Assembly: GCA_029261675.1 (NCBI GenBank)
Contig: JAJDBA010000309.1
Coordinates: 1-35,924, forward strand
Source: Nitrospinaceae bacterium
GTDB lineage: Bacteria; Nitrospinota; Nitrospinia; Nitrospinales; VA-1
Length of the DNA: 35,924 nt
Direction of reading: 5' to 3'
Positions 1 to 35,924 of the stretch are shown one piece after another. The notes under the pieces were generated by a model. The model did not search any database. It had not been told where the DNA came from and saw only the letters and a list, made by a program, of their open reading frames with translations. Within the stretch, counting starts at the first letter, position 1. Each line of letters begins with the position of its first letter. Both the position numbers and the translations under genes were made by a program.

Positions 1-1
1 A

Positions 2-415
2 AAGGAAATGGTTTCTTTTGTTAATAATACAATTTCGAGAGGTCCTCTTGAAGGCGAAATTATTGCTATAAAAAATGAGGACGTTCTTATAAATATTGGA
101 AGAAAAAATGGTGTTCAGGTAGGCGACAGGTTTCGTGTTCATTCAGTGGGTTTGCAACTAGATGATCCCTTTTTAACTGAACATGATCTTGGGGATATTT
201 ATGTGAAAATGGGAACGATTCAGGTACTGGAAAGCATGCTGGGTTTTTCAAGAGCCCGAATTATTGTTGGAAAAGATTTCATGCCCGGAAACCTGGTCCG
301 CTCTTTTAAATATTTAAAGGGCTTCAATCAGCAATTTAGCGTTGGAGAAACGCTATTTGAGTCTGAAGAACCCGTCCCATGGTGGAGTTTCCATGGAATT
401 AAATCAGTTCCCTAA
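2..415 (+). CDS. CsgG-like protein, C-terminal fragment (truncated by window start)
   Basis: The reading frame is open to the first base, so the ATG at 8 is probably internal: AAGGAA lies only about 1-3 nt before it, too close for a ribosome site. The visible part reads EGEIIAIKNEDVLINIGRKN followed by GVQVGDRF. This is the C-terminal beta-domain pattern seen after the nucleotide-fold domain of CsgG/FlgT-like envelope proteins (glycine-rich start, then an I-N-x-G-x-x-x-G-V-x-x-G-D core). The protein would act in the periplasm or outer membrane, but the N-terminal signal and lipobox are outside the window. It converges on carB with 11 bases between the stop codons and no clear terminator. Assignment to the domain is moderate; the specific role is unknown. 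Confidence 0.55.
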   Translation, partial: KEMVSFVNNTISRGPLEGEIIAIKNEDVLINIGRKNGVQVGDRFRVHSVGLQLDDPFLTEHDLGDIYVKMGTIQVLESMLGFSRARIIVGKDFMPGNLVRSFKYLKGFNQQFSVGETLFESEEPVPWWSFHGIKSVP

Positions 416-426
416 GTTCAAAGATT

Positions 427-3400
427 TTAAAAATTATTGTATTCTTGGATTGTGGTGATGTCCAAATCCTCTTCTTTGAGCGCTTTAAGTGCCCCCAGCA
501 GAGCAGAGGCTCCCGAAATTGTTGTGCAGTAGGGTAGGTTTTGATTTAAAGAACCCCTCCTCATAGAAAATGAATCTTTGATAGCTTGCTCGCCAAATAC
601 TGTGTTAATCACCAGATTAATTTCACCTGACTCAATCGCTTCGACACTGTGCGGGGAACCCTCTTTAACCTTGTTGATTGATTCAACAGTAACTCCATTT
701 TTATTAAAATATTCTGCTGTTCCGCTGGTAGCCAGAATACGGTAGCCTAAATCCTGAAGCCCTTGTGCAATTTCGAGGGTTTTTGGTTTGTCAGAGTCTT
801 TAACACTTATAAAAGCCGTACCTTCCATAGGTAGTTTGATCCCCGTCGCCAATTGAGATTTTGCAAAAGCCCGACCAAAAGTTTTATCAATCCCCATAAC
901 TTCACCCGTTGATTTCATTTCCGGACCTAGGAGAACATCTACATCGGTAAATTTATTAAAAGGAAAAACCGATTCTTTGACTGCAATATGTGAAAATTTA
1001 ACCTCTTTGGTAAAACCAATTTCTTTTAAGCTTTTTCCCGCCATGACACGAGCGGCGACTTTTGCAAGAGGAACACCAATGGATTTACTAACAAATGGAA
1101 TAGTGCGGGATGCTCGAGGATTCACTTCTATAATGAAGACCTTATCGTTCTGCACCGCAAACTGGATATTAATAAGGCCAATTACATTAAGCTCTTTTGC
1201 CAAGGCACAAGTCTGTTTTTTTATTTCATCAATTGTTTCAGGGGCAAGGGAAAATGCTGGAAGGGAACATGCGCTGTCTCCAGAATGAATTCCTGCTTCC
1301 TCAATATGCTCCATCACTCCGCCAATAACTACGTCTTCGCCATCTGATATTGCATCAACATCTATTTCAATTGCATCCTCGAGAAAATCATCAATCAAAA
1401 CAGGATGTTCAGGTGATGCCTTGACCGCGTGTTGCATATAATATTCCAGGCGATTTTCACTGTAGACGATTTCCATAGCACGACCGCCTAGTACATAAGA
1501 GGGGCGTACTACAACAGGGTAACCAATCCTAGATGCTATTTCCTTAGCCTCAATATATGAAACGGCAATACCATTTTCGGGTTGTTTGAGATTAAGTTTA
1601 TCTAAAACCTCTTTGAAGAGTTCTCTATTTTCAGCTCTGTCAATGTCAGCCGGACTGGTTCCAATAATGGGTGCTCCAGCTTCCAGTAAGGATAAAGATA
1701 GTTTCAGAGGGGTCTGTCCTCCTAGTTGTACAATAATCCCTGTTGGTTTTTCCACGCGTACGATATGGAGAACATCTTCCAAAGTTACTGGCTCAAAATA
1801 GAGTCGGTCCGAGGTATCGTAATCGGGACTAACGGATTCGGGATTACAATGAACCCTGATGGTTTCAAACCCGTCTTCTTTAAGCGCAAATGATGCGTGG
1901 ACACAGCAGTAATCAAACTCAATTCCTTGACCGATCCTGTTGGGGCCACCTCCTATAATCATTATCTTTTTCTTCTGGGTGGATTCAGCCTCACATTCTT
2001 CTTCATAAGTTGAATACAGATATGGAGTAAATGCTTCAAACTCGGCACCACAGGTGTCAACCCTTTTGTATACTGGGAAGATATTAAGGCTATAACGACG
2101 TTCCCGTATGTCTTTCTCAGAGCAATTTAGAAGTCCTGCAAGATAGATATCTGACATACCATATTGCTTAGCTTTAATCAGGGTCTGCTTTTCTATTGAA
2201 TCCAGCGAATCAATCTTTTTTAGTTCCAGTTCAAAATCGATTAATGTTTTCAAATTATCAAGAAACCACGGATCAATACCCGTAAGTTGATGTAATTCCT
2301 CAACGGAAAATTTGCGACGCAATCCAGCAGCTACTTGCCACAACCGATCAGAAAAGGGAATGGATAATGCCGCTGTAAGTTTTTCTTTTTGTTGCTCCTC
2401 CGACAAACCCACATTATTCAGCTTGAAACGGAAGTCCTCCTCAAATCCATAACTGCCGATTTCCATGGATCGAATTGATTTCAGCAATGCTTCTTTAAAT
2501 GTTCGCCCGATAGACATTACTTCTCCCACAGATTTCATCTGTGTAGTTAGAATGGGCTCTGTTTGCTGGAATTTTTCAAAAGTGAAACGTGGGATTTTAA
2601 CAACACAATAATCAAGAGTAGGTTCGAATGAAGCTGGGGTCACCTGAGTAATATCATTTTTTATTTCATTCAACGAATATCCAACAGCTAATTTGGCGGC
2701 GATTTTGGCGATGGGAAAACCAGTAGCCTTTGATGCTAATGCGGAACTCCGTGAAACACGAGGGTTCATTTCAATTACAATCATATCCCCGGTTTCGGGG
2801 TTAGTTGCAAATTGAATGTTTGAACCACCAGTATCAACACCTATCTCTCGGATAATATCGATCGCGGCATTACGCATGACTTGATACTCTTTGTCAGAAA
2901 GAGTTTGAGCCGGAGCTACGGTAATGCTATCTCCTGTATGAATCCCCATCGGGTCAAAATTTTCAATGGAACAAATAATAACGACATTGTCATTGAGGTC
3001 GCGCATCACTTCCAGCTCATACTCCTTCCATCCAAGAAGTGATTTTTCGATGAGAACCTGATGAATAGGGCTGGATTGGAATGCATGCTCCACGAGAGGA
3101 ACAAACTCTTCTTCAGAATAGGCGATACTTCCCCCGGTTCCTCCAAGAGTGAATGAAGGACGAATGATAGCTGGGAACCCGGTTTCTTTGACGATGCTCC
3201 AGGCTTCTTCCAGTGAAACTGCCTGACCGCTGGGAGGAACCTTTTGTCCTATTTTAATCATTGCCTCTTTAAATAGGTTCCTGTCTTCTGCTTTTTTAAT
3301 TGACTCGACTTTAGCTCCGATCAATTCAACATTATATTTATCCAGAATGCCTTTTTCGGCAACAGCAAGAGCGGTATTTAAAGCAGTTTGCCCGCCCATT

Positions 3401-3666
3401 GTAGGAAGAAGAGCATCGGGTCTGTCGCGGATAATTATTTTTTCCACCACCTCGGGAGTAACTGGCTCAATATAGGTTCGATCGGCAAACTCAGGGTCGG
3501 TCATTATGGTGGCTGGATTACTGTTTACTAGAATGACTTCATAGCCTTCTTCTTTTAAAGATTTACAAGCTTGTGTCCCGGAATAATCAAATTCACAAGC
3601 TTGGCCAATGATGATAGGCCCAGCACCAATGATCAGAATTTTTTTTATGTCAGTTCGTTTAGGCAT
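427..3666 (-). CDS. carB: carbamoyl-phosphate synthase large subunit
   Basis: Makes carbamoyl phosphate from bicarbonate, ammonia delivered by CarA and two ATP, for pyrimidine and arginine synthesis in the cytosol. At 1079 residues it is the normal family length. It shows the two homologous halves, each opening with a glycine-rich pre-ATP-grasp motif ([19 protein letters not shown] near residue 12; [19 protein letters not shown] near 570). Each half has its ATP-grasp domain ([13 protein letters not shown] in the first, [12 protein letters not shown] in the second), and a C-terminal MGS-like regulatory domain follows from about residue 940 ([10 protein letters not shown]). Its ATG overlaps the stop of the preceding coiled-coil gene by one base (TAATG), implying translational coupling. 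It is the last gene of the pyr operon. Confidence 0.97.
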
Positions 3667-4541
3667 TAATTTTTGTAAATATCAGAAATCTCGATTTGTC
3701 GAGATCGCTCCAGTTTTAAATTCATGTAAGCCAACTTATTTATTAATTTGTTGATCTGTTTATTGCCTTCGATTCTGATTTTATCGTGTTCAAGAGTGAA
3801 AGCACTGCTTTCTATGTCTTGAATAGATTTGTTGAAATTATTTTTATCTTCAATTAAAAGGGAGAGTTTTTCTTTAAGCTTTATGATTTTAGCTTCTGAA
3901 TCGGTATTTGTGATTTTTACGTTTAACTTTTCAATTTCCGCTTCTTTGTTTATTAAATTCTTATTTTCCTTAAGCAACCTTTTTTTTAAATTAACGAGCT
4001 CTTTTCTATCTCCGGCTTGAGCCTTGTTAATAATTTTCACTTCTTGCTTTATATATTTATGGGTCTTCTCAGGATGAAAACAAAAATTACCGGTAAAATG
4101 AAACTGCTCTTGAAAGAATATAAGGCGACCTTGAAAAATATCATTTTTTCTAAAAAACAGGCGCGAGTCTTTTTCGTGTGCCAAATAGGTTTCATCAGTG
4201 AACAGGTTGACAACCTTCACGGTTTCGTCTTTGATTTTTTTTGAAATAAATAAACCCTGGATGCTCTTAGTAATACTTTTATAAATCTCCAGTTGATCGC
4301 TGCTCCAAGCGTCTGGATTTTCTTCGATGAGCGTTTCAAGAGGTGTTTGTGATTTTTCCACATTGTAATCATCGAATAAATACCACTCAAGAAATAGGGA
4401 CATTCTTGAATTGTAGGATTTGTCATCCTCATATATTTCCCCGGTCTCTTTTTGGTAAGCTTTTTTGGCTTCTAATATTTGATCGGAAGGAATGGCTTTT
4501 GCCGCGAACTCGAAAAGCTGCTCTAAAGTTTCTCTGAGCAT
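3666..4541 (-). CDS. uncharacterised coiled-coil protein encoded between carA and carB
   Basis: I cannot assign a function. The 291-residue product has no signal peptide or membrane segment. Residues 1-170 look globular, mixed alpha/beta and rich in aromatic residues ([48 protein letters not shown]). Residues about 175-290 are Lys/Glu/Asn/Leu-rich heptad-like sequence, most likely a long coiled coil. It is fused into the pyrimidine operon by one-base TAATG overlaps with both carA upstream and carB downstream, so it is certainly co-transcribed and probably translated in step with the two synthase subunits. This suggests a role near carbamoyl-phosphate synthase or its regulation, but that is inference from position only. 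I vaguely recall similar proteins in Desulfobacterota-like genomes and could not check. Confidence 0.85.
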
Positions 4542-5665
4542 TAATCTCCTGCTTTCATAAGATTTACAAATTTATCAAACAAATGTTCAGAGTCATGAGG
4601 CCCGGGAGAAGCCTCAGGGTGATATTGTACCGAAAAAACGGGCCAAGTCTTGTGCTGAATACCTTCAACGGTGTCATCGTTCAGGTTTAAAAAAGTTATA
4701 TCAACATCACTTCCAAAGGAGCTTTGTTCTACAGCAAAACCGTGATTCTGGGAAGTGATTTCTATTTTTCCAGACTGCACATCCAACACAGGTTGGTTGC
4801 CACCATGGTGACCAAACCTTAACTTATAAGTTTTACCCTTTAATGCCAGGCTTAAAATTTGATGGCCGAGACATATCCCAAATACAGGAACTTTTCCTAA
4901 GATAGTTTTTACATTTTCAATTGCATAAGGAACCGCTGCCGGATCGCCCGGTCCATTGGAAAGAAAAATTCCATCGGGCTTTGTGGCTAGAACTTCATCC
5001 GCAGGTGTGTTTGCAGGGACAACCTTAATATTGCACCCAGCACGAGTTAGTTTTCTTAAAATATTTCTTTTTACTCCAAAGTCATAGACCAACACAGTAT
5101 AAGGACGGTCTTTCACTTCTTCTAATTCGGTTTGGCCCTTATGAATGGTCCATTCACTTTCATCCCAGTTATAGGACTTTTTGCAGGTGACCTCTTTAAC
5201 TAAATCTCTTCCCGTTAAATCGGGTGACTTTCGGGCCTTTTCGATGAGTCTTTGAGGATCGGAGGTGTCCGTAGAGAGGATGGCCTGCTGCGCACCTTTT
5301 TCGCGAATTCGACGGGTTAAAGCGCGTGTATCTATGCCCTGAATACCAAATACATTGGTCTCTTTCAAAAAATCTTCCAAATTACCGCGAGAACGCCAGT
5401 TGCTTTGGACCTTACTCAATTCTTTAATAATAAAACCAGATAAGTGGGGACGGTCGGATTCAAAATCCTCAGGATTTATACCGTAGTTTCCTATTAAGGG
5501 ATAGGTCATAACCACCATCTGTCCGCAATAGGAAGGATCCGTTATGATCTCCTGATAGCCAGTCATACTGGTATTAAAAACTATTTCAGCTTCTACCTCA
5601 CCTTCGGAACCAAAATGCTCGCCTTCATAAATTTTTCCATCGGCGAGAACTAAAAGAGCTTTCAT
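4541..5665 (-). CDS. carA: carbamoyl-phosphate synthase small (glutaminase) subunit
   Basis: Hydrolyses glutamine and passes ammonia to CarB. At 374 residues it is standard length. The N-terminal CPSase domain ([30 protein letters not shown]) is followed by a class I glutamine amidotransferase domain. That domain has the nucleophile elbow GICLGHQ (Cys near residue 265) and the His-Glu pair HPEAS near residue 350. NGPGDP and SQNHGFAV are also present as expected. It starts at ATG 23 bases after the pyrC stop, and its own stop overlaps the next ATG by one base. Its separation from carB by a 291-codon gene is unusual. Confidence 0.97.
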
Positions 5666-5688
5666 ATTTCTAAATCAATCGGATAAGA

Positions 5689-6972
5689 TTAGTTGCACTT
5701 AAAAACTGTTTTACCATTTACTAGAGTACGAAGTACTTTTCCTCTCACTTTCCAATCTTTATAAGGAGAGTTTTTACTGCGGGATTTGAATTGACTAGGG
5801 TCGATTGTGTATTCCATCTTTTCATCGAACAGGGTGATGTCCGCAGCTTTTCCAACACCCAATGTGCCTTTATCAAGTTTAAATAATTGACTGGGTTGAA
5901 AGGTGAGCATATCGATAGCTTTTTCCAGCGAGATGACTTTTTCATCAACCATTTTCAAGGTTAAAGGAAGTGCTGTTTCGAGCCCAACAATCCCAAAACA
6001 GGCTTTACTGAATTCAACCTGTTTGTCGACTCGGTCATGAGGAGCATGGTCTGTGGCTATGATATCGATGGTGCCATCTCGCATGCCTTCTTTAATCATC
6101 TCCAAATCAGATTGAGTTCTGAGAGGCGGACTCATTTTTGCATTTGTATCGTATCCTCTACATGCATCATGGGTTAGGGTGAAATGATGGGGTGCAACCT
6201 CACAGGTAACGGCGAGTCCTTTTGCTTTGGCTTGCCTGACCAAATCGACAGAACCTCCACTGCTGATATGTGCAACATGAAGTCGGCCTCCGGTTTTAGG
6301 TAATAAACAGATATCTCTATGCACCATGATATCTTCCGCTTCTGTGGGCATTCCTTTGAGTCCGAGTTCGGTTGAAACGATTCCCTCATTCATGCTTCCA
6401 CCTTGGGTCAACTCAAGGACTTCGCTATGTTGAATGCAGGGTAAGTCAAACATTTTACTGTATTCCAAGGCTCGGCGCATGATTTCACTATTACTCACCG
6501 GCCTGCCATCATCGGAATAGCCAATGCAACCTGCTTCTTTCAGCTCTCCCATATCCGACAGGGTTTCTCCATTCAACCCTTTAGTTATGGCGCCAATGGG
6601 TAAAATATTGATATCCGAGGTTTCCTTTGCCTGAGATAATATGAAATCGGTGACAGAACGATTGTCGTTGACAGGGGAAGTGTTAGGCATCACTGCAACG
6701 GTTGTAAAACCTCCGGCTGCGGCAGAATGGCTGCCAGTTTCGATCGTCTCTTTATATTCATGTCCGGGTTCTCTGAAATGGACATGCATATCACAAAAAC
6801 CAGGTGCCACTATGGCTCCCTTGGCGTCAATTATTTCTGCACCTGAAATATCTTTAATTTTCCCTTCAGGTTCTACGGCTTCAATTTTTCCTTTGCTGAT
6901 AAGTAAATCGAATTGGCCATTTTTTTTATTGGCAGGATCGATGAGATGTCCGCCTTTAATTAGAATTCGCAT
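5689..6972 (-). CDS. pyrC: dihydroorotase
   Basis: Cyclises N-carbamoyl-aspartate to dihydroorotate, the third step of UMP synthesis. The 427-residue amidohydrolase has the metal-binding HxH in DMHVHFREPG near residue 62, GGFTTVAVMPNT just after, metal-ligand regions around QHSEV and HVAHISS, and the late Asp in IATDHAPH. Length and the FREPG signature fit the longer class I type found beside pyrB in many bacteria. The ATG is preceded by GGGGAG at a 4-base spacing inside the end of pyrB; the two genes overlap by 17 bases. Catalytic residues look intact, so this should be active rather than a PyrB-supporting pseudo-dihydroorotase. Confidence 0.95.
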   Translation of the reverse strand: MRILIKGGHLIDPANKKNGQFDLLISKGKIEAVEPEGKIKDISGAEIIDAKGAIVAPGFCDMHVHFREPGHEYKETIETGSHSAAAGGFTTVAVMPNTSPVNDNRSVTDFILSQAKETSDINILPIGAITKGLNGETLSDMGELKEAGCIGYSDDGRPVSNSEIMRRALEYSKMFDLPCIQHSEVLELTQGGSMNEGIVSTELGLKGMPTEAEDIMVHRDICLLPKTGGRLHVAHISSGGSVDLVRQAKAKGLAVTCEVAPHHFTLTHDACRGYDTNAKMSPPLRTQSDLEMIKEGMRDGTIDIIATDHAPHDRVDKQVEFSKACFGIVGLETALPLTLKMVDEKVISLEKAIDMLTFQPSQLFKLDKGTLGVGKAADITLFDEKMEYTIDPSQFKSRSKNSPYKDWKVRGKVLRTLVNGKTVFKCN

Positions 6973-7903
6973 CGCTCTCCCCTAATAATAGATAAAAAAG
7001 AGCCATTCGTATTGCGACTCCGTTGGTTACTTGATTCAGAATAAGGGAACGCGGTCCTTCCATTACATCTAATGAAATTTCAACTCCTCTATTAACCGGG
7101 CCAGGATGAATAATCAAAGTGTCATCGCTGACATTCGATAGATGCTTTTCAGTAAGACAAAAATAATTAGAGTATTCTCTCAGGCTTGAAAGTAGACCTT
7201 GGTTTTGTCTTTCCAGTTGAATACGCAAGATCATGATGACATCGGCATCCTTTATTCCTTTTTCAAGATCATGACAAACATCTACGCCAAGTTGCTCAAT
7301 TCCGATGGGTAAAAGTGGGGGAGGGGCGACCACTTTAACTGTCATACCCATGGTTTTCATGGCATGAATATTCGACCGGGCCACTCGACTATGAGCAATG
7401 TCGCCAACAATTGTTACTTTCAACCCTTTTAAATCCCCTTTGTGCTCTCGAATCGTTAAAAGGTCGAGTAAAGACTGGCTTGGATGTTCGTGTGTTCCGT
7501 CACCTGCATTAATAACAGGTTTGCTGATGAATTGTGTTATTAGGGCGGGCGCTCCAGAGCAGTTATGTCTAACTACCAGAATATCCGGACTCATTGCTTC
7601 CAGATTTCTTACTGTGTCAATCAAGCTTTCTCCTTTAACCGTGCTACTAGCTGCCCCCGAGATATTGATCACATCCGCACTCAATCGTTTACCGGCAATT
7701 TCAAAAGAGGTGCGGGTTCGGGTGCTTGGCTCGAAGAATAAGTTGATTATTGTCCGCCCTCTAAGGATTGGAACCTTCTTAATGGCTCGAGTCGATACCT
7801 CCTTAAAGGAATCTGCGGTATCCAGAATTGTATCTATGTCATTAGCGGTAAGGCTTTCCATTGTAATAATATTCCGCTGCGAAAGCGTGGTGGTTTGGGT
7901 CAC
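6956..7903 (-). CDS. pyrB: aspartate carbamoyltransferase catalytic subunit
   Basis: Condenses carbamoyl phosphate with aspartate, the committed step of pyrimidine synthesis. The 315-residue protein carries the carbamoyl-phosphate loop FEPSTRTRTSFE near residue 58, the HPSQSLLDLLTI motif, and HPGPVNRGVEI near the end. The start is GTG, overlapping the pyrR stop by four bases (GTGA). No pyrI regulatory subunit is seen here, consistent with PyrR attenuation rather than allosteric control by PyrI. Confidence 0.96.
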   Translation of the reverse strand: MTQTTTLSQRNIITMESLTANDIDTILDTADSFKEVSTRAIKKVPILRGRTIINLFFEPSTRTRTSFEIAGKRLSADVINISGAASSTVKGESLIDTVRNLEAMSPDILVVRHNCSGAPALITQFISKPVINAGDGTHEHPSQSLLDLLTIREHKGDLKGLKVTIVGDIAHSRVARSNIHAMKTMGMTVKVVAPPPLLPIGIEQLGVDVCHDLEKGIKDADVIMILRIQLERQNQGLLSSLREYSNYFCLTEKHLSNVSDDTLIIHPGPVNRGVEISLDVMEGPRSLILNQVTNGVAIRMALFYLLLGESDANSN

Positions 7904-8436
7904 TTCACCTGCTCCTGGATTATGACTTTGTCTTCCTCATCAACTTCTTTTAAAAGTACCTGAACGCGTTTGGATTTTGGTGTGGGAATATTTTTACCAA
8001 CATAATCGGGTCTTATCGGTAGTTCACGATGTCCTCTATCTATCAAAACCGCCAATTGTACAGAAGCGGGACGACCAAAATCTATAAGGGCATCGATAGC
8101 GGCACGAATGGTTCGTCCTGTAAATAAAACATCATCGCAAAGGATTACATGTTTTCCTTCAAGTCCAAATGTGATTTCAGTTTTTTTCAGCTCAGGTTTT
8201 TGGAGCCCCGCACCTATATCATCTCGATAGAGTGTGATATCCAAGGCTCCAGTAGCAACCTCAATATTTTCAATGGCATTTATCTTAGCTTGCAGGCGGC
8301 TGGAAAGAGTGACTCCTCGAGTACGAATACCTATTAACGCGATATTTTCAGCACCCTGATTACGTTCAAGAATTTCGTGGGAAATTCGATTTATGGCCCG
8401 CGCAATATCCTTTTCATTCAATATGGTCGTGCTCAT
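7900..8436 (-). CDS. pyrR: PyrR bifunctional pyr attenuator / uracil phosphoribosyltransferase
   Basis: First gene of the pyr operon. PyrR binds a conserved loop in pyr leader RNA when UMP/UTP is plentiful and thereby favours a terminator hairpin; many homologues also have uracil phosphoribosyltransferase activity. The 178-residue product has the type I PRTase fold with the PRPP-binding loop VILCDDVLFTGRTIRAA near residue 100, the hood segment around TLYRDDIG, and RGHRELPIRPDYVGK. The leader upstream contains an exact PyrR-binding consensus followed by a terminator (listed separately), so autoregulation is directly supported. Confidence 0.95.
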   Translation of the reverse strand: MSTTILNEKDIARAINRISHEILERNQGAENIALIGIRTRGVTLSSRLQAKINAIENIEVATGALDITLYRDDIGAGLQKPELKKTEITFGLEGKHVILCDDVLFTGRTIRAAIDALIDFGRPASVQLAVLIDRGHRELPIRPDYVGKNIPTPKSKRVQVLLKEVDEEDKVIIQEQVK

Positions 8437-8474
8437 TTTGACCTCTTTGAGATTCGGGCAGGAAGGAATGGGCC

Positions 8475-8517
8475 AAAAAAAAACCTTCCTGGGGCGGCTT
8501 GCAACCCGTAAGAAGGT
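8475..8517 (-). terminator. intrinsic terminator of the pyr attenuator
   Basis: On the minus strand ACCTTCTT (8510-8517) pairs with AGGAAGGT (8483-8490) in an 8-bp stem with one G-U pair. The loop is GC-rich, with an inner GGG/CCC pairing possible. The stem is followed directly by nine T (8475-8483). It lies between the PyrR-binding loop and the pyrR start, exactly where an attenuator belongs. Confidence 0.85.
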
Positions 8518-8554
8518 ATTAATGCTGTTTGTACGCGAATCATTTTATCCCTTT

Positions 8555-8572
8555 ACAGCCTCTCTGGACTGT
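8555..8572 (-). promoter_or_regulatory. PyrR-binding loop (anti-antiterminator) in pyr leader
   Basis: The minus strand reads ACAGTCCAGAGAGGCTGT. The 14-base core AGTCCAGAGAGGCT (8557-8570) fits the established PyrR-binding consensus ARUCCNGNGAGGYU at every position, and the flanking ACAG/CTGT closes a hairpin. A competing pairing of GCTGT with ACAGC about 25 bases downstream could build an antiterminator reaching toward the terminator's 5' arm. PyrR with UMP would stabilise this loop and so permit termination. Confidence 0.88.
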
Positions 8573-8596
8573 TTAAAAGAGTTTATTAACATTTGG

Positions 8597-8624
8597 ATTT
8601 TACCAGAGTTTGAGGTTAAGTCAA
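8597..8624 (-). promoter_or_regulatory. sigma70-type promoter of the pyr operon
   Basis: On the minus strand TTGACT (8619-8624), a 16-base spacer and TAAAAT (8597-8602), each 5/6 to consensus. Transcription would begin near 8590, about 18 bases before the PyrR loop, which is the expected geometry. Confidence 0.7.
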
Positions 8625-8833
8625 GTTTGCTTAATAATTTGAGAAGCCAAATATTGTTTTTCTATAATCGCAAAAATCTGCGAGAAATTTTGGGAGATAA
8701 ATTTTCGCGAAAACATTGAAATATCGAATAAAAATTGGATAATGTGCAAAATTACATAGTAAAATAATCTAACCCTTATAATACTTTGAAACTTTTGCAC
8801 CTTTTTGAAATATTTGTTTGTTAAGAAGTCTCT

Positions 8834-11398
8834 ATGGATTTTTCGTTAATCATAATTGTCTTGGTGGTTGTCGGTATCGGACTACGATTTGTCCTTTTCA
8901 GTTCTGATAAGGGCAGCTCACGTCAGAACAGAGAAAACCCTTCCTCAAGCTCGTCTACAAGTAAAGATGCTGTAGTTTCCTCTCCCAATTCCGGAAACTC
9001 TACTTCATCAAGCGGGGGATCTAGTCTGCTAAATCAATTATCCATGATTAACTCCAAGAAATTCCCCGCTTTATCAACAAAGCAATTACCGCAAAAGCTC
9101 GAAGCATTTTTTGGAAGGAAAGACATAATTCACGAAGTGAGCGGTAAAAATTGGGGAAGCGGTGGCCCAATATGTCTCTATGGTAAAAAAGCAGCGGGAA
9201 AAACAACTCTAGCATTAGTATTGGCTCATCAACTGGCTCCCAAGTATGCTGATGCTCAATTCTATATAGACCTAAAAGGGGAGGGGGATAAACCCTTATC
9301 TGTTGGCCAGGCAATGGGTTATGTGTTGCGCGCATTCAATCCGCACGAGCCTATACCTTCTGACCCGTTTGAGCTTTCTGAGCAATATGGTGCATCATTT
9401 CGAGGTAAAAGAATTCTGATTGTTCTCGAGAATGTGAAAAAACTTAGTCAGATAAAACAACTGATGCCATCGAAGGCCGGAATAATGATTACAACCTCGG
9501 AAGGTAAAATTGCACCTCCGGGTTCATTCTCAAGACAGGTGAAAGCTTTACATCCTGATGAAGGAGAATTGTTATTGTTTTATTTTGCTCCAAGTGCAAA
9601 ACAGGATGCAGGCGATATTTCTGAACTGTGTGGTCATTCACCGCTTGCGATCTCCATTGCAGGATCATTTCTCAAAGAATACCCAGACTATCCATTAGCC
9701 AATTTATTAAATCAACTTCGTGAAGAACGAAAGCTAATGAAGCCAGAGGGTGACGAATATCTGAAAGAAGAGAAAAAAGAAATTGAAATTATTGATCGCG
9801 ATGTACAGGCAATTTTCAATATCGTTAATAAGGAGTTGAAAAAAGAAACAGCGACCGTTCTTCGTAAGTTGGCCCTGTTTGCTGATTCTTTTGATGAAAA
9901 AGCAGAAGAGAATATTTGTGGGGATAGGGCTAACGAACATCTAAAAAGACTAGTCGCTTTGAAACTCATAGAATATGATCCGCTCAATCAAAGGTATTTT
10001 TTCCATGAAGTTATTCGTCAACTGGTTTCTAAAGAAGTAAGGCCTTCAGAGAAAATTCTGACTCACAGAAATCTGGCTCTTTATTATTATGAGGTGCTGG
10101 CAGAAGCCAATGAGCTTTATGGACAAGATGATGAAGCATCAGAAAGTGCTTTGAATATGTTTGATCTGAATTGGTTCAATATTCAGGCGGGGCATTCTTG
10201 GTCTGCTAACAAAAGCACGGAAGATGCAAATATCGCAAAACTCTGCGGTGACTACTGCACTCAGGCCCGGGTTTTGATGCCAATGCGCCACCCTCCGGAA
10301 GACTGTATTAAATGGAATGAGTCCGCTTTAACAGCATCGCGCGAATCTGAAAATATTGAGTCGGAAAAAAATAATCTACTCACACTGGGTATGCAGTTAT
10401 GTAGCTTAGGTTATTTTGAAAGAGCTGCCGAATATTTGGAAGATGCTCAAAGGCTTGCCAATCAGTTAAGCCACGTAAAAGATGAAAAAGATGCTTTGGA
10501 TTTATTAGGGCAAGCCTGCCTTGAGTTAGGAGACTATGAGAGAGCCAGTGAATGTTTTGAAAGAGTATTAGAGTTTGTAAAGCTCGAAGGCAATAAGAAA
10601 AAAGAAATGGAAGCGCTGGATTTCCTTGGTCAGGCCTATTACAAATCTAACGAGTTGGAGGAGGCAGAATCCAATTTTAAAAAATCACTGGAAATTGCGC
10701 AAAAGACGGATAGCAAGCCACAAGAGGCTAAAAACTTTGAAGATCTTGGTCTTGTCAGCACTAAAATGAAAAAATTCACCACGGCAATTTCTCAATTTAA
10801 GCAAGCCAAAACCGTGGCCCGGCAATGTAAAGACCAGACACGAGAGATGGGAGTATTACAGGGTATGGCCAATGCCCATATCAAAATGGGCAAACCCAAA
10901 AAAGGAATTGAAAATCTGGAGGCAGCTATCACTCTAGCAAAAAAAATGGGCAGTAAGAGAGATCAGGGAATAATATTAAAAAAACTGGGTGACTTTTATC
11001 AACAACTCAAGGAATTTGAAAAGGCTGCAGAGTTCTATGAAAAAGGCTGGCCCAAGATTCGTAAGGGTACAAATTTCAAATTTGAATATAACTTACTCAA
11101 TAGCTTGGGTGAAACATATTTAGAGCTGAATAATGATGAAAAGGCTTTGATATGCTTTCGCCACGCTAAATCCATTGGCAGGAAAAATGGTGAGCAATAT
11201 CTAGAGGCGAAATCTCTTTGGAATATGTCGCTGATATATCAAAAATCTGGCCCTCCAGAAGAAGCGATGAACTTTGCAGATATGGCAAGTCAAGCATGCC
11301 CGGAAAACCCAACAGACGAAGCTAAAAAGTTGGAAAAAGAGATTAAAGAATGGGTATTGAAAAAAGTCGAAGAAGATATTAAAGGCAGCGGATTGTAA
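8834..11398 (+). CDS. membrane-anchored STAND-type NTPase with C-terminal TPR array
   Basis: No specific family name is claimed. The 854-residue layout is: one N-terminal membrane helix (residues 4-22); a Ser-rich low-complexity linker (about 30-64); an NB-ARC/AP-ATPase-like module with FFGRKDI (92-98), Walker A GKKAAGKTT (117-125), a Walker B-like ILIVLEN (194-200), ITTSEG (219-224) and a GLPLAL-like CGHSPLAISIAG (266-277); a winged-helix-like region ending in FFHEVIRQLV (near 390); and then many 40-residue TPRs (about 450-840). The Walker B Asp pair reads LEN, the usual sensor Arg after TT(S) is missing and the MHD Asp is Glu, so ATP hydrolysis may be slow or altered. STAND proteins act as signal-triggered scaffolds in regulation or defence; the ligand here is unknown. 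It is divergent from the pyr operon and converges on the ferredoxin gene with one base between. Confidence 0.85.
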   Translation: MDFSLIIIVLVVVGIGLRFVLFSSDKGSSRQNRENPSSSSSTSKDAVVSSPNSGNSTSSSGGSSLLNQLSMINSKKFPALSTKQLPQKLEAFFGRKDIIHEVSGKNWGSGGPICLYGKKAAGKTTLALVLAHQLAPKYADAQFYIDLKGEGDKPLSVGQAMGYVLRAFNPHEPIPSDPFELSEQYGASFRGKRILIVLENVKKLSQIKQLMPSKAGIMITTSEGKIAPPGSFSRQVKALHPDEGELLLFYFAPSAKQDAGDISELCGHSPLAISIAGSFLKEYPDYPLANLLNQLREERKLMKPEGDEYLKEEKKEIEIIDRDVQAIFNIVNKELKKETATVLRKLALFADSFDEKAEENICGDRANEHLKRLVALKLIEYDPLNQRYFFHEVIRQLVSKEVRPSEKILTHRNLALYYYEVLAEANELYGQDDEASESALNMFDLNWFNIQAGHSWSANKSTEDANIAKLCGDYCTQARVLMPMRHPPEDCIKWNESALTASRESENIESEKNNLLTLGMQLCSLGYFERAAEYLEDAQRLANQLSHVKDEKDALDLLGQACLELGDYERASECFERVLEFVKLEGNKKKEMEALDFLGQAYYKSNELEEAESNFKKSLEIAQKTDSKPQEAKNFEDLGLVSTKMKKFTTAISQFKQAKTVARQCKDQTREMGVLQGMANAHIKMGKPKKGIENLEAAITLAKKMGSKRDQGIILKKLGDFYQQLKEFEKAAEFYEKGWPKIRKGTNFKFEYNLLNSLGETYLELNNDEKALICFRHAKSIGRKNGEQYLEAKSLWNMSLIYQKSGPPEEAMNFADMASQACPENPTDEAKKLEKEIKEWVLKKVEEDIKGSGL

Positions 11399-11399
11399 C

Positions 11400-11693
11400 C
11401 TACCCTTTAACCTTTTTCCATTTTAGGGTCACATCGCCTTTCCGTATCTTTACTTGACAACCTAGCCGCATGCCATCCTCAAGGTCTTCTTCCAATAAAT
11501 AATCCTTTTCCTCTTCTGTGATTCTCGAAAGGTTTTCTCGACCTTTAACTACAGTGACTTCACACACTCCACAGGTTCCCTCTGTGCAACCAAAAGAAAG
11601 TGAAACATCAACTTCATCGCAAAACTCCATGAGTGGGGTGCCATCTTCCACCTCATGCGTAACATTGTCTGTCTTGAAAAATACCTTGGCCAC
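11400..11693 (-). CDS. 2Fe-2S plant-type ferredoxin
   Basis: A small 97-residue electron carrier. Cluster ligands C36, C41, C44 (FGCTEGTCGVC) and C79 (LGCQ) give the C-x4-C-x2-C...C pattern of plant-type [2Fe-2S] ferredoxins; C25 is extra. The protein is acidic overall, usual for the family. The start is GTG with GGGAG seven bases upstream. It lies 41 bases downstream of the dnaJ-like gene on the same strand, so it is probably co-transcribed. Its redox partner cannot be told from the window. Confidence 0.9.
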   Translation of the reverse strand: MAKVFFKTDNVTHEVEDGTPLMEFCDEVDVSLSFGCTEGTCGVCEVTVVKGRENLSRITEEEKDYLLEEDLEDGMRLGCQVKIRKGDVTLKWKKVKG

Positions 11694-11734
11694 GCTAAAC
11701 TCCCTTTAAAACTGGCTGATTGTGAATCCTTAGA

Positions 11735-12625
11735 TCAAATGCCAGTATCTTTTAAAAATTGGATGTGCTTTATTTGTTCTTCAGTTAAATTTTTTGGTAT
11801 TTCAATTTTCACATTTACAAGTTGATCGCCCTGAACACCTGATGAAGATTTAATACCCACTTCTTTTCTTCGTAATTTTGAGTTGCTCTGTATCCCAGGA
11901 GGAATCTTAACACTTTTTATTCCGTTTAATGTTTGCACTTCAATAGTCGTGCCTAGTAGTGCATCCGTCAATTTAATTTCAGAGTCAATCATAACATTTT
12001 GGCCATCCCGTCTGAAAAGAGGGTGGGGGAGGACTCGAATTTTCAGGTGCAAGTCCCCCTGGTTTTTACCGTCTGGACTCAAATGACCTTTTCCTTGCAA
12101 CCTGAGTATTTTTCCATTTGTGACCCCTGAAGGGATTTTAATACTTGTCTCCTCTACAACGCCATTTCTTGAAATGGCAATATTTCTTTGTGCTCCCAGG
12201 GCTGCTTCTTCAAAACCAATGGAAAGTTCTTTTATTAGAGTAGGAGGCTTTACACTTTGTGGATTTGGACGTTGAAAAGGATTTCCTCCACCGGGAAAAC
12301 CACCTCTCCCTTGATGAGGGTTACCTGCATTCGAACCAAAGCCAAACCCACGAAGAATATCATTCACGTCAAAGTCTCGAAAAATATCTTCTTGTGAAAA
12401 TTTTTGATGAAATCCTTCTGATCCAAACTGATCATATTCTCGACGTTTTTTCTTATCGCTGAGAACCGCATAGGCTTCACTTATATCTTTAAATTTGCTT
12501 TCCGCTTTGGCATCACCCTCATTGCGATCGGGATGATATTTCATAGCCTGCTTGCGATAAGCCTTTTTAATCTCATCATCGGAAGAGCCCTTTTGAATTC
12601 CAAGAACCGAGTAGTAGTCTGTCAT
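11735..12625 (-). CDS. DnaJ-class co-chaperone, CbpA type (no zinc finger)
   Basis: Stimulates DnaK ATPase through its J-domain (residues 4-68, HPD at 31-33). A Gly/Phe-rich linker follows ([20 protein letters not shown]), then two C-terminal substrate-binding beta-domains ([30 protein letters not shown]). The Cys-rich zinc repeats of true DnaJ are absent, so at 296 residues it matches CbpA/class B J-proteins. It starts at ATG opposite the divergent lipoprotein gene. A minus-strand promoter is listed separately. No dnaK or grpE is in view. Confidence 0.92.
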
Positions 12626-12685
12626 TTTCGTAAAGAGTTGAATTTTAAGGAGATTTTGTCTAAACTTAATCTGATTTAATTATAA

Positions 12686-12713
12686 ATTATACAACCTTGT
12701 AGAGCTATGAAAA
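12686..12713 (-). promoter_or_regulatory. candidate promoter for dnaJ-like/ferredoxin unit
   Basis: The minus strand has TTTTCA (12708-12713), a 16-base spacer and a perfect TATAAT (12686-12691), about 60 bases upstream of the dnaJ-like ATG. The -35 matches four of six consensus bases. Confidence 0.45.
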
Positions 12714-13534
12714 GTATTTTTCGAGCAATTAGTATTTTATTTTTCTTCATGTTTTTGACCGCTTGTGGCGGGTACCTTCCTTCGGCTCCCAGTAATTGGT
12801 CGGCGAACCCTACTGAAATGCATGCATGGGACCCTCCTGATGCAGAAACCCTAGCTAAAAGAAGAGAGAATCAAGAACATCTGGATAAACTAACAAGTGA
12901 AATCGAAAGACTGTTCATAAATCATGCCTCCCTAGATCAACAGGGAGCAACCATGGATGATTTAACTCGCAAAACGGATGCGAAGATCCGCAGATCTGAA
13001 AAGGAATTTACAGACCAGATTGGGAAAGAAATCGACCGTAGTAAAAAAATGCAATCCGATGTAAAGGAAACGCAGACAAAACTCAAACAAGCAGAGGAAA
13101 GGCTAAAAGAACGAGCTAAAATTATACCTCCTGTTATTTTCTCCAGTGCAAATTATAATGCGGCTATGAAAGCTTTCAGTCAAGGGCAATACCAAATAAG
13201 CCTTAGACTTTTTAATAAACTAATTAAACAAAACCCTCCCAAGTTTCTAGAAGATAATATCCACTTCGGTTTAGGCTCTTCTTATTTTAGGTTAAAAAAG
13301 TATTCTCAAGCACAGAAACATTTTCAAAAAATACTTGATGACTTTCAAATGGGAGACAAACGATTCAACTCTTATGTAATGCTCGGAGTTATTCATAACC
13401 TTCAGGGTGAAAAGAGCCGAGCTCTCTACTTGCTTGATGAGGCGCTCAGTAACAATCCTCCAGAGAGGATGAAGCCATTGATCACTCGATTAATCAGAAA
13501 TATAAATGAGGAGCCTGCTCATGCCGCTAATTAA
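12707..13534 (+). CDS. TPR lipoprotein, YbgF/CpoB-like architecture
   Basis: A 275-residue exported lipoprotein. The signal peptide ends in lipobox LTAC (lipid-modified Cys20), and the mature start GGYLPSAPSN is consistent with outer-membrane retention. Residues 40-130 are a charged, probably coiled-coil segment. Residues 150-265 hold TPR-like repeats (AMKAFSQGQYQISLRLFNKL; GLGSSYFRLKKYSQAQKHF). Coiled coil followed by TPR recalls YbgF/CpoB, which links peptidoglycan synthesis to the Tol-Pal system, but no tol or pal gene is adjacent. It overlaps the next gene by 14 bases. The lipoprotein call is firm; the role is inferred. Confidence 0.85.
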   Translation: MKSIFRAISILFFFMFLTACGGYLPSAPSNWSANPTEMHAWDPPDAETLAKRRENQEHLDKLTSEIERLFINHASLDQQGATMDDLTRKTDAKIRRSEKEFTDQIGKEIDRSKKMQSDVKETQTKLKQAEERLKERAKIIPPVIFSSANYNAAMKAFSQGQYQISLRLFNKLIKQNPPKFLEDNIHFGLGSSYFRLKKYSQAQKHFQKILDDFQMGDKRFNSYVMLGVIHNLQGEKSRALYLLDEALSNNPPERMKPLITRLIRNINEEPAHAAN

Positions 13535-14177
13535 TGAGTTGGCTCCCGACTTAGAAGTCACAGAATGGGTTCAAGGTGAGCCTTCAAATATTAGTCAGCA
13601 AAGGGGAAAAATAATAATCGTGAAAGTATTTCAGGTGAATTGCCCTGGATGCTTTAGCGCAGGGTTTCCAGAAATCCTTGATGCGCTGCAAAATTTCAGT
13701 GATAAACCTGTCATTTTCTGGGGATTGGCTACCGCCTTTGAAGACTTTGAGTTAAATAATATTGAAAATTTAAAGAAACTTATAAGTCATGGTGAAGTGG
13801 TAGGTGAAACTTTGTATAGATTGGGAAGCCAGGGGATGCTCGAAAATAATCGGCTATCTTACACAATCCCTTTTCCCGTAGCATGGGACAATATTATTCC
13901 AGCAGATCCATCAAATGCATCTGTCGATGCTACAAAAATGATTGAAAGGGATTTTCCAGAATTTGCAAAACTACCTGAGTCAAGTCAAAGAAAAATAAGA
14001 GAGCAGGTAATGGCTTATTACAAGAATAAAAAGTTCTCTGCGGCGACTTTCGAAAAGTATCAGATGAGAGGAACACCTTCAACCTTGATGATTGATCAAG
14101 CAGGAGTACTCCGTGGAAAGTGGTTTGGGTCGGGGTTTGGTCTTACGAAAGAGATTGAAAATCTTTTGGCCGAATAA
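13521..14177 (+). CDS. thioredoxin-fold (TlpA/redoxin-like) protein with CPGC active site
   Basis: 218 residues from the ATG at 13521, preferred over the ORF-track start at 13506 because GAGGAG lies seven bases before it and MPLINELAPDLE looks like a natural N-terminus. The redox motif VNCPGC puts the cysteines at 41 and 44. GTPSTLMIDQAG near residue 190 supplies the cis-Pro and the following strand of the fold. A long helical insertion of about 90 residues sits between the halves, much as in TlpA-like or extended redoxin proteins. There is no signal peptide, so it is presumably cytosolic, unlike most TlpA proteins. It overlaps the lipoprotein gene, giving translational coupling. The substrate is unknown. 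Confidence 0.82.
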   Translation: MPLINELAPDLEVTEWVQGEPSNISQQRGKIIIVKVFQVNCPGCFSAGFPEILDALQNFSDKPVIFWGLATAFEDFELNNIENLKKLISHGEVVGETLYRLGSQGMLENNRLSYTIPFPVAWDNIIPADPSNASVDATKMIERDFPEFAKLPESSQRKIREQVMAYYKNKKFSAATFEKYQMRGTPSTLMIDQAGVLRGKWFGSGFGLTKEIENLLAE

Positions 14178-14218
14178 ACCAAGTTCTAAAATAGCAAGTC
14201 TAAAACTTATCTAAAGGG

Positions 14219-14386
14219 CTATAGGGCAGGATCATTCGACTTAGCTTTGTCTATGGTTTCTTTTATGCGTAGTTTTCTTAATAATCGCATATTTTCTTCC
14301 CGGAGCTTGTTCTCAAACTCCTCAACATTGTTGTTCTTGTGGCTATCATCCAGCGAAGGCACACTTTTACCTTGCGCAGCTTCCAT
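14219..14386 (-). CDS. small 55-aa hypothetical protein, strongly expressed by sequence signals
   Basis: The ORF track begins at 14422, but the better start is the ATG at 14386, preceded by AAAAAGGAGG five bases away, the best Shine-Dalgarno seen in the window. The 55-residue product begins MEAAQGKSVPSLDDS and continues as a charged amphipathic helix (EEFENKLREENMRLLRKLRIKE). It has no membrane segment or cysteines. A near-consensus promoter lies just upstream (separate entry). No family is recognised. It could be a small structural or regulatory protein, or a protein-binding helix. It lies downstream of the DUF115 gene but has its own promoter. Confidence 0.7.
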   Translation of the reverse strand: MEAAQGKSVPSLDDSHKNNNVEEFENKLREENMRLLRKLRIKETIDKAKSNDPAL

Positions 14387-14421
14387 GCCCGCCTCCTTTT
14401 TAATTATTTTGCGATAAATCA

Positions 14422-14450
14422 ATAATAAACGAATTAACTGAATTTGTCAA
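14422..14450 (-). promoter_or_regulatory. strong sigma70-type promoter for the 55-aa gene
   Basis: The minus strand has a perfect -35 TTGACA (14445-14450), an exact 17-base spacer and -10 TATTAT (14422-14427, 5/6). The predicted start near 14415 leaves a leader of about 30 bases ending in a full Shine-Dalgarno. This is the strongest promoter by consensus in the window. Confidence 0.75.
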
Positions 14451-14604
14451 TTCTAAACTATTGAATTTTTGTGGATTAGTGATTTTCTTTCCTGAATAGG
14501 CTAAAAGAGAATTATGACCCTTCTTAGTATAATAAAAGTCAGTTTTGAAAAATTCAAAAGGTTTGATTGAGTGTGTCGCTCGGGCGTTATCGAGGTGGAG
14601 CAGA

Positions 14605-16488
14605 TTAAATTCCTTTGCTTCCCTTCGCAAATACTTCAAAGGCAGTTATATTGAATTCAACAGCTCCCTTCAAAACATCATAAAAATCCCGATCTCGTAG
14701 AAACTCTTCTTCTAATAGTTCTTTCCCCCCAGCCGAAGTCTTCTTGTTCATAATTGCAGTCGACCTTTGATTCCAACTCGAAAATCCAGAATAATCATAA
14801 CCCTGCAATAGCAATGTTGCGTCTTCATCTTTTAGAAGAAACTGAATTATTGACTTCATACTTTGAACAAACTCCCCCTTACTCTGGTTTGTGAGAGGTT
14901 CGTCTTTAAAAAACTGGTTTTCAAGTTTGTTTAAGAGATTGGAAACCTCGGCGAAAATGACAAGTTGTTTGTCAGCAGCTCTGATTACCTTATTAATGTC
15001 AGACAATTCCATTGGAATGGAATGGAGGGTAGTCTTTATTTTAGCCGAAATATTGACTGTGCAATATGAATTTATTGCTTCACGCAGGGATATATTATTT
15101 AACCCTTTTATTCCAATGCCGCCTTCTGTTGCATTAAAGGCTTTTGAACTTTCATCTATTGAATTAGAAAACATATTTGAATAGGTTTCCATAGATACTG
15201 TAGTGCTTGTTGTAATATCAAAAACATTCGGTCTCTCCAGTAGATTACTAGAATACAAATGGAACTTTTCCTGATCCAAATAATTCATGGTTTCATGCTG
15301 ATTCACTTTGTCTTCCCGTTGGAGATAGTAATAAGAATTCCTGCAGTGCAATCGCTTCTTTGAGAAGGAGAGATCCTGTCCAATGAATATAATTGGTTCA
15401 CACCCAATGAATTTGGCAAATTGGAATGCCGCATGGGCGACTGAAAATATTTTTTCCAGAGAACCCTTCTCCCCCATATGCCTCTGTAACCATTCGGCCA
15501 AACTGATGGAAGAGTTATAGGTAAGACGTTTACCTGGAAAAGTATCTGGAATTCTTGATGGGACGACAGGGTTATAAAGCAACCAGGAATCCTTCGAATT
15601 GTTTTGCAGATCAAAAAAGTTGAGCGTTGTCTCGTCAGGATCAATTGCAACTATAAAATCAGGAAAAATTTTATTTTCAACGAGGGGCTTCAAAGCTGTT
15701 GCTACCGAGATTAGAAGAAAGTTGTCTCTTTTTGTATTAAGGTACTGAATATTTTTGTCGAGAGACGGGCCTGCTGAACAAATAATTACAGGGATATTTG
15801 ATAAGCGATTCTTTAAACTTGTTATCCCTGTACTGGTAATGAGATTTGAAAAATTTTTAATGATATTTTTATAAAAGGTTTTAGATTTTGCTGATTGTGT
15901 CTTAAGGTCAATTGTTGAAGCTTGAAAAATTTCCTTTATTCCTGCTAGCAGCTCACTGGTCCTTTTTGAATTTACTTCTGATAACGCATTTTGTTGAACA
16001 AGTCGATATCCATTTAAGCTGAAATTTACTTTTTCATCCTCTAATGCTGCTATTACTTCTTCCCGTTGTTGGGAGAAAATAAATGTCAGGCCGGGGTGGG
16101 TTAGAAGTTGTTCTTGATCATTAGCCTCAAAAGCCAATCTGGCCAAGTGCATGTCATTTTCTATTACAACGATTTTTGAATGTTCAGATGTTGCTTTAAT
16201 GAGTTCAGTGATGTGGTAGCCCAACCCCATCCCTACTACAATGAAATTCGTGGCATCACTAGCGCCTAATGATCCGATAAAACGGTTTGCCTCACGAATT
16301 GGATCGTATTTGCTGAGCAGATGTTTTTTGCTCCCCTTGGCATTTAGATGGGAAAGAGTGGGATAGCCAGATTGGGATAAGGAAACTTCATATTCCAGCG
16401 ATGACTGTGTGCTGTTTATAATCTCATATGCCTTAGGGTGAAGGGATTTTAAAAGAGAGAGATTCTTGCTGAGAATATCCACAGTCAT
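14605..16488 (-). CDS. DUF115 / Maf (motility-associated factor)-like protein
   Basis: 627 residues. An N-terminal Rossmann-like part (VVGMGLGYHITEL, 84-96, then VIENDMHLARLAFE) is followed by the DUF115/MptE-like core (IICSAGPSLDKNIQYL near 235-250; FPDFIVAIDPDE; FIGQDLSFSKKRLHC). In other bacteria such Maf proteins are linked to transfer of pseudaminic/legionaminic-type sugars onto flagellin; other DUF115 members are 6-hydroxymethylpterin diphosphokinase-like. There are no flagellar genes here, so the acceptor is unknown and another sugar or phosphate transfer is possible. It lies 43 bases downstream of bioC on the same strand, probably transcribed with it, though a functional link to biotin is not expected. 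Confidence 0.8.
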   Translation of the reverse strand: MTVDILSKNLSLLKSLHPKAYEIINSTQSSLEYEVSLSQSGYPTLSHLNAKGSKKHLLSKYDPIREANRFIGSLGASDATNFIVVGMGLGYHITELIKATSEHSKIVVIENDMHLARLAFEANDQEQLLTHPGLTFIFSQQREEVIAALEDEKVNFSLNGYRLVQQNALSEVNSKRTSELLAGIKEIFQASTIDLKTQSAKSKTFYKNIIKNFSNLITSTGITSLKNRLSNIPVIICSAGPSLDKNIQYLNTKRDNFLLISVATALKPLVENKIFPDFIVAIDPDETTLNFFDLQNNSKDSWLLYNPVVPSRIPDTFPGKRLTYNSSISLAEWLQRHMGEKGSLEKIFSVAHAAFQFAKFIGCEPIIFIGQDLSFSKKRLHCRNSYYYLQREDKVNQHETMNYLDQEKFHLYSSNLLERPNVFDITTSTTVSMETYSNMFSNSIDESSKAFNATEGGIGIKGLNNISLREAINSYCTVNISAKIKTTLHSIPMELSDINKVIRAADKQLVIFAEVSNLLNKLENQFFKDEPLTNQSKGEFVQSMKSIIQFLLKDEDATLLLQGYDYSGFSSWNQRSTAIMNKKTSAGGKELLEEEFLRDRDFYDVLKGAVEFNITAFEVFAKGSKGI

Positions 16489-16531
16489 AGTTAGTGATAT
16501 TTACGTGTTAAAGATGAAGTATCATTTGAGA

Positions 16532-17293
16532 TTAAATGGAAATGGAAAAATAAAAAAGCTCCCAGGTTGCGTAGACTCCCTGTTCGGTGGCAAAGCGTTT
16601 ATCATAATCACGGATTAGTTTTCTTAATCCGCCGGCGTTAAAAATTCTAATTGGCGCGGCTCCAATTTGTTGCAGGTTTTTCATGAGATTCAGGGTGCTT
16701 GGAGAAAATATTTTTCTTTTTTCCACATCAATAGAATTTAGTGTATACCCAGAATTTTTTATAAAATTTTTCCACTGCTTTAGAGAGAAGAGTGTGATTG
16801 GACTGCTTAAATTGGCTGTCTCGCGAAACTCCACTAGAGTTTGAGGGCCAAAAGTACTGAAAAGTATAGTTCCTGTTTTATTTAATGAACTCTTTAAATG
16901 CGCTAAGGTCTCCATCGGATTCAAGAACCATTGAAAAACTGCATTAGCGCAAATCAGATCGGTCTTTTCAAGAGATACTTTTTCAGCATTTCCTACTATG
17001 AATTTAGTATTTGTTGGAATGCTTAAGCGTGATTTTAAAGTTTCAATCATCACAGGTGAAATATCATTTAACGTCAATTCATTGATAGGCATGGTTAGCA
17101 GATGTCTAGTAAAGACTCCTGTTCCGCAACCTAGTTCAAGAATATGGGAAGGGGACTTTTCTGGCAAATAGGAAGCTAATCTTTCTGCCATCGATTTCTG
17201 TAATAGGGCGTAACGATCGTAGGAGTGCGCGTATTTTGAGAAACTCGCAATTATATTTTTTTCTATGCCGGAATTTTTGGGATCCAATGTCAA
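16532..17293 (-). CDS. bioC: malonyl-ACP O-methyltransferase BioC
   Basis: Methylates the free carboxyl of malonyl-ACP with S-adenosylmethionine so that fatty-acid synthesis can build the pimeloyl chain of biotin. The 253-residue protein has the BioC N-terminus FSKYAHSYDRYALLQKSMA, SAM motif I LELGCGTGVFTRHLL (near residue 52), NDISPVMIE, and ANAVFQWF (motif II region). It also has the C-terminal family signature LMKNLQQIGAAP. The start is TTG with no clear ribosome site, and no better start is visible before the conserved N-terminus. It shares the strand with bioF and the BioH-like gene but is separated from them by the DUF429-kinase gene. Confidence 0.88.
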   Translation of the reverse strand: MTLDPKNSGIEKNIIASFSKYAHSYDRYALLQKSMAERLASYLPEKSPSHILELGCGTGVFTRHLLTMPINELTLNDISPVMIETLKSRLSIPTNTKFIVGNAEKVSLEKTDLICANAVFQWFLNPMETLAHLKSSLNKTGTILFSTFGPQTLVEFRETANLSSPITLFSLKQWKNFIKNSGYTLNSIDVEKRKIFSPSTLNLMKNLQQIGAAPIRIFNAGGLRKLIRDYDKRFATEQGVYATWELFYFSISI

Positions 17294-17352
17294 ATCAGGA
17301 TTAAAGTTAGTGGCAGTGAAAAAAACGGAATGGACTTATTGATTTTATACAA

Positions 17353-19614
17353 CTATCGATCACTTTGCCTACGGCGTAAGGAGGCTTGCGTAACCACCTT
17401 GACGGGCAGGTAAATGGTAAAGGTAGAGCCTTCATTCAGAACACTTTTTACCCGAATATCGCCCCCCATCATCAAGCAGAACCTTCGGCTGATTGCTAAA
17501 CCCAGCCCTGTTCCGCCAAATTTTCTTGTCGAGGAATTATCTACCTGCGAAAACTCCAGAAACAGTTTATTAATAGAATCCGCCGGGATTCCCATACCTG
17601 TATCTATAATAGCAAAGTTTATCCACTCAATATTGTCTCTGATATCACGAAAAACTTTTAAAGTGACTGTTCCCTTTTCAGTAAATTTACAAGCATTGCT
17701 TAATAAGTTGTGAAGCATTTGCCGAACTCTTGTTTCATCTGCATCCATCGTGCCTGCATTTTCAGGACAATCAATGATTAATTTATTTTTACCTTTCTCG
17801 GCAAGGGGGTGAATAGTTCCTTCGACCTCTTTGACTAATTTGTTTATATCAAAGCTCTCAAGCAGAATATCCATTTTCCCTGCTTCGATCTTGGATAGAT
17901 CCAGAATTTCGTTAATGAGGCCCAATAAATGTTTTGCCGATGAACGGATTTTACCCAAATCATCTTGAAAATCATCAAGTCCATCTTCTTCCGCATCCTC
18001 TAATAGCATTTCACTATAACCAATGATCGCATTCATTGGAGTTCTAAGCTCATGACTCATATTTGCCAGAAAATTACTTTTTGCCCGGTTAGCTTCTTCA
18101 GACCTGTCGCGAGCAACTATTAAAGTTTGATGCGCAGACTTCAATTCATTGATTAGGGAAGTGTTACTCACTGCAACCGCAGCTTGTGATGCAAGGGATT
18201 CAACCAGACTTTCATAGTCAGGAGAAAAAGGAATAACTCGTTTTTTATCTTTTACATCTCTGGCATTCAATAACTGTAAAACACCTATGACTTCATCCTC
18301 GTGATTTGTTAGAGGAACAACAAGCATAGACTTCGTGCGATAGCCTGTTTTTTCATCGAATTTTTTCGGACCGGTGAAATCGAAAGGTTCGTAATTGTAG
18401 ACATCCGGAATATTAACCGAAATGTTTTTTATCGCAACATACGCTGAGACATTAGACATGTTTTTTTCCACTGGCGGAAAGGTGATATCTTTTCCAGTGG
18501 TTCCACCCATGAAAATATTCAAGGATTCATTCTGGACAATTTTAAAATTTAAAACGTCATCTTTTAAAATATATAGGGTTCCTCCATCTGCATGAGTGAG
18601 GTTCCTTGCCTCATTTACAATTATTTCAAGCAGAGCCCCCAGATTGCGTTCCCCAGATAAGGCGCGACCAATATTTGATAGTCTTTGAATATGCCCCATT
18701 AGGTTGAAGGATCTTTTCGAGTCCAGTCCACCTTTTTGAATAAACTCGGCCAGTTCACTTCCAAATTTGTTTTTTGGTTTGGCAATACCAATTACCAAAC
18801 TGGGATCAATGATCCAACCTTCAGATTGAATGCTTGGGTGTTGTAAATCAGGGATACCATAATTGGGCTTCCCCATATTGTAGGCCCAAGCTGTTTGGAC
18901 CGCACTCAAAATCGCATCTAGAGAATACCCATTTGCATCCTCAACGCATTTCAATTTCAGAGTGTCATCAATGAATAATTTGAATTCAAAATCATGCTCA
19001 AATTCTGGGGTTTCTAATCCTTTAATGACTTCTTTGTGGACATGCTCTGAATCGGACTTGGTCTTTTTTCCAGAATTTTCTTGTACTTTAAACCGCCTCG
19101 CAACCAAAGCAGGCAGGGTTTCTATAATTACTCGATTATCTTTTTTGGGAGAGCAAGGAATTATAGAAGCTCCGGATTTGAGCAAGCAGTTACTGCCTTC
19201 AAAAAACTGATGAAGAGAATGATTGCCAGTAGCTTTTAAGGGGCTTCCTACCCCCGCAAAAATATCTGTTATTCGCAGGGGTGTTTTCATTCCTTTGGGT
19301 AATTTACTGAGGTATTGTTTTACCTTTTTTTCAAACCCCGTTTGCTTCCATTTTTGGATATCTTTTATGTAATGATTCCACTCTGGGGACAAAGACATTT
19401 TGTCAAGAAACTGCTTTGGTTGCCCTAGTGGAAAATTAACTCCGGCAAACCAAGGACCTTTTTCCTTTAAAAACAATTCGAAATCAGAGAGGGTAGAGAA
19501 AGATTCCACCTTATTTACAGATAGCCCATGGCTCTTTTTGAAGACACAATGCGCAATAGTGATAGGCCTTTTGGGCGTGGGATTATCTGTAAAATTTATT
19601 CCAAATATTTTCAT
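17353..19614 (-). CDS. DUF429 - GAF - histidine kinase fusion
   Basis: 753 residues without membrane helices, so a cytosolic sensor kinase. Residues 1 to about 275 resemble DUF429, a predicted RNase H-fold nuclease family (GVNFPLGQP 58-66, VIIETLPAL 162-170, [15 protein letters not shown] 231-245). Residues about 320-485 form a GAF domain ([20 protein letters not shown]). HisKA follows with the phospho-acceptor His521 in [18 protein letters not shown]. The HATPase domain has N box [10 protein letters not shown]1 DTGMGIP and G2 [10 protein letters not shown]. The two DUF429 positions usually Asp in the opening strands read Asn here (GIN6F, GVN60F), so the domain may be a non-catalytic sensor. 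It is encoded 18 bases after the BioH-like gene and 59 bases before bioC. No response regulator is adjacent. The fold assignment of residues 1-275 is by motif memory. Confidence 0.82.
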
Positions 19615-19632
19615 AGAAAATAGATTCTCTAC

Positions 19633-20277
19633 CTAACTTAATATTCTTTTTGCTAACTGTTTCAGTAACGGATTAGGGGAGTGCCCCGCATCTTTTACTA
19701 TCTCTAAATCAGGAATATGGTCTCTCAATACTCCTGCATCAAGAAAAGTATCATTTTCGCCTATAATAGACAAAAAATCATTAGTTTCTTTGCCTGTAAC
19801 CGAGTTATTTTCAAGAAATTTCAACCCCTTTATCAGAATATTTCTACTGGGGATCTCCTTGATCTGGCTTTCTGGATAGGGCAAGTCTGCATGGAAGAAA
19901 AAATCTCGCAGAACATCCGTTTTATTGGAGTCCCGGCTTAATATTTTTATCAAATATTTTAATTGTGTTTCGGAAGTCTTACCACCCAATTGACCTGTAT
20001 TAAGAAAGGCTAGAATCGGAGCAAGTATTGCTTTCTGGGAGTTTGAGGGTAAATGATCTTGATGTTTTAATAGCCATAAACTTCCCAGTGAATAGCCTAT
20101 ATAGAGTTGTGCTGGTAAGCGACTTAATATATTTTGGGCTTCTTCTTCATTTTCTGGGTTTTCCGGATAGACAACACGGACCTCAGAGTTGGGAAAGGCC
20201 TCCTTTATTTGTTCCGCAAACCAGGTTTCGGGAACCGCCCAGCCTGATATCGCTGTGATGGTTAGTTTTTCTTCCAT
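19633..20277 (-). CDS. BioH-like alpha/beta hydrolase (pimeloyl-ACP methyl ester esterase candidate)
   Basis: 214 residues with an alpha/beta-hydrolase catalytic triad: nucleophile Ser63 in GYSLGS, Asp176 in GENDTFLD and His199 in DAGHSP. The oxyanion region SGWAVPETW lies at the N-terminus and has the BioH/BioG-like GW. Position between bioF and bioC makes hydrolysis of pimeloyl-ACP methyl ester the likely job, which would end chain growth before KAPA synthesis. It overlaps the end of bioF by 16 bases. It is shorter than BioH of E. coli (256), closer to BioG/BioK-type esterases, so the exact subtype is left open. Confidence 0.78.
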   Translation of the reverse strand: MEEKLTITAISGWAVPETWFAEQIKEAFPNSEVRVVYPENPENEEEAQNILSRLPAQLYIGYSLGSLWLLKHQDHLPSNSQKAILAPILAFLNTGQLGGKTSETQLKYLIKILSRDSNKTDVLRDFFFHADLPYPESQIKEIPSRNILIKGLKFLENNSVTGKETNDFLSIIGENDTFLDAGVLRDHIPDLEIVKDAGHSPNPLLKQLAKRILS

Positions 20278-21464
20278 GAATCCAATAGTTTTAGCAGTTC
20301 ATCTATCAGCGTTTCATCTATTTTTGAGTGCAGTGAAATCCGCAAACGAGAACTATCAGCAGGAACAGTAGGGGGGCGCACCGCACCAACAAGAATCCCG
20401 TGACTCAATAACTGATTTCTTAATTCAAGAGTTTCCTGCGGGTCGCCAATTACGATAGGAATAATTGGGGACTCAAATTCTACAGGCTTTTGTTTTAAAC
20501 CCTCCTGAAAATATTTTGACAAACTCCTCAATTTCTTCCGTCGTTCACCAAAAGTTCTAATTAATTTTATGGATTCAAGTGCTGCACCCACTTGTGAAGG
20601 AGGCAAAAATGTAGAATAAATATATTCGCCCGCTTGGTTGGTTAAATAATTTATGATGGATGGATTATTTGCTAGAACGTATGCACCCATGCTGGCCAGC
20701 GCCTTACCCAGGGTTCCTATAGTTATATCGACCTCATCCAAAACATTCATTTCTTCTGCCAACCCGCCGCCGTTTTCGCCAAAAACTCCTGTACCGTGAG
20801 CTTCATCAAGTACAAGAATAAAGGGATACTTCTTCTTCATGGCTACAAGTGCTTTCAAGTCGGGATAATCGCCATCCATACTGAAAACGCTTTCGGTTAC
20901 TACAAAAATAGTATCGTAATTTTTGCAATTTTTTTGCAGGAGAGCTTCAAGTTCAATCATATCCAAATGACTGTAGCGTTTGAATTTTGCGGGACACGGC
21001 AAAAGGGCTTGCGCTATGGAATGATGAATGAGTCTATCGGCTAGCACCAAATCATTCTTTCCTGGTAGATGTTTTAAAACAGCCTGATTAGCTACAAACC
21101 CGGAATTGAATAGCATGCCAAAAGATTTCTGCTTCCAATTTAGAATTTCATCGAGCAATTCCTGATGACAGGGTAAAAATCCTGAAAGGAGGGGGGAGGC
21201 GCCGCTTCCAGATCCATATTTTTCACAAGCTGTTTTAGCTCCAGCAATCACCTTTGGGTGAAAGCGCAACTGAAAATAATCGTTAGAAACCAGATTGTGT
21301 TGATAGCCGTTATACAATTTGATTTCTCGATAGAGATGGTTCTCTCTACGAACATTCAGGTCTTGATTCAGGCGGTTGATAAATTTTTTTGTCAATGAAT
21401 TTTGGATATGGTTTGAAAAATTAAAATTATGGTATAAAACGTCTTTCAAGTCAAAGGAACCCAT
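20262..21464 (-). CDS. bioF: 8-amino-7-oxononanoate (KAPA) synthase
   Basis: A PLP enzyme that condenses pimeloyl-ACP/CoA with alanine. The fold-type I motifs are intact: GSGSGASPLLSGF, TESVFSMDGD, DEAHGTGVFG (Asp/His holding PLP), Schiff-base Lys254 in TLGKALAS, and RPPTVPADSSRLRIS near the C-terminus. As an ORF it has 400 residues, about 20 longer at the N-terminus than the family. Homology would begin near TKKFINRLNQDL, which follows a TTG codon at 21395. A good promoter lies inside the first codons of the long form (separate entry), so the true start is probably downstream of the ATG at 21464. It is the first gene of the bio cluster. Confidence 0.92.
   Translation of the reverse strand: MGSFDLKDVLYHNFNFSNHIQNSLTKKFINRLNQDLNVRRENHLYREIKLYNGYQHNLVSNDYFQLRFHPKVIAGAKTACEKYGSGSGASPLLSGFLPCHQELLDEILNWKQKSFGMLFNSGFVANQAVLKHLPGKNDLVLADRLIHHSIAQALLPCPAKFKRYSHLDMIELEALLQKNCKNYDTIFVVTESVFSMDGDYPDLKALVAMKKKYPFILVLDEAHGTGVFGENGGGLAEEMNVLDEVDITIGTLGKALASMGAYVLANNPSIINYLTNQAGEYIYSTFLPPSQVGAALESIKLIRTFGERRKKLRSLSKYFQEGLKQKPVEFESPIIPIVIGDPQETLELRNQLLSHGILVGAVRPPTVPADSSRLRISLHSKIDETLIDELLKLLDSWKKN
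21426..21454 (-). promoter_or_regulatory. candidate promoter of the bio cluster, inside the annotated bioF 5' end
   Basis: The minus strand has TTGACT (21449-21454), a 17-base spacer and CATAAT (21426-21431), each 5/6 to consensus. Transcription would start near 21419, past the ATG at 21464 but before the TTG at 21395. A plus-strand TATAAA (21433-21438) for the divergent gene overlaps it. Confidence 0.55.
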
Positions 21465-21481
21465 ATACGAGAGTCCATAGT

Positions 21482-21871
21482 ATGTCAGAAATTAAAGATA
21501 CCGGTAAAGTTTGGATAAAAGGATCGGTGGGTACCGCACATGCGATTCGAGTCGATGATAAAGTTTTTGCTACAGGGCAAAGGGAAGGTCAAAGCGTAGA
21601 CCTTTGGCTTGATAATGAGGGGTTATGTATTGACCTGCATGATTCCAAGCTCGGTGAAAGAGTGGCTCGTTTCATTCCCCTGAATACTCCGGCTACATTG
21701 CCCGGAACTCTCTTCAATGGATTTGAGAAGACCAAACATGCAGATATACTAATAGTATCTGCTGATAGCGAGGGGATAAAAGAAAAAACGGTTTCGGGCA
21801 AAAAATACCAAGAGGGCGGTTTTAGTGTCTTGGACCGTTTGACTTTTTGGCAAACGATTTGGAAGAACTAA
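21482..21871 (+). CDS. conserved-looking hypothetical protein, 129 aa
   Basis: No family is recognised. The protein is small, soluble and probably all-beta in its first half (GKVWIKGSVGTAHAIRVDD; VATGQ-like turn; SVDLWLDNEG), with a C-terminal segment ending FSVLDRLTFWQTIWKN. It has no signal peptide, membrane helix or cysteine. The ATG at 21482 is only 17 bases from the annotated bioF ATG on the other strand. A TATAAA at 21433-21438 may serve as its -10, with a weak TTTGAA 15 bases upstream. It converges on the DUF1566 gene with 21 bases between stops. Steady codon use and length support a real gene; the function is unknown. Confidence 0.7.
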   Translation: MSEIKDTGKVWIKGSVGTAHAIRVDDKVFATGQREGQSVDLWLDNEGLCIDLHDSKLGERVARFIPLNTPATLPGTLFNGFEKTKHADILIVSADSEGIKEKTVSGKKYQEGGFSVLDRLTFWQTIWKN

Positions 21872-21892
21872 AACCGTAAAAACACGAATGGA

Positions 21893-22315
21893 TTATATGT
21901 TTCGCACTAGCCGGGCCGCTTGATGTTCCCGAGTTGCTGGATCAATATACTCGAGCTCTTTATTTCTCAGATTTATTCGGCAGACTTCCTGATTTTCATT
22001 TTTGTCACTGGTCCATATATAATTCGAACATTTTGTGACAAACAGAGGACAGATATGGATAATTTCATCTTCCCAATCCATATGATCAAAAGATTCATCG
22101 TAAAACTCTTCTGCTTCCTGAGAAGTCGGAAGTCTCCAATCGCTGAAGCCACCAGCATAAACCTGATTCATCAGACGAACATAGGCAAGGGCCTCCTGAT
22201 AATTTCTCCATTGCGCCAGGTCTCCCCATGAATCTTTTGGCAACCAATATTTTTTGTGTTTATTGTCCGTGATAATTCCTGAGGAGTTATCTGTAAAGCG
22301 ATCTGATTCTGTCAT
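21893..22315 (-). CDS. DUF1566 (Lcl C-terminal-like) domain protein
   Basis: 140 residues. It shows the DUF1566 signature: a tryptophan-rich start (KKYWLPKDSWGDLAQW), then ALAYVRLMNQVYAGGFSDWRLPTSQE, IWTSDKNENQEVCRI and a closing AARLVRNI. In many bacteria this fold is related to the formylglycine-generating-enzyme/C-type-lectin superfamily and is often secreted. Here there is no signal peptide, so it may be cytosolic. It follows pabC on the same strand by 44 bases. No substrate or partner can be named. Confidence 0.82.
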   Translation of the reverse strand: MTESDRFTDNSSGIITDNKHKKYWLPKDSWGDLAQWRNYQEALAYVRLMNQVYAGGFSDWRLPTSQEAEEFYDESFDHMDWEDEIIHICPLFVTKCSNYIWTSDKNENQEVCRINLRNKELEYIDPATREHQAARLVRNI

Positions 22316-22359
22316 TAAATTTACCCAATTCAGTAGCGCGAATTAATAAGCCTTAGAAA

Positions 22360-23229
22360 TTAGCATGGATTTTTCTTAGCTTCAACGCATTTTAAAAATT
22401 CGTCGTGAATAAAACCAGTAAGAATTCCTGGCTTTTTGTTTCCGATGGTCTGAGAATCTATTTGGGTCACAGGTACAATTTCAATACCCGTGTTGGTTAT
22501 GAAAACTTCATCGGCTTCTAATAAGGCTTCAAGGGTAATACGCTCTTCTAGTAATGGGATTTTATGCTCCCTTGCAATTTCGAGTACTACCTGCCGGGTA
22601 ATACCTTCCAACACATAGGGACTCGCAGGAGGAGTTTTGAGTACGCCCTGTCTAACAATAAATACATTACTGGTTGTACCCTCCGTGACACCAAAATCTG
22701 GGTCAACCACCACGCCCTCCATAAAATCCTTTTTATTGGATAATTCTCTTATAAGAATATTCGGCAAATAATTGCAGGTTTTTAAACGATTAGTTAGACC
22801 GCTTGTTAAGCTTGCACGTTCCTGAAAAAGCATTATTTTGACACCTTTATTGTATACTGCCTTTGGAAGTGCTTTGAAGGCGCGGATATTAACCACCAGG
22901 GTAGGGGGGGTATCGAATTCAACCTGGATATTTGATTGCGTGTCGCCGCGTGTAACAGTAAGTCGAATAATAGCATCCTTATATTTATTTCTAGCGAGGA
23001 TGTCTTGAGCTACCCTCATCAACTCAATCCGGGTCATTGGAAGATCAATAAAAATCTGAGGCAGTGATTTGAGAAGCCTATCTACATGTTGTTCCAGACG
23101 AAATATTTTCCCGTTTCTTGAGCGCATGGTCTCGAACAAACCATCTCCATAACAAAAACCTCTATCCTGAATAGACACTTTTGCATTGCACAGAGGGGTA
23201 AATAATCCGTTTATGTATACAACGTCCAT
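22360..23229 (-). CDS. pabC: aminodeoxychorismate lyase (class IV aminotransferase)
   Basis: Removes pyruvate from 4-amino-4-deoxychorismate to give p-aminobenzoate for folate. The 289-residue PLP fold-type IV protein has the typical N-terminus YINGLFTP, SIQDRGFCYGDGLFETMR, the Schiff-base Lys150 in RLKTCNYLPNIL, and Glu183 in VTEGTTSNVF. EVFITNTGIEIVPV near the C-terminus is family-typical. The family also contains branched-chain and D-amino-acid aminotransferases. The neighbour pabB three bases upstream decides for PabC. The ribosome site GGAG lies at the end of pabB. Confidence 0.87.
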   Translation of the reverse strand: MDVVYINGLFTPLCNAKVSIQDRGFCYGDGLFETMRSRNGKIFRLEQHVDRLLKSLPQIFIDLPMTRIELMRVAQDILARNKYKDAIIRLTVTRGDTQSNIQVEFDTPPTLVVNIRAFKALPKAVYNKGVKIMLFQERASLTSGLTNRLKTCNYLPNILIRELSNKKDFMEGVVVDPDFGVTEGTTSNVFIVRQGVLKTPPASPYVLEGITRQVVLEIAREHKIPLLEERITLEALLEADEVFITNTGIEIVPVTQIDSQTIGNKKPGILTGFIHDEFLKCVEAKKNPC

Positions 23230-23232
23230 TTA

Positions 23233-24690
23233 TTAATACTCCAAAGCTTCTACCATTGCAGCGGCCTTATCTAATGTCTCCTGATATTCTTTTTCTGGCT
23301 CCGAGTCGGCCACAATACCTGCGCCCACATGAAAACTTGCATTGCCGTTATTGATAATTATCGAACGGATAATGATATTTAAGTCCAAATACGGGGCATA
23401 ACCAATATAGCCGAAAGAACCCGAGTAGGGACCCCGTGGAACAGGTTCTAGTTCGTTGATGATTTCCATGCATCTGATTTTTGGACAACCTGTGATAGTT
23501 CCACCGGGGAAAACCGCCTTCAATATTTCAAAAATACTTCGGTTCGGCAACAGGCATCCTGAAATATTTGATACGATATGACTCACATGGGAATACTTTT
23601 CTAAAAGCATGAAGTCGGTTACCTTCACTGTTCCTGCTTTGCAAAGCCGTCCAAGGTCATTTCTTTCCAGATCGACTAGCATCAAATGTTCGGCGCGTTC
23701 TTTATTATTCAACAGCAGTTCTGCGGTTAGGGCCTCATCTTTTTCTGTAACATTGCTTCGCGGGCGAGTTCCGGCAATGGGGCGCGATTCGATTTGATCT
23801 CCCGAAACTTTTATAAGTCGCTCGGGGGAAGAACTGACAAGGGAGAGGCCATCAAATTTAAGAACGCCTGAAAAAGGAGATGGGTTAACCTTTCTTAGCT
23901 TTTGATATAAGGCCAGAGGGGCCTTATCAAAGGGTGTTTCAAACTTCTGAGAAATGTTAGCTTGATAGATATCTCCCTCGCCAATATAAGCTTTAGCTTG
24001 ATCAACCTTCTGCATGTACTCGCTTTTATCTGAAAAGGGTTTGAGTGGTTCTAAAGAAAAAGGCTTTTCTTCTTTGACCACGGGGGAAAGGCGGATTCTT
24101 TCTAAAGCTCTATGAACATCTTTCCATACACGTTTGATTTCCCATGAGAAGTCTTCGTAATCAGAACCTTTTGTCCTATTTTTTCCAGACAGTATGAATT
24201 TTAGTTTTTGGCTTTTGTGATCATAGACAAACAAACGCTCGGCTTCCATAAAACTAAGATCAGGAATGTCTTCAGATGATTTGAGCTTGATATCTTCAAA
24301 CAGGGAACTGGCTTCATAGCCAACGAACCCTACCCAACCTCCCCAAAAATGCGGAAGGTAATCCACTGTCGTTTCATCGAAATTTAATAAGTTAAAAGCT
24401 TCATCAACTTGATTGAACTGGGTTTGCAAAATTCCATTTTGATATAAAAATGTTCTTGTCCCAAAAATCTTCAGTAGTCTGGAACTGGAGCCACCAAAAA
24501 TTGAAAATTGCGCCGTTTCTATAGGGCCCTTACCGCTTTCCAGCAAAAAAGACTGCTCTGAGTTTTGAAAAAGTTCTTTAAAAAGAAGTGAGGGATCTAA
24601 CTCGGGAATTCGCTCTTCACCAAATACAGGAACTCTGGATGAAGAAGCCGCCAGATGGATAAATTTCTTTCTGTCAGGAAGGATATCCAT
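23233..24690 (-). CDS. pabB: aminodeoxychorismate synthase component I
   Basis: Converts chorismate plus ammonia to aminodeoxychorismate. The 485-residue chorismate-binding enzyme has a TrpE-type N-terminal half and the C-terminal catalytic core. Core motifs are LVSSSPERLIK, RPIAGTRPR (303-311), LMLVDLERNDLGRLC, FPGGTITGCPKIRCMEII and SFGYIGYAPYLDLNIIIRS. GGTITGCPK and the pabC neighbour point to PabB rather than TrpE. However, the position that is Lys in E. coli PabB (PIKGT) is Ala306 here, as in anthranilate synthase. No pabA glutaminase is nearby, so it must be supplied elsewhere. A TATAAT at 24704-24709 lies just upstream of the ATG. Confidence 0.88.
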   Translation of the reverse strand: MDILPDRKKFIHLAASSSRVPVFGEERIPELDPSLLFKELFQNSEQSFLLESGKGPIETAQFSIFGGSSSRLLKIFGTRTFLYQNGILQTQFNQVDEAFNLLNFDETTVDYLPHFWGGWVGFVGYEASSLFEDIKLKSSEDIPDLSFMEAERLFVYDHKSQKLKFILSGKNRTKGSDYEDFSWEIKRVWKDVHRALERIRLSPVVKEEKPFSLEPLKPFSDKSEYMQKVDQAKAYIGEGDIYQANISQKFETPFDKAPLALYQKLRKVNPSPFSGVLKFDGLSLVSSSPERLIKVSGDQIESRPIAGTRPRSNVTEKDEALTAELLLNNKERAEHLMLVDLERNDLGRLCKAGTVKVTDFMLLEKYSHVSHIVSNISGCLLPNRSIFEILKAVFPGGTITGCPKIRCMEIINELEPVPRGPYSGSFGYIGYAPYLDLNIIIRSIIINNGNASFHVGAGIVADSEPEKEYQETLDKAAAMVEALEY

Positions 24691-24703
24691 AATATATGAC
24701 TAA

Positions 24704-24730
24704 ATTATAGGATATTACCAAGAATGGCAA
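24704..24730 (-). promoter_or_regulatory. candidate promoter for pabB
   Basis: The minus strand has TTGCCA (24725-24730), a short 15-base spacer and a perfect TATAAT (24704-24709), in the 63-base gap after the macB-type permease. The short spacer lowers confidence. Confidence 0.35.
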
Positions 24731-24753
24731 GAGGAAGAGGGGGGCTTCGCGGG

Positions 24754-25962
24754 TTACTCGTATCGCAGGGCTTCGATCGGATTCATATTTGCAGCTTTAT
24801 TGGCAGGGTAGAACCCAAAAAATACTCCTATAGCGACAGAGAATCCAAACGCAAGAAGAATGGATTGCGTGGAAACAATAGTATCCCATCCTCCAATATT
24901 TGAAACCATTTCAGAAATTCCTACCCCTAGCAAAACACCGACACTCCCACCAAGAAAACTGATTACGACCGATTCGATCAGGAACTGTTCCAAGATTTCT
25001 CTTTTTTTTGCACCAATGGCTTTTCTAATTCCAATTTCACGGGTACGTTCTGTAACGGAAACCAGCATTATATTCATAATACCAATGCCACCCACCATGA
25101 GAGAAATTGCGGCAATACCTCCCAATAAATAAGTAAATGTTTTAGAGGCATCTCCCCAGCTATTAAGCCATTGAGAGGAATTTTGCACATAAAAGTCGTT
25201 CTCTTTACCGTCCGCAATATTGTGTCGTAGCCGCAATACTTGGGCAATGTCTTCCTTTATGAGTTCAAGATCTTCGATTTTTTCGGCTTGCACATCAATG
25301 GACTGAATATGATCCATTCCAAAAACACGTTTTTGTGCTGTGGTAACAGGGATGAAAATCTGATCATCAGGATCAAACCAACTCAATGCACCTTTAGGCT
25401 CAGTCGTGCCAATGACCATGAAGTTTTTGCCATCGACCTTGATTGTCTTTCCCAACGGATTCGCTTCTTCAAAAAGGTTTTTGACAACAGTTGCACCCAA
25501 TACACAAACCCTTTTCGAAGCGATGATCTCTTGTTGGTTAAAATAACGGCCTCTTTTCATTTCAAAATTTGCCAACCGAACGTAATTTTTACCTGTCCCT
25601 CGAACGGTTGAATTGGAATTTTTATTGCCAAACTTTAATTGCGCAGAACGATAAACTTGTGCGGCTACGCCGGTAATAAGAGGCACATGCTTTTCAATAA
25701 AATCAGCATCTGACAACATAAGGGTATCGACTTTTCCTGTGGTGACGTGACGCGATTTTTGCTGGCCCGGTTTGATGGTAATAATATTAGTTCCAAATTT
25801 AGAAATAGTACTCAAAGTCTGTTGTCGAGCACCCTCGCCAATGGATACCATAGAAATTACCGATGCAACGCCTATGATGATCCCTAAAGCCGTCAAAAAT
25901 GTTCGCAATTTATGAGAGATCAGGCTCCTTAGCGCCATCTTGAATAAATCGAAAATCAGCAT
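24754..25962 (-). CDS. MacB-type ABC transporter permease (FtsX family)
   Basis: Inner-membrane permease of a tripartite exporter. The 402 residues hold four membrane helices in the MacB arrangement: one at 18-45 (TFLTALGIIIGVASVISM), then a large periplasmic MacB_PCD domain (about 50-270). Three C-terminal helices follow (GGIAAISLMVGGIGIMNIML; SVVISFLGGSVGVLLGVGI; SILLAFGFSVAIGVFFGFYP) with the FtsX signatures RTREIGIRKAIGAKKREIL and PANKAANMNPIEALRYE. The ATPase is a separate protein here, encoded immediately upstream with a 7-base overlap, unlike the fused MacB of E. coli. Confidence 0.93.
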   Translation of the reverse strand: MLIFDLFKMALRSLISHKLRTFLTALGIIIGVASVISMVSIGEGARQQTLSTISKFGTNIITIKPGQQKSRHVTTGKVDTLMLSDADFIEKHVPLITGVAAQVYRSAQLKFGNKNSNSTVRGTGKNYVRLANFEMKRGRYFNQQEIIASKRVCVLGATVVKNLFEEANPLGKTIKVDGKNFMVIGTTEPKGALSWFDPDDQIFIPVTTAQKRVFGMDHIQSIDVQAEKIEDLELIKEDIAQVLRLRHNIADGKENDFYVQNSSQWLNSWGDASKTFTYLLGGIAAISLMVGGIGIMNIMLVSVTERTREIGIRKAIGAKKREILEQFLIESVVISFLGGSVGVLLGVGISEMVSNIGGWDTIVSTQSILLAFGFSVAIGVFFGFYPANKAANMNPIEALRYE

Positions 25963-26633
25963 GAAATCACCGCCTGATCATTGACAATCCTTCCATCTTT
26001 CATTTGGATGATTCGTTTAGCCTGTTCGGCGATCTCTGTTTCGTGGGTGACTAGAATGAGAGTCACGGCCTCATCATTTAGTTCATGAAAAAGGGACATG
26101 ATTTCTTCCCCCGTCACTGAATCAAGATTTCCCGTGGGCTCATCTGCAAGAATGATGGCAGGTTTGTTGACCAAAGCCCTGGCTATGGCGACTCTTTGTT
26201 TTTCTCCGCCCGAAAGCTCAGTGGGCTTATGTTGCGCTCTATGTTTCAGTCCGACTCTTTCCAGTGCCTGCATGGCTATATCTGTCGAATTGGCAACTCT
26301 GCCGTAAAGTAAAGGCAATTCTGTATTCTCAAGAGCGGTAGCACGAGGCAGCAAATTAAAGCTTTGAAAGACAAATCCGATTCGCTGATTCCTTACTTCT
26401 GCCAGTTGATTCGGTTTTAAGCCACCTATATCGACATCCTCTAAGCGATAGCTGCCCGTGGTTGGCAAGTCGAGGCACCCTAGCAGGTTCATCAAAGTCG
26501 ATTTGCCACTGCCTGAAGGGCCCATTATAGCAACAAACTCACCTTTCTCTATTTGAAAGCTGACTTCACGTAAAGCCGAAACAGACAAAGTACCCGAGTC
26601 ATAAGTTTTGGAAAGATTTTCGACTGCAATCAA
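25956..26633 (-). CDS. ABC transporter ATP-binding protein (MacB/LolD type)
   Basis: 225 residues. Walker [10 protein letters not shown] is near residue 38, Q-loop [10 protein letters not shown] follows, and the signature [15 protein letters not shown] precedes Walker [14 protein letters not shown] and the H-loop VTHE. It powers the FtsX-type permease encoded next. It starts 13 bases after the MacA-like adaptor gene. LolD-type lipoprotein release is an alternative, but the MacA and TolC neighbours favour export. Confidence 0.93.
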
Positions 26634-26646
26634 AACGACCTCATAG

Positions 26647-27969
26647 CTATTTCGAACGAATCATCCACAGAATTTTCTTTAACGAGGAACCTGTCGTGCT
26701 GGCACTTTTCGCTTCTTCTAAAGCTTTTTCCCAGTCTCCCAAGATCACCTGATCTCCAGGAACAAGGCCCGAAACGATTTGCACGTGAATAGGATTTCTT
26801 ATTCCGGTCTGAACCGCAATTTTCTCTGGCTTATCATCCTTCAAAACCATAGCGAATTTTCCATCCTCTCCATCACGAATGCCAGCTCGTGAAGTGAAAA
26901 CGGTATTTTCGACATGTTCGGTAACAATATCTATATTGGCAGACATCATGGGTTTTAAAATTTTACGTCCTTTACCAGTAACTTCAATTTTCACCTTAAA
27001 TATGGTTATGCTATTTTCTACTAAACCCTGCGGGGCAATGCGTTTGACACGTCCTTTAAATTTTCTATCCGAGAATGCGTCTGCCGTTATATCAACCTCA
27101 TGTCCTATTTTAATAGACCCTATATCTGTTTCATCAATATCGGCGATGATAAACAGACGCGACATATCAGCTATGGTAGCAAGAGCGGTTCCACCGCTCA
27201 CATTAGATATCCCGGATGCAATGATTTGGCCTTCCTCAACGAGTTTTTCAATAATCACGCCGGCTATCGGAGCAAAAATTTCTGTCTCCTCGAGCCTTTC
27301 CTCAACTTCATCTAAGGCTATTCTTGCACGTATTACTTCGGTGTTCACCAGTTCAACTTCGTTCTCTTTCATTGTGATATCGTGAACGGAATCTTTTGCT
27401 GCCTGCAATTGCGATTCTGCCTGGATTAAATTTTGCTGATTGACCTTGAAGAGAGTTTGCGCTGAATCCAACGACTCTTGCGACACCACTTTTTGCTTGA
27501 ACAGATCGATCTGTCTTTTAAGCTTGTCTTCACTATCCTTGAGGTTGGTTATAGCGGATTGAACTTCAGCCTGTGACGTTTTCAGATCTGTTTCGTATTT
27601 GGTTTTTTGCAGGATCAGAGCCGTTTCGGCTTTTTTCAGATTTGCTGTCGCACTGGAGAGGTCGGCTTGCGCCTTATCAACATTTCTTTTTTCATCAGAT
27701 TTATCTAATTGTAAAAGGAGGGTGCCTTTTTTAATCTTATCGCCCTCAAGCAGGGGAAAAGATAGGACTTCACCACTGGCCTTGGACTTCACTTCTACCT
27801 TGAAATTTGGCTCTACGATCCCTGTGGCAGAGATGTTGACGGATATTGGTCCTTGAGTTACTTCAGCAAGCTTAAATACGGGTTTTGCGGGGGGCTCTAA
27901 TTCACTATCCGATAAATAAAACACGGCAATAAGAATCAACACCCCGATTAGAATCAGGGCTTTTTTCAT
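26647..27969 (-). CDS. MacA/HlyD-type periplasmic adaptor
   Basis: Membrane-fusion protein bridging inner-membrane transporter and outer-membrane channel. The 440 residues hold an N-terminal anchor (LILIGVLILIAVFYLS), lipoyl half-motifs (VKSKASGEVLSFPLLEGDKI near 65; IFAPIAGVIIEKLVEEGQII near 235) flanking a long alpha-hairpin coiled coil (about 95-225), then beta-barrel and membrane-proximal domains (DIDETDIGSIKIGHEV; VSGLVPGDQVILGDW). Its ATG overlaps the tolC-like stop by four bases. The substrate cannot be predicted. Confidence 0.92.
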   Translation of the reverse strand: MKKALILIGVLILIAVFYLSDSELEPPAKPVFKLAEVTQGPISVNISATGIVEPNFKVEVKSKASGEVLSFPLLEGDKIKKGTLLLQLDKSDEKRNVDKAQADLSSATANLKKAETALILQKTKYETDLKTSQAEVQSAITNLKDSEDKLKRQIDLFKQKVVSQESLDSAQTLFKVNQQNLIQAESQLQAAKDSVHDITMKENEVELVNTEVIRARIALDEVEERLEETEIFAPIAGVIIEKLVEEGQIIASGISNVSGGTALATIADMSRLFIIADIDETDIGSIKIGHEVDITADAFSDRKFKGRVKRIAPQGLVENSITIFKVKIEVTGKGRKILKPMMSANIDIVTEHVENTVFTSRAGIRDGEDGKFAMVLKDDKPEKIAVQTGIRNPIHVQIVSGLVPGDQVILGDWEKALEEAKSASTTGSSLKKILWMIRSK

Positions 27970-29546
27970 GTTTCATCGCCTTCAGTCAATTGAATATTGT
28001 TGTCAGTAAGAGTTTGCGCCTTGACCTGACGCAATCGGTTTTTGGACTTTTTGTAATCTATAGTTGCTTTGATTTCGTTGCTCTGTTCTTCTGCTAGGTC
28101 TTCCTGAAACTCCAGCACATTGAAGCTGGTCGACAAACCAACTTCAAACTTTTTCTCTTCTGCACTGAGTTTCTCTTCAGCGAACTTTCTAGCTATTCGA
28201 GCAGCATGAACTCGTTTTATATCCGTTTTAATTTGTCGATAGGCTTCACGGACCTCTACGGTAATCGTTCTTTCCAGATCTTTTATGTCCAGCAATAACT
28301 GAGCGACCTCAAGTCTTTTTGCAGTCAGTTTGCTTTTTGCGGCACGGTTGCCAAGAGGGTAGCTCAAGTTCAATCCAAACTGCCAAAGATGATATTTACC
28401 TGTAGTGAGCTCGCTGAGGGATTTGTCATATCCTCCACCAAACTTACTGAGTCCCTGAACAGTACCGCTGGTGATATTTATGGCCTCACCGCTGATGCCA
28501 TTGAGCCCCAAGCTGCTAACGAGATCGAGTGTGGGGTATAGCTGGTTTTCATTGTATTTAACTTCAATGTTGCGATTATCAAGTTCCTTCTTTTTACCCA
28601 ACAGATCAGGCCTTTGGCTTAAAGCTGCCTGTAGTGCCTCATCGAGAGTTCCTTCCATCCCAGGGTCAAATAAGGGTGCATCAGTAGGGCGAATACCTTT
28701 TTGGCCACGCTCAGAGTCAAAAGTGTAATTGAGGATGTTTTTCAAGTTATCTTCATTATCAAGAATAAGATCTTGCGCGCTTAAGAGCAACTGATCGCGA
28801 GATGCAACTTCTGATTGTGCTTGCAAAACCTCTAATGGAGCCATGGTGCCAACATCAACCTGAGCTTTAACCTGCTTTTCCAGATCTTGTGCCCGTTCCA
28901 GCGATTTTTTCTTTACCTTTAGATCCTCAATACTGAAAACCAGATCCCAGTAAATGTTCTCAGCTTCGGTAATCACATCAATGACAGAACTTTTAAACTC
29001 ATAGTCCGATATCTTCTGATTGTTTTTAGCGATATAAATTTCACGCTTGTTATTATCAATCCCAAAATCTTTTAACAGGGGCTGGGTTAGCGTCAAGTTC
29101 ACATCTGAGGTGTATTGCGGGTTGAGTCCCACAAAGGTTGAGTTGGTCAAACTTCTGTTGGTATCGAAACTCAACTCATAATCTCCCCCTGTCACAAATT
29201 TTTGTGCGATAGAAAAGTCCCAGTCATAATCCTGATTTCTACTTTTAGTGGGGTTCGCAAAAGCACCTGCAGCCTGACGCGTTTCCTCGCCTACGGCTAA
29301 TTCAAAATCAAAGGTGGCATCGAAATCCGCTTCTTTTTCAAAAATAGATTGTTCAACAATTTTCGAATTGTATTTTTGAACCGCAATACTCAAATTATTT
29401 TTTAATGTGTCTGCAATCGCTTCTTTCAGAGTCAAAGAAACAGGAAGAGGGGATATAGAAATTTCCTCGGCAATAACCTTTTGCGGTGCTAGAAATAAGG
29501 CGGTAAAAGTAACGCCACAGATTATAATTTTGCTGATAAAACCCAT
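27966..29546 (-). CDS. TolC-family outer-membrane efflux protein
   Basis: First gene of the exporter operon. The 526 residues begin with a signal peptide (IIICGVTFTALFLAPQKVIA, likely cut near residue 26). Two OEP repeats follow: LKEAIADTLKNNLSIAVQKY and ITEAENIYWDLVFSIEDL in the first, DEALQAALSQRPDLLGKKKE and REAYRQIKTDIKRVHAARIA in the second. LNLSYPLGNRAAKSKL marks a beta-strand segment typical of the family. Outer-membrane trimeric channel for the MacA-like/ABC system encoded downstream. A minus-strand TATAAT at 29589-29594 lacks a recognisable -35. Confidence 0.92.
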   Translation of the reverse strand: MGFISKIIICGVTFTALFLAPQKVIAEEISISPLPVSLTLKEAIADTLKNNLSIAVQKYNSKIVEQSIFEKEADFDATFDFELAVGEETRQAAGAFANPTKSRNQDYDWDFSIAQKFVTGGDYELSFDTNRSLTNSTFVGLNPQYTSDVNLTLTQPLLKDFGIDNNKREIYIAKNNQKISDYEFKSSVIDVITEAENIYWDLVFSIEDLKVKKKSLERAQDLEKQVKAQVDVGTMAPLEVLQAQSEVASRDQLLLSAQDLILDNEDNLKNILNYTFDSERGQKGIRPTDAPLFDPGMEGTLDEALQAALSQRPDLLGKKKELDNRNIEVKYNENQLYPTLDLVSSLGLNGISGEAINITSGTVQGLSKFGGGYDKSLSELTTGKYHLWQFGLNLSYPLGNRAAKSKLTAKRLEVAQLLLDIKDLERTITVEVREAYRQIKTDIKRVHAARIARKFAEEKLSAEEKKFEVGLSTSFNVLEFQEDLAEEQSNEIKATIDYKKSKNRLRQVKAQTLTDNNIQLTEGDET

Positions 29547-29957
29547 ATTTTTTTGAACTCCAAACCTTAAATAAGTAGAGATATACCCATTATATTTACC
29601 GGACTCACTAATTGATATGACAAACGCAAGCTGGGTTGTTAAAATTTTCCCTTTATAATTGAGCTTTGCGCAAATAAATAGTTGATTTTTATGTTATTTA
29701 TCGGATTTTTAGGGCTTTTTCTTGAATATCTTTTGAAAAACCATTTTACGACTACCCCTTAGAAATATTTCCCAACAAATCTATATATAGGATAAGATAA
29801 TATATTTTAAATTAATAAATAAAACAATAATTTAAAAATTAGCGTAACCTCGTTTCGATAGGGGCAATTTACATTTACTGTGGTATATCGAGCGGAAATG
29901 CTATATAGTTAATTATCGATTAGGAACGATTATTTCACTCAAAGGTCAGGACGGACC
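29547..29957. other. AT-rich divergent intergenic region, tolC / MerR-REC
   Basis: About 410 bases without a credible gene. It includes a minus-strand TATAAT (29589-29594) without a -35, long A/T runs around 29780-29850 (ATATATTTTAAATTAATAAA), and for the plus-strand gene a TATAGT (29904-29909) without a good -35. Missing -35 boxes on both sides would fit activator-dependent promoters; this is inference. No RNA gene was recognised. Confidence 0.5.
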
Positions 29958-30587
29958 ATGTCAAGAATCACTGCAGCTGATATTTTAAAGGTAGTGCCCA
30001 TAACCCGGAAGACACTATGGTTGTGGCAAAAAAAATACCGCTTTTTCCCAGATCCGCAAAAAGAAGGCCATCCTGGCGGCAAAGGTATCGTGGGCTATTA
30101 TCCCGCCTGGGTAGAGGAACGGTGCAAGCAGGTTTATGCCTTACAAAAAAAGGGCTACACCATTGCGATGATCCAGGAGATTTTAGAGAAAGAGAAAAAA
30201 GATAAGTCGACTCGAAAAGTATTGGTGGTCGATGATGAAGTTAAATTTTGCGATCTTCTAAAAAAGATTTTCCAGAAAAACAATTTTCTTGTTGAGACCG
30301 CGTACGATGGATGGGAAGCGGGAAAAAAAGCGGCAGAGTTTCAGCCCACCATTATGATTTTAGATATTACCTTGCCCGGCATCAATGGATTGCAGGTTTG
30401 CAAAAACTTGCGGGCAGATCCTAAAACGGAAAATATAAAAATTATCAGCATATCTGGAGATTTACGTTACTCCGAAGCTGAGGTTCTCGAAGCAGGGGCC
30501 AATTCATTTTTCACCAAGCCTGTTAACTTCGAAATTTTGCTTTCTTTATGTAATGACTTTGTGACCCTCCCAGAATCGCAAACATAA
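29958..30587 (+). CDS. MerR-type HTH fused to a response-regulator receiver domain
   Basis: 209 residues with an unusual order. Residues 1 to about 78 form a MerR-like winged helix (ITAADILKVVPITRKTLWLW, with WVEERCKQVYALQKKGYTIA and MIQEIL). Residues 85-205 form a CheY-like receiver with acidic pocket Asp92/Asp93 (VVDDE), phospho-acceptor Asp136 (MILDITLPGI), Ser165/167 (ISISGD) and Lys187 (FTKPVN). Most response regulators carry the receiver first. No kinase is adjacent; the orphan DUF429-GAF kinase about 10 kb away is the only histidine kinase in the window. It is divergent from the exporter operon, so control of that operon is possible but unproven. Confidence 0.87.
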   Translation: MSRITAADILKVVPITRKTLWLWQKKYRFFPDPQKEGHPGGKGIVGYYPAWVEERCKQVYALQKKGYTIAMIQEILEKEKKDKSTRKVLVVDDEVKFCDLLKKIFQKNNFLVETAYDGWEAGKKAAEFQPTIMILDITLPGINGLQVCKNLRADPKTENIKIISISGDLRYSEAEVLEAGANSFFTKPVNFEILLSLCNDFVTLPESQT

Positions 30588-30617
30588 CCCCTGTATTTCA
30601 ACCTGATGGCATTTGCT

Positions 30618-30633
30618 GGCAGTCTGCCTTTTT
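30618..30633 (+). terminator. weak candidate terminator after the MerR-REC gene
   Basis: GGCA-GTC-TGCC followed by TTTTT. The stem is only four base pairs with a three-base loop, so this is a weak call. It lies about 30 bases after the stop codon. Confidence 0.3.
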
Positions 30634-30701
30634 CAATTCGCAAATAGAAAAGGGTTATGCTATAAGCATGATCACGTTTTTTTAGCAGAAATGGTTTATT
30701 T

Positions 30702-31520
30702 ATGACTACAGATATTAAAGAGCTGGAAAATTCCGCATTAGAGCTCAGGCGTCTGGCCCTGAAAATCATTTTTCAGGCGGGATCAGGGCACCCAGGTGGC
30801 AGCTTGTCGGCAACCGACTTGATGACCGCTTTGTTCTTCGGTGGAATCCTTCGATACGACTCCAGCAATCCAAAAGACCCCAAACGCGACCGTTTTTTAT
30901 TGAGCAAAGGCCATGCTTCCGGGATTCATTATTCCGTTCTTGCAAGGGCAGGATTCATTGAAGTGTCCGACCTCGATGACTATAGAAAAATTAACAGCAA
31001 ACGATTTCTTTCTGGCCATTGCCACCCTAAAACTCCAGGTGTTGAAATTGCCTCAGGTAGCTTAGGACAAGGGTTGAGTGTCGCTCACGGGATAGCATTA
31101 GGAACCCGACTGCAAGGCTTTGACTCCAAAACTTATGTCATCTTAGGGGATGGTGAGATACAAGAAGGACAGATTTGGGAAGCGGCAATGTCAGCATCGA
31201 AGTTTAAAAGCAATAACCTCATTGCGATTGTCGACTTTAATAAAGTAGCGCAAGACAATATCACCAAAGACCTTAAAGATATCGAGCCGATTGAAGCCAA
31301 ATGGGAATCATTCGGTTGGGATGTCCACCGTATCGACGGTCATAAAATGGATGAGATAATGAAGGTCTTGCAATTACCTGCACATCCAGACAAACCAAGG
31401 GTTATCATAGCCGACACCATCAAAGGTAAAGGTGTCAGCTTTATGGAAGGACAAACCGCCTGGCATGGTGTAGCGCCTTCTAAAGAAGATTATGAAAAAG
31501 CTTTAAAGGAATTGGAGTAA
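30702..31520 (+). CDS. transketolase, N-terminal (TPP-binding) subunit
   Basis: Half of a split transketolase that moves two-carbon units between sugar phosphates. The 272 residues carry the first transketolase domain: GSGHPGGSLSATDLMTALFF near residue 27, KGHASGIHYSVLARAGF, ASGSLGQGLSVAHGIA, and the thiamine-diphosphate motif GDGEIQEGQIWEAAMSA through VDFNK. IIADTIKGKGVSFME closes the domain. The pyrimidine and C-terminal domains are on the next gene, which starts two bases after this stop. Split transketolases are common in archaea and several bacterial phyla. Confidence 0.93.
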   Translation: MTTDIKELENSALELRRLALKIIFQAGSGHPGGSLSATDLMTALFFGGILRYDSSNPKDPKRDRFLLSKGHASGIHYSVLARAGFIEVSDLDDYRKINSKRFLSGHCHPKTPGVEIASGSLGQGLSVAHGIALGTRLQGFDSKTYVILGDGEIQEGQIWEAAMSASKFKSNNLIAIVDFNKVAQDNITKDLKDIEPIEAKWESFGWDVHRIDGHKMDEIMKVLQLPAHPDKPRVIIADTIKGKGVSFMEGQTAWHGVAPSKEDYEKALKELE

Positions 31521-31522
31521 GA

Positions 31523-32458
31523 ATGAAAGACGCAGCAACACGCGATGCCTACGGCCAAACTTTGGTAGATATCGGGGCTAATACCGATATCGTTGTTCTC
31601 GATTCAGGAGTCAGTGACAGTACGCGGACGAAAAAATTTGGGCAGGCGTTCCCGGATCGGTTCTTTAATATGGGGATCGCTGAAGCCGATATGGTCTGTA
31701 CCGCGGCGGGACTGGCAACCACAGGCAAAATTCCTTTTGCCACAAGCTTCTCTTGTTTTCTACTTGGCAGAACGATGGATCAAGTTCTTGTCAGTTTGGC
31801 TTATTCGAACACCAATGTGACATTAGCAGGCACCCATTGTGGTCTTGCGGTGGGTGAAGATGGCCCAAGCGCGCAAATGATCGTCGATATCGCCTATACC
31901 CGCGCTATTCCTAATATGATTGTTATCCAACCTGCGGATTGGGAAGAAACCGTTCAAGCCACCAAAGCACTTGTAGACTACAAAGGCCCCGCATATTTTC
32001 GTTTGGGACGACCCAAAGTTAAAGGCATCTTCGATTCTTCCTATAAGTTTGAAATTGGCAAGGGCAGGGTCGTGAAAGAAGGTAGCGATCTGGTTATTTT
32101 TGCTACAGGAACCATGGTTCAAGAGAGCCTCGTAGCCATGGAGCAACTGGCAAATGAAAATATCAATGTGACCCTGGTCAATATATCGACCTTAAAACCC
32201 ATCGATCGTGAAATTGTAGTGGATCAAACTCGCAAACATGGCGCATTGATCACCGCAGAAGATCATAATATTATCGGCGGCCTTGGTGATGCCGTTGGTG
32301 AAGTTTTGCTCGACAATCAAATCGCCGTTCCGTTCACACGAGTGGCCGTTAAAGACCAGTTCGCTGAGACCGGAACCGGACCCCAGTTATATGAAAAGTA
32401 TGGATTGTCCCACAACCATATTGTCAAAGCCGTAAAAGACACCCTTAATAAGAAGTAG
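31523..32458 (+). CDS. transketolase, C-terminal subunit
   Basis: Partner of the preceding gene. The 311 residues hold the pyrimidine-binding domain (FPDRFFNMGIAEADMVCTAA with the catalytic Glu near residue 52; GTHCGLAVGEDGPSAQ) and the transketolase C-terminal domain (FATGTMVQESLVAMEQLA; GALITAEDHNIIGGLGDAVG). The DXS and pyruvate-dehydrogenase E1-beta families share this fold, but the preceding N-terminal half and the GEDGPSAQ motif support transketolase. Starts at ATG. Two small hairpins follow in the downstream gap, without T-tracts. Confidence 0.93.
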   Translation: MKDAATRDAYGQTLVDIGANTDIVVLDSGVSDSTRTKKFGQAFPDRFFNMGIAEADMVCTAAGLATTGKIPFATSFSCFLLGRTMDQVLVSLAYSNTNVTLAGTHCGLAVGEDGPSAQMIVDIAYTRAIPNMIVIQPADWEETVQATKALVDYKGPAYFRLGRPKVKGIFDSSYKFEIGKGRVVKEGSDLVIFATGTMVQESLVAMEQLANENINVTLVNISTLKPIDREIVVDQTRKHGALITAEDHNIIGGLGDAVGEVLLDNQIAVPFTRVAVKDQFAETGTGPQLYEKYGLSHNHIVKAVKDTLNKK

Positions 32459-32572
32459 TCCCAAATATATAGGGTAGAACCCATCTAAAGGCTGTATTCA
32501 GCCCCCTAAATCAAGCTCCAATTCCTAGTTGACATAATATATGTTATAGGAACCAAACAATTGCGCGATACC

Positions 32573-32600
32573 TTGGTTAAGACGGTCCTAGAAATATAAA
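32573..32600 (+). promoter_or_regulatory. candidate promoter for the TIR-like gene
   Basis: TTGGTT (32573-32578), a 16-base spacer and TATAAA (32595-32600), about 70 bases before the chosen start. The -35 is weak. A perfect TTGACA at 32529-32534 lacks a -10 at proper spacing. Confidence 0.35.
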
Positions 32601-32672
32601 TTTCGGGGCAAGAAAAATTAATGTGATGTTAAGATGTTTTAGTCAAAAAAATATTGAATGGAGTGCCAAACA

Positions 32673-33509
32673 ATGGCTAAAGGAACAAAGAAAGACTGCT
32701 TTATTATCATGCCTATTTCAGATCCTGATGGGTATCCTGAAGGTCATTTTGGTCATGTTTATGAAGATATTATAAAACCCTCATGCGAACTTTCTAATTA
32801 CAATCCAGTTCGCGCTGATGACGTTAAAGAAACGAATCTCATCCATCTAGATATACTCAAAAAATTAATAGAAGCCCCACTAGCAGTTTGCGACTTAAGT
32901 AATCGAAACCCAAATGTTTTATTTGAATTGGGTATTAGACAAGCTTTCGATAAACCAGTAGTACTTATCCAAGAAAAGGGTACTCCTAAAATTTTTGATA
33001 TAACACCTCTTAGAGTATTAGATTATCCAAAAGAGATGAAGTATCATGAAGTTCTGTCAATTCAGAAAGAACTTAAAGCTTCAATAGAAGCTACGGCAAG
33101 TGCAGAAAGTGATTCAACTAATATTAACTCAATAGTTAAGCTTCTTGCTCTAAGCTCACCCGCTCAAATCCCTGATCTAGAAAGTAATAAAGAAAGCATG
33201 GCTCTCGAATATCTCCAGGCAGAAATGAGAGATATGCGCAAAATGCTTGAAGCATCAATGCTGGAAGGTCGAAACCCTAATGGGAAAGGGGCTATAACTG
33301 CCATTGAATATGAAAGAATATCAAATGAAATTGAGAAACTGAACAGTAAAGTACTCCGCAGAAAAATGTCAGCAGACGAAAGGTTTTCGTCCATGCGTTC
33401 ACTTATGCGTGAAACAGAAGAGCTCATTCAAAATTGTGATGACAAGTCAGATCATATGCATTTTCGACGTCTTATGGAACGCATACACCGAGCACTATCA
33501 GAGATTTAA
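32673..33509 (+). CDS. TIR/nucleoside 2-deoxyribosyltransferase-like protein with coiled-coil tail
   Basis: 278 residues from the ATG at 32673, preferred over 32658 because GGAG sits nine bases before it. Residues 8-130 resemble a flavodoxin-like TIR/NDT-type domain: CFIIMPISDPDG (9-20), YEDIIKPSCEL, VRADDVKETNLIHLDI, and NRNPNVLFELGIRQAFDKPV (78-97), where Glu85 takes the place of the catalytic Glu of these folds. Residues 185-275 are charged helices, probably a coiled coil. Such domains cleave N-glycosidic bonds of NAD+ or nucleosides in several defence systems, but many relatives are uncharacterised. The gene looks more AT-rich than its neighbours, stands alone with its own flanking signals between housekeeping genes, and may be an insertion. 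Confidence 0.75.
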   Translation: MAKGTKKDCFIIMPISDPDGYPEGHFGHVYEDIIKPSCELSNYNPVRADDVKETNLIHLDILKKLIEAPLAVCDLSNRNPNVLFELGIRQAFDKPVVLIQEKGTPKIFDITPLRVLDYPKEMKYHEVLSIQKELKASIEATASAESDSTNINSIVKLLALSSPAQIPDLESNKESMALEYLQAEMRDMRKMLEASMLEGRNPNGKGAITAIEYERISNEIEKLNSKVLRRKMSADERFSSMRSLMRETEELIQNCDDKSDHMHFRRLMERIHRALSEI

Positions 33510-33537
33510 AATAGTAAGGCAATTCTCCTTTGCTATT
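33510..33537 (+). terminator. hairpin directly after the TIR-like gene
   Basis: AATAGTAAGG (33510-33519) pairs with CCTTTGCTATT (33527-33537) over ten positions including two G-U pairs, starting one base after the stop codon. A short T-rich stretch (ATTTTG) follows a few bases later. It is a plausible terminator, although the T-tract is poor. Confidence 0.45.
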
Positions 33538-33573
33538 GGAATTTTGATATGATCACTTCAGCCAATGATTCAA

Positions 33574-33589
33574 AAACCCGAGCGGGTTT
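33574..33589. terminator. symmetric AAACCC/GGGTTT hairpin between TIR-like gene and asnB
   Basis: AAACCC-GAGC-GGGTTT, a perfect 6-bp stem with A-runs before and a weak T-rich stretch after. It could act as a terminator in either direction or simply be a leader hairpin of asnB, whose ATG is 36 bases on. Confidence 0.4.
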
Positions 33590-33625
33590 GATTTCCCGAT
33601 AACTCCATTTTCCTTATCAAGTAAT

Positions 33626-35515
33626 ATGTGCGGCATAGCGGGTCTTCTCGATTTTGATGAAAATAGCCAACCTGGGAGTTCGGGTAAAATTCTCCGGTTA
33701 ATGCTGGATAGCATCCGGCATCGTGGCCCTGATGATCGTGGAGAAGAACTTATATCCAGTGAAGACGGCCCGACTCTCCATTTAGGTCATCAGAGATTCT
33801 CCATCATTGATCTTAGTCCCGGTGGCCATCAACCGATGCCCAACGACGACCAATCTCTCTGGCTTTCTACCAACAGCGAAATATATAACTACAGAGAACT
33901 GCGCGAAGAATTATCTGACAATTTCCGTTTTAATTCGCAATCAGACACGGAGGTTCTTTTAAAATCTTACGAACACTGGGGCCTGGATTGTCTGCAAAAA
34001 CTCCGAGGCATGTTTGCGTTTGCTGTATGGGATTCCAAAAAACAATCGCTGATTCTAGTGCGTGATCGACTGGGCATAAAACCTCTCTATTATCTATCCA
34101 CTGAAAAACAGTTTTTATTCGCTTCTGAAGTACGCGCCCTACTCGCTTCGGGATTATCGGATTCTGAAATAAACCCTACTGGACTCTATCATTACCTTTC
34201 ATTCGGGCATTTGAAATCCCCAAGCACCCTAATCGGCAATATTCAGGAACTCAAACCGGGTCATTATCTCATTGTTGACCGAGAAGGTAACTTTGAGGAA
34301 ACACGCTATTGGCATCCCTTGAATTCTTTGGAAGTGATTGAAAATGACGGTGAATCCATTCAGAACATCCTTCAGGATGCTGTAAGGTTCAGACAAGTCA
34401 GCGATGTTCCTATCGGTGCTTTTTTAAGTGGTGGCATTGATTCAAGCGCCATCGTTTCTCATATGGCGAGCATTTCAGACGAGCCGATAAACACACTCAC
34501 TATTGGGTTCAAAGAAAAAGAGTTTGATGAGTCTGAGCACTCAGCAGAAATATCGCGTTTGTTTAAAACGAAGCATCAGTTACTCACTTTAGATGAAGAA
34601 CAGTTGTTGGATGCCCTGCCCGCGGCAATCGGCGCCATGGATCAACCGACAATGGATGGGATTAATACGTTTCTTATTTCCCGTGCGGCTCAGGAAGCGG
34701 GATTGAAAGTGGTGTTGAGCGGATTGGGCGGCGACGAATTATTTGGTGGCTACCCCTCTTTCCGTCTTCTTCCGGAATTGCGTGCTCGGAAGACAATGGT
34801 AAAACAGTTGCCCAATTTTTTATTGCGGCTAGCTACTGGGATATTAAAAAAATCTTTTCCGTCTGATCAAAACAATAAAATCAAGCATTGGACAGAAGGA
34901 AAATTTAGCGGAGTGCATGAGTACTATTTGCTACGAGCTCTTTATTGCGAAGATCAAATTTTTGAATTGTTTGTTGACCCGACTTTGGCAGAAAAAGAAA
35001 TTCAAAAAGATTTCGAAGCGACCAGCGAATCGCTCAGTTATGAAAATCTCGATGGCGATTTTAATTTGATCTCTTATTTGGAAACCACTCATTATTTGCA
35101 GAACATGCTTCTTAGAGATACCGACATGATGAGTATGTCGCATCCATTAGAGGTGCGAGTGCCTTTCATGGATCATAAACTCGTTGAGCATATGTTCAGC
35201 ATGCCAACTCATCTTAAAAAGTTGTCTAAAACCCCCAAAGCTCTGCTGGTGGATTCGATGAAGCCTGCCCTACCCGATTCGATTGTGCACCGTAAAAAAA
35301 TGGGCTTCACACTACCCTTCGAACCCTGGATGCGCGGCGCAATGAAATCGGAAATGGAATCCGTTTTACTTTCTACTGTGCAGCCACTGCAAGATTTGAT
35401 TTCACAGGCGACGGTGGAGAGTATTTGGAAACAGTTTTTAGCAGGAAAAATATCATGGTCACGCCCTTGGGCTTTATATGTGCTCAAGCGATGGGTCGAT
35501 AAAAATCTTTCGTAA
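33626..35515 (+). CDS. asnB: glutamine-hydrolysing asparagine synthetase
   Basis: Amidates aspartate, or an aspartyl-like carboxylate in a modified pathway, using glutamine and ATP. The 629 residues start with the N-terminal nucleophile Cys2 (MCGIAG) and RHRGPDD near residue 31. The synthetase domain follows with the ATP pyrophosphatase loop SGGIDSS (268-274) and GLGGDELFGGYPSF near 369. The usual NGEIYNYRELR motif reads NSEIYNYRELR, so the oxyanion-hole Gly is Ser84, a rare change that might weaken glutaminase activity. The C-terminal region MSMSHPLEVRVPFMDHKLVE is typical of AsnB types found in surface-polysaccharide loci as well as true asparagine synthetase. Confidence 0.9.
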   Translation: MCGIAGLLDFDENSQPGSSGKILRLMLDSIRHRGPDDRGEELISSEDGPTLHLGHQRFSIIDLSPGGHQPMPNDDQSLWLSTNSEIYNYRELREELSDNFRFNSQSDTEVLLKSYEHWGLDCLQKLRGMFAFAVWDSKKQSLILVRDRLGIKPLYYLSTEKQFLFASEVRALLASGLSDSEINPTGLYHYLSFGHLKSPSTLIGNIQELKPGHYLIVDREGNFEETRYWHPLNSLEVIENDGESIQNILQDAVRFRQVSDVPIGAFLSGGIDSSAIVSHMASISDEPINTLTIGFKEKEFDESEHSAEISRLFKTKHQLLTLDEEQLLDALPAAIGAMDQPTMDGINTFLISRAAQEAGLKVVLSGLGGDELFGGYPSFRLLPELRARKTMVKQLPNFLLRLATGILKKSFPSDQNNKIKHWTEGKFSGVHEYYLLRALYCEDQIFELFVDPTLAEKEIQKDFEATSESLSYENLDGDFNLISYLETTHYLQNMLLRDTDMMSMSHPLEVRVPFMDHKLVEHMFSMPTHLKKLSKTPKALLVDSMKPALPDSIVHRKKMGFTLPFEPWMRGAMKSEMESVLLSTVQPLQDLISQATVESIWKQFLAGKISWSRPWALYVLKRWVDKNLS

Positions 35516-35524
35516 GGAATTATT

Positions 35525-35924
35525 TTGGAAACACCTTTCTATCAGGTCGACGTTTTTTCCGATGAACTATTTGGAGGCAATCCATTAGCCGTATTTTTAC
35601 GCGGTGAAGATTTCAAAGAGCCACAGTTTCAGCAGGTCGCGAGGGAAATGAACTTGTCTGAAACCACGTTCGTTCTCCCCTCTTCTCATCCCGACGCAGA
35701 TTTCGATGTCAGAATATTTACTCCGGAAAAGGAAATCCCTTTTGCCGGTCACCCTACTTTGGGCACGGCTTTTGTTTTGCGCCATGCGGGTTTGATTCCT
35801 GCAACACAAGACCATTTACGTTTGAATTTTAAGGCCGGGGTGATTCCAGTCGATTTGCAAGAAGATGGTAAAGTTTTTATGACTCAGCCACTGGGAAACA
35901 TATTGCAGACCTTTCCCAATCCGG
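35525..35924 (+). CDS. PhzF-family isomerase, 5' part (runs off window)
   Basis: Absent from the ORF track because it begins with TTG and has no stop in the window. AAGGA overlaps the asnB stop, six bases before the TTG at 35525. The translation METPFYQVDVFSDELFGGNP, the following MNLSETTFVLP (catalytic Glu) and RIFTPEKEIPFAGHPTLGTA are the classic PhzF signatures. The family includes a phenazine-pathway isomerase and many members of unknown substrate; nothing else here suggests phenazines. About 133 codons are visible, roughly half of the usual 260-300. It is probably co-transcribed with asnB. Confidence 0.9.
   Translation, partial: METPFYQVDVFSDELFGGNPLAVFLRGEDFKEPQFQQVAREMNLSETTFVLPSSHPDADFDVRIFTPEKEIPFAGHPTLGTAFVLRHAGLIPATQDHLRLNFKAGVIPVDLQEDGKVFMTQPLGNILQTFPNP

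Follow-up and report, generated by a model that had tools for sequence, protein, structure and literature searches.

Gene and Domain Organization

The window, i.e., the whole 35,924-nt stretch of Nitrospinaceae DNA analyzed here, carried at 17353..19614 on the minus strand a single open reading frame of 753 aa, which encoded a soluble DUF429-GAF-HisKA-HATPase sensor kinase conserved as a fusion in relatives. The gene and its frame had been recognized correctly in a sequence-only reading of this DNA, and the strand was corrected to minus. The DUF429 (RNase H/RuvC-like) domain comprised residues 1–274 (18793..19614, minus strand) and was followed by a GAF domain of the cyclic-nucleotide PDE/cyclase type (residues 325–482; 18169..18642, minus strand), which was assigned by Pfam. 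The HisKA/DHp domain (residues 511–579; 17878..18084, minus strand), with the phospho-acceptor H521 in HELRTP, and the HATPase_c domain (residues 626–739; 17398..17739, minus strand), with intact N and G boxes, were assigned by Pfam and motif alignment. In the full-length model (pLDDT 77.5, pTM 0.43), the relative placement of the domains was unreliable; a low-confidence linker was found at residues 275–302, and a single long helix (residues 465–543) ran into the DHp domain.

As had been claimed, the kinase gene lay between a gene for a BioG/BioH-like alpha/beta hydrolase (19633..20277, minus strand), whose stop was 18 nt ahead of the kinase start, and bioC (16532..17293, minus strand; TIGR02072, 178.8 bits against a cut-off of 185). 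The bioF gene was found at 20262..21464 (minus strand), and its relatives suggested that the true start is at about codon 24, near 21395. The hydrolase had no Pfam or NCBIfam match despite its clear GYSLGS nucleophile motif, and it probably represents an undescribed family of pimeloyl-ACP esterases. Divergent from bioF, a protein of ~129 aa with the motifs DxGKxW and LFxGFxxTxH was encoded at 21482–21871 (plus strand); it was conserved across the order and had no Pfam or NCBIfam match. No riboswitch or other RNA family was detected in the window.

Distribution and Loss of the Fusion

The fusion gene (~750 aa) was found in dozens of Nitrospinota genomes. Since numerous independent MAGs, as well as two genomes on a single contig each (G010 and G037), carried it, an assembly artefact or a chance fusion was ruled out. 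The fusion proposed from the sequence alone is thus genuine and recurs as orthologues in this phylum. Among 77 Nitrospinota genomes, DUF429 was confined to the order of the window, which includes the main nitrite oxidisers of the ocean, and was absent from 13/13 genomes outside it. Fragmented copies aside, no genome of the phylum had more than one DUF429 gene, and nearly all intact copies on a sufficiently long contig were kinase fusions, mostly of 750–760 aa. The fusion in L049/L023 had an additional PAS domain (904 aa). A split form occupied the same slot in genome G039, where a 282-aa DUF429 gene was followed after 4 nt by a receiver-HisKA-HATPase gene; this locus had no bioC, and the best bioC match elsewhere in the genome was weak. 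A contig labelled Thaumarchaeota (L037) also carried the Nitrospina-type locus from bioF to TPR, and is most likely mislabelled or mis-binned. No DUF429-kinase fusion was seen among DUF429 loci outside Nitrospinota in one non-exhaustive scan of a genome collection with one motif. In an acidobacterial MAG (L071:4620-7843), 14 nt separated the end of a hybrid histidine kinase gene from a stand-alone DUF429 gene that followed it in the same orientation.

The kinase occupied the same slot across four families. Ten relatives (L113, L114, L117, L118, L119, L121, L123, L125, L126, and L128) had no kinase, and bioG was directly followed by bioC. Broken remnants at differing stages of decay were found in the sister genus: 91 aa in L115 (9044-9319), 61 aa in L120 (8656-8841), and a copy in L122 (4451-6711) in which DUF429 was broken after residue 214 and the kinase frame was still open. 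The kinase therefore appears, from these gene contents, to have been lost several times, also within genera.

Assignment and Fold of the DUF429 Domain

The claim that residues 1–275 form a DUF429 domain failed in a direct profile search, as residues 1–274 of the window protein gave no Pfam match even at E ≤ 5, but it was upheld through the orthologues. When 24 orthologous N-terminal domains (37–80% identical to the window domain) were aligned, 17 of them matched PF04250 (best E 8.6e-13). The DUF429 sequences of L124 and L071 scored over the PF04250 cut-off, and stand-alone DUF429 proteins from Chloroflexota, Cyanobacteriota, Methanoperedens, and others aligned with the whole domain end to end. 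Because the orthologues matched the Pfam model and the stand-alone proteins aligned over their full length, the assignment holds by homology, and the window sequence has drifted beyond the reach of the model.

The structure prediction that the sequence-only reading had called for gave a confident fold for residues 1–279 (pLDDT 93, pTM 0.92), with strands at 2–7, 18–26, and 30–39, a helix at 42–49, a strand at 55–59, a helical insertion, a strand at 161–165, and a helix at 230–247. The order of these elements fits an RNase H-like/RuvC-type fold. The best Foldseek matches in the PDB were the resolvases Ydc2 and RuvC, which were weak (E 0.06–0.14) and not significant alone; those among viral models (BFVD) were terminase nucleases, RNase H, and a resolvase, also weak (E 0.005 or poorer). 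A PDB sequence search with the domain and its profile returned nothing meaningful. Weak as they are, the structural matches are consistent with the literature, in which DUF429 is assigned to clade D of the RNase H superfamily, a group related to RuvC (PMC3985635).

The DUF429 family (PF04250; COG2410/COG4328/COG4923) is predicted to be RNase H-like, and the fusions resemble it in full-length alignment, in the order of strands and helices and, where the aspartates are kept (Asp-type fusions), in the near-invariant motifs. Known members are single-domain proteins or are fused to Nudix, RelA/SpoT, or phosphomethylpyrimidine kinase domains (PMC3985635, PMC3153485), whereas the partner here is a GAF histidine kinase. 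Two further architectures, beyond those in the cited papers, were observed: a fusion to an AbiU2 HEPN domain (L096:4186-5664), and a fusion to DUF433, by Pfam in L056:6950-8086 and by similar C-termini in L059 and L070:7001-8107. In Methanoperedens (L064:5634-11166), a stand-alone DUF429 gene lay between hsdS (4-nt overlap) and hsdR; a gene for a YhcG-type nuclease was close by, and the setting resembles that of a defence locus. For the Nitrospinota fusions, an anti-phage system was rejected: PADLOC gave a chance-level match for the fusion (E 0.003) and a weak PDC-S44 match for relatives, and PHROGs gave none.

The Predicted Active Site

The residues of the domain were compared among 41 stand-alone or split proteins, 15 Asp-type fusions, and 12 sequences of the window clade. 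The near-invariant acids of DUF429 (D7, D60, E165, D230, and D233) were all kept in the Asp-type fusions. In the window protein, position 7 is Asn (codon 19594..19596, minus strand), a site with Asp in 15/15 Asp-type fusions and 40/41 stand-alone or split proteins; position 60 is also Asn (19435..19437, minus strand), with Asp in all sequences of both sets. Position 230, at the start of the last core helix, is Tyr (18925..18927, minus strand), with Asp in 40/41 and 15/15, respectively. E165 (19120..19122, minus strand) was invariant everywhere, the window clade included, and D233 (18916..18918, minus strand) was kept in the window genus and replaced by Asn or Thr in the sister genus. Two Asp-to-Asn changes had been noted before; N60 was correct and the "N6" of that reading is N7. 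The persistence of E165 and D233 had also been seen correctly, but D230, equally near-invariant, is replaced by Tyr in the window.

Within the window clade, position 7 was Asn in all 11 sequences that covered it (the twelfth was truncated there), position 60 was Asn in 10/12 and Asp in 2/12, position 230 was never Asp, and position 233 was Asn or Thr in 9/12. A sequencing error behind the Asn residues was ruled out, as they were common to a clade of 12 sequences. According to the model, D7 corresponds to the end of strand 1, D60 to the end of strand 4, and D230 and D233 to the start of the last helix. These four positions correspond in order and spacing to the RuvC quartet. The RuvC-type catalytic acids of strand 1, strand 4, and the last helix are thus present in the Asp-type fusions and lost from the window protein (N7, N60, Y230, with D233 remaining). 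T9, S10, P132, M136, Y167, Y177, K178, and R193 changed along with the acids in the window clade, which retained G5, F8, P12, W55, G58, P62, W79, R114, D117, E165, P168, W243, G253, and the EGWI motif; R114, D117, E165, and W267 were kept in all fusions.

This pattern points to a loss of catalysis in the window-clade domain, which, unlike known DUF429 members, has few of the predicted catalytic acids left. As E165 and D233 remain, the domain of the window protein may still bind metal. The Asp-type fusions, by comparison, may be enzymatically active. One possible, though doubtful, explanation is that DUF429 is catalytically active in the Asp-type fusions, with the attached GAF-kinase responding in cis to its reaction or product, and that the window clade no longer carries out this reaction and has retained the kinase output alone. 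It would be consistent with the full conservation of the site in the 15 Asp-type fusions, with the published fusions to Nudix and RelA domains, and with the position between hsdS and hsdR in one archaeon. However, no activity of DUF429 has been demonstrated in the literature found, and the window-clade domain was still under constraint after the loss of the site, so that a second function would be needed.

Evolution of the DUF429 Domain in the Fusion

In the domain tree, the fused DUF429 sequences formed one supported set (27 rows, 100/98), which included the split form of G039. The window clade, comprising two genera, was a single branch (100/100) nested among the Asp-type fusions, and thus the fusion preceded the loss of the site. 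The phylogeny suggested that the fusion of DUF429 predates the divergence of the known Nitrospinota fusions and took place when the predicted metal-binding or catalytic acids were intact, and that the site was lost later, in the window clade only, in one episode on one long branch.

The stem of the window clade was 0.60 for DUF429, 0.285 for GAF-HK, and 0.165 for BioF. Inside the clade, BioF changed more than DUF429 or GAF-HK, and the DUF429/BioF ratio of pairwise divergence, calculated from simple protein distances and not at the codon level, was 0.86–1.04, versus 1.03–1.56 in other pairs. Because the long stem was followed by a DUF429 that evolved no faster than BioF, a change of function is preferred over decay; in these distances, a burst and then constraint fits the former better. 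There is now good support for the proposal that a nuclease-type fold had turned into an input module without catalysis, and this proposal can be refined: the fusion came first, with an intact site, and the loss occurred later in one clade.

The GAF Domain, the Kinase Core, and Response Regulators

The residues that define a HisKA kinase (H521, N636/N640, D671-G673-G675, and GGTGLGL) were invariant in 17 orthologues, and the kinase motifs are therefore intact. The core resembled soluble HisKA kinases of the TorS/BarA/LuxQ type, a likeness drawn from NCBIfam matches far under their cut-offs, in the complete motif set of its DHp and CA domains and in its long signaling helix. In contrast to those kinases, it matched no membrane or periplasmic sensor region, had no receiver domain, and carried a unique N-terminal DUF429. 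The HExxT motif suggests, by the general motif rule, that the kinase also has phosphatase activity.

The GAF domain was the most conserved part of the protein (93–96% identity between close relatives with BioF at 69–76%). Its closest PDB entries by sequence were the cyclic-nucleotide GAFs of CyaB2 (1ykd), PDE5, and PDE2, with which it shared the tGYRT motif region. Compared with CyaB2 and PDE5, its NKFDE signature was degenerate by eye (LNAR...FSPDYE), with Asn, Phe, and Glu kept and Lys and Asp replaced; binding of a cyclic nucleotide is thus not implied. The nearest GAF paralogues in the two single-contig genomes were the GAF/HD-GYP proteins L162 and L163 (58–59% identical, 16–19 kb off), which had no DUF429 and whose predicted output domain is a c-di-GMP phosphodiesterase. 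Their closeness is a hint that they may share a ligand with the kinase.

The statement that no response regulator is adjacent was confirmed: the operon contained none, and the nearest one found in the window lay ~10 kb off, on the opposite strand. This was an orphan regulator (29958–30587, plus strand) that begins with a MerR-type HTH and ends in a receiver domain, and it was 85–95% identical across close genera. It was rejected as a regulator tied to the kinase, since it does not follow the kinase and was also kept in kinase-less genomes of the order. It is a possible but unproven partner.

The Biotin Operon Setting

All of the compared Nitrospinota fusion loci (22/22) adjoined biotin genes (bioG-like and/or bioC), so the location near bio genes suspected from the window alone is conserved. 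Wherever the contig was long enough, the gene order was bioF, bioG-like, kinase, and bioC, with an extra methyltransferase before bioC at two loci. The spacing of 18 nt between the bioG-like gene and the kinase in the window corresponded to a 4-nt overlap in many relatives, and no terminator-like site was predicted between the operon genes on the coding strand. The bioF-bioG-kinase-bioC genes are presumably co-transcribed.

A regulatory link between the kinase and biotin is plausible but unproven. In its full form, the kinase would regulate biotin synthesis: it would respond to the demand for biotin, or to a related metabolite, and adjust the bio genes via an unlinked regulator, in place of BirA-type control. 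The tight embedding in the operon at all 22 loci would speak for this, as would the biotin protein ligase found in this genome, which consisted of the ligase domains only and had no HTH repressor domain, and the conservation of the orphan MerR-HTH/receiver protein ~10 kb off. However, bioF-bioG-bioC persists without the kinase in ten or more relatives, the orphan receiver protein is also present in kinase-less genomes, and bioB lies outside the block. In addition, the flanking non-biotin genes (LolD/MacB, PabB, aminotransferase IV, TlpA-like, TPR, and DnaJ) were equally syntenic over the whole 20-kb block, and therefore location alone is weak evidence of function. As the biotin genes survive where the kinase is deleted or decaying, the kinase is not needed for the pathway and, by gene content, is dispensable for the operon. 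We consider control of biotin synthesis unlikely.

The repeated losses and broken copies (L115, L120, and L122) and the conservation of the neighborhood as a whole could also be explained if the protein is an ordinary, loss-prone GAF sensor kinase with no special relation to biotin, in which DUF429 is a dimerisation or structural cap. The retention of the same slot across four families, the very high conservation of the GAF domain, and a window-clade DUF429 constrained as strongly as BioF are evidence against it, and we regard it as somewhat improbable.

Proposed Role

The explanation that we favor, and think probable although far from certain, is a cytosolic GAF sensor kinase in which the RNase H-fold DUF429 module has become, in the window clade, a non-catalytic regulatory domain. 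Because the predicted cutting residues were mostly lost and the shape was kept, the domain of this lineage is probably a switch or docking part rather than an enzyme. The HisKA-type kinase would be produced with the biotin operon, and its GAF domain would be the probable main ligand sensor. The window-clade DUF429 would bind a ligand, nucleic acid, or partner, and the resulting conformational change would pass via the flexible linker (~275–302) and helices to the GAF domain and the long helix (465–543), and then to the DHp/CA core, upon which the kinase would phosphorylate an unlinked response regulator. The sequences themselves establish the fusion, its orthology and synteny, the loss of the site, and the intact kinase motifs; the loss of catalysis, the sensing role, co-transcription, and any effect of the kinase on biotin are inferred.

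A more far-reaching version, which we offer as speculation with a small chance of being right, is a two-component class with a RuvC-like nuclease input. The Asp-type members would sense or process nucleic acid or a nucleotide and report via the GAF domain and the kinase, and the window clade would be a pseudonuclease receptor, its signal coupled to the supply of biotin and fatty-acid precursors in nitrite oxidisers.

DUF429 is widespread and functionally uncharacterised in the literature found, and no literature was found on DUF429 kinases or on biotin signaling in Nitrospina. The loci form a natural series of stand-alone, split (L124), fused with an intact site, fused with a lost site, and decaying forms, which makes the function of DUF429 testable. 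If the Asp-type fusions are still active, as they may be, the family would become a directly testable nuclease-sensor series. The favored role would be a type of sensor input so far unreported, in nitrite oxidisers that are abundant in the sea, and might, to our knowledge, be the first case of a two-component system linked to a biotin operon.

Follow-up and report, generated by a model that had tools for sequence, protein, structure and literature searches.

The question raised by this locus is how a lone gene for a TIR/NDT-like protein came to lie between the transketolase and asparagine synthase (asnB) genes of a Nitrospinaceae bacterium, and what it does there. A preliminary description of the window (the whole stretch of DNA that was analysed, 35,924 nucleotides) had taken it for an acquired cargo gene, possibly a one-gene defence element that cleaves NAD+ or nucleosides and oligomerises through its tail.

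Positions 32459–33625 are exactly the spacer between the stop codon of the transketolase C-terminal half (32458) and the start of asnB (33626). They contain one substantial plus-strand ORF and no other (Table 1), and no prophage or defence genes adjoin it in the window; the gene is indeed solitary. The second ATG, at 32673, would yield 278 residues. It is preceded by a GGAG at 32660–32663, 9 nt upstream, and is aligned with the start of the nearest relative, which is 68% identical; it is therefore the likelier start. Residues are numbered here in the 283-residue form, where E90 corresponds to E85 counted from 32673. The flanking genes had been described as tightly packed. This is true of the neighbours, with the transketolase halves 2 bp apart and asnB 9 bp from phzF, but not of the insertion site itself, which in relatives is a spacer of ~100–930 bp.

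Table 1. Coordinates of the gene, its neighbours and its sequence features in the window.
Feature	Position	Strand	Basis
Transketolase C-terminal half, upstream neighbour	31523..32458	+	Pfam PF02779, PF02780
26-bp transketolase-asnB spacer element, upstream edge of insertion	32528..32553	+	0–2 mismatches in genomes G000, G002, G006, G008
Inserted stretch, approximate	32556..33542	.	Limits of spacer similarity to relatives; exact ends inferred
TIR/NDT-like gene	32658..33509	+	ORF call; 283 aa from first ATG; phrog_3634 E 4.8e-32
Alpha/beta head, TIR/NDT superfamily fold, residues 12–149	32691..33104	+	AlphaFold2 blocks mostly pLDDT >90; Foldseek
NPNVLFELG motif, residues 84–92	32907..32933	+	Sequence; putative catalytic Glu90 codon 32925–32927
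Helical C-terminal tail, residues 179–282	33192..33503	+	Model secondary structure; poorly conserved across phrog_3634
Asparagine synthase asnB, downstream neighbour	33626..35515	+	Pfam PF00733, PF13537

Comparison with relatives shows that the gene is a real insertion between transketolase and asnB, here in a draft assembly of 351 contigs that is 81% complete. It is missing from all 29 other transketolase loci across the phylum. In 18 of these asnB still lies downstream of transketolase within the available sequence, at variable distances. Within the genus, the gaps lacking the gene measure 147 bp (G008, two contigs), 359 bp (G006) and ~813 bp (G002). As the spacer varies in relatives too, the site is a permissive spot. 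Among 77 genomes searched, this one alone has the full-length protein, and no ortholog was found in the 76 others of the phylum; the remaining matches were 27–37% identical and mostly partial. Similarity to the relatives' spacers stops near 32555 and returns weakly near 33543, in the final 80 bases before asnB. The acquisition of the gene as cargo is supported by this presence/absence pattern together with its mostly prophage-borne homologs. Close relatives have transketolase followed by asnB with the gene missing, and the fold (see below) is of the TIR/NDT kind, so that neither of the findings named beforehand as fatal to the earlier proposal turned up; matching composition was half of one of them, and codon usage is indeed host-like.

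Just after transketolase lies a near-palindromic 26-bp element, GTTGACATAATATATGTTATAGGAAC, which is found in four genomes of the genus and has its sole copy at this locus. It is possibly regulatory. An attachment-site duplication was considered and rejected, since the element belongs to the host locus and occurs there whether or not the gene is present. A second such solitary insertion was noticed in a different genus of the family, where another TIR-like gene (L010, 1483–2274; 28% identical) lies by itself next to mutL.

The composition scan gave a divided answer. The GC3 of the gene, 0.26, is the lowest among the long genes in the window, which makes its composition mildly unusual, but its codon choice tracks the AT bias of the host; composition was therefore rejected as proof of transfer. 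The hairpins said to bracket the gene are no better than those of shuffled sequences (z −1.1 and −0.9). Around the gene the coding strand yielded no terminator-like site, and the insertion showed neither convincing flanking direct or inverted repeats nor an Rfam match. An origin as an integron cassette was likewise rejected, there being no sign of it in the window and only a hint from the contig of the nearest relative, L014. There, a very strong DNA hairpin (2358–2507, z −8.4) precedes the relative and ends in GTTATGC, and the stop codon of the relative lies within GCATAAC (3357–3363); the contig has no copies of this heptamer other than these two. The pair recalls the ends of integron attC sites, but the downstream site does not fold. 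Positions 1–2339 of L014 hold several displaced Rhs C-terminal tips, separated by small genes. The contig is labelled as an Archaeoglobaceae bin, a doubtful assignment in view of Rhs-type content that looks bacterial.

The AlphaFold2 model of the protein, calculated from an alignment from which five record-derived rows had been left out, has a mean pLDDT of 84 and a pTM of 0.60. Both motifs named in the preliminary description are found in the sequence, CFIIMPI at residues 14–20 and NPNVLFELG within the head, and the tail is predicted to be all-helical, as proposed. In the head model the glutamate of the latter motif opens the helix that follows the fourth strand, as in the TIR/NDT superfamily, and it is invariant in 74 of 74 aligned members. 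The other invariant residues are M18, P19, Y26, H30, I62, C78, D79, N86, V87, G92, R94, F113, D114, Y123 and T146. The TIR/NDT fold is supported, and the solved structures nearest to the model belong to its NDT/DNPH1/MilB side: MilB, DNPH1 and NDT gave best TM-scores on target of ~0.65–0.74 in Foldseek, and the top 50 hits were all NDT/DNPH1/MilB entries, with no TIR NADase among them.

Sequence comparison places the protein in the phage family phrog_3634 of PHROGs v4, whose function is annotated there as unknown. Residues 10–230 match positions 2–227 of the 237-position profile, and seven test members all match over almost the whole profile too. Most members are found in phages or prophages, whereas the window copy lies alone in a chromosome. 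No Pfam or NCBIfam model scored above cut-off with the window protein; PF05014 (NDT/DNPH1) reached 13.4 bits, below its curated cut-off of 28.8. Sub-threshold Pfam matches among the 74 members were to NDT in 30 (at E 0.01) and to TIR in 9. The PADLOC TIR effector model PDLC00733, which is without a curated cut-off, matches 73 of the 74, with E 8e-6 for the window protein and down to 3e-16 in relatives. Profile searches of the PDB returned weak DNPH1/BlsM matches only, and a match to Ndc80 in a search with the single protein was dismissed as a chance coiled-coil hit.

At least 320 relatives are present on IMG/VR viral contigs, and tblastn found 54 phage records with relatives, including phages of S. 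aureus, Streptococcus, Klebsiella and E. coli. The nearest viral relative is 62% identical over residues 13–198, on a contig with HNH, capsid/protease and portal-type proteins. The nearest relative found, labelled as belonging to an archaeal bin, is similar over the whole length. Between it and the window gene pN is 0.22 against a saturated pS of 0.85, which indicates purifying selection on the protein.

The two parts of the protein are not equally conserved. Mean pairwise identity among the phrog_3634 relatives is 53% in the head and 15% in the tail. In the model of a P2-type member this head recurs, but the C-terminus is a small beta domain (~236–285, pLDDT ~90). Relatives in streptococcal phages (L048, 3998–4654) are 219 residues in total and lie near repressor and integrase genes, in the lysogeny region; their tail is much shorter, so tail length varies as well. 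With a constant head and a tail that is either helical or beta, the family looks modular, and the tail resembles an exchangeable sensor. The preliminary description had suggested oligomerisation as the role of the tail; its low conservation and two predicted folds speak for sensing no less than for assembly.

Of 86 loci with relatives, 37 read CI repressor, gene, integrase along a single strand, the median gaps being 9 and 4 bp; since many of these are near each other in sequence, the 37 are not a count of independent events. Pfam searches of the neighbours confirmed 39 CI repressors and 40 integrase N-terminal domains. One relative lies between the repressor and the integrase of a P2-like element on a Pantoea plasmid. 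According to Rousset et al. (PMC9122126), the CI-integrase slot of P2-related phages is a hotspot of antiviral systems; the relatives occupy exactly that slot, and the window copy has left it for its place between transketolase and asnB. The phrog_3634 family is not named in the passages of that paper that were consulted. Such tight packing with CI suggests that the gene would be transcribed with the repressor in the lysogen, as fits a superinfection gene. In one locus (L051, 5356–9230) the repressor and the relative are followed by a membrane-protein gene (~350 aa) and then the integrase, possibly a two-gene version.

Taken together, these findings lead us to a reading to which we give about an even chance: the window gene would be a stand-alone chromosomal copy of a prophage-type, single-gene, glutamate-dependent N-glycosidase that cleaves NAD+, senses phage through its tail and acts by abortive infection. 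The head would be an N-glycosidase of the TIR/NDT superfamily working through Glu90. The tail, an exchangeable module, would hold the head inactive until it senses a product of an invading phage, whereupon the heads would assemble and cleave NAD+ or, less likely, another ribonucleotide, and the infected cell would halt before phage production. In lysogens the gene directly follows the CI repressor and so would probably be expressed while the prophage is silent, in a superinfection-exclusion role. That it is a one-gene defence element is plausible, and a good hypothesis, from the repressor-integrase location of the relatives and because no partner gene recurs beside them. The data themselves show the insertion, the family membership, the invariant glutamate, the division into head and tail, the place of many relatives between repressor and integrase, and the purifying selection; catalysis, substrate, sensing and abortive infection are inferred.

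Two published one-gene systems offer a precedent for the proposed mechanism. SpbK of the B. subtilis element ICEBs1 is a TIR NADase that is switched on by the docking of its helical domain onto phage portal rings (PMC12847820). Like the window protein it is a one-gene, mobile-element-borne protein (~270 aa) with a helical module, but this module is N-terminal and the TIR domain C-terminal, the reverse of the order found here. Swarozyc, a DUF4062 TIR-like NADase, binds the portal with its C-terminal auxiliary domain (PMC13174449). It likewise consists of one gene whose TIR-like head, with a catalytic glutamate, is related to TIR and NDT, and it differs from the window protein in its tail. By analogy, the tail of the window protein would recognise a phage structure and bring the heads together. 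Membership of DUF4062 was rejected, as neither the window protein nor any of the 74 members matched this domain in Pfam.

The Pycsar/CBASS TIR effectors (PF10137, CAP12-PCTIR_TIR; PDLC00733) have the RADD...NPNV.ELG segment in common with the window protein, and their known substrate is NAD+, as PMC9122126 also states. The window protein differs in that no cyclic-nucleotide-binding domain was detected in it, and PF10137 scored below cut-off. As no nucleotide cyclase was found in the window neighbourhood or among the domains of the relatives' immediate neighbours, full membership of CBASS or Pycsar was rejected. A full Thoeris system was rejected as well: no ThsA lies next door, the neighbours being transketolase and asnB in the window and CI and integrase in the relatives.

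As to the substrate, TIR NADases and NDT-type hydrolases have a common fold and glutamate. In NDT and DNPH1 a tyrosine contacts this glutamate, whereas NADase TIRs usually have Phe or Ala there, and the Tyr versus Phe/Ala state is linked to tolerance of the 2'-hydroxyl (PMC11204291). At position 15, whose equivalence to this active-site position is by strand register only, Phe is found in 67 of 68 members and Tyr in none. This would favour a ribo-substrate, NAD+ or, as in MilB, CMP, and a deoxy-specific activity of the NDT/DNPH1 type is disfavoured by the same residue, placed by strand register. We rank NAD+ ahead of CMP, which the structural neighbours keep alive.

The alternative that survives best keeps the defence role and replaces NAD+ cleavage by a MilB-like ribonucleotide N-hydrolase, draining or editing the nucleotide pool through CMP or modified CMP. 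The window protein shares with MilB, DNPH1 and NDT (PF05014 and relatives) the fold of the head and the position of the glutamate in the ELG motif, and the best Foldseek match of the head is MilB itself (E 6.8e-4). A full-length viral homolog in BFVD bears the name CMP/hydroxymethyl CMP hydrolase, assigned automatically, and Phe15 would be compatible with such a ribo-substrate. The window protein differs from these enzymes in its sub-cut-off Pfam score, its long extra tail and the prophage context of its family: the gene is usually beside a repressor and not in a nucleotide-metabolism operon. Moreover, the TIR effector model matches nearly all members, and the similar-looking DUF4062 family, related to TIR and NDT, turned out to consist of NADases (PMC13174449). 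We regard this alternative as unlikely.

Improbable is a salvage enzyme for nucleotides or nucleosides, domesticated by the host for a metabolic role unrelated to phage defence. The NDT/DNPH1-type fold, the metabolic neighbours, the host-like codon usage and the purifying selection would all agree with it. Against it, the gene is missing at this place in all other genomes of the phylum, its relatives are mostly prophage genes, position 15 (by strand register) is Phe and not the Tyr of NDT/DNPH1, and the extra, fast-changing tail would be superfluous for such an enzyme.

Very improbable, too, is a ThsB-like signal producer making cyclic or base-exchanged ADP-ribose for an effector encoded elsewhere in the genome. 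ThsB is likewise a member of the superfamily, NDT-like active sites are known from some ThsB proteins (PMC11204291), and the membrane-protein gene of L051 adjoins a relative. However, no effector recurs as a neighbour, the commonest context being CI, gene and integrase with gaps of a few bases, and the window spacer holds nothing else. A prophage counter-defence protein that destroys nucleotide signals of host immune systems, as glycosidases of this fold could in principle do and as a phage-borne family might suggest, is hardly to be expected when the gene is most commonly packed with the repressor and not among early lytic genes, and when the window copy is kept in a bacterial chromosome without a surrounding prophage.

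Returning to the proposed NAD+-cleaving immunity enzyme, the insertion and the fold of the preliminary description are right and its defence role is plausibly so. What the analysis adds is that the window copy is a captured member of a common prophage family, linked to the repressor and equipped with exchangeable tails. More tentatively, there may be a large and still unnamed family of prophage immunity enzymes, each encoded by one gene linked to the repressor and joining a constant TIR/NDT head to an exchangeable sensor tail (helical or small beta domain), from which bacteria have captured bare copies into housekeeping loci. Our search of open-licence papers found no named prophage TIR family of this type and no activity or phage test on phrog_3634 members. 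Members are widespread, in phages of S. aureus, Streptococcus, Klebsiella and E. coli as well as in many P2-like prophages. They are annotated as hypothetical only, and the family makes a simple prediction. If its members were repressor-linked NADases with interchangeable sensors, part of prophage superinfection exclusion would be explained, and a natural series of sensor swaps would be at hand for finding phage triggers. The window copy shows that a gene of this kind can survive in a chromosome as solitary cargo, where a search guided by defence islands would overlook it.

Two observations concern E. coli. In the phage vB_EcoM-689R2 (L046, 2438–3199 and 3929–4846) a relative lies two to four genes from a second gene annotated as TIR-like. 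This relative occurs in 24 of 5426 E. coli genomes, one copy being split by an IS1 element.
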